Assembly: GCA_017507805.1 (NCBI GenBank) | Contig: JAFWAC010000012.1 | Span: 26,094-90,093 of the forward strand | DNA: 64,000 nucleotides | From: Clostridia bacterium | GTDB taxonomy: Bacteria > Bacillota > Clostridia > Oscillospirales > Acutalibacteraceae | Direction of reading: 5' to 3' | Shown: positions 1-64,000 of the stretch, piece after piece | How positions within the stretch are numbered: position 1 is the first letter of the stretch | Layout: the number at the start of each line of letters is the position of its first letter | Translations under genes and position numbers: made by a program | Notes under the pieces: model-generated | The model's input: the letters and a program-made list of their open reading frames with translations, nothing else | Databases searched by the model: none | Told to the model about the DNA's origin: nothing

Positions 1-793
1 GCACCTCTTTATCGGGCAGAATAACCGTTTGGGCTTCGCTTAGAGGTATCACCGCATAGCGAGGGCTTGCCGCCTGTAAAAACTCTGTGCCCGAAGCGGT
101 GCTGTCTCCACGGCAGGCAACCTTAAGTACATCGCAATTCAAATTACAGTCCAAATCAAGCAAAGCCTGTTCTGTCTTAATTCCGGCATCTCCCATGAAA
201 AGAAATTTTGTACCCTTACTATACGCTGTGATTATTACCGAACGGTCATCCTCGTATTTCATTTCGGGAAAATAAGCCAGAATTTTAATTTTGAAGGTAC
301 CAAGGCTGAAGCTTTGACCTGCATCAACTGTGAAAACACTTCCGCCTGCATTTCCCACCGTCTTTGCGGCAAGGTCTGCCGCCTCACACTCACCGTTCAA
401 TTGAGGCAAAACGAGTGTATCGACAGGGTAATATTCGATAAGCTTTTCAAGTCCGCCTATGTTCTCAGAATGAAGGTGGGATATAAAAAGCAGGTCTATT
501 CTTTCAATATCGCAAGCATCTAAGAGACTGCAAAGCGACTTGAAATCGTATTCCGAGCCGACATCTATAAGTGCAGTTTCACCGTTACTGTGAAGTATAC
601 TACACTCGCCGCGCGGAAGGCTGATAAAACGCACATAGCTTTGCTTTTCCTTTTCGCCGGGGTCTTTAACAAAGGTTTTTAGGCTTTCAAGCCCGTCTCC
701 GCTTAAGCTGTACAAAAGCACCGCAACCGAAACACAGGCATAGGAAAATACTGTTAGTATTATACCCTTTGACCGCTTGTTCTTATCCGCCAT
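1..793 (-). CDS. ComEC-like metallo-beta-lactamase-fold membrane protein (3' end missing)
   Basis: The reading frame starts at an ATG that overlaps the ftsK stop (TAATG) and runs off the window, giving about 264 residues. It opens with a short basic stretch and one membrane segment (about residues 10-28), then a domain like the C-terminal hydrolase part of ComEC (ISLPRGECSILHSNGETALIDVG). The metal-binding motif is degraded: the usual HxHxDH reads HLHSEN, and the later LKVxHHGS-type motif reads LKVACRGDST. Known: ComEC-type lactamase domains are linked to DNA uptake or other phosphodiester hydrolysis. Inferred: with these ligands altered it may be inactive. The ComEC channel domain is not seen. 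It is translationally coupled to ftsK. Confidence 0.75.
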   Translation of the reverse strand, partial: MADKNKRSKGIILTVFSYACVSVAVLLYSLSGDGLESLKTFVKDPGEKEKQSYVRFISLPRGECSILHSNGETALIDVGSEYDFKSLCSLLDACDIERIDLLFISHLHSENIGGLEKLIEYYPVDTLVLPQLNGECEAADLAAKTVGNAGGSVFTVDAGQSFSLGTFKIKILAYFPEMKYEDDRSVIITAYSKGTKFLFMGDAGIKTEQALLDLDCNLNCDVLKVACRGDSTASGTEFLQAASPRYAVIPLSEAQTVILPDKEV

Positions 794-3234
794 TACTCTT
801 CACCGGCAGCCTCTTTTTCCATTAACTGCTCTTTGGTTATGAGTACCTTTCTCGGTTTTGAGCCCTCATAGGGGCCAACAACTCCGCGTTGCTCCATTTC
901 ATCAACAATTCTTGCGGCTCTGGCATAACCCAATTTGAGCTTTCTCTGCAAAAGCGATGTGGAAGCCATTCCGTTTTCAACCACAACCTTTATTGCATCC
1001 TGAAGCATTGGGTCCTCATCGGGACCGTCCTCAGCAAGACCTGTTTTTTGCTTTTTCTCAACTGCCGCCTGACGCTCGATTTCAATCATAACATTATCGT
1101 CATAATCAGCAGTATGGTCGCCCTTGATAAAGTCAACCACAGCCTCAACCTCTTCATCACTTACAAAGCAGCCCTGAATTCGGTTAGGCTTTGTTGAGCC
1201 AACGGGACTGAACAGCATATCACCTCTGCCCAGAAGCTTTTCGGCTCCGGCAGAATCAAGAATTGTTCGGCTGTCAATCTGAGAGGATACAGCAAAGGCA
1301 ATTCTTGTGGGTATATTAGCCTTGATAACACCTGTCACAACATCTACAGACGGACGCTGTGTGGCAATCAACAAATGCATACCGGCGGCTCTCGCCTTGG
1401 CGGCAATACGGTTAATCGAGTCCTCAACCTCGTTGGGGGCTGTCATCATAAGGTCGGCAAGCTCGTCTATAATTATTACAATATGCGGCATTGGTTGAAC
1501 CTCGGGGTCGCCAAGGTTTTCAACAAATTTATTGTATTCCTCAAGCTTTCTCACACCGCGGTCAGCAAACATTTTATAGCGCTTTTCCATTTCGCTTACT
1601 GCCCAACCAAGCGCGCCCGAAGCCTTTCGCGGATCGGTTACAACCGGTACGAGCAAGTGAGGTATGCCGTTATAAATACCCAACTCAACTACCTTGGGGT
1701 CTATCATAAGGAGCTTAACCTCATCGGGTGTGGCTTTATAGAGAATACTCATAATAACAGTATTGATACATACCGATTTACCCGAGCCCGTGGCACCCGC
1801 AATAAGTCCGTGGGGCATTTTGGCAATATCGGTTACAACAGCATTTCCGCCTATATCCCTACCCAAAGCTACCGTAAGCTTACTCTTGGCAGATGTGAAT
1901 GCAGGAGACTCGAAAATACTCCGCACATCTACAACATCGCTCGATTTGTTCGGAACCTCAATGCCTACCGCCGCTTTATTGGGTATGGGTGCCTCGATAC
2001 GCACACCTGCCGTTGCAAGGTTGAGAGCTATATCGTCTGCAAGATTTGTAATTTTGCTTATCTTTACACCTGCACAGGGCTGAAGCTCATATCTTGTAAC
2101 TGTTGGGCCGCGGCTTATATTGACGATTCTGGTTTCCACACCAAAGCTGCGCAGAGTTTCAACCAGATGCTCTGCAGTGACCTCTGCACCGGCGATATTT
2201 GCACTGCTTTCTGTAGCAGAAGCCTTTAAAAGGCTTAAGGGCGGAAAAACATAACCGTTATCGGTTGAGGTGTCAAGATTATCCTTTTCCTCCAAATCAG
2301 AGGTGAATTTATCAGTTTCGGTCTTGAAATCGATTTTTTCCTCTGCCGCCTCTTTAACCGTTTCCTTTAATGCTTCATCAAGCTGCTCACGGTCATCAGC
2401 ACCGTCAGGCTGTTCTGCACCGGACTCGGGAGTATCTGCTGCCTGTGGCTTTTCATTTTCATCATAATATGTACTGACAACCTTGCGTTGCTTTTCGCTA
2501 AGGTCGGTTCTATCCTTTTTCCGCTTTTCGGGAATATCGTCAACCGGAATATCGACCTGGAAGCCCTTAATAACCTTTATTTTTGAGCCGCCGTCCTTTT
2601 CCTCGCGTTCCTCCCTTTCAAGTCTTGCCTGATAAGCATTTTCTGCCTGACGCGAAAGTGATTTTACAGGGGTTGAAATGGTTTTGAAAAGGGACAAAAG
2701 TGTTGTACCCGTAATTATCATAAGAAAAACAAAAATCAAAAGTATGATTGTTATTGCCGCGCCCGTTTTACCGAATGCAAGATACAACGGCTGTCCTATA
2801 AGCGCACCTATAAAGCCGCCGCTTTTCAGATCTGCGCCATTGTTGTACGCACGAACCAAATGCTTACCGAAGGTAAGTGCATTATCGTGCTTTGAAAATA
2901 TATCAATTGCCGCGCTCACAAACATTACAAGCAAGCTCGACTCTACAATTTTGGTTGTGATTGAGCCTGTGATTTTATCCATAGCAAATACCACTGCAAC
3001 AAAACCCAATAAAAACGGATAAAAATAGGCTGTTACACCGAAAATACCGAAAATAAAATCATGCAGCCATGCCCAGACATTTTGACCGGGAATAAACACA
3101 ACACAAAGGAAAAATATTGATACCGCAAACCACACAACAGACATCAACTGTCTTCTGCCTGCAGAATTATTAGCGGCTGTACCTTCGTTATGCTTTGTAG
3201 AACGGGAGCTGCTTCCTTTCTTTTTTGTTGCCAT
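793..3234 (-). CDS. ftsK: DNA translocase FtsK/SpoIIIE
   Basis: Septal DNA pump of 813 residues, moving chromosomal DNA during division and into the forespore. The N-terminus has about four membrane segments (residues 30-180), followed by a charged linker (about 190-330). The motor follows, with Walker A GATGSGKS (480-487), Walker B IVIIIDELADLM (about 585-596) and the ATQRPSVDVVTG signature. A winged-helix gamma domain ends the protein (about 745-805). The start has a GGAGAAAG ribosome binding site. It follows ribF with a few bases between and is coupled by TAATG to the metallo-beta-lactamase gene. All catalytic motifs are intact. FtsK and SpoIIIE cannot be told apart from sequence alone here. 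Confidence 0.97.
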   Translation of the reverse strand: MATKKKGSSSRSTKHNEGTAANNSAGRRQLMSVVWFAVSIFFLCVVFIPGQNVWAWLHDFIFGIFGVTAYFYPFLLGFVAVVFAMDKITGSITTKIVESSLLVMFVSAAIDIFSKHDNALTFGKHLVRAYNNGADLKSGGFIGALIGQPLYLAFGKTGAAITIILLIFVFLMIITGTTLLSLFKTISTPVKSLSRQAENAYQARLEREEREEKDGGSKIKVIKGFQVDIPVDDIPEKRKKDRTDLSEKQRKVVSTYYDENEKPQAADTPESGAEQPDGADDREQLDEALKETVKEAAEEKIDFKTETDKFTSDLEEKDNLDTSTDNGYVFPPLSLLKASATESSANIAGAEVTAEHLVETLRSFGVETRIVNISRGPTVTRYELQPCAGVKISKITNLADDIALNLATAGVRIEAPIPNKAAVGIEVPNKSSDVVDVRSIFESPAFTSAKSKLTVALGRDIGGNAVVTDIAKMPHGLIAGATGSGKSVCINTVIMSILYKATPDEVKLLMIDPKVVELGIYNGIPHLLVPVVTDPRKASGALGWAVSEMEKRYKMFADRGVRKLEEYNKFVENLGDPEVQPMPHIVIIIDELADLMMTAPNEVEDSINRIAAKARAAGMHLLIATQRPSVDVVTGVIKANIPTRIAFAVSSQIDSRTILDSAGAEKLLGRGDMLFSPVGSTKPNRIQGCFVSDEEVEAVVDFIKGDHTADYDDNVMIEIERQAAVEKKQKTGLAEDGPDEDPMLQDAIKVVVENGMASTSLLQRKLKLGYARAARIVDEMEQRGVVGPYEGSKPRKVLITKEQLMEKEAAGEE

Positions 3235-3239
3235 ATTTT

Positions 3240-4076
3240 TTACTTTCTCCTTAAATCTGCGGCAATTTGAGATTTAAGCTCCTCCAAACCGGAGAATTTC
3301 ATCTCACCGCGCAAAAATTTTTTTGGAATAATTCTTACGCTTTCCCCGTACAAATCACCGGAAAAGCCTTCGATATAAGTCTCGCTGATAACATAATCAG
3401 ACAAGAAGGTGGGACGGACACCTATATTGGTAATTCCTCTGTATTTTATTCCGTTAAACAAAACATCAGCTTCATATACACCGAATTTAAGCTTAACCAG
3501 CTCCACCGGATATTTTTGATTTATTGTGGGAAAACCGATTGTTCTGCCCCTTTGGTCGCCCTTAATTACCTCTGCTTCAAAGGAAAAGGACTCTGCCAAA
3601 AGTGAAGCGGCGACATCGACTTTTCCCTCCTCGATTAATGACCTTATATAGGTCGAAGAAACCACCTTGCCGTTATCGGTAACCGGCTCTTTGCAGGAAA
3701 ACTCTATGTTATGCAAGGCACAAAACTCCTTAACCGTATCCGCCGTACCTGTCCTGTTTTTACCGAAGCGGTAATTAAACCCACAGCTTATGAGAGATGG
3801 CTCATATTTCTCATAAAGCGATAAAAGAAATTCCTCTGCCGAAATATTCTTAACCCTTTCAAATTCCAATACAAGCGTTTCGTCAATACCGATTTTCCCA
3901 AGCACACGGCATTTATCCTCGCAGGTCATAATAAGCCGCGCTTCTGCCGGATTTTGAACCTTTGGAGGATATGAAAAGGTAACGGCTATTTTATTATATT
4001 CATCGGGCATATCAAGCACTGCAAGATGTCCCCTGTGGATACCGTCAAAGGTGCCGAGGGCTATCGCATTTTTCAC
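3240..4076 (-). CDS. ribF: Bifunctional riboflavin kinase / FAD synthetase RibF
   Basis: Makes FMN from riboflavin and then FAD. The FAD synthetase nucleotidyltransferase motif GTFDGIHRGH lies at residues 8-17 and the STYIRSLIEEG motif near 165. The riboflavin kinase domain follows with GDQRGRTIGFPTIN and the usual C-terminal beta-barrel. At 278 residues it is slightly shorter than the common 300-315, mostly through a short N-terminus. It sits between truB and ftsK, a frequent placement at the end of the nusA-infB operon in Firmicutes. No FMN riboswitch is visible, so it is probably transcribed with the operon. Confidence 0.96.
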   Translation of the reverse strand: MKNAIALGTFDGIHRGHLAVLDMPDEYNKIAVTFSYPPKVQNPAEARLIMTCEDKCRVLGKIGIDETLVLEFERVKNISAEEFLLSLYEKYEPSLISCGFNYRFGKNRTGTADTVKEFCALHNIEFSCKEPVTDNGKVVSSTYIRSLIEEGKVDVAASLLAESFSFEAEVIKGDQRGRTIGFPTINQKYPVELVKLKFGVYEADVLFNGIKYRGITNIGVRPTFLSDYVISETYIEGFSGDLYGESVRIIPKKFLRGEMKFSGLEELKSQIAADLRRK

Positions 4077-4088
4077 CGTTTTCCTCCT

Positions 4089-4976
4089 TTAAGGATTATC
4101 AATAATACACTTTATTCCAATTTGCTCCCTCTCGGTGTCGGCAAAGCCAATTCCGAGAAGCTTATCACAATATTTAACTCTATAAAGCCGCCCCGGCACT
4201 GTATCGGTCAAACGCAGTCTCTCAAAGCTTAGCTGACCGCCGTTACAAAATCTCACCGCCTGCTTTTCGGTGACACAAAGCTCGGGTAAATGCGCTACAG
4301 CAAGCTCCTCATTAAGTAAAAAGCTCTCGGCATTGTCACTTGAAAGTCTTTCAAGCTCTACACATTGCGAAATATCAAAGCCTGAAGCATAGGTGCGGCG
4401 CAGTTCCGTAAGAGTAGCGCCACAGCCGAGCTGTTCCCCGATATCCCTTGCAAGAGAACGGATATATGTTCCCTTTGAGACATGTGTGTCAACAACAAAT
4501 TCATTTTCACCGTCAAGCCCCTGCAAAAGCTTCAGCTCAAATACGGTTATCTCTCTGAAAGGAATATCCGCGGTTTTACCCTCTCGCGCCAGCTTATAAA
4601 GGCGGACACCGTCCTTTTTAATTGCGCTGTACATTGGTGGGCGCTGATGTATAACCCCTGTAAATTCTGTTAAAACCTCTTTAAGTCCGGCTTCACTCAC
4701 ATTTACAGGCTTTGCTTCAAGCACCTCACCCGTAATATCATCTGTATCGGTTGTGATGCCTAATTTGATTTTAGCCCTGTAACGCTTATCTGCATCAAGC
4801 ATAAGGCTTGAAAGTGCGGTTGCTCTGCCAAGTAAAATCGGCAAAACACCGGTTGCCATGGGGTCAAGCGTGCCGGTATGTCCTACCCTTTTTTCACAAG
4901 CCGCCCTTTTTACGGCAGAAACGGCGGAAAAAGAGGTAATACCCTTGGGCTTGTCTATTAAAAGCAGCCCCTTCAT
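4089..4976 (-). CDS. truB: tRNA pseudouridine(55) synthase TruB
   Basis: Converts U55 of the tRNA T-loop to pseudouridine. The start at MKGLLLIDKPKG was chosen because an AGAAAGGAA ribosome binding site lies about ten bases upstream and the family begins with this motif; a longer in-frame reading would overlap nrnA. The result is 295 residues, normal for the family. The catalytic motif GHTGTLDPMATG has its aspartate at residue 38. A small PUA-like tail follows. It lies between nrnA and ribF, all on one strand with short gaps. Confidence 0.96.
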   Translation of the reverse strand: MKGLLLIDKPKGITSFSAVSAVKRAACEKRVGHTGTLDPMATGVLPILLGRATALSSLMLDADKRYRAKIKLGITTDTDDITGEVLEAKPVNVSEAGLKEVLTEFTGVIHQRPPMYSAIKKDGVRLYKLAREGKTADIPFREITVFELKLLQGLDGENEFVVDTHVSKGTYIRSLARDIGEQLGCGATLTELRRTYASGFDISQCVELERLSSDNAESFLLNEELAVAHLPELCVTEKQAVRFCNGGQLSFERLRLTDTVPGRLYRVKYCDKLLGIGFADTEREQIGIKCIIDNP

Positions 4977-5010
4977 AGCTGTCACCGTTCCTTTCTGTGC
5001 AGGTCTGCCT

Positions 5011-5994
5011 TTAAAGTGCCTGCTCCAAAGCAAGCTTTACGGCAGACAAAACCTTTTGCTTAACATCGTCAAGCGTGCCTGTAACGGTTGCACCTGCGGC
5101 GCCCTTATGACCGCCGCCGCCCAATGCTTTACAGATTTCACTTGCATCCAAAGGCGGATATGTCCTCAGTGAGACCTTAAATTCCTCATCACCGATTTGC
5201 TTTACGGTGATACCTGCCTTAACGCCCTCTACACTGCGGGAAATGACCGCAATACCCTCAAGCTCGGTACCGCTGCAGCCTGTAGCCGTCTGCATTTCGG
5301 CAGTGACAGGAAGCAGAATACAGCTATCGTCAAAATGAAATTCCGCCGCCGCCAAAACAGCCTGTTCAAGCTCCAAAAGCTTTTTAGACTTGGTGTCAAA
5401 CATCAAACGGTTAATTTCAGAGGCATTTATATTAAATTCATGCAGCGCCGCTGCAATAAGATGTGTTTTTGCTGTAACATTAGAATATTTAAAGCTTCCT
5501 GTGTCGGTTGCAATGCCTGTATATATCGCCTTGGCAGTAATATCGTTTATATTAACCTTCATTTCCACTATAAGCTCATAAATGCTTTCAGCCGTAGCCG
5601 CAGCATCGTCATCAAGATACAAATTTTTAGCATATTTTGTATTTGAAACATGGTGGTCAATACAAAGGTCTACCGTTCCCGCAAACTCCTCCTGCAAGGA
5701 GCCCAAAAGCCGTTCATCTGCAACATCTACCGCTATTATAGTAGCATTTTCGCGGAGAACATGATCGGTTTTGCGGGCAAAATAATCATATTTCTGCGGT
5801 ATAACATCGGGGCAAACCACGCAAGCGGCTTTACCGATTTCATTAAGCGCATAGTAAAGCGCATAGGCAGAGCCCAAGGTATCACCGTCAGGCGAAGCAT
5901 GGGTAAGAATTATATAATTATCGTTTTTCTTTAAAAACTTAGCAGTTTGCCTTAAATTCAGAAGGTTACAAGCAACCGTTTCCTTATTTCTCAT
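5011..5994 (-). CDS. nrnA: DHH/DHHA1 phosphoesterase NrnA (nanoRNase / pAp phosphatase)
   Basis: A 327-residue DHH-family protein that in Bacillus degrades very short RNAs and dephosphorylates 3'-phosphoadenosine 5'-phosphate. Visible motifs: THASPDGDTLGS near the N-terminus, DVAD, the DHH motif (CIDHHVSN), GTATDTGSFKYSN, and the DHHA1 substrate motif GGGGHKGAAG near the C-terminus. The ATG overlaps the last codons of rbfA by 11 bases, and an AGAGGAAAA ribosome binding site lies inside rbfA. The rbfA-nrnA-truB order is standard in Firmicutes. Confidence 0.93.
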   Translation of the reverse strand: MRNKETVACNLLNLRQTAKFLKKNDNYIILTHASPDGDTLGSAYALYYALNEIGKAACVVCPDVIPQKYDYFARKTDHVLRENATIIAVDVADERLLGSLQEEFAGTVDLCIDHHVSNTKYAKNLYLDDDAAATAESIYELIVEMKVNINDITAKAIYTGIATDTGSFKYSNVTAKTHLIAAALHEFNINASEINRLMFDTKSKKLLELEQAVLAAAEFHFDDSCILLPVTAEMQTATGCSGTELEGIAVISRSVEGVKAGITVKQIGDEEFKVSLRTYPPLDASEICKALGGGGHKGAAGATVTGTLDDVKQKVLSAVKLALEQAL

Positions 5995-6343
5995 TTTCGT
6001 TTTCCTCTTTGAACGAATCTATTATCTTAGAAATGTTTGCACTTTGTTCAATAGAATCGTCAGCAACAAAGCGAAGCTCCGGCACCTTTCTTAGCTTCAG
6101 TCGCGCACCCAATTCGCGGCGCAAAAAGCCTGCCGCACCCTTAAGGGCTTTAACCGAGGCAACGGTTGCCTCGAAGCCCTCAATAGCGCTGACATATACC
6201 GTGGCGTAGGAAAGGTCTCCCGACACATCCACCTTAACAATGCTTAACAGCTTACTTATTCTGGGGTCCTTAATTTCGCGCAGCAATTCGGAAAGTGTGA
6301 TTTTTATATCCGAAGTGATACGACCCAGCTTATATCCTGCCAT
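5984..6343 (-). CDS. rbfA: 30S ribosome-binding factor RbfA
   Basis: Assembly factor of 119 residues that binds the 30S subunit late in maturation, near the 5' end helix of 16S rRNA. The family pattern is clear: GRITSDIKITLSELLREIKDP at the N-terminus, then a KH-like fold with VSGDLSYATVYVSA and LGARLKLRKVPELRFVADDSIEQS. The start overlaps the infB stop as TAATG, so translation is coupled. Length and domain are normal. Confidence 0.96.
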   Translation of the reverse strand: MAGYKLGRITSDIKITLSELLREIKDPRISKLLSIVKVDVSGDLSYATVYVSAIEGFEATVASVKALKGAAGFLRRELGARLKLRKVPELRFVADDSIEQSANISKIIDSFKEENENEK

Positions 6344-8904
6344 TAGTCTCTATACTCCTCCATAACAAAGGCTTCAAAGATGTCGCCCTCCTTAATATCG
6401 GCAAACTTTTCAAGACTTATACCGCACTCATAGCCTTGGGCAACCTCCTTAACATCGTCCTTAAAGCGGCGCAAGGAGTCAATCTTATCCTCGCATACAA
6501 CAATTCCGTCACGAACAACACGAATCTGGCAAGCGCGTGTCACCTTACCGTTTGTTACATAGCCGCCGGCAACGGTACCGACATTTGAAATCTTGTAAAC
6601 GGTACGAACCTCAACTGTTCCCAACTGATTTTCACGGAATTTAGGTGCAAGCATACCCTTCATAGCAGCCTGTATTTCCTCGATACAGTCATAAATTACG
6701 CGGTACATACGCATATCAACGCCGTCTCTTTCGGCTGCTGCCTTAGCAACGGCATCGGGACGGACATTAAAGCCGACTATAATAGCGCCTGAGGTCTGTG
6801 CGAGCATTACATCCGACTCATTCACAGCGCCCACACCGCCGTGAATAACATTAACGCGAACCTCATCATTTGAAAGCTTAACAAGGTTTTCGCGAACAGC
6901 CTCAACACTGCCTTGAACATCTGCCTTAACGATTATGTTAAGCTCTTTAAGCTCACCATCGCTTAAGCTTTCAAACAGGTTATCAAGCGTAACCTTTTGT
7001 TTAGCATTAAAGAGTTCTTCCTTTGCCTTCTGCTTTCTCTGTTCAACAAGCTGACGGGCAAGTCTCTCATCCGAAACGGCATCAAAAACATCGCCTGCGT
7101 TAGGTGTTTCGGCAAGACCTGTAATCTCAACAGGAACCGATGGACCTGCAGTTTCAACCTCCATACCGTGTTCGTTTGTCATAACACGAACGCGGCCAAC
7201 CGAGGTGCCTGCAACTATAATATCACCCGAATTAAGGGTGCCGTTCTGAACAAGCAGTGAAGCCACAGGGCCTCTGCCCTTATCAAGGCGAGCCTCGATA
7301 ACAATACCCTTTGCACGGCGGTCGGGGTTAGCCTTGAGCTCCATCATTTCGGCAACAAGGAGGATATTTTCAAGAAGCTTGTCAATACCCATGTGTGTTT
7401 TAGCCGAAACGGGAACACAGATAACATCGCCGCCCCACTCCTCTGGTACAAGCTCATGCTCGGTGAGCTGTTGCATAATGCGGTCGGGATTTGCCTCGGG
7501 CTTATCCATTTTATTTATCGCAACTATAACCTGAACCTGTGCCGCCTTCGCATGGCTTATAGCCTCGATTGTCTGCGGCATTATACCGTCATCCGCGGCA
7601 ACAACAAGCACCGCAATATCGGTAGCCATTGCGCCTCTCTGACGCATGGAGGTAAATGCGGCGTGACCGGGGGTATCAAGGAAGGTTATGTCGCTTCCGT
7701 TGCAATTAACGCGATATGCACCTATGTGCTGTGTAATTCCGCCTGCCTCGGTGTCGGTAACCGCGGTGTTACGGATAGCATCCAAAAGGGAGGTTTTACC
7801 ATGGTCAACATGTCCCATTACAACCACAACGGGGCTTCTGGGCTTGAGGTTTTCTGCATTATCCTCTGTGTCGTCCATAATGCGCTCCTCAATGGTGACA
7901 ACAACTGCTCTCTCGATTTTTGCACCCATTTCGGTTACAACTATCTCGGCAGTATCGTAATCGATAACCTGATTCACATTAGCCATCATACCAAGCTTTA
8001 AGAGCACCTTGATAACCTCAGCCGCAGTCTTTTTCATAGCAGCCGCCAATTCACCTACGGTTATTTCGTCACCGACAGTTACGGTGATTGGGGTTTTCTT
8101 TATGCGCTCAAGCTGCATGCGGCGCATTTTATCCGCCTCGGTCTCGCGCTTTGCGCCCTGCGGACGGCGGTAATCCTGAGATTTTTGCTTGATTTTCTGC
8201 TTTCGGGAATAGCTGTCCTTCATAGTGTTAGCAGGAGCAATCGTCTCATACTTTTCGTTATATTTATCAATATTAACATTTGATGTTCTCGTATCAACAT
8301 GGCGGATTTGAGCAGGGCCTCTGTTGGGAGCCTCACCCGGCTTTTTGTCCTTTTTCTGTGAAACAAAGGGCTTGGGGTCTGAAGTCTTAGGCTCCTTTTT
8401 GGGCTCCTCCTTCTTAGCCTTCGGTTTTTCCTCCGCCTTTACCTCGGGCTTCTTTTCCTCTGTCTTTTGTGCAGGCTTAGCTTCCTTTTTATCGGCAGGC
8501 TTCTCCTCCGCTTTTGCTTTAGGTTTTTCTGCCTTTTTCTTAGGCTCAGCCTTGGTCTCAGCTTTAGCCGGCTTTTCGGGCTTGGCTTCTCCGTTTTGAG
8601 CAGCGGCCGCCGCCTTTAACTGTTCAAGTATTGCCATTTGCTCGGCAAGCTTTTTGTTCTTTTCCGCTTCCCTTGCCTGCTTTGCTTTTTCGCGCTCCTC
8701 TGCACCTGCAGAAAAGTATTCATCAAGGCTTTTAACCTTGTTTGCGTTGATAAGATAGGCGAAAACCAGACCTATTTCATCCTCATTAAGTGTTGCACCG
8801 GATTTTTTCTCAACACCGATAGCAGCAGTTACCGCTGTGATTAAATCCTTTGATTTCATATTTAAATCCTTGGCAAGGTCACTTATCTTGTATTTATTTG
8901 TCAT
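6343..8904 (-). CDS. infB: Translation initiation factor IF-2
   Basis: GTPase that brings initiator fMet-tRNA to the ribosome. The ATG of [15 protein letters not shown] was chosen because GGAGGAATCGCTAATG places a perfect ribosome binding site just before it; the five codons upstream in frame are that site itself. The 853-residue protein has an N-terminal IF2N segment, a long Ala/Lys/Glu/Pro-rich low-complexity linker (about residues 75-200), a second IF2N segment (about 275-325), the G domain with GHVDHGKT (about 364-371), DTPGH and NKMD, then the C-terminal domains. Complete and typical. Confidence 0.97.
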
Positions 8905-8972
8905 TAGCGATTCCTCCATAGAAAGTACCGAAATAAGCCGATTTGAGGCTGATTCGGATTATTCTTATCACT

Positions 8973-9281
8973 CTAAAAATATGCCTTACGGCAGGCATCG
9001 GCAAATCCGCTGTCATTAACAGAAACAATTCCGCATTTGCGTCCGACTGCTTTTGACAGGGCTTCTATATCTGTGTCCTTAAGCACAATATAGGGCACAG
9101 TCCTTTGGGTGGCAAAAAACTCTATTTCCTTTTTGCTTTTTTCGGAAATATCACAGGCGGTAAGCACCAGACCGGATTTTCCTTTTTTTATTGCCGTAAC
9201 GGTTGTATCAAAGCCGTAGCTTAGCTTACCCGCCTTTGCGGCAAAACCCAACAAAGTAAGTATTTTATCATTCAATACCAT
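8973..9281 (-). CDS. L7Ae/YlxQ-like ribosomal or RNA-binding protein
   Basis: A 102-residue protein of the L7Ae/L30e/YlxQ group, RNA-binding proteins that recognise kink-turns. The start MVLNDKILTLLGFAAKAGKL overlaps the end of rnpM by 14 bases and has an ACGGAG site in rnpM; this is the usual overlap in nusA operons. Family features are the AAKAGKLSYG opening and the central GLVLTACDISEKSKKEIE segment. The precise role in bacteria is not well defined; position between rnpM and infB supports a ribosome- or RNA-linked function. Confidence 0.9.
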   Translation of the reverse strand: MVLNDKILTLLGFAAKAGKLSYGFDTTVTAIKKGKSGLVLTACDISEKSKKEIEFFATQRTVPYIVLKDTDIEALSKAVGRKCGIVSVNDSGFADACRKAYF

Positions 9282-9537
9282 CAAGCTCCGTTTCAAGCTG
9301 AGCATAAATATCCTCTGAAACCTTTGTCTCGAAAGCACGGGAAAGCGCATTTGATTTCCGTGCCTTTTCAATGCAGGTCTTATCCTTACAGATATATGCG
9401 CCTCTGCCGTTAAGCTTGCCTGTGAAATCAAGGGCTATTGCGCCATCTGTCTGCTTGACAACACGCACAAGCTCTCTCTTTGGCTTCATTTCACGACAGC
9501 CGGTACACATACGCATAGGTATTTTTTTTACTCCCAT
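9268..9537 (-). CDS. rnpM: YlxR/RnpM family RNA-binding protein (DUF448)
   Basis: An 89-residue protein of the YlxR family; the Bacillus member has been described as a modulator of RNase P. The family signature is complete: MRMCTGCREMKPKRELVRVVK, then LNGRGAYICKDKTCIEKARK. The four cysteines visible (C-x2-C and two later) are usual for the family. It lies directly downstream of nusA with a 32-base gap and overlaps the L7Ae-like gene. The gene name rests on family membership only. Confidence 0.93.
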   Translation of the reverse strand: MGVKKIPMRMCTGCREMKPKRELVRVVKQTDGAIALDFTGKLNGRGAYICKDKTCIEKARKSNALSRAFETKVSEDIYAQLETELDGIE

Positions 9538-9569
9538 TGCACAAGCTCCTTTCTGAACAACGCCTACCG

Positions 9570-10655
9570 TTATTCACCGAAGAAGCCGCTTTCGGGATGT
9601 ATATCTATTTTCCAGCCTGTGAGCTTTGCGGCAAGTCTTACATTCTGACCTTTATTACCTATTGCCAAGGAAAGCTGGGCTTCGGGTACGCTTACCTTGC
9701 AAACGCGGGGGTCCTCACTGAGGATTTCCACCGAAACAACCTTTGCAGGTGACAATGCCTCGGAAATAAATTCAACAGGATTTTCACTGTATTTTACAAT
9801 ATCTATCTTTTCGCCGGCAAGCTCCTCCACGATATTATTAACACGGGTTCCCTTTGGACCTATGCAGGCGCCGATAGCATCAACCTCAGGGTCGGGTGAC
9901 CAAACGGCAATCTTTGTTCTTGAGCCTGCCTGACGGGAAACCGATTTTATTTCAATCGTACCGTCAAAAATTTCAGGCACCTCGGTCTCAAACAAGCGCT
10001 TAACAAGACCGGGATGTGTGCGCGAAAGCATTATTCTTGCGCCCTTTTCGGTATCCTTAACATCTACAACATAAACCTTTATATGGTCGCCTTCGTGAAG
10101 CACCTCGTCCGGCACCTGCTCTAATTTAGGCAGTGTTGCCTCGCTGTGCCCGATTGCAAGAATTGCATTGCCGGTTTTGGGGTCAATTCTCTGAACAACC
10201 GCAGTCACAAGCTCGCGGTTAAAGCTTTGGAATTCCGCCAAGGTCTGACCCCTTTCAGCCTCCTTAACTCCCTGACGGAAGTTGTTTTTGGAATTTTGCG
10301 CAACCACTCTGCCGAACTTTTTGGGGTCAAGCTTGATATCGATAAAGCCCTGTTCAACGGATGTCGGATCAATAGCGGCTGCATCCTCCTTTGAAATCTG
10401 TGTGAAGCTGTCCTCAACAGTCTCAACGATCGTCTTTCTTGCTATAACCGAGAAAATCTTATTTTCGGGGTCAATCACGCAGGACACGATATCACTTCCG
10501 CCGTAATCCTTACGGGCGGCAACAATAATTGCATCTGCAATCTTTTCTGCAATAAATTTTTGAGGAATGCCGCGCTCCTCCTCCATAAGTCTCAAAGCTT
10601 CAAAAAACTCTGAATTATCATTTTCCTTCTTTATGTTTTTCTTATTTTTAGCCAT
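9570..10655 (-). CDS. nusA: Transcription termination/antitermination factor NusA
   Basis: RNA polymerase-associated factor that modulates pausing and termination. The ATG of MAKNKKNIKKEND was chosen: TTTGGAGGAATTAATAAAA lies just upstream, and the in-frame TTG further up is part of that site. The 361-residue protein has the N-terminal polymerase-binding domain, an S1 domain (about 135-205) and two KH domains, with GPKGTRVNNIVEELAGEKIDI in KH1 and AIGNKGQNVRLAAKLTGWKIDI in KH2. It lacks the extra C-terminal acidic repeats of proteobacterial NusA, as usual in Firmicutes. Confidence 0.97.
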   Translation of the reverse strand: MAKNKKNIKKENDNSEFFEALRLMEEERGIPQKFIAEKIADAIIVAARKDYGGSDIVSCVIDPENKIFSVIARKTIVETVEDSFTQISKEDAAAIDPTSVEQGFIDIKLDPKKFGRVVAQNSKNNFRQGVKEAERGQTLAEFQSFNRELVTAVVQRIDPKTGNAILAIGHSEATLPKLEQVPDEVLHEGDHIKVYVVDVKDTEKGARIMLSRTHPGLVKRLFETEVPEIFDGTIEIKSVSRQAGSRTKIAVWSPDPEVDAIGACIGPKGTRVNNIVEELAGEKIDIVKYSENPVEFISEALSPAKVVSVEILSEDPRVCKVSVPEAQLSLAIGNKGQNVRLAAKLTGWKIDIHPESGFFGE

Positions 10656-10692
10656 TTTTATTAATTCCTCCAAACTTTTTTCCTAATGGTTA

Positions 10693-11145
10693 TTATTCAA
10701 AATCACATAAATTTGCTTTAGATATATCCTTTAAAGAAAGGGCAATCTCGATGCCGTCACACTCTATTACTATCTGCTCCGAAACCGAAATCAGCTTTCC
10801 TGTCAGCTCTTTTTTGCCGTTCAAAGCCTTATAAAGCTTTACCTTGATTTTTTCACCAAGCACTCTTTCATAATGAAAGGGCTTTGAAAGCTCCCGTTCA
10901 AGTCCGGGTGAGCACACCTCTAAATAATAGGCAACATCAATGGGGTCAGCCTCATCAATAATGGGGTCAATCGCGTGGGAAACCTCTGTGCAATCATCAA
11001 TGGTTATCCCCTCGGGCTTATCAATAAAAACCCTGAGATACCAAGATGCGCCCTCTTTTAAGAAACGAACATCCCAAAGCTCAACGCCGCAGCCTTCAAC
11101 CGTTTCTTTAATAAGCGCATAAACCTTTTCGGCAGCATTTGCCAT
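10693..11145 (-). CDS. rimP: Ribosome maturation factor RimP
   Basis: A 150-residue 30S assembly factor. The start at MANAAEKVYALIKETVEGCG has ACAGGAGATGAAGAA upstream and fits the family N-terminus. Family motifs are LWDVRFLKEGASWYLRVFID, the DDCTEVSHAIDPIIDE block and the LEVCSPGLERELSKPFHYER motif, followed by a small SH3-like C-terminal domain. It is the first gene of the nusA-infB operon, preceded by its own promoter and a hairpin leader. Confidence 0.96.
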   Translation of the reverse strand: MANAAEKVYALIKETVEGCGVELWDVRFLKEGASWYLRVFIDKPEGITIDDCTEVSHAIDPIIDEADPIDVAYYLEVCSPGLERELSKPFHYERVLGEKIKVKLYKALNGKKELTGKLISVSEQIVIECDGIEIALSLKDISKANLCDFE

Positions 11146-11172
11146 TTCTTCATCTCCTGTCCCAAAACAAAA

Positions 11173-11194
11173 GTGAGTAGGTTGCCCCACTCAC
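11173..11194 (-). terminator. Hairpin in the rimP leader: terminator or attenuator
   Basis: Read on the minus strand, GTGAGT and ACTCAC pair around a ten-base loop, followed by TTTTGTTTTG. It lies between the sigma-A type promoter and the rimP start, so it could end transcripts from the upstream kinase gene or attenuate the operon. The stem is only six base pairs and the tract is interrupted by G, so strength is uncertain. Confidence 0.4.
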
Positions 11195-11213
11195 CTTTCT
11201 TAAGTCTAAAAAA

Positions 11214-11242
11214 ATTATACCACAGTCAATCTGTAAAATCAA
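11214..11242 (-). promoter_or_regulatory. Sigma-A type promoter of the rimP-nusA-infB operon
   Basis: On the minus strand TTGATT and TATAAT are separated by 17 bases. It lies in the gap between the pseudokinase gene and rimP, pointing into the operon. Confidence 0.65.
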
Positions 11243-11250
11243 GTCTTTTT

Positions 11251-12942
11251 TCAATAAAATATACCGCCATACGGATACTCGTCTGTTTCCTCGCCCTCGT
11301 AAGAGTTTATATAAATCTTTACAGCAACATCTGTGCTGACAGAATTACCGTACTCCGGCTCCTGACTCAAAACAATTCCGGGCGCCTTATCCTCATCGTA
11401 CTTTTCAAGCACCTCTATATTTTCATAAAGGAAGCCCTGCTTCAAAAGCTCTAACTTTGCCTCATCCTCGGTAAGACCTCTGAGGTTTGCTATTTTAATT
11501 TCGGACGGGCCAAGGCTTATAACGACCTCGATTTCGGTATCGCGCTTAACCTCACTGCCGGCAGCAACCGACTGTGTGCAAACCGTCCCCTTGGGATAAT
11601 CGTTTGAGAAGCTTTTATCGGTTATAACAAACTCAAACATCTCGTAAGCCTCATTCTCCAGAATTTCGGAATAATACTTACCCTTGAAATTAGGCACCGA
11701 ATAAAGCTTATCTGTCACCTCTGCGCCGGGCTCAACATCACCTATATTGCTGACCACCGGTGCGTCAACCGAAACCTGATTATCAGTGTTACCCTTATCA
11801 TTGTTTTTGAAAATTTCATCCTTAAACACGGTTGATACAAGGATAGCGGCAATTATAATAAATACCAATGCTGTGCAAAGGGAGGAAATAACCGCATATT
11901 TGGCAGAGCCGCCCTTATTCTTTTGCGGCTTTGCGTTACCCTTAGCCTTATTACCTGCATTTGCGGCAGAAGTGTTCTGATCGTTTATTTCACCATAAAC
12001 CAGCTCGTTTTTAAAGACCTCAACATCCTTTGTGCGGTTTTGCGGCAAAACCTGCAAGCCGTTTGCCAGAGCCGCCAGCACATGGCGGGGAAGCTCCTCA
12101 GCAAAGTGTGAGGGAATGGTCATCGAATCATTCTGAAGTCTTGAAACAGCCTCGGGCGGAACAATGCCTATAAGCACCCTGAAAAGGGTTGCGCAAAGTC
12201 CGTACACATCGGTATAATTACCGTCAGTCATATCCGTAAAGCCATACTGCTCAACAGCAGAAAAACCCGAATAAAGCTGACATTCAATATCCTCATTTGT
12301 CATTCGCAGCTTTTTTATAGAGTAATCTGTGATATAAAGCTTGCCGTCACGGCCGACAATAACCGTTTCATCCGATATTCCGCGGTGGATTACCCCCAAA
12401 TCGTTCATTCTTTTGACAGTATCAATAACGGGCAAAAACAATGCTCTTGCCTGCTCCCATTTAAGGGTGCCGCCGTTTTTCTCAAGAAAATCAGCAAGGG
12501 TTATTCCCGGAATATTCACCGTTATTGCATACACGGTACCGTTTTCCTCAAAAGTATCGGTAACAGGAGCAACAGACGGAAGCTCCGCACCCATAATGCT
12601 TTTGTTTATCTCCGCAAATTCGAGCAAGCCCTCATTAAAGGCATATTCCTTTCCCCCGACAATCGAAACCGTTTTATCGGGATTTCGGTGGGCACAGCCC
12701 AAGGGAAAATACTCCTTAATATTAATCACGGTATCGGTAGCAGTATCCCAGCCGATATAAACAACGGCTTCACCGGTTTTCTTTAAAACCCTGCCGATAA
12801 AATAACGGTCCTTTATCAAAAACCTTGCAGGAAGCGTGTCCGCGGGATTTTGGGCGGAGCCGTCATACCCGCATATCGGGCAGAGCTTTTCGCCGCCGTT
12901 ATCGTTCATACAGCCTATGCACAGTCTTTCTGTATTAAGCAT
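11251..12942 (-). CDS. Zinc-ribbon / pseudokinase / PASTA membrane protein
   Basis: A 563-residue PknB/PrkC-like protein, probably catalytically dead. It has an N-terminal zinc ribbon (C8, C11, C21, C24), a kinase-like domain (about 40-315), a Lys/Asn-rich linker, one membrane segment (349-373) and two extracellular PASTA repeats (about 413-479 and 481-548). In the kinase fold the ATP-site lysine is present (INIKEYFP, K76), but the catalytic HRD reads HRG (186-188), the downstream Asn is lost, and DFG reads DYS (206-208). Known: PASTA repeats bind muropeptides, and active homologues control growth and germination. Inferred: a wall-sensing scaffold. No PP2C phosphatase partner is adjacent; the only PP2C in the window is SpoIIE. 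Confidence 0.88.
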   Translation of the reverse strand: MLNTERLCIGCMNDNGGEKLCPICGYDGSAQNPADTLPARFLIKDRYFIGRVLKKTGEAVVYIGWDTATDTVINIKEYFPLGCAHRNPDKTVSIVGGKEYAFNEGLLEFAEINKSIMGAELPSVAPVTDTFEENGTVYAITVNIPGITLADFLEKNGGTLKWEQARALFLPVIDTVKRMNDLGVIHRGISDETVIVGRDGKLYITDYSIKKLRMTNEDIECQLYSGFSAVEQYGFTDMTDGNYTDVYGLCATLFRVLIGIVPPEAVSRLQNDSMTIPSHFAEELPRHVLAALANGLQVLPQNRTKDVEVFKNELVYGEINDQNTSAANAGNKAKGNAKPQKNKGGSAKYAVISSLCTALVFIIIAAILVSTVFKDEIFKNNDKGNTDNQVSVDAPVVSNIGDVEPGAEVTDKLYSVPNFKGKYYSEILENEAYEMFEFVITDKSFSNDYPKGTVCTQSVAAGSEVKRDTEIEVVISLGPSEIKIANLRGLTEDEAKLELLKQGFLYENIEVLEKYDEDKAPGIVLSQEPEYGNSVSTDVAVKIYINSYEGEETDEYPYGGIFY

Positions 12943-13087
12943 AAAATCACCATTCCTTGTTATTTCGAAGCAACTCCGAATGAATTATTTTTTAGGAACA
13001 GAGCATATTTTATCACATTTTACATTAAATTTCAAGCCCTTACCCTTTTAAGCCAATTTAAGTGAAATTTATTCTTATTTTTTCAGC

Positions 13088-13116
13088 TTGACAATCGAAC
13101 AGATGTTCGTTATAAT
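13088..13116 (+). promoter_or_regulatory. Promoter with an embedded LexA (SOS) box
   Basis: TTGACA (13088-13093) and TATAAT (13111-13116) are both perfect, with a 17-base spacer. The spacer holds CGAACAGATGTTCG (13096-13109), a perfect inverted repeat matching the Gram-positive LexA/DinR pattern CGAAC-N4-GTTCG. LexA bound here would cover both promoter hexamers. It drives the SLOG-domain gene that starts 47 bases after the -10. Confidence 0.85.
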
Positions 13117-13163
13117 ATAATAAATTTTATTATTTTTATTTTTCAAAAAAGAGTGTGTAGATA

Positions 13164-13718
13164 ATGGTAACTGCCAATAAAAAGCAAGGGTACAAATGCT
13201 GTTTCACGGGGTACAGGCCCTCCAAATTTCCTTTCAGCTTAGACCGCAATAATAAAGAATACCAAAAATTTGATAATGCGCTTGTGGAGGAGCTTTCTGC
13301 CCTTTCGGCGCTCGGCTGTCACACCTTTTACAGCGGTATGGCGATGGGGTTTGACATAATTGCCGCCGAAACCGTGCTGCTTTTAAAGCAGATTTATTCA
13401 TATCCGCTTAAGCTTATATGTGTTGTCCCCTTTTCAGGTCAGGAAAATACATACACCGCATATTGGAGGGAAAGATACAACCGCGTTTTAGAGCTTTGTG
13501 ACGGGGTTGAGGTTTTATCGGATACATATACGCCCGGCTGTTACCAAAAGCGGAATATATATATGGTGGATAACAGTGATTTTGTCCTTACCTGGTATGA
13601 CGGGAAATCGGGCGGTACGAAAAATACAATAGATTATGCCGCGCGTCTCGGCAGGCAGATTTTCAACATCAACAAGGCGCACGATATTTCTGTTCAGACC
13701 TGCTTTGCCGAGCTGTGA
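13164..13718 (+). CDS. YpsA/DUF1273-like SLOG-domain protein
   Basis: A 184-residue protein of the YpsA (DUF1273) group in the SLOG superfamily, Rossmann-like domains thought to bind nucleotides or nucleotide-sugar ligands. Visible motifs: CCFTGYRPSKFPF at the N-terminus, the SGMAMGFDIIAAE glycine-rich motif, the VPFSGQ strand-end and GGTKNTIDYAARLG near the C-terminus. The ribosome binding site is weak (AAGAG). In Bacillus and Staphylococcus YpsA affects cell division; a DNA-damage role here is inferred only from the LexA box in its promoter. It stands alone, with no operon partner before the palindromic repeat. Confidence 0.85.
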   Translation: MVTANKKQGYKCCFTGYRPSKFPFSLDRNNKEYQKFDNALVEELSALSALGCHTFYSGMAMGFDIIAAETVLLLKQIYSYPLKLICVVPFSGQENTYTAYWRERYNRVLELCDGVEVLSDTYTPGCYQKRNIYMVDNSDFVLTWYDGKSGGTKNTIDYAARLGRQIFNINKAHDISVQTCFAEL

Positions 13719-13739
13719 AAAAACGCAATCCTCTTAAAA

Positions 13740-13814
13740 GTAGGGAACGACCTGTGTGTCGTTCCTTTAAAATTGATCAATATCCAACGGAACGACACAC
13801 AGGTCGTTCCCTAC
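13740..13814. repeat. REP-like palindromic element (perfect 26-bp arms)
   Basis: The arms at 13740-13765 and 13789-13814 are exact reverse complements starting GTAGGGAACGACC and ending GGTCGTTCCCTAC, around a 23-base centre. The GTAGGG...CCCTAC ends are shared with the other dyads in this window. It lies between the SLOG gene and degV. It may also act as a transcript hairpin, but no T-run follows directly. Confidence 0.85.
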
Positions 13815-13930
13815 GGAATGTTTTTTTACATTCCAATTTGAATTTTATTGATTTTTTTGGTATTATTTGTTTTCCTTGCAAGTTTAATAACAGGGAATAA
13901 TATATGCAACAAAACAACAAGGAGCGCAAT

Positions 13931-14770
13931 ATGATTAAAATTCTCGTTGACTCTGCTTCCGATTGCAGAAAGCAGTACGGTAAATACGATTTATTTATGC
14001 CCATTTCAATTAATATAGACGGCACCGAATACCGTGACGGTGTTGACATTGATGCAAACGGATTTTATAAGCTGTTAATGAGCTGTGTTGATTTTCCAAA
14101 AACCTCACAGCCGTCTCCTCAGGCATTTTTAGAAATTTTTGAACAGATAAAGGCTGACGGTGACGAGCTTATCTATTTTGCATTATCATCCAAGCTAAGC
14201 GGTACCTATCAAGGTGCGTGTATCGCCAAGGATATGACAGATTATGACGGTATTCATATCATTGACACAAGAACCGCTACCCATATGATCGGTTTACTTG
14301 CAGACCACGCGCACAGGCTTATTAATGCCGGACTTTCGGCAAAAGAAATCGTTAAGCAATGTGAAAAGCTTAAGTCTCGCGTCAAGGTTTTGGCAGGTCT
14401 TGACACACTTGAATATCTATACCGCGGTGGTAGACTGAGCAAGACTTCTGCGACTGTGGGAAAAATTGCTGACATTAAACCCATTATAACCGTGAGTGAA
14501 AACGGAACGGTTGAGGTGGTTGGAAAAATGCTGGGAAAAGCGCGTGCAATGAATTCTATTGTGCAAAAGCTTAACAGTATTAAGCTTGACAAAGACTTTC
14601 CGCTTTACTCACTTTATACCTTTGGTGAGGAAAACTGCGAAGGTCTGGAGCAAAAGCTCAAAGACGAGGGCTATGAAATAAGCCGGCGACTTCAGGTCGG
14701 TTCAACAATCGGGGCGCACATCGGTCCGGGAGTATACGCCGTGCTTTTTGTTACCGAGCAGAACAGTTAA
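13931..14770 (+). CDS. DegV family fatty-acid-binding protein
   Basis: A 279-residue DegV-family protein; family members (FakB) bind a fatty acid and present it to a kinase for phosphorylation. The start MIKILVDSASDC was chosen for the AAGGAGCGCAAT site before it and the family N-terminus. Motifs: DSASDC, TSQPSPQAFLEIF, ALSSKLSGTYQGA, TRTATHMIGLL, LDTLEYLYRGGRLSKTSATVG and the C-terminal GAHIGPGVYAV. It is monocistronic between a palindromic repeat and a bidirectional terminator. No FakA-type kinase gene is nearby. Confidence 0.9.
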   Translation: MIKILVDSASDCRKQYGKYDLFMPISINIDGTEYRDGVDIDANGFYKLLMSCVDFPKTSQPSPQAFLEIFEQIKADGDELIYFALSSKLSGTYQGACIAKDMTDYDGIHIIDTRTATHMIGLLADHAHRLINAGLSAKEIVKQCEKLKSRVKVLAGLDTLEYLYRGGRLSKTSATVGKIADIKPIITVSENGTVEVVGKMLGKARAMNSIVQKLNSIKLDKDFPLYSLYTFGEENCEGLEQKLKDEGYEISRRLQVGSTIGAHIGPGVYAVLFVTEQNS

Positions 14771-14789
14771 ATCAGGCTTCACTCTAACA

Positions 14790-14840
14790 AAAATCCCCTT
14801 AAGGCTTCCAAAATTTCTTTGGTTGCCCCAAGGGGATTTT
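14790..14840. terminator. Bidirectional intrinsic terminator
   Basis: AAAATCCCCTT and AAGGGGATTTT pair across a loop that itself holds a CCAAA/TTTGG dyad. A/T runs flank both sides, so it can serve degV (plus) and the convergent beta-helix gene (minus). Confidence 0.85.
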
Positions 14841-14867
14841 AATATTAATTATAAAACGAAAAGCAAA

Positions 14868-15938
14868 TTAAAGAACATCTATAAGGCAATTAACATTATT
14901 TTCCGCGTGCACCTTTTCCTTTACCACGCCGTCAATCGCAATATTATCCTTAACTATGCAATTTTTGCAGGAATGTATAACTACACCGTAATCGGGGCTG
15001 ACGGTTCCGCCGCCGCCGTCATCACAGCCAACCTTCATTACATTATTTGAAATAAGGAATTTTTCACAGCGTCCCATATAGATATGTGCCGAAAGATAAG
15101 GATTTTCAAAGGGCTGCTTGCGCGGCTTACCGTTGCGCCAGAAAATATTTCCGCTTATCACACAATCCACGCGCTCTGCGGTTTCGGGCAGATGTATTGC
15201 CGGTCCCATATTACGGTCAAAGTGGTTGGAATTTATTGCTATTGTGTTTCCCAGCTCGAAATAAAATCCGCCCATATTATTCCATTCAATGCGGTTTCCC
15301 GTAAAGGTAATTGAAGCAGTTGCATTCACACCTTTAATACCGTAATCACCGTTAGAGGAAAAAATACTGTTGCTTATCCAGCCGTCCCAGCCATCGATAT
15401 AAACACCGCTGCCGCGGTTGTGGCAAGCATGTGTATTACGGAGAGTAAACGCAAAAACATGGTCAAGATGTATTCCGTTGCCGCTGAAGTCCCTGACCTG
15501 ACAGTCCTCAATAACAAGAGAATCCTCATGAAAGGCTGTTGTCTCAGAGTTGCCGTCAAAAAATGTAGCTCCGTTTCCGTTATAAAGCTCCCATTTCAAA
15601 CATATACCATGAATACCCTCGCCTTTATTTTCACCTAAAAGCTGCAAACCCAAAAGCTTGCTTCCATGTGCCCCTGTGACATTCAAAAGACAGGCTTTGC
15701 AATCATCCTTTAAAATCAAAACCGAGCCGCCTATGTCTCCATAGCCCCAACCGTGAGTGCCTCTGAGTGTGATAGAGGAAGGTACCTGCAAATCGCCGCA
15801 AAGATATTTTCCGGGCGGTACAACAACCTCGCCCTTAACCTCCCCTGCTTTATCGAGGGCAGACTGAATTGCAACAGTAGAGTCGGTTTTACCGTCACCC
15901 ACAGCGCCAAAATCCGTTACATCAAATATATTTATCAT
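14868..15938 (-). CDS. Right-handed beta-helix protein (pectate lyase-3 / polygalacturonase-like)
   Basis: A 356-residue parallel beta-helix protein. It opens with NIFDVTDFGAVGDGKTDSTVAIQSALDKAG, the standard start of pectate-lyase-3 and GH28-like helices. The remainder is repeated rungs of the type VRDFSGNGIHL, SGVYIDGWDGWISNSIF and GGFYFELGNTIAINSNHF. There is no signal peptide, so it should act in the cytoplasm. It lies downstream of the GH106-like gene on the same strand (141-base gap), which suggests joint processing of imported pectic oligosaccharides. Catalytic residues cannot be assigned by eye; it could be an epimerase or lyase rather than a hydrolase. The ribosome binding site is AAAGGGTG. 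Confidence 0.75.
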   Translation of the reverse strand: MINIFDVTDFGAVGDGKTDSTVAIQSALDKAGEVKGEVVVPPGKYLCGDLQVPSSITLRGTHGWGYGDIGGSVLILKDDCKACLLNVTGAHGSKLLGLQLLGENKGEGIHGICLKWELYNGNGATFFDGNSETTAFHEDSLVIEDCQVRDFSGNGIHLDHVFAFTLRNTHACHNRGSGVYIDGWDGWISNSIFSSNGDYGIKGVNATASITFTGNRIEWNNMGGFYFELGNTIAINSNHFDRNMGPAIHLPETAERVDCVISGNIFWRNGKPRKQPFENPYLSAHIYMGRCEKFLISNNVMKVGCDDGGGGTVSPDYGVVIHSCKNCIVKDNIAIDGVVKEKVHAENNVNCLIDVL

Positions 15939-16079
15939 ATTTTACACCCTTTCTTAATTTGTGACCGATAATAACATAATTATAATACATTAAAAAGTGT
16001 TTTAAAAGGGGTAATCTTACGGACTTTTCTGCAATTCAGTCATATTTTACACTTTTGCCGAATTATTTATTAAATAACA

Positions 16080-18950
16080 CTAATCGCACAAGAGCTTCAA
16101 AAGGGCGTAATGATGAGCATATTGCTCGCTTTCGCCGTTATGCCAGGTGCTTGTAAGCTCAAAGCAATAAGGCGATGTATATGCCCGTGTGCCGTCACCG
16201 TTAAGGTGATGCGGTCCCAAAAGATTGCGGTTGCCGATAACAAGCTCTATTTCAACGGTGTTTTCTCCCAAAACGGCAAGCTCACTTATATCCAAGGCGC
16301 GGTTATAAAGCATTTTTCCGGCAAACTTTCCGTTTATCTTTACATACGCCATCTGCCATGTACCGTCCATACGCAAGTCTACGGCAGTGGTATCAAGGTT
16401 TATTTTTTGCTTGATATTGAGTGAGCCGGCAAAGAACGGGAAGCCCTCTGTTGTAGGCTCGGTAACGGTTTCGGGCAGTACATCTATATAGAAATCATTT
16501 CCGAACACAATTCCCTTAGCAGTGCTGTCCTCATAGCCGGCGGCAGAATAAACACCGAAGTCTCCCGAAACATACACCGCCTCAAGCTCGCTGTCATAAA
16601 CCAGACAGTTGCGCAGGCTTTCGGTTACATTCTCACCGAACAAAGCATAGTATACCGCCTCGCTTTGATACCAATCGGTCTTTACAACATACTCATTCGT
16701 TCCCTTTTGCACCAGCTCCGTAATATCAGCCAAAAGCAGATGCCTTTCCTTTTCGGAGTGCTCTGTGAAGCTAAATTCCTTGCCGTTAAGCCAAGCCGCC
16801 TTTGCGCCGCAATCCTCGGCGGCAAGTGTCATACGGGACGGCACGGTGCGAACCTCAAATTCATACTTAAAGTAAATTTCACCCTCATAACGGTCCTCAA
16901 GAAGCTTTGCAAAAAGTCCCGGAACAGGATACCTTTCCGAAAAGCTTACACCGTCCTCAGAATAACGGACATAGTCCACGGTGAGTTGATTTGAAGTGCA
17001 GGAAACCAACGCATTTTGCATACGGAAGCGGTACTCTGTAAGCTCTTTTTCGCCGTCAGGCAAGGCAGTGTCAGGGAAAAGCAATACCGACTCGCCCGGC
17101 TCAAGGGTTACGGTGAGAGGAACATTTTTCTCGCTGAGAGAGATTAAATCAAGCTTTTTGAAGGATTTTATACCCTCACCCATATTATAGGTCTGTGTAT
17201 AGCATTCGGTTGTGGACGCATTCATTATAAACATAAAGCTAATACCGTCAATTTCACGGTAGGTGTTATAAATCCAAGTGTCGCGATTTTCTATACTATA
17301 AGGCTGTGCCGCAATCAAATCCTCAAGGGTGCAGTTTGATTTGAGATATGAATAATCAAAGGGCTCCCCCTCGCAGAAGGCGGGGCAATCACCTAAAACG
17401 AGGAGCTTGCCTCCGTTTTCTGTGTACTCACGCAGTAGCTTTTCGGTATGGGCATCGGTAGCTAAAATATGCGGCAAAACCAAATAATCGTAGCTGCAAA
17501 GTCCGCAACCTATCTTACAGCCATCAACAAAGCCGTCCTCTGCAAGCAGGGTTTCGTCAAGCAGGTGATAAGAAACACCCGAATGTGAGAGCAAGCGGCA
17601 GTCTGCAAGATATGCCGCATCAATATCCGCAACACTGCCCGAAGCATCTCTCCTGTAATCCATATATGTACTGCGGATAGGTTGCAGCATCGCAACATTG
17701 ATTTTTTCCTTGCTCTCAGAAAGCAGATGTCCCAAACGGGTATAATAGCGGTTGAAATCTGCAAATTCGCGTTCAACCCACGGGTTTACATCAGAATAAT
17801 GAGCCGGGTGGTCCTTTTTGCGCTGACCGTACTCAGCATAAGGCAACAAATGATGGCAAAGCATATTAACACCGTTCACAAATTGGAAATCTGCAATACG
17901 CTTAACACTACGGGGAGAAACCTCCCAACCGCAGCAGCCGAAGGTTTCGGTGAGGGTTTGCTTTTTGCCGTACTGTGCGGCAACGCTTGCAAGCTGTCTG
18001 GGAGAAGTCTCATTATCGGCACCGGTACACAGCCAATCTATACCCGGCATGGTCATATATTTATAAAAGGGCATTATACCGGCACAGGCAAGCATTTGAC
18101 CGTCTAAGCTGTTTTCCTCAATATAATGACCGGTAAAGCTCACCCCGTTTTCCTCACACCAATTATAAAGCTTTTTAGCAAATGCCTCAAGCATAAGGCT
18201 TTGCATTGTTTTCCAATAGCGGTAGCGGAAGGTGCGGTAGCCCTCCTTTTTAACAAACAGCAGTCCTAAGCAGTCAAGAATATCAACATTATACTGCTCC
18301 TTAAAATGCTTCTCTAAAACGCTTGTGTATGGGGTGTTAGCTCGGTAATACTGCGGTTCATCGGTGAAAAAGCCGCGTATTTTCCGGGAAAAATCCTCAC
18401 CGATATACTCCTTGTAAGCCTCATGTGTAAGCGCGATAAACTTATCCATAACGGCAGGATTAAGAATATCTGCCGTTGAAACAGATGTATGTATATAAAG
18501 ATTAAGGTATTCGCCGTCACCCGAAGTCTCATTAACACGCACAAGTGCTTCGCCTGCCAAAGAGTAGCTCACGGTGGCTTCAGGATCAAAATCACCGATT
18601 TTTGTGAGGATATATTTATCGCAGTTTTCGGGGTCCGACAAAAGCTTGCCGCCTGCAAAACCGCTGGGCCAGCCGTTTTCATCGTATGCCCAGGCATCCA
18701 TGCCGAGATTTTCGGCATAGTCCGCGCAAGTCTTGATGCAGTTCATCCATTCATCTGACAGGTATTCGGTTTTAAGACCGCCCCTTGCATGCATAAAAAA
18801 GCCGCCGATTTCATTCCTTTGCATCCAATCAATCTGTCTGCAAAGCTCCTCCGGCTCCAATTTATCATTCCATGACCAAAAAGGAACGGGCTTCCATTTT
18901 GTCAGGTCCTTTTCAAAGCGCTTCTTGATACAGTCTAATTTCTTATCCAT
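16080..18950 (-). CDS. GH106-like glycoside hydrolase (alpha-L-rhamnosidase type)
   Basis: A 956-residue protein of the GH106-like group. The N-terminal signature is strong: WKPVPFWSWNDKLEPEELCRQIDWM, GGFFMHARGGLKTEYLSDEW and WAYDENGWPSGFAGG. The C-terminal third looks like galactose-binding and sandwich domains of the GH2 type (AAWLNGKEFSF, ELVIGNRNLLGPHHLNGDGTRAY). Known: characterised GH106 enzymes release rhamnose from rhamnogalacturonan, many of them secreted. Here no signal peptide is visible. The start has CGGAGGG upstream. Pairing with a beta-helix gene fits pectin side-chain or backbone breakdown. Substrate is inferred from family only. Confidence 0.8.
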   Translation of the reverse strand: MDKKLDCIKKRFEKDLTKWKPVPFWSWNDKLEPEELCRQIDWMQRNEIGGFFMHARGGLKTEYLSDEWMNCIKTCADYAENLGMDAWAYDENGWPSGFAGGKLLSDPENCDKYILTKIGDFDPEATVSYSLAGEALVRVNETSGDGEYLNLYIHTSVSTADILNPAVMDKFIALTHEAYKEYIGEDFSRKIRGFFTDEPQYYRANTPYTSVLEKHFKEQYNVDILDCLGLLFVKKEGYRTFRYRYWKTMQSLMLEAFAKKLYNWCEENGVSFTGHYIEENSLDGQMLACAGIMPFYKYMTMPGIDWLCTGADNETSPRQLASVAAQYGKKQTLTETFGCCGWEVSPRSVKRIADFQFVNGVNMLCHHLLPYAEYGQRKKDHPAHYSDVNPWVEREFADFNRYYTRLGHLLSESKEKINVAMLQPIRSTYMDYRRDASGSVADIDAAYLADCRLLSHSGVSYHLLDETLLAEDGFVDGCKIGCGLCSYDYLVLPHILATDAHTEKLLREYTENGGKLLVLGDCPAFCEGEPFDYSYLKSNCTLEDLIAAQPYSIENRDTWIYNTYREIDGISFMFIMNASTTECYTQTYNMGEGIKSFKKLDLISLSEKNVPLTVTLEPGESVLLFPDTALPDGEKELTEYRFRMQNALVSCTSNQLTVDYVRYSEDGVSFSERYPVPGLFAKLLEDRYEGEIYFKYEFEVRTVPSRMTLAAEDCGAKAAWLNGKEFSFTEHSEKERHLLLADITELVQKGTNEYVVKTDWYQSEAVYYALFGENVTESLRNCLVYDSELEAVYVSGDFGVYSAAGYEDSTAKGIVFGNDFYIDVLPETVTEPTTEGFPFFAGSLNIKQKINLDTTAVDLRMDGTWQMAYVKINGKFAGKMLYNRALDISELAVLGENTVEIELVIGNRNLLGPHHLNGDGTRAYTSPYCFELTSTWHNGESEQYAHHYALLKLLCD

Positions 18951-19030
18951 ATTTCCCTCCGAAAAAGATAATATTCTTTAGGTTTATTATATTAATTCAT
19001 AATTCACAAGTCAATATTAATTTATCCCTT

Positions 19031-19096
19031 TTAATACCGACTTAATACCGACAAAAAAATTTGTTTTTTGACATTTTTTTATATTTATGTTATAAT
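19031..19096 (+). promoter_or_regulatory. plsC-gltS promoter with tandem 11-bp repeat upstream
   Basis: TTGACA (19068-19073) and TATAAT (19091-19096) are separated by 17 bases. Just upstream TTAATACCGAC occurs twice in direct tandem (19031-19052), close enough to the -35 to be an activator or repressor site. The half-site loosely recalls FapR-type lipid operators (TTAGTACC...), but spacing and symmetry do not fit well. Confidence 0.7.
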
Positions 19097-19124
19097 GCTA
19101 TGTATTTTTGCTTAGGAGTATGAA

Positions 19125-20270
19125 ATGAATAAAAAGCATAGATTTTTTTATGCCCTTTTGCGGCCGCTTGTTATCGTCTTTTTGCGTTGCAAATTCGGGT
19201 ACAGCTTCAAAACCGTCACCAACCTTCCCGATAATTATATTGTGCTTTCCAATCATGCCACGGATTATGACCCTTTATTTGTTGGGGCAAGCTTTAAAAG
19301 GCAGATGTATTTTGTGGCAAGCGAGCATATCGCGCGTTGGGGCTTTGTTTACAAGCTTTTAAAATTCGTCTTTGCCCCCATTGTGCGTTACAAGGGCACG
19401 GTTGCCTCCTCCACCGTTATGGAAATGTTAAGAAAGCTTAAAAAAGGTGATAATGTCTGCCTTTTTGCCGAGGGTGTGCGCACATGGGACGGTGTCACCA
19501 ACCCAATTCATCCCTCAACCGCCAAGCTTATAAAATCTGCAGGCTGCGCGCTTGTTACATACAAAATAATCGGCGGATATTTCACAAGTCCAATGTGGAG
19601 CAGCAGTGCAAAAACCCGAAAAGGCTTTATAAAGGGCTTCCCTGTGAAAATTTACACAAAAGAGGAATTAGGGCTTATGACTGCCAAGGAAATTCACGCC
19701 GCCATAACCCAAGACCTGCATGAGGATGCCTACCTGCGACAGGAAAATTCCCCCACAAAATACCGCGGTAAGAATTTGGCGGACGGAATGGAAGCATTGC
19801 TGTTTGTGTGCCCGAAATGCGGCGGAAGGGACAGCTTCTCATCAAAAGGAAACGATGTTGCCTGTACCGAATGCGGATTTTCATTCAGCTATAATGAATA
19901 CGGTATGCTTGAAAATGCCCCTGTCAAAACACTTAAAGAGGCGGCAGAGCTTCAACGCAAAACGGTTTCTCTTGATATAAGAAACGGTGTTACCTACAAA
20001 TCGGAGAAAGGCTCTCTTTCCACCGTTTCAAAGCACATAGAAACACTGTTAGACAGTGGCATGGTTGAGCTTTCGGCTGATGAGCTTCGTTGCGGAGGCA
20101 CTGTAATTCCTTTGAGTGAAATCACTGACATGGCAATGCACGGAAAGCAGACGGTTGTTTTTACAGCCGGTAAAAGCTATTACGAGCTTGTTATAGAGCA
20201 AGGCTCAAATGCCTTGAAATTTCTTTTGTTTTACAATGAATGTAAAAATAAAGTAAAGGAAAGGTGCTGA
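19125..20270 (+). CDS. PlsC-like 1-acylglycerol-3-phosphate acyltransferase with C-terminal zinc ribbon
   Basis: A 381-residue acyltransferase. The PlsC motif I is SNHATDYDPL (H-x4-D), motif III is FAEGVRTWDG (EGxR). This domain takes about residues 1-220. A two-CxxC zinc ribbon follows (CPKCGG...CTECGF, about 227-250), then a C-terminal part of unknown function. Known: PlsC adds the second acyl chain of phosphatidic acid; the zinc-ribbon fusion is seen in some clostridial relatives. Strong TAGGAG site at the start. It is followed six bases later by the symporter gene, so the two form an operon. Confidence 0.85.
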   Translation: MNKKHRFFYALLRPLVIVFLRCKFGYSFKTVTNLPDNYIVLSNHATDYDPLFVGASFKRQMYFVASEHIARWGFVYKLLKFVFAPIVRYKGTVASSTVMEMLRKLKKGDNVCLFAEGVRTWDGVTNPIHPSTAKLIKSAGCALVTYKIIGGYFTSPMWSSSAKTRKGFIKGFPVKIYTKEELGLMTAKEIHAAITQDLHEDAYLRQENSPTKYRGKNLADGMEALLFVCPKCGGRDSFSSKGNDVACTECGFSFSYNEYGMLENAPVKTLKEAAELQRKTVSLDIRNGVTYKSEKGSLSTVSKHIETLLDSGMVELSADELRCGGTVIPLSEITDMAMHGKQTVVFTAGKSYYELVIEQGSNALKFLLFYNECKNKVKERC

Positions 20271-20276
20271 GTAAAT

Positions 20277-21656
20277 ATGGATTTTTCGTCAGCAAACATC
20301 GAGCTTTGGAGCCCGATTGTTCAAACGGGTATAATAGCCGTGCTTATCTTAATTTCAAACACACTGCGTCAGAAGGTCAGCTTTATCCGCAATTCCCTTA
20401 TGCCAACCGCGGTTTTAGCCGGATTTATCCTTCTGTTGCTCAGATCCACAGGAATTTTGAAAATCAACACCGAATATCTTGAGATTGTGACCTATCATGC
20501 CATTGCTTTGGGCTTTATCGCGCTTTCGCTGAGAATTCCCGAAAAGCAGAGTGAATCTGCCGCGCTGGTAGGAAGCAAAAGCGGTGCGCTTATCGTCAGC
20601 ACATATCTCGTTCAGGCACTTGTAGGTCTTGTTATCTCTGTGGGGCTTGGCTTCACCGTTATGCCTGAGCTTTTCAAGGCAAGCGGAATACTGTTGCCCA
20701 TGGCATACGGTCAAGGACCGGGACAGGCAAACAATGTGGGAACCACCTACGAGGTGCTTGGAATGACGGGCGGCAGAAGCTTTGGTCTTTCTCTTGCCGC
20801 CACCGGTTATCTTTGTGCCTGCGTTGTGGGTGTTATCTATTTAAATATTCTCCACAGAAGGAAAAAAATTCAATCTGCTGAAAGAATTGAAATTTCCGGC
20901 TCGGTAACTGTTGATATTTTTCAGGATAAAAACGAAATCCCGATTTCCGAATCAATAGACAAGCTGAGTGTGCAGGCAGCCCTTGTTGCCGCTGTATATC
21001 TGCTTACCTATGTTTTAACAAACGGTATCACCTCATTACTGCAGGCAATTGCTCCCGGTGTTGCAAGCACGGTGAGTTCACTGCTTTGGGGCTTTAATTT
21101 CATTGTTGGCTCTGCACTTGCAACCGGTTGCCGCAGCTTATTCAAGGGCTTACGCAAGGCAAAAATTATGAACAGACAGTACCAAAACAATTATCTTTTG
21201 AGCCGTGTTTCGGGGCTTGCCTTTGATTTTATGATTGTGGCAGGTATTGCAAGCATAGATATTTCTGACCTTTCGGGCTATTGGCTTGTATTCACATTAA
21301 TGGCAGTTGTAGGCGGAGTGGTGACCTTTTTATTTCTTTACTTTATGGCAAAAAAGCTTTACCCCGATTATTTTTACGAGGGATTTTTCTCTATGTTCGG
21401 TATGCTTACCGGAACAATAAGCTCGGGTGTACTGCTCCTCCGTGAGGTTGACCCTGAGCTTAAAACTCCGGCATCAAACAACCTTATCACAGGAAGCTCC
21501 TTCGGAATAATTTTCGGTGCTCCCATGCTTTTGCTTATAAGCTTTGCCGCTAAAAGCGATTTATCGGTTTTAATATCAATCGGGCTTATTGTTGTATATC
21601 TTGCCGTATTGCTGATATTTATGTTTAAGGCAGGCAAACGCAAAAACACTAAATAA
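20277..21656 (+). CDS. GltS-like sodium/glutamate symporter
   Basis: A 459-residue integral membrane protein with about eleven hydrophobic segments, similar to the ESS/GltS sodium:glutamate symporters. Supporting features are the MPTAVLAGFILLLL segment, the MAYGQGPGQANNVGTTYE pore-like motif and the second-half counterpart FGMLTGTISSGVLLLREVDP. The start follows the acyltransferase stop by six bases with AAAGGAAAGG upstream. A glutamate role fits the glutamate dehydrogenase gene just downstream, though that gene has its own promoter. Confidence 0.82.
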   Translation: MDFSSANIELWSPIVQTGIIAVLILISNTLRQKVSFIRNSLMPTAVLAGFILLLLRSTGILKINTEYLEIVTYHAIALGFIALSLRIPEKQSESAALVGSKSGALIVSTYLVQALVGLVISVGLGFTVMPELFKASGILLPMAYGQGPGQANNVGTTYEVLGMTGGRSFGLSLAATGYLCACVVGVIYLNILHRRKKIQSAERIEISGSVTVDIFQDKNEIPISESIDKLSVQAALVAAVYLLTYVLTNGITSLLQAIAPGVASTVSSLLWGFNFIVGSALATGCRSLFKGLRKAKIMNRQYQNNYLLSRVSGLAFDFMIVAGIASIDISDLSGYWLVFTLMAVVGGVVTFLFLYFMAKKLYPDYFYEGFFSMFGMLTGTISSGVLLLREVDPELKTPASNNLITGSSFGIIFGAPMLLLISFAAKSDLSVLISIGLIVVYLAVLLIFMFKAGKRKNTK

Positions 21657-21720
21657 TAAACACTCAAGGCTTTGCATTTAGTGTAAATGCAAAAAAATCA
21701 AAAAAATTCACAATTTTTTA

Positions 21721-21749
21721 TTGACTGTGAAAAAAAATAGTAGTATTCT
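21721..21749 (+). promoter_or_regulatory. Promoter of gdhA
   Basis: TTGACT and TATTCT are separated by 17 bases, upstream of a TAGGAGGT ribosome binding site. A small hairpin (TTTGCATTTA/TAAATGCAAA, about 21673-21695) lies between gltS and this promoter without a T-run on the plus strand. Confidence 0.5.
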
Positions 21750-21781
21750 ATAAAAATAGATTATATTAGGAGGTAATTCAA

Positions 21782-23134
21782 ATGTTCAAATCAGAATATT
21801 TACAAAAGGTTTATGCTTCCGTTGAGGCAAGAAACCCCGGCGAGAATGAGTTTTTACAGGCTGTTCGCGATGTTCTTGAATCCTTAGAGCCCGTTGTTAT
21901 GCAGAATGACAAGTTCGAGAAAAACGGTGTTATCGAGCGCATGGTAGAGCCTGAGCGTATGATTAGCTTCCGTGTTTCCTGGGTTGACGATAACGGTCAG
22001 GTTCAGGTCAACCGCGGCTACAGAGTTCAGTTCAACTCTGCAATCGGTCCTTACAAGGGCGGTCTCCGCTTCCATCCTTCTGTTAATGCATCTGTTATTA
22101 AATTCTTAGGCTTTGAGCAAACCTTCAAAAACAGCCTTACCGGTCTTCCCATGGGCGGCGGTAAGGGCGGCTCGGATTTCGATCCCAGAGGCAGATCTGA
22201 CGGTGAAATCATGCGCTTCTGCCAGAGCTTTATGACCGAGCTTGCAAAGCACATCGGCGCTGATACCGATGTTCCCGCAGGTGATATCGGTGTTGGTGCC
22301 CGTGAGGTTGGTTACCTTTACGGTCAGTACAAGAGACTTCGCAATGAATTTACCGGCGTTCTTACCGGTAAGGGTATTTCCTTCGGCGGCTCTCTTATCC
22401 GTCCTGAGGCTACCGGCTTTGGCGCAGTTTACTATGCAGTTGAAATGCTCAAAACCTTTGGTGAGGATATAAAGGGCAAAACCTTTGCTGTTTCCGGCTT
22501 CGGCAATGTTGCTTGGGGCACCGTTAAAAAGATTAACGAATTGGGCGGTAAGGTTGTTACCGTTTCCGGACCTGACGGTTATATTTACGATGCAGACGGT
22601 ATTTCCACAGAGGAAAAAATCAATTTCCTTCTTGAAATGCGCGCTTCCGGTCACGACAAGGTTAAGGATTATGCTGACAAGTTCGGTGTTCCCTACTTTG
22701 AGGGCAAGAGACCTTGGGAGCAAAAGGTTGATGTTGTTATGCCTTGCGCTACCCAGAACGAGGTTGGCATTAACGATGCTAAGAACATAGTTGCTAACGG
22801 TGTTAAATATTATGTTGAGGTTGCTAATATGCCCACCACAGATGAGGCTGTTGCTTACCTTAAGGCAAACGGTGTTGTAATTGCTCCCTCCAAGGCTGTT
22901 AATGCCGGCGGCGTTGCAGTTTCAGGTCTTGAAATGAGCCAGAACTCTATGCGTTACAGCTGGACTGCAGAAGAGGTTGACGCTAAGCTTCACCAGATTA
23001 TGACCAACATCTACAAGAATTCTTACGAGGCTTCCAAGAAATACGGTATGGAGGGCGACCTCATTGCAGGTGCCAACATTGCCGGCTTTGAAAAGGTTGC
23101 CGAGGCTATGATTGCACAGGGTGTTGCATACTAA
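21782..23134 (+). CDS. gdhA: NADP-type glutamate dehydrogenase
   Basis: Interconverts glutamate and 2-oxoglutarate plus ammonia. The 450-residue length and motifs match the hexameric class: PMGGGKGGSDFDPRGRSDGE with the catalytic lysine, GAREVGYLYGQYKRL, GFGNVAWGT in the Rossmann domain and NAGGVAVSGLEMSQNS. Codon use is strongly biased to a few codons (GTT, GGT, AAG), unlike most neighbours, which suggests high expression. TAGGAGGT lies before the start and an intrinsic terminator follows. Cofactor preference is inferred from family resemblance. Confidence 0.95.
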   Translation: MFKSEYLQKVYASVEARNPGENEFLQAVRDVLESLEPVVMQNDKFEKNGVIERMVEPERMISFRVSWVDDNGQVQVNRGYRVQFNSAIGPYKGGLRFHPSVNASVIKFLGFEQTFKNSLTGLPMGGGKGGSDFDPRGRSDGEIMRFCQSFMTELAKHIGADTDVPAGDIGVGAREVGYLYGQYKRLRNEFTGVLTGKGISFGGSLIRPEATGFGAVYYAVEMLKTFGEDIKGKTFAVSGFGNVAWGTVKKINELGGKVVTVSGPDGYIYDADGISTEEKINFLLEMRASGHDKVKDYADKFGVPYFEGKRPWEQKVDVVMPCATQNEVGINDAKNIVANGVKYYVEVANMPTTDEAVAYLKANGVVIAPSKAVNAGGVAVSGLEMSQNSMRYSWTAEEVDAKLHQIMTNIYKNSYEASKKYGMEGDLIAGANIAGFEKVAEAMIAQGVAY

Positions 23135-23157
23135 TTTAAAAATCCAATAAAATGCTT

Positions 23158-23197
23158 AATGCAGCAGAAGTGAAATTTTTCGCTTCTGCTGCATTTT
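23158..23197 (+). terminator. Intrinsic terminator of gdhA
   Basis: AATGCAGCAGAAG pairs with CTTCTGCTGCATT around a T-rich loop, followed by a TTAAATTT tract. Position is directly after the gdhA stop. Confidence 0.85.
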
Positions 23198-23261
23198 AAA
23201 TTTCTACATTTTATTCATCAATTCCAATTACAGCCTTTCACACAAATTAAATTTACCTTTT

Positions 23262-23334
23262 GTAGGGACAGGCGTCCCCGACTGTCCGTAAAATACATCT
23301 GAATTGACGGGCAGTCGGGGACGCCTGCCCCTAC
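23262..23334. repeat. REP-like palindromic element
   Basis: Arms starting GTAGGGACAGGCGTCCCCG and ending CGGGGACGCCTGCCCCTAC are near-perfect reverse complements around a short AT-rich centre. An element of the same type, in the opposite orientation, lies at 59128-59199. It sits in the gap between gdhA and the DUF6809-like gene. Confidence 0.85.
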
Positions 23335-23381
23335 GATATACCATTTTTATTTGTACAGTTTGGCAGATATATCTGATAATA

Positions 23382-23657
23382 TTACCGTTCTGCGGTGACA
23401 AGTGCTTCTGCAGTGATTTTTGCACCCAAAGAAAATCCCATGCAAAATGCCTGTTCCCTGATTTCAAAATTATAATCGTTTGTGCAGTCAAGAAACTTGT
23501 TGAGAACTTCTTTTGTTTCCTTGTTAAGGCTATTTTCTAATCTTTCAAGATGACGGCTCATTAAACACTCCAATTGTCTTAACTCCGGAGTATCTGCACC
23601 TAAATTATTGACAGGAGCCAGCTCTCCGTTCCAAAGTTGTGGTATTATTTTTGACAT
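23382..23657 (-). CDS. Small DUF6809-like protein
   Basis: A 91-residue acidic/helical protein resembling the DUF6809 family of small Clostridia proteins (ELAPVNNLGADTPELRQLECLMSRHLERLENSL, then FCMGFSLGAKITAEAL). Function unknown; such genes are common in mobile and accessory regions. An AGGGGGAT ribosome binding site precedes the ATG. It is divergent from the XRE regulator, which probably shares its control region. Confidence 0.6.
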   Translation of the reverse strand: MSKIIPQLWNGELAPVNNLGADTPELRQLECLMSRHLERLENSLNKETKEVLNKFLDCTNDYNFEIREQAFCMGFSLGAKITAEALVTAER

Positions 23658-23702
23658 GATTATCCCCCTAAAGCTTTTAAAGAAATTATTGTTATTTGTA
23701 TT

Positions 23703-23750
23703 TTACAACAGATGTGTTTATTTGTCAACACTTTTGTTGTAAGATATGTT
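23703..23750 (+). promoter_or_regulatory. Divergent control region with inverted repeat
   Basis: TTACAACA (23703-23710) and TGTTGTAA (23735-23742) form an inverted repeat flanking a TTGTCA -35-like hexamer (23722-23727); TATGTT (23745-23750) lies 17 bases further as a -10. The arrangement suits autoregulation by the XRE repressor encoded just downstream, which is inference. Confidence 0.45.
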
Positions 23751-23773
23751 ATTTTTCTTTTGAGGTGATAAGG

Positions 23774-23995
23774 GTGTATTATAATGAAAAAATACAGTAT
23801 ATAAGAGACAGCAAAAATATAACTCAAAAAGAAATTGCCGCATTTTTAGGTATAAAGCAACAGCAATATGCAAGATATGAGAAGGGTATAAATGTAATGC
23901 CGGTAACATATTTACCCAAAATATGTGCTTTTTTAGATGTTTCTGCTGATTATATTTTGGGCTTGCCAAAAAATATGAATTATCCGGAGTGTTAA
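23774..23995 (+). CDS. XRE-family helix-turn-helix regulator
   Basis: A 73-residue single-domain Cro/C1-type DNA-binding protein: IQYIRDSKNITQKEIAAFLGIKQQQYARYEKG is the helix-turn-helix and LPKICAFLDVSADYILGL completes the fold. The GTG start was chosen because TGAGGTGATAAGG lies directly before it; an upstream ATG in frame would read through the control region and lacks a site. It is divergent from the DUF6809-like gene and ends in an intrinsic terminator. Confidence 0.88.
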   Translation: MYYNEKIQYIRDSKNITQKEIAAFLGIKQQQYARYEKGINVMPVTYLPKICAFLDVSADYILGLPKNMNYPEC

Positions 23996-24019
23996 TAACA
24001 AAACACCTTCATATACTTT

Positions 24020-24051
24020 AACGGGATGGTCAGACCGTCCCGTTATTTTTT
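24020..24051 (+). terminator. Intrinsic terminator of the XRE gene
   Basis: AACGGGATGGTC pairs with GACCGTCCCGTT around a single base, followed by ATTTTTT. It overlaps the last codons of the convergent minus-strand gene. Confidence 0.85.
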
Positions 24052-24509
24052 AGGGATATTTCGCCCAAAGCAATATTTCTGACATTTTCGATAACCTGCT
24101 CGACATTATCCCCGGCACCGCCGAAAAATCTGTGACCGTAACCGTCAAAGCGGCATATATAGCTTTTGCCGCCGGGCGAAAGCACTATGTTAAAAAGCTT
24201 AATCGGCTCTGCATTATAATCTTTTAATCGGTATACAACACAATATGCCGCACAATAATTCTTTGGTTTGTCAAATTTTCTCGGGATTGGAACACAAATA
24301 TAAATGACATGAAAACCGTCATCATATTGTCTATCAAGAAATTCAAATTCCTGTTTTTTAAACCTTTCTTTAGGATAATCGCAATAACGGTTGAAAAGCT
24401 GTGAAAGGTATTCCTCCCTCTTTTCGAGCAGATTAAAAAGAAAAAGTCTTTTATCCCTTCTGAACTCGGTCGGAATTTTAACAAACTCCAAATCATAAAT
24501 CTTTGACAT
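24030..24509 (-). CDS. Hypothetical protein
   Basis: A 159-residue protein that I do not recognise. The start MSKIYDLEFVKIP has GAGGAGAACAGG upstream and was preferred over a longer reading. It is soluble, rich in aromatic and charged residues (FEFLDRQYDDGFHVIYICVPIPRKFDKPKNY; IVLSPGGKSYICRFDGYGHRFFGGAGDN), with no signal peptide or membrane segment. It ends inside the terminator of the convergent XRE gene. A structured palindromic stretch lies upstream and might be its leader or a small mobile element. Confidence 0.6.
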   Translation of the reverse strand: MSKIYDLEFVKIPTEFRRDKRLFLFNLLEKREEYLSQLFNRYCDYPKERFKKQEFEFLDRQYDDGFHVIYICVPIPRKFDKPKNYCAAYCVVYRLKDYNAEPIKLFNIVLSPGGKSYICRFDGYGHRFFGGAGDNVEQVIENVRNIALGEISLKNNGTV

Positions 24510-24578
24510 CCTGTTCTCCTCAAAAACAAAAAATGCGCAGAGCTTGCGCCTGCGCATGAAAAACGCAAACTCCAATGC

Positions 24579-24689
24579 TGCGACACATTTGTTTTTGAAT
24601 AATCACCATAAAGCGGAGCACAAAAACAGGAGTGCATTTTTACCATAGTAAAATGCTCTCTACAAAAGTAATTATTCAAATGTGTCGCA
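24579..24689. repeat. Imperfect long palindrome (MITE-like or structured leader)
   Basis: TGCGACACATTT (24579-24590) and AAATGTGTCGCA (24678-24689) are exact inverted termini. The arms continue with GAATAAT/ATTATTC offset by a short insertion, and an inner dyad GAGTGCATTTT/AAAATGCTCTC sits in the middle. No transposase is encoded. It fills most of the gap between the hypothetical gene and the next operon; a separate small dyad (ATGCGCA/TGCGCAT, about 24532-24556) lies nearby. Confidence 0.6.
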
Positions 24690-24768
24690 AGAATATTTTA
24701 ACACCCAAGCAAAGAAAAAGCAACATATATTATTAAAAGACCTTAAAATAAGCTTTCAAAAAATAAAA

Positions 24769-24802
24769 CACCCCTTTGTTAAATGTTGCTAACAAAGGGG
24801 TG
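24769..24802 (-). terminator. Intrinsic terminator of the thiI-sortase operon
   Basis: CACCCCTTTGTTA and TAACAAAGGGGTG form a 13-bp perfect stem; on the minus strand TTTTATTTTTTG follows. It lies right after the stop of the acidic membrane protein gene. Confidence 0.9.
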
Positions 24803-24807
24803 AAGCT

Positions 24808-25875
24808 TTATGCTCCGAAAAGTGTATTATAAATATCTCTCAAATAATTTGCGGCTGAAACTCCGTCCTTAGTCGGAACATAGAATATGCAGTAGCACAG
24901 AACCGCAAGAAGCACCAAAATCACAACCGTCAAAACAAGTATGGATAAATTAAGCGGTGACTCCCTGTATGCCTTGCTTTTGAAATTTCCGTCCGTGACA
25001 AGGTCACTGTCATCCACAGGCAAATCGCTGTATGCATCATTATAGGCCTTCGCATCCCTGCGGCGCATTTTTTGCGGCTCCACATAAATATCGGAAACCT
25101 CCTCGTCACCCTCAGAGGAAAAGTCGAGATAACCGTCATCCGCTTCAAAAATCATACCCTTGGTAAGGGTAATCTCCTCATCCGATATATCAGTCTCGGG
25201 CTCCGCATTTTCCTCCTGATCGATTATAAGCTCGGTGCCGTCCGCCTCGGTTTGCTCCTGTTCGGCATCAGCTTCCTCGGCTTGGTCACAAGCGGCACCG
25301 TCCTCTGTCGGGCTTTGCTCCTCAGAAGGCTCCTCATTCAGTTGCTCTGTCGCTTGCTCGGCTTCCTCCTCTGTCGGCTGTCCGGCATTTGCCGCATCGG
25401 CACTTTCCTTCATATCTGCGGCACAAAGCTCCTCAATATAAGGATGAATTAAGGTTTGCATAACGGTTTTTCTAATGCTTTTATTTTCAGTGAGCAAAAT
25501 CATAGTCTGCGGACCGCTTTCAATTATACAACCGCCGAAATAGCCATCGGCTGTAATTAAAGGAATAGCGCCTTCAATTATTTGAATTTCCTCGTCTGCC
25601 GAAATGTGATATTCCTGGTTATCGACAGGCTTCATACCCTTTCCGATGGCTTCCGCCGCCAGACCGATTACACCGTCCTCCCCGAAAAGGCTGCCTGCAA
25701 TTATAATCACACGGCTACGGGAAACGGCTCTTGCCAGCCCCAGAACAAGACTTTTTTTATCGGAAATTTTGTCGGTCAAAAGTCTCATACGGCAACAGCC
25801 GCAAAGATTAAATTCCATTTCAAAGTCGCTGTTGGTTTTATAATAAAGTATGTCTGCTTTTATATTGTGAAACAT
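24808..25875 (-). CDS. Acidic membrane protein with a degenerate CinA/MoaB-like N-terminal domain
   Basis: A 355-residue protein with no assigned family. Residues about 35-150 loosely follow the molybdopterin-binding-like N-terminal half of CinA: SRVIIIAGSLFGEDGVIGLAAEAIGKG recalls the VITTGGLGPTEDD...AEALG region, and ADGYFGGCIIESGPQTMILL...LIHPYIEEL recalls the GTAPGF...LPGPP...VxPxL end. Key residues are changed, so catalysis is doubtful. A Glu/Ala/Gln-rich acidic region (about 152-240) and one membrane segment (about 305-330) follow, with a short C-terminal tail. It is the last gene of an operon that also encodes a CinA C-terminal domain protein. The CinA resemblance is my inference and needs a profile search. 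Confidence 0.6.
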   Translation of the reverse strand: MFHNIKADILYYKTNSDFEMEFNLCGCCRMRLLTDKISDKKSLVLGLARAVSRSRVIIIAGSLFGEDGVIGLAAEAIGKGMKPVDNQEYHISADEEIQIIEGAIPLITADGYFGGCIIESGPQTMILLTENKSIRKTVMQTLIHPYIEELCAADMKESADAANAGQPTEEEAEQATEQLNEEPSEEQSPTEDGAACDQAEEADAEQEQTEADGTELIIDQEENAEPETDISDEEITLTKGMIFEADDGYLDFSSEGDEEVSDIYVEPQKMRRRDAKAYNDAYSDLPVDDSDLVTDGNFKSKAYRESPLNLSILVLTVVILVLLAVLCYCIFYVPTKDGVSAANYLRDIYNTLFGA

Positions 25876-25890
25876 ATTTATGCTACTCCT

Positions 25891-26889
25891 TTAATTTATA
25901 TACGGATTCTTTTTCTTGCGCTTGTCATACCACTTTTGAGGATAACGGGGCTTTGCATTAACTCCTGCCTTTGAAACATCAACCTCATCCTTCTCATCCT
26001 CTCTGACCTCGCGAGCCATTACCACAAACCGCGCATTTTCAAAATCCTCAGAGCAGGTTATAAGGGTTATGATATTATCGCCGTACTTAACATCAACACC
26101 TGTATTTATAACGCTCCGTTCATAAGCCTCTGCGCTCCAAGCATTAAAATCATTAATATCCAAAAAGCGGGTGCGATAGATATTATAAATATAATTATTA
26201 TCATCCTCTTTCACGGCATTAAGCAAAAATACCGCATAGACCTTATATGTAGAGCTTTTATATAGGGTAGAAAACTCTATGGTGGGGTGTTCTTTATAAA
26301 AATCAAGCGACTTGTATTTCTTAAGTTGCCCGAACATTGAGCCGTCCTTCATTTCGTGCCCGTAAATAGCAAGGTTGGAATCGGTATGCTGCTCACTGAT
26401 AAGATTGGCGCAATCAAAATACAGCGCACCGTACACACTGTACTTTTTCTGTTGGTTATGGTCTAAATAAAAATCATTGTCAGGCGCCTGATAGATCGGA
26501 TTATCCACCTTTGTTCCTTTAATGGTAATCCAACCTTTGAACTGGTCGTTTTCGGCAAGCATTTTTTGAATTGCCTTTTGGCGCGCCTCCTCTGCCGCCT
26601 TTAAAGCCTCCTCATCATTTTCACCGTCACCGTCTGTCTCAATACTGACAGTATTGTGCCAAAGGTCGCGGCTGTCATCAATTATTCCGTTCTGGCGGTC
26701 AGATTCAATAAAATAATCTGCAAGATAGCAGGCAGAAACAATTAAAGCAACAAGCGAAACCAGAAACAGCACCTTAAAGAAAATCTGCTTGATATTATCC
26801 GCTTTATTGGGAATATAAGAAACAAATATATGCTTCCATATTTTTTTGAAATTTATTTTAAAATTTATTTCTTTGTTAAGAATGTTCAT
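25891..26889 (-). CDS. Class B sortase
   Basis: A 332-residue membrane-anchored transpeptidase that cleaves sorting signals and links proteins to peptidoglycan. It has one N-terminal membrane segment (about 38-62), a charged helical stalk, and a sortase B-type domain with GWITIKGTKVDNPIYQ, catalytic His in AIYGHEM, Cys in LITCSED and Arg in ARFVVMARE. It abuts the cinA-like gene (stop and start adjacent) and precedes the acidic membrane protein. No substrate gene is adjacent; the only clear LPXTG protein of the window is in the polysaccharide locus. Confidence 0.92.
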   Translation of the reverse strand: MNILNKEINFKINFKKIWKHIFVSYIPNKADNIKQIFFKVLFLVSLVALIVSACYLADYFIESDRQNGIIDDSRDLWHNTVSIETDGDGENDEEALKAAEEARQKAIQKMLAENDQFKGWITIKGTKVDNPIYQAPDNDFYLDHNQQKKYSVYGALYFDCANLISEQHTDSNLAIYGHEMKDGSMFGQLKKYKSLDFYKEHPTIEFSTLYKSSTYKVYAVFLLNAVKEDDNNYIYNIYRTRFLDINDFNAWSAEAYERSVINTGVDVKYGDNIITLITCSEDFENARFVVMAREVREDEKDEVDVSKAGVNAKPRYPQKWYDKRKKKNPYIN

Positions 26890-27381
26890 TTAAAGTACCT
26901 CTATATAACTGTTAATAAGCTCAAAAACCGCCGCTGTGGCAGAATTTTTAACAAAATTTCGGCTTTTAGGTTCAATATCAAGAAGCTTGACCTGTGTGCC
27001 GTTTTGTCCTGCAACAGCAATAAAAACATATCCCGGAGGGTGCCCTTCACTGCTCTGAGGACCTGCCACACCTGTCACCGAGGCTCCCAAATCGGAGCCG
27101 GCAAGCCTTCGCACATTTTCAGCCATTTCCTTGGCGGTCTGTTCCGAAACCGCACCGAAGCGGTCAAGCGTTTCCTGTGACACCCCCAAAATACCGTTTT
27201 TTATACGGCAGGAATATGAGGTGACACCTAATTCAAATATTGTGGACACACCCGAAACGGCTGTGATATAAGACGAAACCGTACCTCCCGTACAGGATTC
27301 GGCGGTGGCAACCGTCATCCCCTTTTCCTTTAATTTATTAACGGTTTGTTCGGCTTGTAAATAAAGCTTTTGGTCAATCAA
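26890..27381 (-). CDS. pncC: CinA C-terminal domain protein, nicotinamide-nucleotide amidase
   Basis: A 163-residue stand-alone CinA C-terminal domain. Known: this domain deamidates nicotinamide mononucleotide to nicotinic acid mononucleotide. Motifs: ATAESCTGGTVSSYIT, GVTSYSCRIKNGILGV, FGAVSEQTAKEMAENVR and TGVAGPQSSEGHPPGYVFIAV. The N-terminal MoaB-like half found in the usual 400-residue CinA is absent, but a weakly similar domain appears two genes downstream. It lies between thiI and the sortase gene. Confidence 0.9.
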   Translation of the reverse strand: MIDQKLYLQAEQTVNKLKEKGMTVATAESCTGGTVSSYITAVSGVSTIFELGVTSYSCRIKNGILGVSQETLDRFGAVSEQTAKEMAENVRRLAGSDLGASVTGVAGPQSSEGHPPGYVFIAVAGQNGTQVKLLDIEPKSRNFVKNSATAAVFELINSYIEVL

Positions 27382-27394
27382 AAGAATTTTCCTT

Positions 27395-28564
27395 TCAGTC
27401 TATATAAGTATATCGGGTTTCACTTATAGCCTTTTCTATAAGTCCATCAACATCAAGTCCGCTTTCAGCCTTTTCGCATTGCTCCAAGGTAGGTCGGGTT
27501 TTCGGGTGCTTCGGCGTGAATACGGTACAGCAATCCTCATAAGGTAAAATCGAGGTTTCAAAGGTATCAATATTTCTTGAAATTCGGACAATTTCCTCTT
27601 TATCCATACCTATAAGCGGTCTTAAAACAGGGAGATTAACCACACTGTCTGTGGTAACAAGAGCAGGCAAGGTCTGGCTTGCAACCTGACCGAGGCTTTC
27701 ACCCGTGATGAGAGCAAGTCCACCCGAATTGCCGGCGATTTTTTCGGAAATCCGCATCATCATACGGCGCATTATGAGGGTGAAATAATCCTCAGGGCAA
27801 TTCTCGGCAATCATATCCTGAATTTCGGTAAAGGGTACGATTGCAAGATTTATGCAACCGCTGTAACGCGCAACCTTTGAAAGCAGGGTTTTAACCTTTT
27901 GCTCTGCTCTGGGGCTTGTATAAGGAGGGCTTGCAAAATGTATCGCATTAAGGCGCAGACCTCTTTTAGCCATCATCCACGCCGCAACGGGGCTGTCAAT
28001 ACCGCCCGAAATGAGTATAGATGCGGTACCCGCAGTACCGACAGGAAGTCCCCCAGCTCCCTGTAGCTGTTCCGCCCTTACATAGGCGGCATAATCGCGG
28101 ATTTCAACAAACACTGTTTTATCGGGGTTATGAACATCCACACTCAAATGCGGGAAGCTTTTAAGCAACACACCGCCAAGCTCGGCGCAAATCTGCGGCG
28201 AGGTCAAAGGAAAGCCTTTGTCAGCCCTTTTTGCCTCTACCTTGAATGTTTTTATGTTTTCCATCGAGGGCTTCAGGTATTCAACCGATTTTTCAAGTAT
28301 ATCGGTCATATCCTTTTTGCAGACGCAGGCTCTGCTGAATGCGGCTATACCGAAAATAAGGCTCACCCGTGAGAGTGCCTCCTCAAAATCAAAGCTTTCA
28401 TCCTCAGGTTCTACATATATCGCCGACTGCGCCTTACGCACAGTAAAGCTCCCCAAGCCGTTTAAACGGCGCTTCATATTTTTAATGAGTATATCCTCAA
28501 AATTACTGCGGTTAAGTCCTTTAAGAGCAAGCTCACCGTTTTTTATAAGTATTATTTCTTTCAT
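27395..28564 (-). CDS. thiI: tRNA 4-thiouridine synthetase ThiI
   Basis: A 389-residue sulfurtransferase adding sulfur to U8 of tRNA, also able to serve thiamine synthesis. Domains in order: ferredoxin-like N-terminus, THUMP domain (about 60-165), and PP-loop ATPase with SGGIDSPVAAWMMAKRG near residue 185. No C-terminal rhodanese domain is present, as usual in Firmicutes, where a dedicated cysteine desulfurase supplies sulfur. The start overlaps the desulfurase stop (ATGA), which couples the two genes. Confidence 0.95.
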   Translation of the reverse strand: MKEIILIKNGELALKGLNRSNFEDILIKNMKRRLNGLGSFTVRKAQSAIYVEPEDESFDFEEALSRVSLIFGIAAFSRACVCKKDMTDILEKSVEYLKPSMENIKTFKVEAKRADKGFPLTSPQICAELGGVLLKSFPHLSVDVHNPDKTVFVEIRDYAAYVRAEQLQGAGGLPVGTAGTASILISGGIDSPVAAWMMAKRGLRLNAIHFASPPYTSPRAEQKVKTLLSKVARYSGCINLAIVPFTEIQDMIAENCPEDYFTLIMRRMMMRISEKIAGNSGGLALITGESLGQVASQTLPALVTTDSVVNLPVLRPLIGMDKEEIVRISRNIDTFETSILPYEDCCTVFTPKHPKTRPTLEQCEKAESGLDVDGLIEKAISETRYTYID

Positions 28565-29694
28565 ATTTTATTTTTCCTCAGGCTCACTACTGCGTCCTTT
28601 AACGCGGCGAGCGTAAGGTCTATATCCTCCTTGGTATTATTGCGGGAAAAGCTAAGTCTTAAAGCGCTGTCAATACGGGCTTTATCAAGTCCCAGCGCCT
28701 TTAGCACATAGCTAAGCTCCCCCTTGGCGCAGGCGCTTCCGCTTGACACGAAAATATTTCTCATTTCCAAAAAATGGAGCAAGGTTTCGGAACGGTAGCC
28801 CGGCACCGAAATATTAAGTATATAAGGGCAGGCATTTTCGGGTGAATTGATTTCTATAAAGCCCGACTGCCTGAAAGCATCCCTTGCGTAGGAATTAAGC
28901 TCTGCCGTTTTATCGGCTGTCGCAGTGATATTCGGCAACTCCTTAATCGCACCCTCAAATCCGGCAATGAGAGGTACCGCCTCTGTGCCGGAGCGCAAGC
29001 CCCTCTCCTGACCGCCGCCCGTAATAAGCGGGGTTATGTGCAGTCCCTTTTTACAGTATAAAAAACCAATCCCTTTTGGACCGTGAATTTTATGAGCGCT
29101 TGCTGAAAGCATATCCACCCCAAGACTTCTGACATTTACGGGAATTTTACCGAAGCCCTGAACGGCATCGCAGTGAAAAAGTGCGTTTGGAGCAATTTTT
29201 TTTACTATTCTTACCGCCTCGGCAACAGGCTGAACCGTGCCGATTTCATTGTTGACAAGCATCACGCTCACCATTGCAGTTTTACCGTCAAGCGAGGCTT
29301 CAAGTGCCTTTAAATCTATAACACCCTCGCTGTCACAGCCAATACGGACAACCTCAAAGCCCTGAGCCTCAAGTCTTTTAACCGTTTCCAGCACAGACGG
29401 ATGCTCTATTTGCGTGGTAATTATTTTTTTGTTTCTGCTGTTTGCCACCGTCATAAGGGCAGTATTATTAGCCTCTGTTCCGCTGCCCGTGAAAACGATT
29501 TCATCACTGCGAGCAGAGATGAATTTTGCAACCGCTTCCCTCGCGGAGGTGACTGCCTCCTCGGCATACATCCCCAGCGTGTGCAGAGATGACGGATTTC
29601 CCCAATTTTCGCAAAGTGCCCGACTTATATATTCACAAGCCGTTTTACATGGCTTGGTTGTGGCGCTGTTATCAAGATATGTTATGTGCTCCAA
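28561..29694 (-). CDS. Cysteine desulfurase (NifS/IscS family) partner of ThiI
   Basis: PLP enzyme moving sulfur from cysteine onto its own active-site cysteine, here probably for ThiI. Motifs: TYLDNSATTKP at the N-terminus, GNPSSLH, the PLP lysine in SASAHKIHGPKG, HCDAVQGFGKI, and the catalytic Cys in SSGSACAKGE. About 377 residues. The start is uncertain: a TTG before EHITYLDNS with GGAAG upstream was chosen, but a GTG nine bases earlier is possible. Its stop overlaps thiI. It is the first gene of the operon. Confidence 0.92.
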   Translation of the reverse strand: MEHITYLDNSATTKPCKTACEYISRALCENWGNPSSLHTLGMYAEEAVTSAREAVAKFISARSDEIVFTGSGTEANNTALMTVANSRNKKIITTQIEHPSVLETVKRLEAQGFEVVRIGCDSEGVIDLKALEASLDGKTAMVSVMLVNNEIGTVQPVAEAVRIVKKIAPNALFHCDAVQGFGKIPVNVRSLGVDMLSASAHKIHGPKGIGFLYCKKGLHITPLITGGGQERGLRSGTEAVPLIAGFEGAIKELPNITATADKTAELNSYARDAFRQSGFIEINSPENACPYILNISVPGYRSETLLHFLEMRNIFVSSGSACAKGELSYVLKALGLDKARIDSALRLSFSRNNTKEDIDLTLAALKDAVVSLRKNKI

Positions 29695-29727
29695 GCTCAA
29701 CACTTCCAAGTTACAATAATTAGATAT

Positions 29728-29756
29728 ATTATACTATATATTTTCAAATTTAACAA
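29728..29756 (-). promoter_or_regulatory. Promoter of the desulfurase-thiI-cinA-sortase operon
   Basis: On the minus strand TTGTTA and TATAAT are separated by 17 bases, about 34 bases upstream of the chosen TTG start. The divergent symporter gene has no equally clear promoter in this gap. Confidence 0.65.
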
Positions 29757-29844
29757 TAGTTAATTAGTATGATAATGTAATAAAATTTAAATTTTTTTAA
29801 TAATTATACCTTAGAAAATATTTTTTTGCGATTAAGGGATAGGT

Positions 29845-31209
29845 ATGATTGAGTTTTTAAGCTTTTCTGAGAAACTGATTTCCGGCTCTCTGCCGTTTGC
29901 CGCGCTTATGCTTTGCGGCATTTACATCACTGTAACAGGAAATTTTTTTCAGTTCACCCGGTTTTTAAAATCGGTAAAGCTTGTGATAAAGGCTTTTCGT
30001 ACAAAGCGTGACCCCGATGCAGGCTTAAGCTCTATAGGGGCCGCCTGCACAGCACTCTCAGCGACAGTGGGCATAGGAAACATTGCAGGTGTTGCAGGCG
30101 CTATTTCTTTGGGCGGTGCAGGCGCTGTTTTCTGGATGTGGATAAGCGCGCTTTTGGGAATGGCAATAAAATATGCCGAAATTACACTTGCAGTAAAATT
30201 CCGCGAAAAAAAGGGTAATGAATTCATAGGCGGTCCTATGTACTACATAAAAAACGGTCTGTCGCGAAATTTGAATTTTATTGCTGTAATGTTTGCTGTT
30301 GCCTGTATTCCGGCAGTCTTTACCACAGGAAATATCACCCAGATAAATGCGGCGGTTTTATCGGTTGGAAGCAGTATACCGACAAGGCTTATCTCGGGGA
30401 TTTCATTTACTGTCATCGTCTTTGCGGTAATAAAAGGGGGAGCCAAAAGAATCGGAGCCGTAACTGAAAAGGCAGTGCCTTTAATGTCTGTCCTTTACTT
30501 TCTTCTTTCATTAGGGGTAATAATAGTAAACCGCGAGCTTTTGCCAAATGCATTCAAAATGATATTTGAGGGCGCTCTTAAGCCCAAAGCGGTAACGGGA
30601 GGGGCGGTGATGTCGGTCATAACTGCAATCTCTGTCGGGGCATCGAGGGGTATTTTCTCCAATGAGGCAGGGCTTGGCACCTCGGCAATGGCACATTCCG
30701 CCGCATACGATGCAGATGCAAAAACTCAAGGTCTTTACGGAATTTTCGAGGTTTTTACCGACACAATCCTCATTTGCACCCTTACAGCATTGACAATTCT
30801 TTGCAGCTCGGTTAAAATTGATTACGGAACAATTGCTTCCTCGGAATTGGTCGCTTCTGCACTCAGCGTGTGCTACGGAAAAGCCGCTTCCCCGCTTTTG
30901 GCGGTTATGACCTGCTTTTTTGCCCTTTCAAGTGTCTTGGGCTGGGCGCTTTACGGTGACATTTGCATAAGCTTTCTTTTCGGAGAAAGGGGCAGAGGAC
31001 TGTTTTTAAGAATATATCCGTTGGGCTGTATTATCGGAGCATTTTTAAATGCGGCGGCAGTCTGGCGGTTAGCAGCAATTGCAAACGGAATAATGCTTTG
31101 CATAAATCTGCCTGTAATGCTTACTTTATGGGATAAATCTTATATCAAAAGGGACGGTAAAAATGTTTTTAAAAAGAATAGCAAGCCTGCAAAATTTTCT
31201 GACCGATGA
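29845..31209 (+). CDS. Sodium/alanine (glycine) symporter, AGCS family
   Basis: A 454-residue transporter with about ten membrane segments. AGCS signatures are clear: GLSSIGAACTALSATVGIGNIAGVAGAISLGGAGAVFWMW, FIGGPMYYIKNGL and the later SVGASRGIFSNEAGLGTSAMAHSAA. It imports alanine or glycine with sodium. The last 47 bases overlap the start of the M24 peptidase gene, so the two are probably one transcript, coupling amino acid uptake with peptide processing. Confidence 0.93.
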   Translation: MIEFLSFSEKLISGSLPFAALMLCGIYITVTGNFFQFTRFLKSVKLVIKAFRTKRDPDAGLSSIGAACTALSATVGIGNIAGVAGAISLGGAGAVFWMWISALLGMAIKYAEITLAVKFREKKGNEFIGGPMYYIKNGLSRNLNFIAVMFAVACIPAVFTTGNITQINAAVLSVGSSIPTRLISGISFTVIVFAVIKGGAKRIGAVTEKAVPLMSVLYFLLSLGVIIVNRELLPNAFKMIFEGALKPKAVTGGAVMSVITAISVGASRGIFSNEAGLGTSAMAHSAAYDADAKTQGLYGIFEVFTDTILICTLTALTILCSSVKIDYGTIASSELVASALSVCYGKAASPLLAVMTCFFALSSVLGWALYGDICISFLFGERGRGLFLRIYPLGCIIGAFLNAAAVWRLAAIANGIMLCINLPVMLTLWDKSYIKRDGKNVFKKNSKPAKFSDR

Positions 31210-32233
31210 CCAAGCGATGCTTATATCTGACGATAATAACCGATTTTATTTTACGGGTATGCGCTCCTCGGCAGGGGTTGTTTTGATAACCAAAAGCGAG
31301 AGCTTTTTGTTTATAGATTTCAGATACTACGAAAAGGCGCTTTCCACCGTTAAAAATACCCGTGTTATCCTCAGTGAAAAGCTTTATTCACAAATATACG
31401 AAGCTTTAAAATCAGCAGGTGTTACTACTGTTTTTACAGAAACCGATTTAATCTCCGTTTCAGCCTTCAAGCGGCTCAAAGCGGCTTTCCCCGAAATCAG
31501 GCTGAGCCAAAGCGGTAAGCTTACCGATAAAATCAAGGAGCTTCGCAGCATTAAGAGCGCAGAGGAAATTGAGAAAATCCGCATTTCTCAAGAGCTTACC
31601 GACCGCACCTTTTCCTACATTCTTGAAAGAATAGAAATCGGGAGAACCGAAAAGGAAATTATGCTTGATATGGAGTTTTTTATGCGCCGTCTGGGAAGCG
31701 AGGGTACTGCCTTTGATTTTATCGTGGTTTCGGGCAAAAACTCCTCCTTACCTCACGGAGTTCCCACCGATAAGAAAATTGAAAGGGGAGACTTTGTCAC
31801 CATGGATTTCGGCGCTGTGGTTGAAGGCTACCGTTCGGATATGACCCGTACTGTGGCGGTGGGTGAAGTGAATGATCGCCAAAAAGAGGTATATTCAATT
31901 GTTTTAAAAGCGCAAAAAGCGGCATTAGAAGCAATAAAGCCGGGTTTTAAATGCTGTGAGGTTGACCGTATTGCACGCGATATTATAGCCGAAGCAGGCT
32001 TTGAAAAGTGCTTCGGTCACGGTTTGGGGCACAGTGTCGGACTTGATATACACGAGTCCCCTGCCTGCAACACAAGGGATAACACTCTGCTTAAAAAGGG
32101 TATGATAATGACGGTTGAGCCGGGAATTTATCTTGAAAACAGTTTTGGAGTGAGAATTGAGGATATGGTTGCGGTTACAGCTGACGCTTGCGAGAATTTT
32201 ACCACAAGCACAAAAGAGCTTATAATATTGTAA
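31163..32233 (+). CDS. Xaa-Pro aminopeptidase, M24B family
   Basis: A 356-residue metallopeptidase removing N-terminal residues next to proline. It has a creatinase-like N-terminal domain (about 1-125) and a pita-bread catalytic domain. Metal ligands are all present: the two Asp in MDFGAVVEGYRSDMTRT, His in FGHGLGHSVGLDIHE, and Glu in TVEPGIY and RIEDMV. It starts inside the symporter gene in another frame. The N-terminal MFLKRIASLQNFL fits the family start. Confidence 0.92.
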   Translation: MFLKRIASLQNFLTDDQAMLISDDNNRFYFTGMRSSAGVVLITKSESFLFIDFRYYEKALSTVKNTRVILSEKLYSQIYEALKSAGVTTVFTETDLISVSAFKRLKAAFPEIRLSQSGKLTDKIKELRSIKSAEEIEKIRISQELTDRTFSYILERIEIGRTEKEIMLDMEFFMRRLGSEGTAFDFIVVSGKNSSLPHGVPTDKKIERGDFVTMDFGAVVEGYRSDMTRTVAVGEVNDRQKEVYSIVLKAQKAALEAIKPGFKCCEVDRIARDIIAEAGFEKCFGHGLGHSVGLDIHESPACNTRDNTLLKKGMIMTVEPGIYLENSFGVRIEDMVAVTADACENFTTSTKELIIL

Positions 32234-32303
32234 CCGACTGCCCGATTGTGAAAAATCAGCAATTTTATTTTTCAGAAAAAGCTAAAATTAGCTATTAATA
32301 TTA

Positions 32304-32332
32304 TTGACAATTTTCGACCTTTGTGATAACAT
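32304..32332 (+). promoter_or_regulatory. Promoter of the xpt-transporter operon
   Basis: TTGACA and TAACAT with a 17-base spacer; the -10 is preceded by TGTGA, resembling an extended -10. Transcription would start near 32340 and give a leader of about 115 bases. Confidence 0.6.
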
Positions 32333-32339
32333 AATAGCG

Positions 32340-32458
32340 TAATTAAATATTGTTGCCGATATGGTTCAACAGCTCGTTATTTTCAATTATCTTTATCAGA
32401 TATATTGGCAGACTTAAAGCTTTTAAGTCTGCTTTTTTGTTTTAAGGGGTGAAATCGG
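32340..32458 (+). promoter_or_regulatory. Attenuator-type leader of xpt, unassigned riboswitch candidate
   Basis: GCCGATAT (32355-32362) pairs with ATATTGGC (32402-32409), closing a region with two short hairpins (AAC/GUU and AUCU/AGAU) and forming a small three-way junction. The 3' strand of the closing stem overlaps the first bases of an intrinsic terminator: GCAGACTTAAA pairs with TTTAAGTCTGC, then six T (32408-32438). Such an overlap is the classic layout of a ligand-gated terminator. The usual purine aptamer core (CTACC, GTAAA-type loop) is absent, so I cannot assign a known class. Confidence 0.6.
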
Positions 32459-33031
32459 TTGAAGGCTCTGGAGGAAAAAATATTAAAGGAGGGCACCGTC
32501 CTTCCCGGTAATATTCTTAAGGTTACTTCATTTTTAAATCACAGAATAGATGCGGATTTTATGATGGAGATGGGAAAAGAAATTGCACGCCTTTTTGAGA
32601 ATGACGGTGTGACTAAAATCCTCACGGTGGAAACCTCGGGTATTGCGATTGCAATGGGTGCCGCCGTGCAGATGCATCTGCCGTTGGTTTTTGCAAAAAA
32701 ACACAAAACGGGAAACATCTCGGGCGCGGTTTATTCAACTGTTGTTCATTCCTACACACACGGTGTTGATTATAATATAGTTGTTAATCGGGAATACATA
32801 TCAAAGGATGATAATGTGCTTGTCGTGGATGATTTTCTTGCAAACGGTAAAGCACTTGAGGGTCTTATCGATATTGTAGGACAAGCAGGTGCCAAGGTGG
32901 CAGGCTGTTCCTGCGCAATCGAAAAGGGCTTCCAGCAGGGCGGAGACAGGCTGAGAAGCAAGGGCATAAAGGTTGAATCCCTCGCCATTGTCGAAAGTAT
33001 GAGCGACAGTTCCCTTACCTTCCGCAAATAA
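32459..33031 (+). CDS. xpt: Xanthine phosphoribosyltransferase
   Basis: Salvages xanthine to XMP using PRPP. The 190-residue protein matches Xpt closely: ALEEKILKEGTVLPGNILKVTSFLNHRIDADFM at the N-terminus, TVETSGIAIAM, FAKKHKTGNI, and the PRPP loop VLVVDDFLANGKAL. The start is TTG, with AAGGGGTGAAA upstream. It is the first gene after the attenuator-like leader and is followed 53 bases later by a nucleoside-type ABC transporter instead of the pbuX permease found in Bacillus. Confidence 0.95.
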   Translation: MKALEEKILKEGTVLPGNILKVTSFLNHRIDADFMMEMGKEIARLFENDGVTKILTVETSGIAIAMGAAVQMHLPLVFAKKHKTGNISGAVYSTVVHSYTHGVDYNIVVNREYISKDDNVLVVDDFLANGKALEGLIDIVGQAGAKVAGCSCAIEKGFQQGGDRLRSKGIKVESLAIVESMSDSSLTFRK

Positions 33032-33084
33032 TATGTATGTAATAAAATTTACATAAAAATTTTAAAAAAGAGGAGATTTTTAAA

Positions 33085-34296
33085 ATGAAAAAATTACTCG
33101 CACTGCTTCTCGTTGTGGCTATGCTCTTTACATTTGCCGCCTGCGGAAGCGCAAAAACCGGTTCAGATGCTGACACTGATGCCAAGGAGCTTACAGTTGG
33201 CTTCATTTTCTTGCATGATGAACAGTCAACCTACGACAAGAACTTCATGGATGCTGCAAAGGCTGCCTGTGAAGCAATGAACGTTAAATACGTTCAGAAA
33301 ACTCAGATCCCCGAGTCTAAAGATTGCTATGATGCTGCTGTTGAGCTTATCGAAGTAAACGGCTGTGACATTATCTTTGCTGACTCCTTCGGTCATGAGT
33401 CCTTCCTTATCGATGCTGCTAAAAAGTATCCTGATGTACAGTTCTGCCATGCAACCGGTACACAGGCTCACACTGCCGGCGTTAAGAACTTCCACAATGC
33501 TTTCGCATCTATCTACGAAGGTCGTTACCTCGCAGGTGTTGCCGCAGGTATGAAGCTCAATGAGATGATCGAAGCAGGTAAGATCACTGCTGACAAAGCA
33601 AAGATGGGCTATGTTGGCGCATTCACATTTGCTGAGGTTATTTCCGGTTATACCTCTTTCTACCTCGGCGCTAAGTCTGTATGCCCCTCTGTAAAGATGG
33701 ATGTTAAGTTTACAGGCTCTTGGTATGATGAGCAAAAGGAAAAGGAAGCTGCTCAGGCTCTTATCAGCGGCGGTTGTGTTCTCATCAGCCAGCACGCTGA
33801 CTCCATGGGCGCACCTACTGCTTGCGAGACTGCAGGCGTTCCCAATGTTTCTTACAACGGCTCTACAGTTGCCGCTTGCCCCAACACCTTCATCGTTTCC
33901 TCCAGAATTGACTGGACTCCTTACTTCAAGTATATGATTGAGTGCGTTGAGAAGGGCGAGGCCATCGCTACTGACTGGACAGGTACTATTGAGACCGGTT
34001 CTGTTGTTCTTACCGACATCAACACCAAAGCTGCTGCCGCAGGCACCGCTGAAAAGATTGCTGAAGTTAAGGCTAAGCTTCTTGACGGTTCCATCAAGGT
34101 ATTTGATACCGCTAATTGGACCGAAAAGGGCGTTAAGCTCACATCCTACAAGGCTGATGTTGATACAGACGCTAATTTCGAAAAGGATACAGAGGTTATC
34201 GAGGACGGCGTATTCTACGAGTCCAAGCACCGTTCTGCTCCTTACTTTGATATTCAGATTGACGGTATCACACTTCTTGATACAAACTTCGGTTGA
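33085..34296 (+). CDS. BMP-family substrate-binding lipoprotein of a nucleoside-type ABC transporter
   Basis: A 403-residue lipoprotein: signal peptide with lipobox FAAC at residue 20, then a BMP/PnrA-like binding domain (LTVGFIFLHDEQSTYDKNFMDAAKAA, FADSFGHESFLIDAAKKYPDVQF, YEGRYLAGVAAG, VGYVGAF-like strand). Known: BMP proteins bind purine nucleosides. Codon use is heavily biased, suggesting strong expression. Placement after xpt and before ATPase and permeases supports purine nucleoside or base import. Confidence 0.92.
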   Translation: MKKLLALLLVVAMLFTFAACGSAKTGSDADTDAKELTVGFIFLHDEQSTYDKNFMDAAKAACEAMNVKYVQKTQIPESKDCYDAAVELIEVNGCDIIFADSFGHESFLIDAAKKYPDVQFCHATGTQAHTAGVKNFHNAFASIYEGRYLAGVAAGMKLNEMIEAGKITADKAKMGYVGAFTFAEVISGYTSFYLGAKSVCPSVKMDVKFTGSWYDEQKEKEAAQALISGGCVLISQHADSMGAPTACETAGVPNVSYNGSTVAACPNTFIVSSRIDWTPYFKYMIECVEKGEAIATDWTGTIETGSVVLTDINTKAAAAGTAEKIAEVKAKLLDGSIKVFDTANWTEKGVKLTSYKADVDTDANFEKDTEVIEDGVFYESKHRSAPYFDIQIDGITLLDTNFG

Positions 34297-34405
34297 TGAC
34301 CTTATTTCCAAGGCGGGGATTTCCCCGTCTTGGAATAATTTTGAAAAAATTGCTACTTTTAAGCTTAATAGCGATTTTTTGAGAATTATTGAACGGAGGT
34401 TTAAT

Positions 34406-35950
34406 GTGACTAAACAACCTGCTATTGAACTCAAAAACATAACCAAGGTGTTTGGCAAGGTGGTTGCCAACAAAAATGTTAATCTTACTGCATACCGCGG
34501 TGAGATTTTGTCCATTTTAGGCGAAAACGGCAGCGGAAAAACTACCCTTATGAATATGATTTCGGGTATTTACTTTCCTGATGAGGGTCAGATATTCATT
34601 GACCAAAACGAAGCAGTTATCACCTCTCCAAAGGATGCCTTCACCTATAAAATAGGTATGATACATCAGCATTTCAAGCTTGTTGATGTTTTCAGTGCTG
34701 CCGAAAATATTGTGCTTGGAATTGAGGACGGCAAGTATAACCTTAAGGCTTCACAAGATGAAATCAAGAAAATAAGCGAACAATACGGCTTTGAGCTTGA
34801 CCCCGAAAAGAAAATATACACTATGTCGGTTTCAGAGAAGCAGACGGTTGAAATTATCAAGGTGCTTTATCGCGGCGCCGATATTCTTATTCTTGACGAG
34901 CCGACCGCTGTGCTTACTCCGCAGGAAACCGAAAAGCTGTTCAGTATTTTACGCCGTATGCGTGATGACGGTAAATGTATTATCATTATCACCCATAAGC
35001 TGCACGAAGTTCTGTCCCTTTCGGACAGGGTTTCGGTGCTCAGAAAGGGTGAATATGTCGGCACAGTAAACACAAGTGAGACAAGCGAGTCTGAGCTTAC
35101 CGAAATGATGGTTGGCAAAAAGATTGACCTTAATATTGAGCGCAACAAGCCTCACGATACAGCCGACCGCCTTATTGTCAATAACATCACCTGTGTTGAC
35201 CGTATGGGTGCTACCGTGCTTGACAATGTTTCTTTTACTGCAAAAAGCGGTGAAATATTAGGCATTGCAGGTATTGCAGGCTCAGGTCAGCGCGAGTTGC
35301 TTGAATCTATTGCAGGCTTGCAGCATTTGTCTGAGGGTGAGATATTCTATTTGAACCCCAAAACCGATAAAAAGGAAAATCTGCGCGACAAAACACCTAT
35401 GCAAATAAGGAATTTGGGTGTCCGTCTTTCCTTCGTACCTGAGGACCGTCTCGGTATGGGACTTGTCGGCAATATGGATATTGTTGATAATATGATGCTG
35501 AGAAGCTACTCAAAGGGCCATTCGGTATTCCTTAAGCGCAAAAAACCGAAGGACCTTGCCATGAAAATAATTCACGACCTTGAGGTTGTAACCCCCTCGG
35601 CATCTACCCCTGTGCGCCGTCTTTCGGGCGGTAATGTGCAAAAGGTGCTTGTCGGACGCGAGATTGCCGCATCCCCTACCGTGCTTATGGTTGCATACCC
35701 CGTGCGCGGTCTTGATATAAACTCCTCATATATGATTTACAATCTTCTTAACGAGCAAAAGGAAAAGGGTGTTGCTGTTATCTTTGTCGGTGAGGACCTT
35801 GATGTTCTGCTTGAGCTGTGTGACAGAATTATGGTTATCGGCTCGGGTAAAGTGACCGGTATTGTTGACGGCAGAACCGCTACCAAAGAGGAAATCGGTC
35901 TGCTTATGACCAAATCTGAAAAGGACGGGGAGGAAAACGCAAATGACTAA
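34406..35950 (+). CDS. Nucleoside-type ABC transporter ATPase (NupO-like)
   Basis: A 514-residue double ABC ATPase of the YufO/NupO and RbsA type. First domain: Walker A GENGSGKTT (about 38-46), LDEPTAVLTPQE. Second domain: degenerate Walker A GIAGSGQRE, signature LSGGNVQKVLVGRE and VAYPVRGLDI, as usual in this family, where the second site is altered. The GTG start follows GAACGGAGGTTTAAT; an ATG two bases earlier is out of frame. The long open frame extending upstream into the lipoprotein gene is a shadow. It overlaps the first permease gene by eight bases. Confidence 0.93.
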   Translation: MTKQPAIELKNITKVFGKVVANKNVNLTAYRGEILSILGENGSGKTTLMNMISGIYFPDEGQIFIDQNEAVITSPKDAFTYKIGMIHQHFKLVDVFSAAENIVLGIEDGKYNLKASQDEIKKISEQYGFELDPEKKIYTMSVSEKQTVEIIKVLYRGADILILDEPTAVLTPQETEKLFSILRRMRDDGKCIIIITHKLHEVLSLSDRVSVLRKGEYVGTVNTSETSESELTEMMVGKKIDLNIERNKPHDTADRLIVNNITCVDRMGATVLDNVSFTAKSGEILGIAGIAGSGQRELLESIAGLQHLSEGEIFYLNPKTDKKENLRDKTPMQIRNLGVRLSFVPEDRLGMGLVGNMDIVDNMMLRSYSKGHSVFLKRKKPKDLAMKIIHDLEVVTPSASTPVRRLSGGNVQKVLVGREIAASPTVLMVAYPVRGLDINSSYMIYNLLNEQKEKGVAVIFVGEDLDVLLELCDRIMVIGSGKVTGIVDGRTATKEEIGLLMTKSEKDGEENAND

Positions 35951-37058
35951 CAGCGCAACCATAAAAGCCCACCGCGAGCCGCTTTTCCATGTTGTTAAGC
36001 GTGACGATATGCCTGCGTGGAAGGCTTGGCTCATAAGAGCTGTGACTATCGTTATTGCCTTCTTTCTTGTCGGCTTCCTTTCAATGGCGGTAACGGGCGA
36101 AAGCTTCTCTGCCACATACGAAATAATGTTCTCGGGCGTTTTTGGCCGTCTTTTTGAAGGTCGCTTTACAATGCTCTGGAAATATTTGCAGGAAATTGCA
36201 ATTCTTTTGGCTCTGGCGCTTGCCCTTACCCCTGCCTTTAAAATGAAGTTCTGGAACTGCGGTGCAGAGGGACAGGCGCTTATGGGCGGACTTGCTTCAA
36301 TTATTTGTATGATTGAATTAGGCAACAAGCTTCCCTACCCTGTGCTTATGGCTGTAATCGCACTCACAAGTATTCTCGCAGGTGCCGTCTGGGGCATTAT
36401 TCCTGCCATATTCAAGGCGATTTTCAATACAAATGAAACCCTGTTTACACTTATGATGAACTATATCGCTACCCAGATAATTGCTTACTATGTTTATCTT
36501 AAGGGCGGCGGCTCCAATGTTATCAACCCTGTGTCTGAGGGTAATTTCCCTGCTCTCGGCGGTAACGATTATTTTATAAACATTCTGATTGTTACTGTTA
36601 TGACGGTAGTTATGTATATATATCTTAAATACAGCAAACAGGGCTACGAAATATCGGTTGTGGGTGAAAGTCAGAATACAGCAAGATATATCGGTATCAA
36701 TGTTAAAAAGGTTATAATCCGCACAATGTTAATTTCGGGTGCCCTTTGCGGTGTTACAGGTATGTTGCTCGTTGCAGGTAAGGACCACAGCATTAACATT
36801 AACAGTGTAGGCGGTCAGGGCTTCACAGCAATACTTATCTCCTGGCTCGGTCAGTTCAATCCCTTTATTATGGTGATTATGACCGCAATCGTTATATTCT
36901 TAAGGATAGGCGTTGCCAAGGTGGCAGATACCGCGTTGCTTAATTCCTCCTTCTCGGAAATTATAGTTGGTATCGTTATTCTTATGCTGGTTGGCTGTGA
37001 ATTTTTCATTCATTATTCCATCAAATTCCGTCACAACAAAAAGGAGGGTAAAGCATGA
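35943..37058 (+). CDS. ABC transporter permease (NupP-like)
   Basis: A 371-residue inner membrane component of the BPD_transp_2 class with about nine hydrophobic segments. Typical motifs: AFKMKFWNCGAEGQALMGGLAS, NTNETLFTLMMNYIATQ and VGESQNTARYIGINVKK, plus the ALCGVTGMLLVAG segment. It forms the channel with the next gene product. It overlaps both neighbours by a few bases (ATPase stop and next ATG), so the operon is tightly coupled. Confidence 0.92.
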   Translation: MTNSATIKAHREPLFHVVKRDDMPAWKAWLIRAVTIVIAFFLVGFLSMAVTGESFSATYEIMFSGVFGRLFEGRFTMLWKYLQEIAILLALALALTPAFKMKFWNCGAEGQALMGGLASIICMIELGNKLPYPVLMAVIALTSILAGAVWGIIPAIFKAIFNTNETLFTLMMNYIATQIIAYYVYLKGGGSNVINPVSEGNFPALGGNDYFINILIVTVMTVVMYIYLKYSKQGYEISVVGESQNTARYIGINVKKVIIRTMLISGALCGVTGMLLVAGKDHSININSVGGQGFTAILISWLGQFNPFIMVIMTAIVIFLRIGVAKVADTALLNSSFSEIIVGIVILMLVGCEFFIHYSIKFRHNKKEGKA

Positions 37059-38044
37059 TAATACAGTTTATTTGCCGTGCGATTCTCCTTGGTGTTCCGC
37101 TTCTTTACGGCTCTACAGGTGAAATCGTGACCGAAAAATCAGGTCACCTTAACCTTGGTATCCCCGGAATTATGTATGTTGGTGCTATCAGCGGTGTTGT
37201 CGGCTCTTTCCTTTATGAGAACTCCTGCGGTAATGATATTGCCAATATGAATCCGGCCCTTGCGGTGCTTATTCCGCTTTTGTGCGCTATTGTGGGCGCT
37301 ACTCTTATGGGACTGATTTACAGCTTCCTTACCGTTACACTCCACGCAAATCAGAATGTAACAGGCTTGGCGCTTACCACTCTCGGTATCGGTCTCGGCA
37401 ACTTCCTCGGAGCTTCGCTTATCAATATCACCAAGAGTGAGCTTCCCTCTATCGCACTTACAAAGACAAGCTCCTTCTTTTCGGCAAAGCTTCCCTTTGC
37501 TGACGATTTGGGGTGGTTTGGCGAGCTGTTCCTGTCTCATGATTTTCTCACCTACCTTGCAATTATTATTGCAATTATAGCCTCCTTTGTGCTTAACCGC
37601 ACAAGAGTTGGACTGAATCTGCGTTCTGTGGGTGAAAATCCCGCCACAGCAGATGCCGCCGGAATAAATGTCACCAAGTACAGATATGTTGCAACCTGTA
37701 TCGGTAGCGCGATTGCAGGCCTTGGCGGACTTCAGTATGTTATGGCTTATGCCAGCGGTGTTTGGTCAAACAATGCTTTTGGTGACCGCGGTTGGATGGC
37801 TATAGCATTGGTTATCTTTGCATTGTGGAAGCCCTCTGTGGCAATTATGGGCTCCTTCCTTTTCGGCGCGCTGTGCAATGCCAATAACTATATTCAAGGT
37901 CTTGGCACCGAAACACAGGAGCTTTTCAAGATGCTTCCTTATGTTGTTACCATTGTTGTACTTATTATCACAAGTATGCGTAAAAAGCGTGAGCATCAGC
38001 CCCCCGCATCCCTCGGTCTTTCTTATTTCAGAGAAGAAAGATAA
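37055..38044 (+). CDS. ABC transporter permease (NupQ-like)
   Basis: A 329-residue second permease. Motifs: GEIVTEKSGHLNLGIPGIMYVGA at the N-terminus, HANQNVTGLALTTLGIGLG, and RSVGENPATADAAGINVTKYRY, with GDRGWMAIALVIFALW near the end. About eight membrane segments. ATGA overlap with the previous gene; followed by an intrinsic terminator, so the operon xpt-BMP-NupOPQ ends here. Confidence 0.92.
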   Translation: MIIQFICRAILLGVPLLYGSTGEIVTEKSGHLNLGIPGIMYVGAISGVVGSFLYENSCGNDIANMNPALAVLIPLLCAIVGATLMGLIYSFLTVTLHANQNVTGLALTTLGIGLGNFLGASLINITKSELPSIALTKTSSFFSAKLPFADDLGWFGELFLSHDFLTYLAIIIAIIASFVLNRTRVGLNLRSVGENPATADAAGINVTKYRYVATCIGSAIAGLGGLQYVMAYASGVWSNNAFGDRGWMAIALVIFALWKPSVAIMGSFLFGALCNANNYIQGLGTETQELFKMLPYVVTIVVLIITSMRKKREHQPPASLGLSYFREER

Positions 38045-38053
38045 AAGCCAAAC

Positions 38054-38086
38054 ACCCACTTAGAGTATGTTTTACTCTAAGTGGGT
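38054..38086. terminator. Intrinsic terminator between nupQ-like gene and spoIIE
   Basis: ACCCACTTAGAGT and ACTCTAAGTGGGT form a 13-bp stem with a seven-base loop, followed by ATCTTTAT on the plus strand. It can also serve the convergent spoIIE gene. Confidence 0.85.
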
Positions 38087-38090
38087 ATCT

Positions 38091-40400
38091 TTATACAGCT
38101 TTATTAAGTATTGCCGCCATAACCGTTATATCATCCTCATGGTTATCGCTTCTGCGGCGCTTGGCACACTCGCATATTCTCTCGGCAAGTGCCTGAGCAG
38201 TGCCGTCCTTCCAGCCCTCTATTTCTGCCCTTATCCAATCGGTGCCGGAGCCTGTCACACCGTCAGACATAAGCACAACTATATCCCCTACCTTACATTT
38301 CACGGTTGCTTTATCAAAACCAATATCTCTGAGTATTCCGGCAGGCAAGGATGTGCTTTCCGCCTTTCCTGTTTTACCCGAACGGCGCACTATTGTAGGC
38401 GCGGCACCCGCCTTGTAAAGCTCGGTCTGACCGGTGAAAAGGTCTATGCTTGCAATATCCACCGTTGCTAACGACTCATCGGTAGATTTGAAAAGCATTG
38501 AGGAATTTAAAATTCTGAGTGAGCAATCATAGCCAAAGCCGGCTTTTACAAGCCTTGTCATTAAACCCGATGCCATTGCACCGTCTACTGCCGCCCTGCC
38601 GCCTGTACCCATTCCGTCACTTAAAACCATGATAAAATGCCCTCTGCCGTCACAAAAATATTTATATGCATCTCCGCACATACTTGAGCCCGAAGCACAT
38701 ATTTGCTCTACTCCGATGTCAACCTTAATGGCGGCGTGCTCATTAAGCACAATAAAAATCTCTCCGCCCACCTCGCTCACGGACGGAATATCAAAATCTC
38801 TTTCACAGACAAGGGATACCATTTTCATCACCTGAAGCTTGTTAATTACAAGCTCGGGTGTTTTTTTAAGCTTGAATTCAAGCGTCATTCTGCCGAATTT
38901 ATCTATGCGACAGCCCGCCTCGTCAACACGGATATCAATATTTTTAAGGGCAGCGGCAGCATTTTCTGCGGAAGCATTGTCAAACTGCTGGTCATTTTTA
39001 AAATCGAGGCTCAAATCATAGAGCATTGATGAAATACCGTTGAATTGGTCGGACACAACCGAGCGCACCTCCTCAATACGGCTTTCTGCCGCTATCCGTG
39101 AGGTATAATCCGAATATCTTTTATAAGCCGCGTTGCCCACACGCGATGCTCTTAAGCATCTGCCGCGAAATTCCTCAGGTGCAGCCGTTTCGGGTGAACA
39201 TTCCCCCTGCTTTACCGCCTTTGTCATCTCAAGCACCGCGTTTATCGTTTCATCGCGCTTGGTTTCCCAGCAATGCACCCTCAGCTTACAGCCGGCACAG
39301 GCGTCCTGCTCAACCGCAAATATAACCGTGCCGAAATCGGGTGAGTTAATCTTTGAAAGCTCCTTGGAAACCTGTTCCACCGTTTCGGACACATCTCTTA
39401 ATGCATTAGAAGCCAATTCCAAGCGCATGGTAATTGATTTTTTAAATCCTGTAGAAACAGACAGTCTGGGTTGATGTGACAGTAATTTGCCCAGAACTAT
39501 TCCTGCCTGTCTCGGTAACGCAAGGAACAGTGATGAGCCCAAAACCGCCTCTATCACAGTTCTTGAAATGAGCAAGGTGTTGCCTGACGAAACCGCCCCT
39601 ATAAAGGCAAACACAATTAACACCACCGCCTGCGCGTATTTACTCAGTGCGGTGAAAATCCCCGAGATAAGTCCTGCAAAAGCGAAAGCAACTCCAACTG
39701 TGCCTGAAACTCCGCTTAAGGTAAATGTGAGGGCTGTTGCGGTTCCGGCAACAGCTCCTGCTGTTATACCGCCGTATTTCCCCGCCGCCAGAATAAGCAA
39801 TACGCCTAATATTCTGCCTAAGGATATACCGTTAATATTAACCTCGCTTAAGCCCATTAAAAGTATACTTAAAACTATAAGCAGCTCCGAAAGCTCGTCC
39901 ACAGAAAGCCCGGCACCGTTTCTGTAGAGTGTGCGAAAGCTTCTCGCGGTAAAATATGTGCCTGCCGCACACAGCACCGCCTCGGTCATCAGCTCTACGA
40001 GGCTCATTTCCATACCTTTAAGTGCCACAGCCGAGGTTAAAGCACTCGAAAGCAGAGCTATCAGGGTAAGAAAAACAGGGTTTTCCACAAGTCTCTTATA
40101 TCCGCCAAGCAAAAGCTTGATGGCAAGCACCGCAAAAACAGCCGCTATGTATCTGAAGCCGCTTTCCCCTGCGGCAGGTATGAAATATCCTGCAAAAACG
40201 CCGATTGCCGCCGCCGGAGTATATGTCATTGAACATCCTGCTAAAAAGGAAAGTCCGAAGGGCAGAAGCTTGTCCAGAACTACTGCTCTTGCGGCAGCGG
40301 CTCCTGCCAAGCCCGCCAAAAAATGCGTAAACCCTGCAAAAACCAATTCCTTAATGCTGTAATTTTCAAGCTTGCTTGATATTTTTACAATATCCTTCAA
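38091..40400 (-). CDS. spoIIE: Stage II sporulation protein E (SpoIIE)
   Basis: Membrane-bound PP2C-type phosphatase that dephosphorylates SpoIIAA and so activates sigma-F in the forespore. The 769-residue protein has about ten membrane segments (residues 20-310), a central oligomerisation region with a Cys cluster (QDACAGCKLRVHCW), and a C-terminal phosphatase with VLSDGMGTGGRAAVDGAM and VVLMSDGVTG. The start is TTG with AGGCGGTGATT before it. Its presence together with sleB supports sporulation capacity. The promoter has an unusually long spacer (see its entry). Confidence 0.95.
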   Translation of the reverse strand: MKDIVKISSKLENYSIKELVFAGFTHFLAGLAGAAAARAVVLDKLLPFGLSFLAGCSMTYTPAAAIGVFAGYFIPAAGESGFRYIAAVFAVLAIKLLLGGYKRLVENPVFLTLIALLSSALTSAVALKGMEMSLVELMTEAVLCAAGTYFTARSFRTLYRNGAGLSVDELSELLIVLSILLMGLSEVNINGISLGRILGVLLILAAGKYGGITAGAVAGTATALTFTLSGVSGTVGVAFAFAGLISGIFTALSKYAQAVVLIVFAFIGAVSSGNTLLISRTVIEAVLGSSLFLALPRQAGIVLGKLLSHQPRLSVSTGFKKSITMRLELASNALRDVSETVEQVSKELSKINSPDFGTVIFAVEQDACAGCKLRVHCWETKRDETINAVLEMTKAVKQGECSPETAAPEEFRGRCLRASRVGNAAYKRYSDYTSRIAAESRIEEVRSVVSDQFNGISSMLYDLSLDFKNDQQFDNASAENAAAALKNIDIRVDEAGCRIDKFGRMTLEFKLKKTPELVINKLQVMKMVSLVCERDFDIPSVSEVGGEIFIVLNEHAAIKVDIGVEQICASGSSMCGDAYKYFCDGRGHFIMVLSDGMGTGGRAAVDGAMASGLMTRLVKAGFGYDCSLRILNSSMLFKSTDESLATVDIASIDLFTGQTELYKAGAAPTIVRRSGKTGKAESTSLPAGILRDIGFDKATVKCKVGDIVVLMSDGVTGSGTDWIRAEIEGWKDGTAQALAERICECAKRRRSDNHEDDITVMAAILNKAV

Positions 40401-40430
40401 ATTAAATCACCGCCTATATTTGTGATTTTC

Positions 40431-40464
40431 ATTATACACCAAGACCTACGGTGTATTTTGTCAA
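40431..40464 (-). promoter_or_regulatory. spoIIE promoter with 22-bp spacer and 0A-like box
   Basis: On the minus strand TTGACA (40464-40459) and TATAAT (40436-40431) are both perfect but 22 bases apart. Known: Spo0A-activated spoIIG and spoIIE promoters of Bacillus have 21-22 base spacers. TGACAAA overlapping the -35 differs from the 0A box TGNCGAA at one position. The spacer contains an inverted repeat TACACC-N9-GGTGTA. Confidence 0.75.
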
Positions 40465-40597
40465 AGGCTGATGTTATAAAACAGAACTTTTGCCGAAATT
40501 TAGGCAGATACAGGGTTAAATTTGCGCTTTTGATTTTCCTGATATTTTTTCTTTTTAAGGAAATAATAACAAAAAACTTATCCGAAAGGAAATTTCT

Positions 40598-41242
40598 ATG
40601 AAAAAATATTTTTCGGTCATTCTAGCGGTTTTACTTGCCTTTTCCCTTTGCAGTCTTTGTGTTTCCGCACTTTCAAAAATCGGCTCCCGTTCACAGGAGG
40701 TGCGTGACATTCAAACAGTTTTACAGCAAAAGGGCTACTACAGCGGCAGTATAGACGGCATTTTCGGAACTAAAACAAAAAATGCCGTCATCGCATTTCA
40801 ACGCGACAACGGTCTTACAGCAGACGGTATAGCAGGTCCGAAAACCTTAAAAGCTTTAGGTTTGGGCGGTAATTCAGGCGGCGGATATTCCTCATCGGAT
40901 TATGAGCTGTTGGCACGCATTATCTCCGCAGAGGCACGCGGTGAGCCATATATCGGTCAGGTGGCGGTGGGAGCAGTGGTGCTTAACCGTATTGAGCACC
41001 CATCGTTTCCCGACACGCTTTCAGGCGTTGTATACCAAAAAGGGGCTTTTTCCTGTCTGTATGACGGACAGTTTTATGAAGCGATAGCCGACAGCGCCTA
41101 CAAGGCGGCTTCGGACGCATTGAACGGTCTTGACCCAAGCGGCGGCGCGATTTATTACTATAATCCCGATAAATCCACAAACAAATGGATTTTCAGCCGT
41201 GAAATCATAACGACAATAGGCAAGCACAGATTTTGTATTTGA
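40598..41242 (+). CDS. sleB: Spore cortex-lytic enzyme SleB
   Basis: A 214-residue secreted lytic transglycosylase that degrades spore cortex during germination. It has a signal peptide (about 1-24), a peptidoglycan-binding-1 domain (IGSRSQEVRDIQTVLQQKGYY...IDGIFGTKTKNAVIAFQ...GLTADGIAGPKT), and a Hydrolase_2 domain with the catalytic Glu in ARIISAEARGEPYIGQVAVGAVVLNR. CGAAAGGAAA lies upstream. No ypeB follows, unlike in many Bacilli. It is divergent from spoIIE. I do not see a convincing sigma-G promoter. Confidence 0.93.
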   Translation: MKKYFSVILAVLLAFSLCSLCVSALSKIGSRSQEVRDIQTVLQQKGYYSGSIDGIFGTKTKNAVIAFQRDNGLTADGIAGPKTLKALGLGGNSGGGYSSSDYELLARIISAEARGEPYIGQVAVGAVVLNRIEHPSFPDTLSGVVYQKGAFSCLYDGQFYEAIADSAYKAASDALNGLDPSGGAIYYYNPDKSTNKWIFSREIITTIGKHRFCI

Positions 41243-41282
41243 AAACAGGTCTGAAAAATTACAGCAAAAAATAATAAAACCT

Positions 41283-41308
41283 GACGGGAGGCGAAACGCC
41301 TCCCCTAC
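41283..41308. repeat. Short REP-like dyad with flanking inverted repeat
   Basis: GGGAGGCG and CGCCTCCC pair around AAA, ending in CCCTAC like the longer elements. AATTACAG (41258-41265) and CTGTAATT (41308-41315) flank it as an outer inverted repeat. Located after sleB. Confidence 0.6.
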
Positions 41309-41355
41309 TGTAATTCAAAAAACTTTATTAAAGCCGTCCTTTTTCATTTTTTAAA

Positions 41356-41377
41356 TACCGCTTGCGGTAGTTTTTTT
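41356..41377 (+). terminator. Probable intrinsic terminator after sleB
   Basis: TACCGC-TT-GCGGTA followed by G and seven T. It overlaps the -35 of the next promoter. Confidence 0.6.
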
Positions 41378-41389
41378 ATATGTTATAAT
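41362..41389 (+). promoter_or_regulatory. Promoter of the aldo/keto reductase gene
   Basis: TTGCGG and TATAAT with a 16-base, T-rich spacer; the start codon lies 39 bases further with GGGGGAG before it. Confidence 0.55.
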
Positions 41390-41427
41390 ATACATATATT
41401 TATAATATTAATTTCGGGGGAGATTTT

Positions 41428-42429
41428 ATGAGTTACATAGCAAATGAAAAAAGATATGACACTATGCCCTACAATTATTGCGGCAAAAGCGGGCTGAAGC
41501 TTCCGGCGCTTTCGCTTGGACTTTGGCATAATTTCAGCGAAAATGATGATTACACAAATATGACAAAAATGCTTAAAACCTCTTTTGATTTGGGAGTAAC
41601 ACATTTCGACCTTGCCAACAATTACGGCAGACCCGTTGCCGGCTCAGCCGAGACTAATTTCGGCAAAATTTTAAAAACACAGCTTTCTGCTTACCGTGAT
41701 GAAATGGTAATCTCTACAAAGGCAGGCTACTATATGTGGCCGGGCCCCTACGGTGATTTCGGAAGCAGAAAATACCTTATATCAAGCCTTGATGCAAGTC
41801 TTAAAAGAATGGGTCTCAATTATGTGGATATTTTCTATCATCACCGCATGGACCCAAACACACCGTTAGAGGAAACAATGGGCGCACTGAAGGATATAGT
41901 ACAAAGCGGTAAGGCGCTGTATGTCGGAATTTCCAATTATGATGCCGAAACCACCGTGAAGGCAGAAAAAATCTTAAATTCAATGGGTGTGCACTGTCTC
42001 ATTCACCAAATGCGTTTTTCCATGCTCGACCGCCATGTTGAGGACAGCGGCATAATTGATGCCACCCACGGCGCCGGTATTGGCTCGATTGCATTTTCAC
42101 CCCTTGAACAAGGCATTTTGTCAGATAAATACCTAAAAGGTATTCCCGACAATTCAAGAGCTGCCAAGCCCGACACCTTTTTAAACCCAAACAACCTCAG
42201 CCCCGAGCTGTTGGAAAAGGTGCGCAGGCTCAATGACATAGCCTTGCAAAGGGGTCAGACCTTGGCTCAAATGGCAATTTCCTGGCTTTTAGGTGTCGGC
42301 AAGGTGACAAGCGTGCTGGTCGGCGCAAGCAGTCCTGCACAAATCAAAGAAAATGCCGCTGCCGTTTGCAAGCTTTCTTTTTCTGATACCGAAATCAAGC
42401 TGTTGGAAACGATTATTAAGGGTGAGTGA
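41428..42429 (+). CDS. Aldo/keto reductase (YghZ / glyceraldehyde-3-phosphate reductase-like)
   Basis: A 333-residue NADPH-dependent oxidoreductase. The catalytic tetrad is visible: Asp and Tyr in HFDLANNYG, Lys in VISTKAGYYMWPG, His in DIFYHHRMDP. The MWPGPYGDFGSRKYLISSLDASLKRMGLNYVD stretch is characteristic of the YghZ branch, which reduces L-glyceraldehyde 3-phosphate and methylglyoxal. Substrate here is inferred from family. Monocistronic, preceding the polysaccharide locus. Confidence 0.92.
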   Translation: MSYIANEKRYDTMPYNYCGKSGLKLPALSLGLWHNFSENDDYTNMTKMLKTSFDLGVTHFDLANNYGRPVAGSAETNFGKILKTQLSAYRDEMVISTKAGYYMWPGPYGDFGSRKYLISSLDASLKRMGLNYVDIFYHHRMDPNTPLEETMGALKDIVQSGKALYVGISNYDAETTVKAEKILNSMGVHCLIHQMRFSMLDRHVEDSGIIDATHGAGIGSIAFSPLEQGILSDKYLKGIPDNSRAAKPDTFLNPNNLSPELLEKVRRLNDIALQRGQTLAQMAISWLLGVGKVTSVLVGASSPAQIKENAAAVCKLSFSDTEIKLLETIIKGE

Positions 42430-42489
42430 GTGTGAGGAAAATAACCATTATGCCCAAAATATGACATTAGGATTTCCGAAAATTTTATA

Positions 42490-42518
42490 TTGCAATTCTA
42501 AATCAAATGTGTTAATAT
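42490..42518 (+). promoter_or_regulatory. Promoter of the exopolysaccharide locus
   Basis: TTGCAA and TAATAT separated by 17 bases, with about 59 bases of leader before the first start codon. Confidence 0.6.
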
Positions 42519-42577
42519 ATCTATAAAGTAGGCATATTGTCTCTTAATGTCTGCACACACCAAGGAGCGAATGAAAA

Positions 42578-43345
42578 ATGGACAAAAGGGAAACTAATAT
42601 TAAGGAGTATTACGCGGTTGATTTGCTACATATAGTAAAGTCACTTTGGCACAGAGCCTGGGCAATCGCTTTATCGGGTATTTTGGTTGCTGTAATCGGT
42701 TTTTTAGCATCATCGTTTGTTATTGCTCCAAAATATTCCTCTTCAATATTGCTTTATGTAAACAACAGCTCCTTTTCCTTGGGAAACACAAGCTTCAGCA
42801 TAAGCTCATCCGAAATAACGGCTGCACAAAGCCTCGTCAAAACATACAGTGTGCTACTGAACAACCGTACTACCTTGGAGCGCATTATTGAAAAAACCAA
42901 TGTGCCGTATACTTACAAGGAATTATCGAAAATGATAACGGCCGCCCCATCTAACGAAACCGAGATAATGTGTGTTACCGTTACGACCGAGGACCCCTAT
43001 GAGGCGGCAAGAATAGCCAACTGCATTGCAGAGGTTTTGCCCATAAGAATTTCCGAAATTATTGACGGAGCTTCGATGGAGGTTGTCGATTCTGCCGTTC
43101 CGGAGCTGGATAAAATTTCCCCCAGCATCACCAAATATACTGCGGTTGGTCTAATTCTCGGTGTGTTGCTTGCGTCTATCATTCTGGCAGTTGCCGCGAT
43201 GCTTGATGACACAATTCACGATGAGGATTACATTCTTAAAACCTATGATTATCCGATACTTGCCAAAATACCCGATCTTTTAACCTCGGGAAAGTCAAAG
43301 TACGGGTACTACTATTCACAAAATAACCGAAAATCACACAGCTAA
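42578..43345 (+). CDS. Wzz/CpsC-type polysaccharide chain-length regulator
   Basis: A 255-residue membrane adaptor that controls chain length and activates the partner tyrosine kinase. It has two membrane segments (about 30-55 and 185-207) around an extracellular domain, with KYSSSILLYVNNSSF after the first and SPSITKYTAVGLILGVLLASIILAV forming the second, the standard Wzz layout. CAAGGAGCG lies before the ATG. It is followed 20 bases later by the kinase gene. Confidence 0.93.
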   Translation: MDKRETNIKEYYAVDLLHIVKSLWHRAWAIALSGILVAVIGFLASSFVIAPKYSSSILLYVNNSSFSLGNTSFSISSSEITAAQSLVKTYSVLLNNRTTLERIIEKTNVPYTYKELSKMITAAPSNETEIMCVTVTTEDPYEAARIANCIAEVLPIRISEIIDGASMEVVDSAVPELDKISPSITKYTAVGLILGVLLASIILAVAAMLDDTIHDEDYILKTYDYPILAKIPDLLTSGKSKYGYYYSQNNRKSHS

Positions 43346-43365
43346 CGGAAACCCGGTGATGTACT

Positions 43366-44121
43366 ATGAAATTATTTAATAAAAAACACAACCCAAACTC
43401 ATTCTCTGCGAATGAAATCAAAAAAACTCTTCACGAAAATCTTGAGTTTACTGCCATAGAGCAATATAAGCTCTTGCGCACCAATTTAGATTTCACCCTG
43501 CCTGAGGACCAAAAATGCCCGATAATCGGTGTAACCAGCTCAATGCGCGGTGAGGGCAAAAGTACAACAGCGGTCAATTTATCCTATGTTCTTGCCGAAA
43601 AGGGCAAAAATGTACTTTTGATTGACGGTGACCTGCGTCTTCCGTCAGTAGCAAAGAAAATGCGCATTTCCGGTTCACCCGGTCTTACCGACCTGCTTAT
43701 GGGAAAGGGCGCGCACATTGGAGATTTTCAGTCCCCCCTGCTTACCAATTGGTATATACTTCCCTCCGGAAGCATTCCGCCAAATCCGTCAGAGCTTTTG
43801 GGCTCTCGCAGGATGGAGGCAATTCTCAATGATTTAAAGGAAAAATTCGATTATATTGTTATTGACCTGCCGCCCGTCAACATTGTTTCGGATGCCCTTT
43901 CGATTTCCTCACTTATTACAGGTATGGTTGTCGTAATAAGAGAGGAATACACCGAAAAGCAGGAGCTGGAGCGTTGCTTCAGACAGCTTAAGCTTTCCAA
44001 TGTAAATGTTTTGGGATGTGTTCTGAACGAGTCCAAAAACAGTAACAGCTCTTACAGTAAATATAAAAAATACAAATATAAGTATTACCAAAAAGCTCCG
44101 CAAAGGAATGAAGCCACTTGA
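43366..44121 (+). CDS. Bacterial tyrosine kinase CpsD/EpsB
   Basis: A 251-residue BY-kinase. Walker A SSMRGEGKSTTAVNLS, Walker A' VLLIDGDLRLPSV and Walker B DYIVIDLPP are present. The C-terminus carries the expected tyrosine cluster (YSKYKKYKYKYYQ). Together with the Wzz-type protein and the PHP phosphatase it forms the phosphorylation cycle that regulates polysaccharide assembly. The stop overlaps the TTG start of the next gene. Confidence 0.94.
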   Translation: MKLFNKKHNPNSFSANEIKKTLHENLEFTAIEQYKLLRTNLDFTLPEDQKCPIIGVTSSMRGEGKSTTAVNLSYVLAEKGKNVLLIDGDLRLPSVAKKMRISGSPGLTDLLMGKGAHIGDFQSPLLTNWYILPSGSIPPNPSELLGSRRMEAILNDLKEKFDYIVIDLPPVNIVSDALSISSLITGMVVVIREEYTEKQELERCFRQLKLSNVNVLGCVLNESKNSNSSYSKYKKYKYKYYQKAPQRNEAT

Positions 44122-44807
44122 TTGATTGGCACAGTCACATTCTCCCCCAAATGGATGACGGAAGCCGCAATACGGAGGAATGCATCTCCCTTTTGAGGCT
44201 GTTACTTGAGCAGGGTGTTAAAACCGTAATTGCAACACCGCATTTTTATGCTGACAACGAATCGGTTGACGGTTTTCTGCAAAGGCGGACGGTTGCTTTG
44301 GAAAGTGTCAAAAGCAATCTGTTCGAGGGCGCGCCCAAAATTATCGCAGGTGCCGAGGTGAAATATTACCCCGGAATAAGCCGTATGCCTGAGCTTGAAC
44401 GGCTGACCTTAAGCGGAACTGATTTGCTTCTTTTGGAAATGCCATTTTCAAAGTGGACGGAATATACTGTAAGGGAATTAACCCAACTGTCCTGCAACAC
44501 AAATATCACCTTTATTTTGGCTCATATTGAACGGTATTTGGGCTTTCAAAATCCGGAAATTTGGAGCCGTTTGTATGAAAGCGGTATTCTGATGCAGGTT
44601 AATGCAAGCTTTTTTAACGATTTTTTCACCAGAAAAAAAGCTTTAAGTCTGCTTAAACGGCAAGCGATTAATTTCATCGGTTCAGACTGTCATAATCTCA
44701 CCTCGCGACCGCCAAATATCGGCAAAGCCTTTGAGATTATAAGCAAAAAGCTTGGAACCGATTTTATAAACCAAATGAACGAGTACGGGTATTCTCTGCT
44801 TTCATAG
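44118..44807 (+). CDS. CpsB/YwqE-type PHP tyrosine-protein phosphatase
   Basis: A 229-residue metal-dependent phosphatase of the PHP superfamily that reverses BY-kinase autophosphorylation. Motifs: DWHSHILPQMDDGSRN at the N-terminus, VIATPHFY, FILAHIERY and FIGSDCHN, each supplying metal ligands. The start is TTG, overlapping the kinase stop as TTGA, with AAAGGAA inside the kinase gene. It ends the first transcription block; a separate promoter follows. Confidence 0.94.
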   Translation: MIDWHSHILPQMDDGSRNTEECISLLRLLLEQGVKTVIATPHFYADNESVDGFLQRRTVALESVKSNLFEGAPKIIAGAEVKYYPGISRMPELERLTLSGTDLLLLEMPFSKWTEYTVRELTQLSCNTNITFILAHIERYLGFQNPEIWSRLYESGILMQVNASFFNDFFTRKKALSLLKRQAINFIGSDCHNLTSRPPNIGKAFEIISKKLGTDFINQMNEYGYSLLS

Positions 44808-44857
44808 TGTGCTTTTGTTTAAATAACCTTTGAAAATCCAAAAAACACAAAAAGCTC

Positions 44858-44888
44858 TTGACTTGACCCTTGGGGTACGGCTTATACT
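44858..44888 (+). promoter_or_regulatory. Promoter with 19-bp spacer and dyad (MerR-like)
   Basis: TTGACT (44858-44863) and TATACT (44883-44888) are 19 bases apart, and the spacer carries a dyad around TGACCC-TT-GGGGTA. Long spacers with a central dyad are typical of promoters activated by MerR-family regulators. No MerR gene is in the window. It drives the LPXTG gene and possibly the rest of the locus. Confidence 0.45.
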
Positions 44889-44995
44889 CGTGATATGCTG
44901 CAATGCTGAATAATAGATAATATTAAGCTTGAACTATATTAGGTTAAATAATAAATAATAAAATATATACTTTATTTGAAAGGATGTATCCTACA

Positions 44996-45670
44996 ATGAA
45001 AAAACTGTTAGCTCTCTTTATCGCACTTGTTATGGTGATTGGTGTCAACCTGACCGCCATTGCTGCTCCCGGAAAATTTGTTTCCAGCCCCTCAGGCAAT
45101 TCCGCGCCCGAGCTTATTGAATTTTCCAACGAAAGCGAAGATTGTGATGCCGATTTGGTTATCACACCTTATTCAGAGCGCCACACCCTTCCGGAAGAAA
45201 TGCGCCAGAAATTTGAGGAGGCATATAAAGATATTCTTGAAGCCACAGACCTCACCAAGCTTTGTACTGCACTTGCAACGCTTGCCAAGGATAAGGGTAT
45301 CCCCGCAGGTGATTTGGCAATCAGTGACCTTTTTGATATTTACTATATAAACTGCGGCGATCATGACGACCACGGATATTTTGATATCGTTATTAAGCCC
45401 GAGGCGTTAGCAGGCTTTGTTGCCCTTTTGCACTTAAAGAACGGTAATTGGGAGCTTGTTAAGAGCGCTAAGGTTACAAATAACGGTACTCACCTGGCCT
45501 TCCGTGTTGATGATTTTTCACCCTTTGCAATTGTTGTAGACACAGGTGAAAGCTCTGATTTGCCCCAAACCGGTGATAATTCCAATATTGCTCTTTATAT
45601 CGTTATTATGGTTGCCGCCGCAATTTCATTAGTTGTTATTTGGAAAAAATCCAAGAAGCAATCCGATTAA
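44996..45670 (+). CDS. LPXTG-anchored surface protein
   Basis: A 224-residue exported protein of unknown function. It has a signal peptide (MKKLLALFIALVMVIGVNLTAIAAPG), a mid domain with no recognised family (region TPYSERHTLPEEMRQKFEEAYKDIL to DDFSPFAIVVD), and a C-terminal sorting signal LPQTGD followed by a hydrophobic segment and KKSKKQSD. The ATG with AAAGGATG upstream was chosen over an ATG four codons earlier. It sits between the phosphatase and LCP genes, so it may be made together with the polysaccharide. The motif suits a class A or D sortase more than the class B enzyme in this window. Confidence 0.82.
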   Translation: MKKLLALFIALVMVIGVNLTAIAAPGKFVSSPSGNSAPELIEFSNESEDCDADLVITPYSERHTLPEEMRQKFEEAYKDILEATDLTKLCTALATLAKDKGIPAGDLAISDLFDIYYINCGDHDDHGYFDIVIKPEALAGFVALLHLKNGNWELVKSAKVTNNGTHLAFRVDDFSPFAIVVDTGESSDLPQTGDNSNIALYIVIMVAAAISLVVIWKKSKKQSD

Positions 45671-45691
45671 TTTTCAAAAAGGGTAGTTGTT

Positions 45692-46684
45692 ATGGGAAAA
45701 ACGCGTAAAGAAAAGGGAAACATTTTTCGGTATGTTGCTATTGGTCTTGTGTTGGTTTTTCTCCTATCAGCTGCCTTGTTGCTTATAGAGGTATGGGAAA
45801 AGCGGCAAGGCAGATTTCCGGTTTCGGAGTCACAGGAGTCTTTTCTCGAATATAACGGCACCAATTATGTCCTCAAGGATAATATAGAAACCTTTTTGGT
45901 TTTGGGTCTTGATAAGTTTGAAGGCACCTTCACTTCCGACTCGTACAATAACGACCGTCAAGCAGACTTCTTGGTTCTTTTTGTCTTTGATAATTCCTCA
46001 AAAAAATGCACCGCCGTTCACATCAACCGTGACACTATGGCTGATATGAGCGTGCTTGGTGTTGCCGGTGAAAAGGTTAATGAGGTTACAAAGCAAATAG
46101 CCTTAGCCCATACCTACGGAAACGGCAAAGAGGTTAGCTGCCGCAATACGGCAGATGCAGTTTCTGAGCTTTTGCTCGGGATAAAGGTCAACCATTATAT
46201 ATCTCTTACTATGGACTCTGTTCCGATATTGAATGACCTTGTGGGCGGTGTTGAGGTAACTGTTCTTGATGATTTCACCGGAATAGACAGTGTACTTGTC
46301 AAGGGGGAAAGCGTAACACTCAAGGGCGAACATGCCCTTAATTATGTCCGCACGCGCTACGGTCTTGAGGACAGCAGTAACAGCACAAGAATGGAACGCC
46401 AAAAGCAATATATGCAGGCGCTTTATTCGCAAATGACAAGCTGTATAGAAAACGATGATGAATTTATCGTTAATGCGGCATCAAAGCTGGGAAATTATAT
46501 TGTCTCAGACCGTTCGGTCACTCAGCTTCAGGAAATCGCCAAGAAATTCACCACATACGAATTTAACGAAATAAGCAGTATTGAGGGAGAATCGGTTATG
46601 GGGGAAAAATTCATTGAATTTTATCCCGATGAGGCTTCCTTAAAGAAAATTGTTGTAGATTTGTTCTACAAACCCAAGGATTGA
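45692..46684 (+). CDS. LytR-CpsA-Psr (LCP) family glycopolymer transferase
   Basis: A 330-residue membrane-anchored protein that transfers polyprenyl-linked glycopolymers to peptidoglycan. One N-terminal membrane segment (about 14-33), then an LCP domain with NDRQADFLVLFVFD, AVHINRDTMADM, and the conserved Arg-rich stretch YVRTRYGLEDSSNSTRMERQKQYM. A GTAGTTGTT leader with AAAGGG upstream. In this locus it probably attaches the polysaccharide to the cell wall. Confidence 0.93.
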   Translation: MGKTRKEKGNIFRYVAIGLVLVFLLSAALLLIEVWEKRQGRFPVSESQESFLEYNGTNYVLKDNIETFLVLGLDKFEGTFTSDSYNNDRQADFLVLFVFDNSSKKCTAVHINRDTMADMSVLGVAGEKVNEVTKQIALAHTYGNGKEVSCRNTADAVSELLLGIKVNHYISLTMDSVPILNDLVGGVEVTVLDDFTGIDSVLVKGESVTLKGEHALNYVRTRYGLEDSSNSTRMERQKQYMQALYSQMTSCIENDDEFIVNAASKLGNYIVSDRSVTQLQEIAKKFTTYEFNEISSIEGESVMGEKFIEFYPDEASLKKIVVDLFYKPKD

Positions 46685-46713
46685 GTATTGACTTTAGGAG
46701 GGTAGTAATTATT

Positions 46714-47412
46714 ATGGATGTTGAAAAGAATAGTTTTGCGCTACCCTCCGAGGGTGCCACTGTTCAAAGTGACGCGCTTCCCCAAATGACATACATAGAG
46801 GAAAAGCCTATATACAGCTTTTTTAAGCGTTGCTTTGATGTTATTGCCTCCATTCTTGGAATTATTGTTTTGTTTATTCCAATGCTTATTGTTTTAATAT
46901 TGGTTAAAATTGATTGTCCGAGTGCCTCCCCTATTTACATACAAGATCGCATCGGAAAAAACGGAAAGCCATTTAAGTTTTATAAATTCCGTTCAATGGT
47001 TCCAAATGCAGAAAATATGCTTGACACACTGTTAGATAAAAATGAAATTGAGGGACCTGCATTTAAAATGAAGGACGACCCAAGAATAACACGCTTCGGT
47101 CGCATAATCCGTTGCACAAGTATCGATGAGCTGCCTCAGCTTTGGAATGTGTTAAAGGGAGATATGAGTCTTGTCGGTCCCCGTCCTCCCCTTCCAAGAG
47201 AGGTGGCACTTTATAACGAATATCATTTTCAGCGTTTGGCAGTTACTCCCGGAATTACATGTTATTGGCAGGTACAGCCAAAACGCAACAGCCTATCCTT
47301 TGAAAAATGGCTGGAATTAGATTTGCAATATATTTCAAAACGCAGCTTTTTAGTCGATCTTGAAATTCTGTTTAAAACCGTAGGCGCAGTGTGCGGCTTG
47401 GAGGGCGAATAA
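46714..47412 (+). CDS. Priming sugar phosphotransferase (polyprenyl-phosphate type)
   Basis: A 232-residue bacterial sugar transferase that starts each repeat unit by moving a sugar-1-phosphate to undecaprenyl phosphate. One membrane hairpin (about 34-58), then the catalytic core: PIYIQDRIGKNGKPFKFYKFRSM, TSIDELPQLWNVLKGDMSLVGPRPPLP, and PGITCYWQV. The ATG of MDVEKN has TTAGGAGGG upstream and was chosen over an earlier GTG. The stop overlaps the next start (TAATG). Sugar identity cannot be read from sequence. Confidence 0.93.
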   Translation: MDVEKNSFALPSEGATVQSDALPQMTYIEEKPIYSFFKRCFDVIASILGIIVLFIPMLIVLILVKIDCPSASPIYIQDRIGKNGKPFKFYKFRSMVPNAENMLDTLLDKNEIEGPAFKMKDDPRITRFGRIIRCTSIDELPQLWNVLKGDMSLVGPRPPLPREVALYNEYHFQRLAVTPGITCYWQVQPKRNSLSFEKWLELDLQYISKRSFLVDLEILFKTVGAVCGLEGE

Positions 47413-48617
47413 TGCCCGGGAATAAAAAGGAAAAGCTGCGTATTTCCATGCTTGGGCATAAAAGAATTCCCTCACGCGAGGGTGGAGTTGAAATCGTTGT
47501 GGGTGAATTAGCAACCCGTATGGCGGCTTTAGGTCACAGTGTGACCTGCTATAACCGAAGCGGTCCCCATATAAGCGGTGCTGATTTTGACAGAGAAGCC
47601 CTTACGGAATATAAAGGAGTTCGGCTTAAAACTGTATTGACAGTTAAAAAACGCGGTCTTGCCGCAATGACAGCATCCTTCACGGCGGCATTTGCCGCCG
47701 CTTTTGGAAAATATGACATAGTTCACTTTCACGCCGAGGGTCCCTGCGCCATGATATGGCTTCCAAAGCTGTTCGGCAAAAAATGTATTGCCACAATTCA
47801 CGGTCTTGACCACAAGAGAGCCAAATGGGGAAAATTTGCTTCTTGGTATATCCTGTTTGGCGAAAAATGTGCCGTACGCTTTGCGGACGAAATCATTGTC
47901 TTGAGTGAAAATGTCCGAAATTATTTTAAAGATGTTTACGGTCGGGAAACGGTGTTCATTCCAAACGGCATTTCTCGCCCCGAAAATATTATTGCAAATG
48001 AAATCACAGAGAAATTCGGTTTAAAAAAGAATGAGTATATCCTCTTTCTCGGACGGTTAGTGCCCGAGAAAGGGCTTGATTATTTGATTAAGGCTTTTGG
48101 TCAGGTCGATACGGATAAAAAGCTGGTCATAGCAGGCGGTGCATCAGATTCGGACGATTACGAAATCGCACTGAAAAATTCAGCCGATGGAGACGGTCGG
48201 ATTATATTCACAGGCTTTGTGCAGGGGACGCTTTTAGAGGAGCTTTACAGCAACGCCTACATATATGTCCTCCCCTCCGACCTTGAGGGAATGCCCTTGA
48301 GCCTGTTAGAGGCTATGAGCTACGGCAACTGTTGCCTCACCTCAGATATTCCCGAATGTGCCGATGTAATAAAACAGCACGGCGTGACCTTCCAAAAAAG
48401 CAATACAGATGATTTAAGGCTAAAGCTTCAGTATTTATGCAACAGTCCCGAAACGGTTGATGAGCTTAAAGCCGCTTCGGCAGATTTTATATGTGACAGC
48501 TATAATTGGGATGATGTCACCCTTAAAACCCTTAAGCTTTACGGATTATTTGACGACAAGCTCAGTATCGAAAAGACCGCAAAGGAAGAAAAGGATGAAA
48601 ATCTTACTTATAAATAA
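47412..48617 (+). CDS. Glycosyltransferase, GT4 family (CpsF/rhamnosyltransferase-like)
   Basis: A 401-residue GT-B fold enzyme. The N-terminal domain starts KLRISMLGHKRIPSREGGVEIVVGELA; the C-terminal nucleotide-sugar domain has ILFLGRLVPEKGLDYLIKAF and the E-x7-E motif in LEGMPLSLLEAMSYG. The start overlaps the sugar transferase stop, with GGAGGGCG upstream. It probably adds the second sugar of the repeat unit. The donor sugar is unknown. Confidence 0.92.
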   Translation: MPGNKKEKLRISMLGHKRIPSREGGVEIVVGELATRMAALGHSVTCYNRSGPHISGADFDREALTEYKGVRLKTVLTVKKRGLAAMTASFTAAFAAAFGKYDIVHFHAEGPCAMIWLPKLFGKKCIATIHGLDHKRAKWGKFASWYILFGEKCAVRFADEIIVLSENVRNYFKDVYGRETVFIPNGISRPENIIANEITEKFGLKKNEYILFLGRLVPEKGLDYLIKAFGQVDTDKKLVIAGGASDSDDYEIALKNSADGDGRIIFTGFVQGTLLEELYSNAYIYVLPSDLEGMPLSLLEAMSYGNCCLTSDIPECADVIKQHGVTFQKSNTDDLRLKLQYLCNSPETVDELKAASADFICDSYNWDDVTLKTLKLYGLFDDKLSIEKTAKEEKDENLTYK

Positions 48618-49791
48618 ATTTTTATATCCTAAGGGCGGAGCCGAAACCTATGTTTTTGAATTAGGCAAGCTTTTATCGCAAAAGGAACATTGTGTTGAAT
48701 TTTTCGGTCTTGAAAATTCCAAAAACATTGTGGGAAATTCAGTCAATTCTTATGTTTCGGATATTGATTTAAAGGAAACCACACGAAAAAACCTCACTGC
48801 CCCTTTTCGCATTATTTATTCCTTTGAAGCACGGAAAAAGCTTAGAAAGGTTTTGGAAAGCTTCAATCCCGATGTCGTTCACCTTAATAATATACAGTTT
48901 CATTTAACCCCCAGCATCATTCTTGAAATAGAAAAATTCCGCAAAAAAACAGGAAGCAAGGTTAAAATAATTTACACCGCGCACGATTATCAGCTTGTTT
49001 GCCCAAGCCACGGGCTTTTTGATACGGAAATTAATGTCTGTGAAAAATGTCTTGGCGGTAATTACACACATTGCGTTAAGCTTAAGTGTATGAAAAACTC
49101 GCGGGCAAAAAGCTTTCTTGCAATGTTAGACGCTTATTTTTGGAAATTCAGCAAGGCATATTCTTATATAGATAAAATTATTTGCCCATCATACTTTCTG
49201 CAATCAAAGCTTAATACCCAAAAAAGATTTGAAAGCAAGACGGTTGTTATTCATAATTTTTTTGAGGCTCAAAAAAGTGACGCCGCAGAAAAGGAAAATT
49301 ACGTTTTAGAATTCGGGCATCTGTCCCGCGATAAAGGAACCCTGACCTTACTTGAGGTTGCAAGGCGAATGCCGGAGGTTCATTTTGTCTTTGCGGGCTA
49401 CGGAGCAGCCGAAGCAGAAATTGAAGGGGTTGCAAACGCAGAATATGTCGGCTTCAAAACAGGTGATGAGCTTAAAGAGCTGATTTCAAAAGCATTGTGC
49501 AGTGTCTATCCTTCAGAATGGTATGAAAATTGTCCCTTTTCTGTAATAGAGTCGCAGTGTTATTTGACACCCGTTATAGGCTCCCGCATGGGTGGTATTC
49601 CCGAACTGATAACCGAAGGTGAGACCGGTCTTTTGTTTGAAGCCGGCAATCCCGATGATTTAGAGGAAAAGCTAAAGGACTTGCTTTTCACCCCCGGAAA
49701 GCTTGAAGCTTTTACGGCAAACTGTCGAGATATTGTTTTTGAAACGCCGAATACCTATTATGAAAAGGTAATACAACTTTACGGAGAATAG
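48595..49791 (+). CDS. Glycosyltransferase, GT4 family
   Basis: A 398-residue GT-B enzyme starting MKILLINKFLYPKGGAETYV, 23 bases inside the previous gene, with AAGGAAGAAAAGG upstream. C-terminal domain: VLEFGHLSRDKGTLTLLEVARR, PSEWYENCPFSVIESQ and GGIPELITEGETGLLF. A small Cys cluster (CEKCLGG, HCVKLKCMKN; about residues 156-172) suggests an extra zinc-binding insert, as seen in some GT4 enzymes. Substrate unknown. Confidence 0.92.
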   Translation: MKILLINKFLYPKGGAETYVFELGKLLSQKEHCVEFFGLENSKNIVGNSVNSYVSDIDLKETTRKNLTAPFRIIYSFEARKKLRKVLESFNPDVVHLNNIQFHLTPSIILEIEKFRKKTGSKVKIIYTAHDYQLVCPSHGLFDTEINVCEKCLGGNYTHCVKLKCMKNSRAKSFLAMLDAYFWKFSKAYSYIDKIICPSYFLQSKLNTQKRFESKTVVIHNFFEAQKSDAAEKENYVLEFGHLSRDKGTLTLLEVARRMPEVHFVFAGYGAAEAEIEGVANAEYVGFKTGDELKELISKALCSVYPSEWYENCPFSVIESQCYLTPVIGSRMGGIPELITEGETGLLFEAGNPDDLEEKLKDLLFTPGKLEAFTANCRDIVFETPNTYYEKVIQLYGE

Positions 49792-49796
49792 TATTT

Positions 49797-50987
49797 ATGA
49801 AAATATACGAAATAGGAACCGGATATACTCCTATTCCTGCGCAAATAGGTGCCGCAACCGAAATTGTTGTTGAGGAGCTCACAAGATCCTTTTCGGCTAT
49901 GGGCGAGGATGTCGAAATAATAGATATTTCTGCCGAAAAAAGAGCAGATACAAACCTGTGCCTAACCGAGGTTAAGGTTCCTAAGATATTCACAAGGCAG
50001 GATGTAAGCCTTGGAATAATGCATAAGCTTAAAAGGGTTGTTTATTCTGTTTCACTTGCAAATAAGCTTAAAAAAATCTTGAAAAATTCCAATGAAAAGG
50101 TTGTTTTTCATTTTCACAATCAGTACAATCTTTTTTTCTATATAAAATTGGTTTCTGCAAAGAAACGCCAAAAAGCCTATATTGCATACACAAACCATAG
50201 CTATATATGGCACGGTGATTGGAAGGATATAGAGGAAACTATTTCTAAAAGATATTTCCAAGAGGTATATTCAATGCCTTATGCAGACCGTGTGTTTGTT
50301 TTAAACGATAAGGCAAAAAACAACATTTCTGCACATACACGGGTGGATGAAAACAAACTCACATTAATCCGTAACGGTGTAAACACCGATGTTTATAAGC
50401 CGCTGTCCCTTGCAGAAAAAAGCTCAATTTTGAGTAAAAATGCTTTGGACGGAAAAAGGATTGTTGTGCAGGTAGGCTCTGTTTGCGAGCGCAAAAATCA
50501 GCTTGGAGCGCTCAAGCTTTTATTGCCTTTCTTAAAACAGCATAGTGATATTGTTTATTGCTATGCAGGCGGAATAATTGATGAAAATTATCAAATGGAA
50601 ATTGAAAAATTCGCTCACGAAAACGGCATCGAAAATCAAGTCAGATATTTTGGTGAGTTGAAGCCCGGGAAGGGGCTCAACGATCTGTATAATATGGCAA
50701 GACTTATGCTGTTCCCCTCTGTTGCGGAAGGCTTTTCCCTTACAATAGTTGAGGCTATGTCTGCAGGAATCCCTGTTGCCATTAATAAAAGCCTGGTATT
50801 TGAATTGTCAGACAAGTGCATTTCTTTTGAAAAATCAGATGAGTTTTCCGAAATTATGAATTCTTTTATTCTAAACAATGATGAAAGCATTTCGGAAAAA
50901 TTAAGTTCCTTTATAAAGCAAACCTATTCCTGGCACAATGTTGCGCAGGAATATTTGACCGCTTTTAATGAGATAGAAGGGAAATAA
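49797..50987 (+). CDS. Glycosyltransferase, GT4 family
   Basis: A 396-residue GT-B enzyme. N-terminus KIYEIGTGYTPIPAQIGAATEIVVEEL, C-terminal domain RIVVQVGSVCERKNQLGALKLL with FPSVAEGFSLTIVEAMSAGIPVAI as donor-binding motif. It follows the previous gene by five bases. Part of the repeat-unit assembly group; donor and acceptor unknown. Confidence 0.92.
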   Translation: MKIYEIGTGYTPIPAQIGAATEIVVEELTRSFSAMGEDVEIIDISAEKRADTNLCLTEVKVPKIFTRQDVSLGIMHKLKRVVYSVSLANKLKKILKNSNEKVVFHFHNQYNLFFYIKLVSAKKRQKAYIAYTNHSYIWHGDWKDIEETISKRYFQEVYSMPYADRVFVLNDKAKNNISAHTRVDENKLTLIRNGVNTDVYKPLSLAEKSSILSKNALDGKRIVVQVGSVCERKNQLGALKLLLPFLKQHSDIVYCYAGGIIDENYQMEIEKFAHENGIENQVRYFGELKPGKGLNDLYNMARLMLFPSVAEGFSLTIVEAMSAGIPVAINKSLVFELSDKCISFEKSDEFSEIMNSFILNNDESISEKLSSFIKQTYSWHNVAQEYLTAFNEIEGK

Positions 50988-50989
50988 TT

Positions 50990-52066
50990 ATGCCTAAAAA
51001 ACTAAACGGCACCGTAATAGTTACATATCGCTGTAATGCAAAATGTACTATGTGCAACAGATATAAGGTTCCGTCAAAACCGGAGGACGAGATTTCATTA
51101 GAAACCATCTCAAAGCTACCCGAAATGTATTTCACAAACATTACCGGCGGCGAGCCCTTTATGCGTGATGACCTCAAAGAAATCGTGCGTGAGCTTTATA
51201 AAAAAAGTGACCGCATCGTTATTTCCACAAACGGTTTTTATACCGAGAAAATCGTTGATTTATGCAAGGAATTTCCGCAGGTGGGTATTAGAATTTCGAT
51301 TGAAGGATTGGAGCAGACCAATAACGAAATCCGCGGTCTGGAGGATGGTTACAACCGAGGCTACACAACCCTTAAAACCCTTGTTGATATGGGAATGAAG
51401 GATGTCGGCTTTGGAATGACCGTTCAGGACAGAAATGCGCCCGACCTTGTACCGCTTTATGATATTTCAAACGAGCTTGGAATGGAATTTGCAACCGCTT
51501 CGCTTCACAACAGTTTTTATTTTGTTGAGTCTAATAATATTATTCACGACCGACTTATGGTTGCTCAAAATTTTGAAAGCCTTATTAACAAGCTCTTAAA
51601 TTCAAACAGCCCCAAAAAGTGGTTCAGGGCATACTTTAATCACGGACTTATTAATTATATTTTCAGCCAAAAACGCTTGCTCCCCTGTGATATGAGCTTT
51701 GACACCTTCTTTATCGACCCGTTTGGTGATGTTATGCCCTGCAACGGCACAAAGGAAAAGCAGGTTATGGGAAATCTGAATACCCAAAGCTGGGATGAGC
51801 TGTGGAACAGCGGGCAGGCAAACGAAGTCCGTAAAAAGGTTCGTTGCTGTGACAGAAATTGCTGGATGATTGGCTCGGTCTCCCCTGCCATGCACAAATA
51901 TATATGGGTGCCCTTTTTCTGGGTACTCAAGCATAAATTTTTATTCTTTTTTAAGAAAAAGAAATATTCTATGTATGAAAATAAAATCGTCTGCGATTAT
52001 CGGGACGGCAAGGTAACAAAAGATGCCTTGGATGCCTGTTCCACTTGCGAAGGTTGCGCAAAATAA
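50990..52066 (+). CDS. Radical SAM/SPASM protein in the polysaccharide locus
   Basis: A 358-residue radical SAM enzyme. The cluster-binding motif is CNAKCTMC near residue 15, with ITGGEP and ISTNGF in the SAM fold. The C-terminal part has Cys residues in a SPASM-like arrangement (CDMSFDTFFIDPFGDVMPC, then CCDRNCW and a final CSTCEGC), which would hold extra Fe-S clusters. Known: SPASM proteins mostly modify peptides or proteins, some act on sugars or alcohols. Here it sits two bases after a glycosyltransferase gene, so a sugar-modifying or glycolipid role is inferred. Substrate unknown. Confidence 0.88.
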   Translation: MPKKLNGTVIVTYRCNAKCTMCNRYKVPSKPEDEISLETISKLPEMYFTNITGGEPFMRDDLKEIVRELYKKSDRIVISTNGFYTEKIVDLCKEFPQVGIRISIEGLEQTNNEIRGLEDGYNRGYTTLKTLVDMGMKDVGFGMTVQDRNAPDLVPLYDISNELGMEFATASLHNSFYFVESNNIIHDRLMVAQNFESLINKLLNSNSPKKWFRAYFNHGLINYIFSQKRLLPCDMSFDTFFIDPFGDVMPCNGTKEKQVMGNLNTQSWDELWNSGQANEVRKKVRCCDRNCWMIGSVSPAMHKYIWVPFFWVLKHKFLFFFKKKKYSMYENKIVCDYRDGKVTKDALDACSTCEGCAK

Positions 52067-52100
52067 TCTTTTTCGGTTTTATACTGACGGTGGTGATTGG

Positions 52101-53108
52101 GTGCTTATTTTATCAAACGGCTTAACCGAAAAGGTTGATGAAGGCTTTTTAAAGGTTGCAAGCAGTCTTATAAAGAGAATAAAAAAAGCAAAGCCCGACA
52201 CAGTTGTTGTTTCGTATGACCGCAAAACCGATATATCCGACCACCATTTAAACTTAAATAAGCTGTTATTAAATAAAGAACTGTTTTCCCTGCTAAGAAA
52301 AGAAAAGCAAGAGGTTTTGTATATCCCCTTTCCGGCAAAGGCGTTATCAACCGCTTTAAGAATATTTATTTTATCTCTTTTTTCAAAACCGAGAGTTAAA
52401 GTAATCCTTGTTATGAGAACACCCTTTGACTTTGCTTCAAGATTACTGCTGAACTTGAGCCGAGCAGAAATCATCGTCTTTTCAAAAGCTTCTGCTGATT
52501 TTTATAAAAATATCCTTTCCAAAAAAAGGGTGACATATCTTAAAACCGGTGTGGATACCGAAAAGTTTATACCTGTGTCTGAGGAAAAACAACGGCACTT
52601 AAAGGAAAAATACAATATTTCCCCCGAAAAGAAGGTTATTTTGCATGTTGGGCATTTAAAGGTAGGCAGAAATATAGATGAGCTTACAAAGCTTGACAGT
52701 AAATATCAAATTCTCCTTGTTGTCAGTCAGCAATTTGAAAACGAAAAGGATACCGATTTGCGCCAAAGGCTTGAAAGCAAGGAAAATATAAAGATATTGG
52801 ATAGCTATATTCCCGAAATTGAGGAAGTTTATCAATTGGCGGATGTATATTTCTTTCCTGTAAAGGATGAGGGGAATTGCATAGATGTTCCGTTATCCTG
52901 CCTTGAAGCCGCAGCTTGCAACAAGCCTGTTGTTACTACCGATTACGGTGAAATGAAGGAGTTTCTTGACAAAGAAGGTTTTTATTTTATAGATGCTGCC
53001 GACAGCAAAACACTTAACTCACTAATCGAAATTGCCACAAACAAGACCGCTTTGCCGCGCGATGCAGTTATTGAATACAATTGGGACAATGCTTTGAAAT
53101 TCTTTTAA
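52101..53108 (+). CDS. Glycosyltransferase, GT4-like
   Basis: A 335-residue GT-B protein. The GTG start (VLILSNGLTEKVDEGF) was chosen because GGTGGTGATTGG immediately before it matches the ribosome and because a longer reading would run back into the radical SAM gene. C-terminal domain: KVILHVGHLKVGRNIDELTKL, then a shortened donor motif (FFPVKDEGNCIDVPLSCLEAAACNKPVV). The N-terminal domain is compact (about 165 residues). Substrate unknown. Confidence 0.85.
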   Translation: MLILSNGLTEKVDEGFLKVASSLIKRIKKAKPDTVVVSYDRKTDISDHHLNLNKLLLNKELFSLLRKEKQEVLYIPFPAKALSTALRIFILSLFSKPRVKVILVMRTPFDFASRLLLNLSRAEIIVFSKASADFYKNILSKKRVTYLKTGVDTEKFIPVSEEKQRHLKEKYNISPEKKVILHVGHLKVGRNIDELTKLDSKYQILLVVSQQFENEKDTDLRQRLESKENIKILDSYIPEIEEVYQLADVYFFPVKDEGNCIDVPLSCLEAAACNKPVVTTDYGEMKEFLDKEGFYFIDAADSKTLNSLIEIATNKTALPRDAVIEYNWDNALKFF

Positions 53109-53132
53109 AATATTAGTGCAAAGGAGAAATAT

Positions 53133-54146
53133 ATGCCAAGCTTAGTATCAATTGTTGTTCCGGTTTATAATTGTGAAGCATATCTTAACCGATGCATAGA
53201 TAGTCTCGTAAATCAAACCTATAAAAATCTTGAAATAATACTTGTTGATGACGGCTCAAGTGATAATTCACCTTTTCTGTGTGATGAGTGGTCAAAAAAC
53301 GATCGCCGAGTTAAAGTAATTCATAAAATTAACGCAGGTGCCGGCATGGCAAGAAATACAGGTGTTGAGCATGCAACCGGAGAATACATTTTCTTTGTTG
53401 ACAGTGACGACTATTTGGATTTAACAACCGTAGAAAAATGTATTTCAAAATCCCAAGAAACCTCAGCAGATTTGATTATTTTCGGTAAAAACGAGTGTTA
53501 TGAAAACGGCACCGTAAAGCCTATCCCCATAAATCCGGAAAAAACATTTTATAAAGATAACGACATAACCGAAACAATTTTACCCGGACTATTCACCTAT
53601 AAAATAGGAGTTGGAATTAGTGTTTGGGGCAAAATGTTTAGGCTCGGTTTAATAACTCAAAATAATGTGAGCTTTTGCTCCGAACGCGAGATTTTTTCTG
53701 AAGATGCTTATTTCACCCTTGAAATATTCAATTTTATATCCTCAATTGCAATACTTAAAGAAAATCTTTATTTTTACTGTAAGAATGATAATTCTTATAC
53801 TCAAAAAATCAAGACAAACCATCAAATACTTAATGATTTATTTTTACAAAAAAGCATTGCTTTATGCGAACGTAACAGTTACCCGTCAGCAGTTAAAATG
53901 TGCGTGTATGCAAGGTATCAGATGTTTGCATTGGCAGGAATGAAGCAAATTATAAATACAAGGCTCCCCGCAAAAGAAAAATACACATTGATTAATTCCT
54001 TCTTCAAAAATAAAACATTAAAAAGCACCTTAACAAATAAGACTTTGCTATTACAGGGATTTTTTTCGAGAGTGTTTTGGTGTTTCTTAAGGTTTAAATT
54101 ATATCCTGTATGTTATATTCTGTTGTGGTTTAAATCCCGCAAATAA
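53133..54146 (+). CDS. Glycosyltransferase, GT2 family
   Basis: A 337-residue GT-A fold enzyme. N-terminal signature LVSIVVPVYNCEAYLNRCIDSLVNQTYKNLEIILVDDGSSDNS, then the DXD motif in FFVDSDDYLDL. The C-terminus is basic and aromatic, as usual. GCAAAGGAGAAAT lies before the ATG. Inverting transferase of the repeat unit; donor unknown. Confidence 0.93.
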   Translation: MPSLVSIVVPVYNCEAYLNRCIDSLVNQTYKNLEIILVDDGSSDNSPFLCDEWSKNDRRVKVIHKINAGAGMARNTGVEHATGEYIFFVDSDDYLDLTTVEKCISKSQETSADLIIFGKNECYENGTVKPIPINPEKTFYKDNDITETILPGLFTYKIGVGISVWGKMFRLGLITQNNVSFCSEREIFSEDAYFTLEIFNFISSIAILKENLYFYCKNDNSYTQKIKTNHQILNDLFLQKSIALCERNSYPSAVKMCVYARYQMFALAGMKQIINTRLPAKEKYTLINSFFKNKTLKSTLTNKTLLLQGFFSRVFWCFLRFKLYPVCYILLWFKSRK

Positions 54147-54159
54147 ATTGGAGGTAAAA

Positions 54160-55437
54160 ATGTCCCGCGGCTTATTATATATAAAAAAGCGTAATTTCCC
54201 CGAAGGTCTTACCTGTTTGGTATTGATTTTACCGCTTTTACTCTCTTTTTTTATTGATTTTCTTCATCTGCCAAGCTTCGTAAAATATTTAATTGATATT
54301 GCGATAGTCTTAATTTTAGCTTCGAGCTTATTAAGCAGACGAGTTTTTTTCAGAGCAGGCACTTTGCCGCTTGTTGTGCTGATTGTTGGTTTTTTTCTGT
54401 ATACACTGATTATGTATCTTTTTAACTACCAATCAATAGTTTACTATTTGTGGGGCTTGCGCAACAATTTCAGGTTTTATATTGCCTTCCTTGCCTTTAT
54501 CCTGTTTTTTGACCAAGACGATGCCGGATTTTTCATTAATCTGCTTGATAAAATTTTTTGGGTGAATGCTGTCGTGTCCTTTGCTCAATTCGTTATGGGT
54601 TATAGACAGGATTATTTGGGCGGCTTGTTCGGTGTAGAAAAGGGCTGTAACGCCTATTCAATAATATTTTTCTCAATAGTCATCGGAAAATCCTTGCTTT
54701 CTTTTATGGAACAAAAAGAAAATGCCTTGCCCTGTTTTTCAAAATGCGGAGTTTCATTAATAATAGCGGCAATGGCAGAGCTGAAGTTTTATTTTGTGAT
54801 TTTTGTTTTAATTCTGGTATTTTCCGCTGTTTTTACGCGCTTTTCATGGAAAAAAATCGCAATTATGATTATTTTGTCCTTGGTAATATTTGTTGCCGGC
54901 ATATTGCTGGCTGACCTTTTCGGCAGCAACAATACCCTTTCCTTTAACAGAATATGGGAGCTTGTCACCGCAGAAAATTATGCCACCGCCGAGGACTTGG
55001 GTAGATTCACCGCGATACCCACCATTGCAAAAACCATTCTCACAAAAATACCCGAACAGCTTTTTGGAATGGGGCTTGGTAATTGTGATACCTCAACCTT
55101 TGCAATTTGCAACACACCGTTCTATCAATCGCACGCAAATCTTCACTATACTTGGTTTTCAAGCGCATTTTTGTTTTTAGAAACCGGTTATTTTGGGCTC
55201 CTTGCCTATCTTTCGTTTTTTATTATCTGCTTCTGTCTCGCTTGGAAGCAAATGCGCAATGATACAGCTAATGTGCTTTTCTGCAGATTAAGTATGATGA
55301 TGGCTCTGCTTTGTCTCCTGCTCACATTTTATAATTCATCTCTCAGGATGGAAGTGGCATATATCGCCTACTTTGCTTTGGCGCTTCCGTTCATAAAACA
55401 GGGTGTGCGCGAACAAAGTCAATCCGTATCATTATAA
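54160..55437 (+). CDS. Wzy-like O-antigen/polysaccharide polymerase
   Basis: A 425-residue integral membrane protein with about eleven hydrophobic segments and a large loop with FNRIWELVTAENYATAEDLGRFTAIPTIAKTI and GLGNCDTSTFAICNTPFYQSHANLHYTW, matching the O-antigen ligase/polymerase class. ATTGGAGGTAAAA precedes the ATG; an upstream TTG is just part of that site. It would polymerise repeat units outside the membrane. It is the last gene of the locus. Confidence 0.85.
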   Translation: MSRGLLYIKKRNFPEGLTCLVLILPLLLSFFIDFLHLPSFVKYLIDIAIVLILASSLLSRRVFFRAGTLPLVVLIVGFFLYTLIMYLFNYQSIVYYLWGLRNNFRFYIAFLAFILFFDQDDAGFFINLLDKIFWVNAVVSFAQFVMGYRQDYLGGLFGVEKGCNAYSIIFFSIVIGKSLLSFMEQKENALPCFSKCGVSLIIAAMAELKFYFVIFVLILVFSAVFTRFSWKKIAIMIILSLVIFVAGILLADLFGSNNTLSFNRIWELVTAENYATAEDLGRFTAIPTIAKTILTKIPEQLFGMGLGNCDTSTFAICNTPFYQSHANLHYTWFSSAFLFLETGYFGLLAYLSFFIICFCLAWKQMRNDTANVLFCRLSMMMALLCLLLTFYNSSLRMEVAYIAYFALALPFIKQGVREQSQSVSL

Positions 55438-55565
55438 TCGGTGGCAAAATGGAATTGCCAAAAAGAAAGAAAAATCGATTGGAAAATTTTGATTACGGTC
55501 AAAATGGCGCATATTTCGTTACAATTTGCACCAAAAACCGTAAAAGAATATTATCCGATATAATT

Positions 55566-55670
55566 GTAGGGGACGATGGGTCTTGCTGCGGCTCGGTCAC
55601 TTTTTGGCTCTGACAGTCCACCGGACTGTCATTCACTACCAAAAAGCCGCTTCGCTACCCACATCGTCCC
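55566..55670. repeat. REP-like palindromic element inside the RAYT gene
   Basis: It starts GTAGGGGACGATGGG and ends CCCACATCGTCCC. Nested dyads: GCGGCT/AGCCGC, CTTTTTGG/CCAAAAAG and GACAGTCC/GGACTGTC. The central ~77 bases recur almost unchanged, inverted, in the element at 59223-59375. Confidence 0.85.
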
Positions 55671-55776
55671 GAAAAAATGCGGTTCAATTGTTGAAAAATA
55701 CATCAGAAATGTACCTGAAATCGAAAAATATATAATAATGCCGGATCATATTCATATGATTATACGCATTGACAAC

Positions 55777-55803
55777 GGGACGATGTGGGCATCGTCCCCT
55801 ACG
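55777..55803. repeat. Short REP hairpin within RAYT coding sequence
   Basis: GGGACGATG-TGGG-CATCGTCCC followed by CTAC; read in the RAYT frame it encodes GTMWASSPT. It matches the GGGGACGATG...CATCGTCCC arms of the larger elements, including 59223-59248. Confidence 0.75.
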
Positions 55804-56003
55804 AAAAAGGTTGAAAATATTGTTCGTTCGATAAAAATATTAACAACCAAGGAGCTTGGTGAGGCTCTATTCCAACGCTCTTACCACGACCATATTATCC
55901 GCAATGCGCAGGATTACAATGAGGCTTGGGAATATATTGAAAACAATCCGGCAAAATGGTTTTTATCACCAAACAAAAAAGATTGATATTTTTTTAACTG
56001 TGT

Positions 56004-56032
56004 TTGACATTTAGCGTGTATGATGTTAAAAT
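56004..56032 (+). promoter_or_regulatory. Promoter of the dockerin protein gene
   Basis: TTGACA and TAAAAT separated by 17 bases, about 86 bases before the start codon; a small CCAC...GTGG dyad (about 56053-56065) lies in the leader. Confidence 0.65.
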
Positions 56033-56117
56033 AAAGATTGGTCTAAAGCAATCCACCCAAAGTGGTTTACATAGATTTTTTCGCAACTAAATTTTTATTT
56101 TTCAGGAGGAATTTTTT

Positions 56118-59117
56118 ATGATTAAAAAAATTGGAAAAAGGCTTTTGCCAATGCTCTTGGCTGTTCTTTTGATTGCCTCTGCATTGCCGTTAACCGCATT
56201 TGCGGCAGATGTCGAAGAAATAACGGGTATTTTGGGTGCTGACGGTAGCTGCAATATCCAGATTGAATACAAAAAAAGCGGTTATTCCGGCTCAGCTACA
56301 GGTACTTACTCTGAGGACAAAGCATCCTATACCGCTACTGCAACAAGCAATAGTAGATATACTACTGCAACAAATAACATTACAATTACCAACAAAAGCA
56401 ATAAAAAAGCAAAAATCAGGTTTGACTATGCTGTCGAAAATGCTACCAGCTTTAAAATTGACAATACAGCATATTCCGGCACCGGAACATATGAATCCTC
56501 TGATATTAATCACGGCTCCACAATAACAATTGCTTTGCAAGCCAAAAATGCAACTGCTACCGTAACATTAAGTAACTTTTCCCTTTTAGTCTCTATGGAA
56601 GCTTTTGATGTTACTGTCAATTATAACAGCACTCTTGGCTCGGTTGCGGTTGACAGCACCACCGTTGAAAACGGCACAACACAAGGAATTATCGCCTCCA
56701 CAGGCGCAGTTTTCACTGCAACGCCTGTAAGCGGAGCAAGCTTTTTAGGTTGGATTAATACTGCAAATAACCAAATCCTCACCCAGGAAGCAAGCCTGAC
56801 GTTTAATCCTGAAACAGCTATGACAATTGAGGCAATTTTCATAAACAGCGGTTCAAAACCACATTTTATGGTTGACACTAAATATTTGTTTGACGATTTG
56901 AATAACGCAGCAACCGCAGGCTCTACCGTTGTATTGATGAATGATGCAACGCTTCCTGCGGGTGACTATACAATTCCTTCCGGCGCAACCCTGCTCATTC
57001 CTTTTGATTCTGCTAATACATTATATACAACCGATCCCGGTCACGATGATGGAACAACCGATATTACCCCCACCCCCTACCGCACACTTAAAATGGCAGA
57101 CGGTGCTAATATAACCGTAAACGGTGCTATAAGCCTTTCTGCAAAGCACCGCGAGGCTCAAGGCTCGGGATACGGCTGTGAAAACAGCGGTGCCTACGGC
57201 TGCATTAATATGGCAACCGGCAGTAACATAACAATCAACAACGGTGCTACTCTCTATGCCTGGGGATTTATTACAGGTGACGGCAATGTTGTTGCTAACA
57301 GCGGAGCTCGTGTTTTCGAATATTTCCAATTCAGGGATTTCCGCGGCGGCTCTATTTCAACCGCAATGGAAGCCGAATACGGTGTATTCCTTTTCTCACA
57401 ATATTATGTTCAGAATATAGAGGTTCCACTCACACTTTATGCAGGCGCTATTGAGAAAACTTATACCACCCTTACAATGGCAAACTATGATTTTAGCGAG
57501 GACATTACATTTATCGGTTCAAGCGATGCAATGTTTACCATAACAGAGGGCAGTGTTACAAAAAGATATGACGGTTCAAAGGACCGCCTTATAATTGAAG
57601 CGAACGGTGATTTTTCCGTTTCACCGATTTCAATTGAAATCGGAAATACCATCACATCTATTTTAGGTCAGAAAATCGACATAAACACCGTTGATTATGA
57701 GCTTCCCATCACTAACAATCTTACTGTTATTGCAAACAGCGGAACTGTTACTCTGGGACAGGATATCGCGCTCTTACCCGGTTCTGAGATAGTTGTCGGC
57801 AAAGATGCAACCTGTGTCTTAGGTCAAGGTATTAATGTTTATGTATATGATGCTGACGAATGGGGCACTTATACTTTTTCAAAAAACGGAAACGGTAAAT
57901 TCTACCCGTTGAGATATGCTCCCGGCAGAACATATACCAGAACTGAGGCTGATTTGGTGGATGCGAAAATTCAGGTTGAAGGCTTAGTTGACGCTTCAGC
58001 CGGATATGTTTACACCACCGCCGGCGGCGCTAATATTTTCAGTACAGGAGAAGGCAAGGTTATTACCGTTGCCGGCACCCAAACCGTTACATACCAATTC
58101 GTACAGGGTTCTGATTACACTGCCGATTCAAACAAAGCAATACCCATTACTCCCGCAAAGGCTAAAAACGCAGACGGCAGTTACGCCGAAACCACATCTG
58201 CTACCACAGCTACAACCTATACTTATAACAGCACACACGGCAAATGGGATGATAAAAACCACACCGTTACCGATGTCGTAACCAAACCCACCTGCACAGA
58301 GCAAGGCTTTACCACCCACACTTGTACCTGCGGATACAGCTATGTTGACAGCTATGTAGCGGCTACAGGTCACAGCTACAATGAAACTGTAAAAGAACCT
58401 ACCTGCACAGAAAACGGTCATACCACACACACCTGTTCAGTTTGTGGTGACAGCTATATTGACAGTGAAGTAGAGGCTATCGGTCACAGTCATACAGCAG
58501 TTGTAACTGCTCCCACCTGCACAGAACAGGGCTTCACAACCTATACCTGCAATTGCGGCGATACATACACTGATGATTATGTGGTGGCTACAGGACACAG
58601 CTACAATTCTGTTGTAACTGCTCCTACCTGCACAGAAGGCGGTTATACAACCCATACTTGCGCTAACTGTGGTGACAGCTATGTTGACAGTGTTGTTGAA
58701 GCAACAGGACACAGCTACGATGCAGTAGTAACCGAGCCCACCTGCACAGAGGGTGGTTATACAACCCACACCTGCTCCGCTTGCGGTGACAGCTATGTTG
58801 ACAGTCAGGTTGAAGCTACAGGTCACAACCACGGCGATTGGATAATTGATGAAAAGGCTACCCATTATGTGGAAGGCAGCAAACACCGTGAGTGTTCTTG
58901 CGGTCACACCGAAACAGAGGCTATTCCTGTTATCGTATGCGATATTGACGGAAACAGTGTTACAAACGGTTCTGAGCTTAGCTCACTTCAAAAGCATATG
59001 CTAAACACCGATAGCATCGCTGACGACAAAATTTATATGTTTGATATGGATTGTAACGGTGAAATCAACATTATTGATTTAATCAAATTAAAGAAATTTA
59101 TTGCAGGCAAATCCTGA
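56118..59117 (+). CDS. Secreted protein with Cys-rich repeats and C-terminal dockerin
   Basis: A 999-residue exported protein. Signal peptide MIKKIGKRLLPMLLAVLLIASALPLTAFAA, then Thr/Ser/Asn-rich beta-rich regions of unknown family, including an InlB/BACON-like part (VNYNSTLGSVAVDSTTVENGTTQGI...FLGWI, about 165-245). Residues about 716-905 hold five repeats of 37-38 residues (PTCTEGGYTTHTCSxCGDSYVDS...ATGHSY), each with three Cys; spacing alternates CxCG and CxxCG. The last 60 residues look like a type I dockerin (CDIDGNSVTNGSEL, FDMDCNGEINIIDLIKLKKFI), the first Ca loop degenerate. A cohesin partner is not in the window. Ligand unknown. Confidence 0.85.
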   Translation: MIKKIGKRLLPMLLAVLLIASALPLTAFAADVEEITGILGADGSCNIQIEYKKSGYSGSATGTYSEDKASYTATATSNSRYTTATNNITITNKSNKKAKIRFDYAVENATSFKIDNTAYSGTGTYESSDINHGSTITIALQAKNATATVTLSNFSLLVSMEAFDVTVNYNSTLGSVAVDSTTVENGTTQGIIASTGAVFTATPVSGASFLGWINTANNQILTQEASLTFNPETAMTIEAIFINSGSKPHFMVDTKYLFDDLNNAATAGSTVVLMNDATLPAGDYTIPSGATLLIPFDSANTLYTTDPGHDDGTTDITPTPYRTLKMADGANITVNGAISLSAKHREAQGSGYGCENSGAYGCINMATGSNITINNGATLYAWGFITGDGNVVANSGARVFEYFQFRDFRGGSISTAMEAEYGVFLFSQYYVQNIEVPLTLYAGAIEKTYTTLTMANYDFSEDITFIGSSDAMFTITEGSVTKRYDGSKDRLIIEANGDFSVSPISIEIGNTITSILGQKIDINTVDYELPITNNLTVIANSGTVTLGQDIALLPGSEIVVGKDATCVLGQGINVYVYDADEWGTYTFSKNGNGKFYPLRYAPGRTYTRTEADLVDAKIQVEGLVDASAGYVYTTAGGANIFSTGEGKVITVAGTQTVTYQFVQGSDYTADSNKAIPITPAKAKNADGSYAETTSATTATTYTYNSTHGKWDDKNHTVTDVVTKPTCTEQGFTTHTCTCGYSYVDSYVAATGHSYNETVKEPTCTENGHTTHTCSVCGDSYIDSEVEAIGHSHTAVVTAPTCTEQGFTTYTCNCGDTYTDDYVVATGHSYNSVVTAPTCTEGGYTTHTCANCGDSYVDSVVEATGHSYDAVVTEPTCTEGGYTTHTCSACGDSYVDSQVEATGHNHGDWIIDEKATHYVEGSKHRECSCGHTETEAIPVIVCDIDGNSVTNGSELSSLQKHMLNTDSIADDKIYMFDMDCNGEINIIDLIKLKKFIAGKS

Positions 59118-59127
59118 TTGCATTATT

Positions 59128-59199
59128 GTCGGGGCTGGCGTCCCCGCCAGCCCGTTAATTTAAATGCACTCTGCGGACAGTCGAGACGCCTGTCCCTAC
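59128..59199. repeat. REP-like palindromic element
   Basis: Begins GTCGGGGCTGGCGTCCCCGCC and ends GAGACGCCTGTCCCTAC. Reverse-complemented it follows the element at 23262-23334 across its full length. An inner hairpin GGGCTGGCG...CGCCAGCCC-type dyad forms in the left arm. Confidence 0.8.
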
Positions 59200-59222
59200 A
59201 ATAGGTCTTTTTGCCTTTTTCA

Positions 59223-59375
59223 TAGGGGACGATGCCCACATCGTCCCGCTAAAATTTCTACAAACCGAACGAGACGATGCGGGTAGCAAAGCGGCTTTTT
59301 GGTAGTGAATGACAGTCCGGTGGACTGTCAGAGCCAAAAAGTGACCGAGCCACAGCGAAACACATCGTTCCCTAC
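59223..59375. repeat. Composite REP-like element upstream of the glycosidase gene
   Basis: It contains a short hairpin (GGGGACGATGCCCACATCGTCCC) and a long dyad with the same ~77-base core as the RAYT-embedded element, in reverse orientation, ending GTTCCCTAC. Together with 59128-59199 it fills the gap between the two large secreted proteins, leaving no obvious promoter. Confidence 0.85.
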
Positions 59376-59399
59376 AAATATCTAATTGGAGAAATGATT

Positions 59400-62300
59400 A
59401 TGATTAAAAAATTAGGAAAGCGCGTGCTTCCAATCCTTCTGGCAATTTTAATGGTATTCTCCTTGGCTCCCATAGGTGCCTTTGCAGCTGAGGACGAACC
59501 ATGTATAACAAGATATGATGAATTCATCCTAAACCTTTACCTTTTAGAGGAGGTTGCCAATATATATGTTGCGGAGGTTGACGACACTGCTGATATATAT
59601 GACCTTATAATAAAATATATCCGTACCGGTGTTGACCGTTACAACAGCGGCTCATGGGGAATTATGGCAGGCTATGAAAATGTTGATTTTGCAAATTTCG
59701 TTGCCGAGCTTGAAGGTCCCCTCAGCGAAGAAATTGGTATAGAGCTAAACCTTTTGGGGTTGAAAAACCTGAAGCATTTTGATATACCAAACGGCGATAT
59801 AATTGATTTCGGTCACATGTTCGGTACAATGGACATTACCTACAACAATAAGGGCAGTGTAGCTCACGCCGATGTTGGCGGTTGGGCAGGCGATATTGTT
59901 GACCTTATGAGTGCCGGCGATTTAGGTGAGGTTTCGGGCACAATCGAGGAAATGGTTGCCGAGCTTTCAGAAAACTATCTCTGCAAAAACCTGGACGAGA
60001 TTGTCGGAGCAAACGGTTCCTTTTCACTTACCGATATGTACGGCGACCTTGATGCATACTATATTATGGACAATCTGCCCGATGAATATGAATACTACAT
60101 ATTCACTGAGACAGTGGAAGGATATTTCACCGAGGAGCTTGACGATGCCTTCCGTGCAGAGTATCTGCTTAAAAACAGACTTGGCACAACCGGCACACGC
60201 GAGGCTATCCGCGAAACGGTTTACAATGAATATCTGAACAACAAGGTTGTTGCAACCCTTGAAGCAACAAGAGAATTCAACACCAAGGATCGCATTTCAT
60301 TAAGAAAGGCTGCCTGTTATACTTTCGCAGACTATCTTTGCGAATTAGCAGGCGACTATGTTGAGAAATCAGATAAATCGTATCTTACTGTATTCGATAC
60401 AGAATATTCAACCTTAGCACCCGGCATCACTCAGGAACTTAAATATGCTACCTCTGCTGACGGTAAGCAAATGGCATATTATATCGCTACTGCCGATATC
60501 ACCAGAGACGATGTTAATCTTTATGCAAACTATAAGGATAACGACCCCACAAGCTGGGGTATGCAAACCGTTCTTGAGCAGGCTAATGCGGCTCAGAATA
60601 AATACGGTGATCCCGCAAGCGACAGCTATATTGAAAACTACAATGTAATTGCAAGTACAAACGGCGCAGGCTTTAATATCACAACCGGTCAACCGGGCGG
60701 TTTGCTTGTAATGGGCGGAATTGAATACCACCCCATCAATTCAAACGGCTTCTTTGGTATTCTTGATGACGGTACCGCTGTAATAGCCTCTACCGAAGAA
60801 TATAACACTATTTATAAGGATAGAGTTATGGAGGGTATTGCCCAATTTGGTGACACCCTTGTAAAGGACGGTAAAATCGTTGTAAAAAATACTACTAACT
60901 ATTATAACAGCCGTGCAAGCCGTACCGCTGTCGGTATCACAAGAACAGGTAAGGTTGTTCTCATGGTGCTTGACGGTCGTCAGGAGCCTGTTTCCTGCGG
61001 CGGCAGTATGATAGAAATTGCACAGATTATGCTTGAAGCAGGCTGTGTTCATGCCGTAAATCTTGACGGCGGCGGCTCCTCCACCTATGTTGCAAAGCAA
61101 GAGGGTGAGGATGAGCTTTCGGTTATAAACAGACCCTCTGACGGCTATGCCCGTTCGGTAAGTACCTCACTTATGATGGTTTCCACTGCTCCGAGCTCCA
61201 CCGCATTTGACCACGCTGTTCTTGAAAATGATTATGATTATCTCACAGTTGGTTCAAGCGTACAGATAACCGCAGTGGGCGTTAGCGCCACCGGTAATTC
61301 CGCCGAGCTTCCCGAGGGTGTTTATTGGGCGCTGTCCGATAATTCAAAGGGCACAATCACAGAGGACGGCACATTCACAGCTACCGCTAATGGTGATGTT
61401 GATGTATACCTGATGTTGGGCGAGGACACCTTAGTTTCCCGCACACTGCACATTGTAAATCCCGACACAATCGGATTTACAAAAACAAACCTTAACACCG
61501 TTTACGGCGCTAAAACCGAGCTTCCGCTTAAAGCAACCTATAAAGGCAATCCTATTGCTATCAATCCTAACGACATCATATTTACCTTAAGCAGCAAGAA
61601 CGCAGGTTCCTTTAACGGATTTGTCTTCATCGGTAACGAAGCTGCTGCCGTAGGCGTTGTTAAAATAACTGCTGCTTTGACAGCCGATGCTAATGCCACC
61701 GCTTCTATCACCGTTGCGCTTTATGAGCAGGGCGCTGCCTTGTTTGATTTCGACCAGGCAACCGGCGGTGACGAGGAATTTGCTTGGGACCGAAAGGTTT
61801 CCAACTCAACAACAAAGGATTCCGTTATATATTACTCGGTTGACACCGCAAAGGATATGGTTACCTCATATATCTTTGCGATTGATATGTCTAAAATCGA
61901 AATCCCCGAAAAGCTTTCGGAATTAACCTATTTGTTACCGGGTGCAGGCGAAGCTGATGCTTCAGCTTGGGGCTTTTTGTGTCAGCTGGCAGAGCGTATC
62001 AGCGTTCTTACAGAGGTTAAGCCCGTAATCAGATTTGACAAGAATTTTGATGTTGACTATTCTAAAATCACATTGGTCAACGATTATTTCTATCTTGCAG
62101 ACAAGGAATTTGACGAGGGAAATAACACCCTCACCTTAACCTTAAAATGGCACGACCAAACCGAGCCTATTGATGCTGAGCTTGCCAATCCGATGTGTAT
62201 CCTAAGCGGTGTTACCCTTACTCCAAAGGATAATGCTGAATGGGACGGCGCAAATCAGCTTGACATTGTCAATGCCGGTGAAATCGGCTACACCGTTTAT

Positions 62301-64000
62301 ATGCGTGCAAACGCGCTTTACACCTTTGCCTGTGATGAAACCAATCAGTCTATATTTGATGTTTACCCCTTCATCAACCCTGATGATGCTTCCGAAAAGG
62401 GCGGTTATTTCAGCTCGGTTTATAATGAATTTGAGGATAACTACACACTCATTAATTCTCGTAAAACCGGTTGGGACACCGAGAACGGTGGCTTCGTTTA
62501 TTATCTTGACGGTGTGAAGCTGACCGGTGTTAAAGAAGCCGAAGGCTTTTATTACGACTTTGGTGACAACGGTATAAATGCCGGTCAATCAAAATATACC
62601 GGTCTTTTCTTTGATGAGGCAGATGGCGTTTACCGCTATGCTAAGTTAGGTTTGTTAGCTACCGGATGGCATATGATTGATGACGATTGGTATTACTTTG
62701 ATGCTGCTACAAAGGCTGCTGTTACAGGAATCTTCGAATACAATCAAGACCTTACATACGAGCTTGATGAAACAGGTAAGGTTGTAAAAGGCTGTTGGGC
62801 AAAGACACTTTACGGAACAAGATATTACTACGGTCCCGGATGCCACCAAAACGGTTGGAAAACCATTGATGGCAAAGAATACTACTTCGAATACTCATAC
62901 CGCTTAGAAAACGGTTATGAAATGCTCCGCGAAAATCTTATACCCACATGGTATTACTTTGATGAAAACGGTGCTTGCGACAAATCAGTGGTCGTTCCGG
63001 ACGGCTTCCATACCGACAGAAACGGCTATGCTTATTGTAAGGATGGCATCGGTCGCACAGGTCTTGAATTGATTGACGGAGTTTATTATTACTTCAATTA
63101 CAAGGGCTATGCACAAACGGGCACAAATGCCGGAAGAATTTTCGGCGAGGATTATAAGGCTTACACCGGAATAATCGAAAAAGACGGCATACTTTACTAT
63201 TATGAAAACGGCAGAACCGGTCCTTACGGTCTCACCAAATATAACGACAATTACTACTATGTATATTGGGGCGGCGTTATTAAGACCGGAAAGCAGTATG
63301 TAAGTACAACTAACTGCGATCTTCCCAAGGGCAACTACTACTTCAAGGAAGACGGTACACTTGCTAACGGTCCTGTTATGATGGACGGCACACTCTGCTA
63401 TTTTGTAGACGGTAAAACAGTCACCCCCGGTCTCTATTGCTACGAAGGCGATTACTATTATGCTTATTGGGGCGGTGTTATTAAAACCGGAAAGCAATAT
63501 GTAAGCACTACATACTGTGACCTACCCTCTGCAAGAGAGTACGAATTCGGTGCTGACGGCAAAATGCTCAACGGCATTGTCGAGAAAAACGGCACCCTTT
63601 ACTACTACAAGAACGGTATCACAGGTACTCACGGCTTAGTTGAGTGGAACGGTGATTACTACTATGTATATTGGGGCGGCGTTGTTAAAACCGGCAAGCA
63701 GTATGTTTCTATCAGCTATTGTGACATACCCGCAGGTAAGGAATATGAATTCGGCGCTGACGGCAAAATGCTCAACGGCATTGTCGAGAAAAACGGCACC
63801 CTTTACTACTACAAGAACGGTATCACAGGTACTCACGGCTTAGTTGAGTGGAACGGCGACTACTACTATGTATATTGGGGCGGCGTTGTTAAAACCGGCA
63901 AGCAGTATGTTTCTATCAGCTATTGTGACATACCTGCCGGCAAAGAATACGAATTCGGCGCTGACGGCAAAATGCTCAACGGCATTGTCGAGAAAAACGG
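59400..64000 (+). CDS. Secreted NAGPA-type phosphodiester glycosidase with wall-binding-like repeats (3' end missing)
   Basis: At least 1533 residues, running off the window. Signal peptide MIKKLGKRVLPILLAILMVFSLAPIGAFAA is similar to that of the upstream gene; ATTGGAGAAATG precedes the start (an ATG two codons earlier is also possible). After an N-terminal region of unknown fold comes an NAGPA/phosphodiester glycosidase domain (about 395-590) with NSNGFFGILDDGTA, SRASRTAVGITRTGKVVLMVLDG and VNLDGGGSSTYV. Known: this family cleaves sugar-1-phosphodiesters. An Ig-like stretch (about 615-780) follows, then many glucan/choline-binding-like aromatic repeats (GWHMIDDDWYYFD; GTLYYYKNG). The action on wall or capsule phosphodiesters is inferred. 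Confidence 0.88.
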   Translation, partial: MIKKLGKRVLPILLAILMVFSLAPIGAFAAEDEPCITRYDEFILNLYLLEEVANIYVAEVDDTADIYDLIIKYIRTGVDRYNSGSWGIMAGYENVDFANFVAELEGPLSEEIGIELNLLGLKNLKHFDIPNGDIIDFGHMFGTMDITYNNKGSVAHADVGGWAGDIVDLMSAGDLGEVSGTIEEMVAELSENYLCKNLDEIVGANGSFSLTDMYGDLDAYYIMDNLPDEYEYYIFTETVEGYFTEELDDAFRAEYLLKNRLGTTGTREAIRETVYNEYLNNKVVATLEATREFNTKDRISLRKAACYTFADYLCELAGDYVEKSDKSYLTVFDTEYSTLAPGITQELKYATSADGKQMAYYIATADITRDDVNLYANYKDNDPTSWGMQTVLEQANAAQNKYGDPASDSYIENYNVIASTNGAGFNITTGQPGGLLVMGGIEYHPINSNGFFGILDDGTAVIASTEEYNTIYKDRVMEGIAQFGDTLVKDGKIVVKNTTNYYNSRASRTAVGITRTGKVVLMVLDGRQEPVSCGGSMIEIAQIMLEAGCVHAVNLDGGGSSTYVAKQEGEDELSVINRPSDGYARSVSTSLMMVSTAPSSTAFDHAVLENDYDYLTVGSSVQITAVGVSATGNSAELPEGVYWALSDNSKGTITEDGTFTATANGDVDVYLMLGEDTLVSRTLHIVNPDTIGFTKTNLNTVYGAKTELPLKATYKGNPIAINPNDIIFTLSSKNAGSFNGFVFIGNEAAAVGVVKITAALTADANATASITVALYEQGAALFDFDQATGGDEEFAWDRKVSNSTTKDSVIYYSVDTAKDMVTSYIFAIDMSKIEIPEKLSELTYLLPGAGEADASAWGFLCQLAERISVLTEVKPVIRFDKNFDVDYSKITLVNDYFYLADKEFDEGNNTLTLTLKWHDQTEPIDAELANPMCILSGVTLTPKDNAEWDGANQLDIVNAGEIGYTVYMRANALYTFACDETNQSIFDVYPFINPDDASEKGGYFSSVYNEFEDNYTLINSRKTGWDTENGGFVYYLDGVKLTGVKEAEGFYYDFGDNGINAGQSKYTGLFFDEADGVYRYAKLGLLATGWHMIDDDWYYFDAATKAAVTGIFEYNQDLTYELDETGKVVKGCWAKTLYGTRYYYGPGCHQNGWKTIDGKEYYFEYSYRLENGYEMLRENLIPTWYYFDENGACDKSVVVPDGFHTDRNGYAYCKDGIGRTGLELIDGVYYYFNYKGYAQTGTNAGRIFGEDYKAYTGIIEKDGILYYYENGRTGPYGLTKYNDNYYYVYWGGVIKTGKQYVSTTNCDLPKGNYYFKEDGTLANGPVMMDGTLCYFVDGKTVTPGLYCYEGDYYYAYWGGVIKTGKQYVSTTYCDLPSAREYEFGADGKMLNGIVEKNGTLYYYKNGITGTHGLVEWNGDYYYVYWGGVVKTGKQYVSISYCDIPAGKEYEFGADGKMLNGIVEKNGTLYYYKNGITGTHGLVEWNGDYYYVYWGGVVKTGKQYVSISYCDIPAGKEYEFGADGKMLNGIVEKN
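63251..64000 (+). repeat. Tandem coding repeats of 201-204 bp
   Basis: The motif YYYVYWGGVxKTGKQYVS recurs at spacings of 201, 204 and 204 bases (GGGG of TATTGGGG at about 63268, 63469, 63673 and 63877). The last two copies are almost identical over their full 204 bases, so the array is recent or homogenised and continues past the window edge. Confidence 0.9.

Follow-up and report, generated by a model that had tools for sequence, protein, structure and literature searches.

A ypsA-like SLOG gene with a putative LexA operator inside its promoter in an Acutalibacteraceae genome

Introduction

Is the ypsA-like gene of this clostridial genome an SOS gene and, if so, what could its product do when DNA is damaged? 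The window (i.e., the whole stretch of 64,000 nucleotides that we analysed) carries a gene for a 184-aa YpsA-like protein, whose promoter contains a CGAAC-N4-GTTCG dyad resembling a LexA operator. The initial annotation proposed that LexA controls this gene and that its product could be a DNA-damage or phage-response effector, perhaps a division inhibitor, as YpsA overexpression suggests. We did not find a link between YpsA and LexA in the open-licence literature that we searched: the main text of two YpsA papers (PMC6459960, PMC7376506) does not contain "LexA", that of a C. difficile study (PMC4234289) contains neither "ypsA" nor "SLOG", and that of a gut meta-regulon study (PMC3998124) contains neither "COG4474" nor "YoqJ".

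Results

The ypsA promoter and its box

Direct reading bears out the proposed architecture. The dyad is located exactly between perfect -35 and -10 hexamers separated by 17 nt (13094-13110), with CGAACAGATGTTCG inside this spacer, i.e., operator and promoter overlap. The ATG, at 13164, is found 47 nt beyond TATAAT, and no strong Shine-Dalgarno sequence was seen before it. The features are the following:

13088..13093, + strand: -35 hexamer TTGACA (read directly; the perfect promoter was found again in the window scan)
13096..13109, + strand: putative LexA operator (SOS box) CGAACAGATGTTCG (dyad search; matrix from lexA promoters only; register shared with five further homologues)
13111..13116, + strand: -10 hexamer TATAAT (read directly)
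13164..13718, + strand: ypsA-like gene, encoding a 184-aa SLOG protein of Pfam family YpsA (ORF list; Pfam; profile match to 2NX2)
13740..13814, no strand assigned: 29-nt inverted repeat, 97%, 3' of ypsA, with arms GTAGGGAACGACC...GGTCGTTCCCTAC (repeat search)

CGAACAGATGTTCG is the sole match to the dyad with at most one mismatch in the window. Such a one-mismatch count is ordinary, the shuffled windows giving a mean of 1.27 and at least one match in 68 shuffles out of 100. The exact dyad is expected only 0.035 times per window and a TTGACA-17-TATAAT promoter 0.010 times (400 first-order-model windows); the real window contains two such perfect promoters, at 13088 and 19068. Thus, what is unusual about the ypsA dyad is its exactness and its position, not the one-mismatch count.

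Judging from its letters, the inverted repeat could form the end of the ypsA transcript. By eye, a palindrome of the same kind, with different letters, is present at the locus of another boxed gene described below (L001, 2345-2425), and the two are perhaps members of a dispersed palindromic element.

LexA and its boxes in the genome and in relatives

The absence of lexA from the genome had been named as an observation that would count against LexA control. The gene is present (C10): its product matches TIGR00498 with 169 bits, over the cut-off, and carries the LexA_DNA_bind and Peptidase_S24 domains (Pfam). Its promoter (TTGATA-17-TATAAT) has the same kind of box, AGAATAAATGTTCT, immediately behind the -10 hexamer, as the initial annotation had suggested checking. 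We also searched lexA in the genomes of 28 relatives, two of which (G212 and G180) are probably a single assembly; this gave 31 loci for comparison (our own and 30 others). Of these, 27 are clear orthologues, with identities of about 70-100%, and the remaining four are weaker S24 proteins. Accepting at most one mismatch to GAAC-N4-GTTC, 25 of the 27 clear orthologues, own lexA included, have a box in their promoter, mostly just behind the -10 hexamer and most commonly in the forms GAATAAATGTTCG and CGAATAAATGTTCG. Over all 31 loci, the four weak S24 proteins included, these 25 boxes compare with a shuffle mean of 1.06 and a maximum of 4 (200 shuffles).

We trained a palindromic matrix on 24 boxes taken from lexA promoters only, with which 20 of the 31 lexA loci score at least 19 bits. 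The ypsA box reaches 20.3 bits and is the best site of the window, the next one being about nine bits lower (11.1); sites of at least 20 bits are expected 0.0075 times per window. LexA is present, lexA promoters carry the same kind of box, and a matrix that was trained on these promoters picks the ypsA site: the proposal of a LexA-type box before ypsA holds on evidence that does not come from ypsA itself.

The genome assembly (2.34 Mb, 87.6% complete) contains two perfect CGAACN4GTTCG sites, each at a TTGACA-17-TATAAT promoter: in the spacer at ypsA and behind the -10 hexamer at the second gene. Genome-wide, the motif is not over-represented (two sites vs. 12 for the backwards control). Relaxed patterns are found at 7 places (GAACN4GTTC), 15 distinct places in 17 rows (GAAYRNNYGTTC), 7 places (RAACANNTGTTY), and 2 distinct places (RAAYAWWTGTTCG). 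With the patterns tried, only ypsA, lexA, and the gene of an approximately 60-aa membrane protein display a convincing promoter box; two further sites (L261, L259) are at ORF starts, where no promoter was seen. As the assembly is 87.6% complete, further LexA targets may be absent from it. The suggestion that recA would carry the same box did not hold: no LexA box was found within 1.4 kb upstream of own recA (L012), where the best site scores 0.5 bits with the lexA matrix. By eye, the ORF that precedes this recA is prmC-like; a boxless recA is unusual for an SOS system.

The arrangement with the box inside the promoter spacer occurs at 40 places in 35 of 398 family genomes, own ypsA included, vs. 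2 for the backwards control. Thirty of these places, own ypsA not being among them, were read as loci. Behind the box, Pfam identifies Y-family polymerases in five of them (L232, L236, L250, L251, L252) and RadC in four (L229, L247, L248, L249); the remaining 21 have no gene that can be linked to the SOS response, or no clear gene. Several of these other boxes stand in front of genes of the sigma-like/HTH, DUF6056, ComM-like, radical-SAM, or PDDEXK kinds; no clear gene follows the box in a genome of the same genus (L258), and no ORF was found behind two others (L246, L254). None of the 30 loci of this 398-genome search has a YpsA-like ORF behind the box. In three of them (L255, L256, L230), the protein is a fusion of Sigma-region-4 and HTH. 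In a relative (G203), a Y-family polymerase is also found behind a CGAACAATTGTTCT box.

The system thus shares with the LexA regulon of Firmicutes its operator type (GAAC-N4-GTTC), the promoter placement, the autoregulatory box of lexA and, in relatives, a Y-family polymerase target. It differs by its small set (lexA, the approximately 60-aa membrane protein, and ypsA, with the patterns tried) and by its boxless recA.

The box in front of other ypsA homologues

From 114 loci, of which 30 came from genome searches, 80 from named genomes, and 4 were viral, we collected the sequences upstream of ypsA homologues, 98 of them distinct. With the lexA matrix, eight of the 98 reach at least 11 bits (0.47 expected), six of them in register and two out of register (L107, L041); six reach at least 13 bits (0.17 expected), four of them in register. 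As a control on real DNA, 5 of 240 upstream regions of other ORFs (at least 200 aa, named loci) reach 11 bits. Three of these reach 13 bits (in L073, L085, and L089), each with a score identical to that of the ypsA box there, which is explained by divergent neighbours sharing this box; the divergent neighbour was observed for L073 and for the L085 genome, and is presumed for L089.

The register was defined by own ypsA promoter, and its recurrence was spotted before tabulation. Six homologues (own, L062, L073, L085, L089, L090) have the box at the identical spacer offset of a TTGAC(A/T)-17-TATAAT promoter, with flanks that vary among them; L085 and L089 are near-identical, so five of the six are independent. 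Near-boxes are found elsewhere in L026 and L107, and a partial site in L041. At most 9 of the 98 homologues have a plausible box. Plain one-mismatch counting gives 10 of 98 (5.3 expected, maximum of 11 in 50 shuffles) and is not significant alone. The register and the lexA-trained matrix are informative where this plain count was not.

In a tree of 97 homologues, whose bootstrap is not fully settled, the six box-bearers fall in one group of 24 rows (85/88) and across four lineages. The expected conservation in front of orthologues is thus found in part: the box recurs in the same register in five further homologues, and it is absent from 18 of the 24 rows of this closest clade, including the sisters and nearest relatives of the window gene (L058, L060; 58% identity). 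The ypsA box is either an old feature that was repeatedly lost or one that was repeatedly gained.

The YpsA-like protein and its neighbours

The assignment of the product to the YpsA-like SLOG proteins is confirmed, PF06908 (YpsA) matching with 82.6 bits for a cut-off of 27.7. A profile built from 11 homologues retrieves B. subtilis YpsA (2NX2; E 4.4e-16) as the only PDB sequence with E of at most 0.01. The product is predicted to be a soluble Rossmann-like SLOG protein. It retains the pocket motifs TGYRP, GxAxGFD, RN, and GGT, the GxD/E motif being G62-F63-D64. Ten residues are invariant across 63 sequences (G16, R18, G58, A60, G62, D64, R130, N131, G151, T152), which argues that the pocket is under constraint. 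Since the family pocket motifs are kept, the protein most likely binds a nucleotide-type ligand.

With B. subtilis YpsA, the window protein has in common its Pfam family, the GxD/E pocket motif, and the equivalent of P79-F80. It is divergent in that it scores well under the threshold set for PRK13660, the NCBI equivalog (45 of 165 bits), and in the residues required for filamentation. The YpsA papers list nine of these (G42, E44, W45, G53, E55, W87, P79, R111, G132; PMC6459960, PMC7376506). We mapped them through the 2NX2 alignment, in which the chain numbers are one higher than the numbering of the papers. Three are identical (G42, G53, and P79, here G51, G62, and P89) and six differ: E44, W45, R111, and G132 are replaced by H53, T54, T121, and F140, E55 by D64, and W87 by Y97.

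In the window, the neighbours of ypsA include a PASTA kinase-like protein and DegV (Pfam), as well as InfB- and NusA-like ORFs (by eye). No gpsB-like ORF was noticed by eye in the list of ORFs around ypsA; the Pfam scan covered the kinase-like and DegV ORFs. Among the 24 rows of the clade, whose upstream neighbours were scanned, nth (HhH-GPD and EndIII_4Fe-2S matches) is located directly upstream of ypsA in six (L076, L077, L078, L081, L083, L086). These six belong to one lineage and lack the LexA box, and the nth-ypsA adjacency is a single evolutionary event. In one other row (L061), ypsA is found just before uvrC. Of 39 downstream neighbours on the same strand, taken over all ypsA homologues, 14 carry HTH_3 (XRE-type), a possible ypsA-regulator pair.

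A second boxed gene encoding a small membrane protein

The second perfect box of the genome (C13:31158) precedes the gene of a 61-aa protein (L001:1501-1714). Homologues are present in 28 of 31 genomes searched, or 27 of 30 if G212 is the same assembly as G180, as the identical coordinates of their matches to this protein suggest. In all 28 loci (27 distinct proteins), the box is found 26-30 nt upstream of the start codon, the lowest score being 16.9. These proteins of 49-67 aa display a single N-terminal hydrophobic stretch followed by a basic tail, which suggests that the C-terminus would lie inside the cell. Neither Pfam (2 of 27 scanned) nor NCBIfam (3 of 27 scanned) gave a match.

The usual SOS division inhibitors are single-helix proteins: YneA, SosA, and SidA are short, with one membrane helix and an SOS box. 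It is the small boxed membrane protein, not the YpsA-like protein, that we liken to them, and in form only. By this analogy, it may serve as a division checkpoint protein of the SOS response, and it is a better candidate for a division inhibitor than the YpsA-like protein.

Discussion

We consider LexA control of the ypsA-like gene highly probable. Because its box is of the same kind as that of own lexA, the gene is very probably switched on upon DNA damage. Taken whole, the likely explanation of the locus is that of an SOS gene under LexA whose product would be an accessory damage effector with a nucleotide-type ligand, and not the main division inhibitor. LexA would occupy the operator in the promoter spacer and block RNA polymerase; upon DNA damage, RecA-stimulated self-cleavage of LexA would free the promoter. 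The gene, apparently a single-gene unit, would then be expressed together with lexA and the approximately 60-aa membrane protein, and its product would most likely sense or process a nucleotide that repair generates or sets free. For the protein itself, such an accessory function with a nucleotide ligand is a tentative assignment, which we would hold at somewhat under an even chance. A more specific version, suggested by the nth and uvrC neighbours in relatives, would have this SLOG protein recognise or make a nucleotide signal that couples excision repair to a cell-cycle or metabolic arrest; we consider it rather unlikely.

The dyad could instead serve a regulator other than LexA, or it could have arisen by chance in a strong promoter, and either would leave ypsA outside the SOS regulon. 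Most ypsA homologues indeed lack the box, and in 64 kb, dyads with one mismatch should turn up by chance alone. However, a matrix drawn from lexA promoters only still puts the ypsA site first in the window, at a score rarely expected by chance, the register is identical in five further genomes, and the same in-spacer arrangement precedes Y-family polymerase genes and radC elsewhere in the family. We consider this alternative very unlikely.

If the gene is LexA-controlled, its product could still act otherwise than as an accessory effector. As an SOS-induced division inhibitor, it would disturb FtsZ assembly and delay division during repair, in the manner of overproduced B. subtilis YpsA. According to PMC6459960 and PMC7376506, an excess of YpsA makes B. 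subtilis cells filamentous and hampers division in S. aureus; the window protein belongs to the same family and retains three of the nine residues listed. On the contrary, the other six differ, so that a YpsA-style inhibition is not indicated; among them is the E55 to D change, which is reported to abolish filamentation in B. subtilis. Furthermore, no gpsB-like ORF was noticed nearby, and the same genome has a separate LexA-boxed single-helix protein that fits this role better. The division-inhibitor proposal of the initial annotation is thus weak, and we regard it as improbable. Its other proposal, a phage-response effector, which we extend to phage defence under SOS induction, draws on a weak PADLOC match to ShosA (24 bits, E 5.1e-6, defence library) and on YoqJ, a YpsA-like protein encoded by a B. 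subtilis prophage. But this one match spans only 54 residues, the neighbouring ORFs look chromosomal, and the viral relatives are only four and distant (28-44% identity), so that we give this role a very small chance indeed.

In conclusion, the likely reading remains that of a LexA-controlled accessory effector. The ypsA-like gene is an addition to a known regulon, not a new kind of system. In the small core SOS set of these relatives, the conserved membrane protein of about 60 aa is an obvious candidate for a checkpoint protein. If the more specific version with a nucleotide signal is true, the SOS response would possess a nucleotide-signalling branch under LexA control. For the YpsA family, a promoter linked to DNA damage offers a concrete condition under which the function of one branch could be probed.
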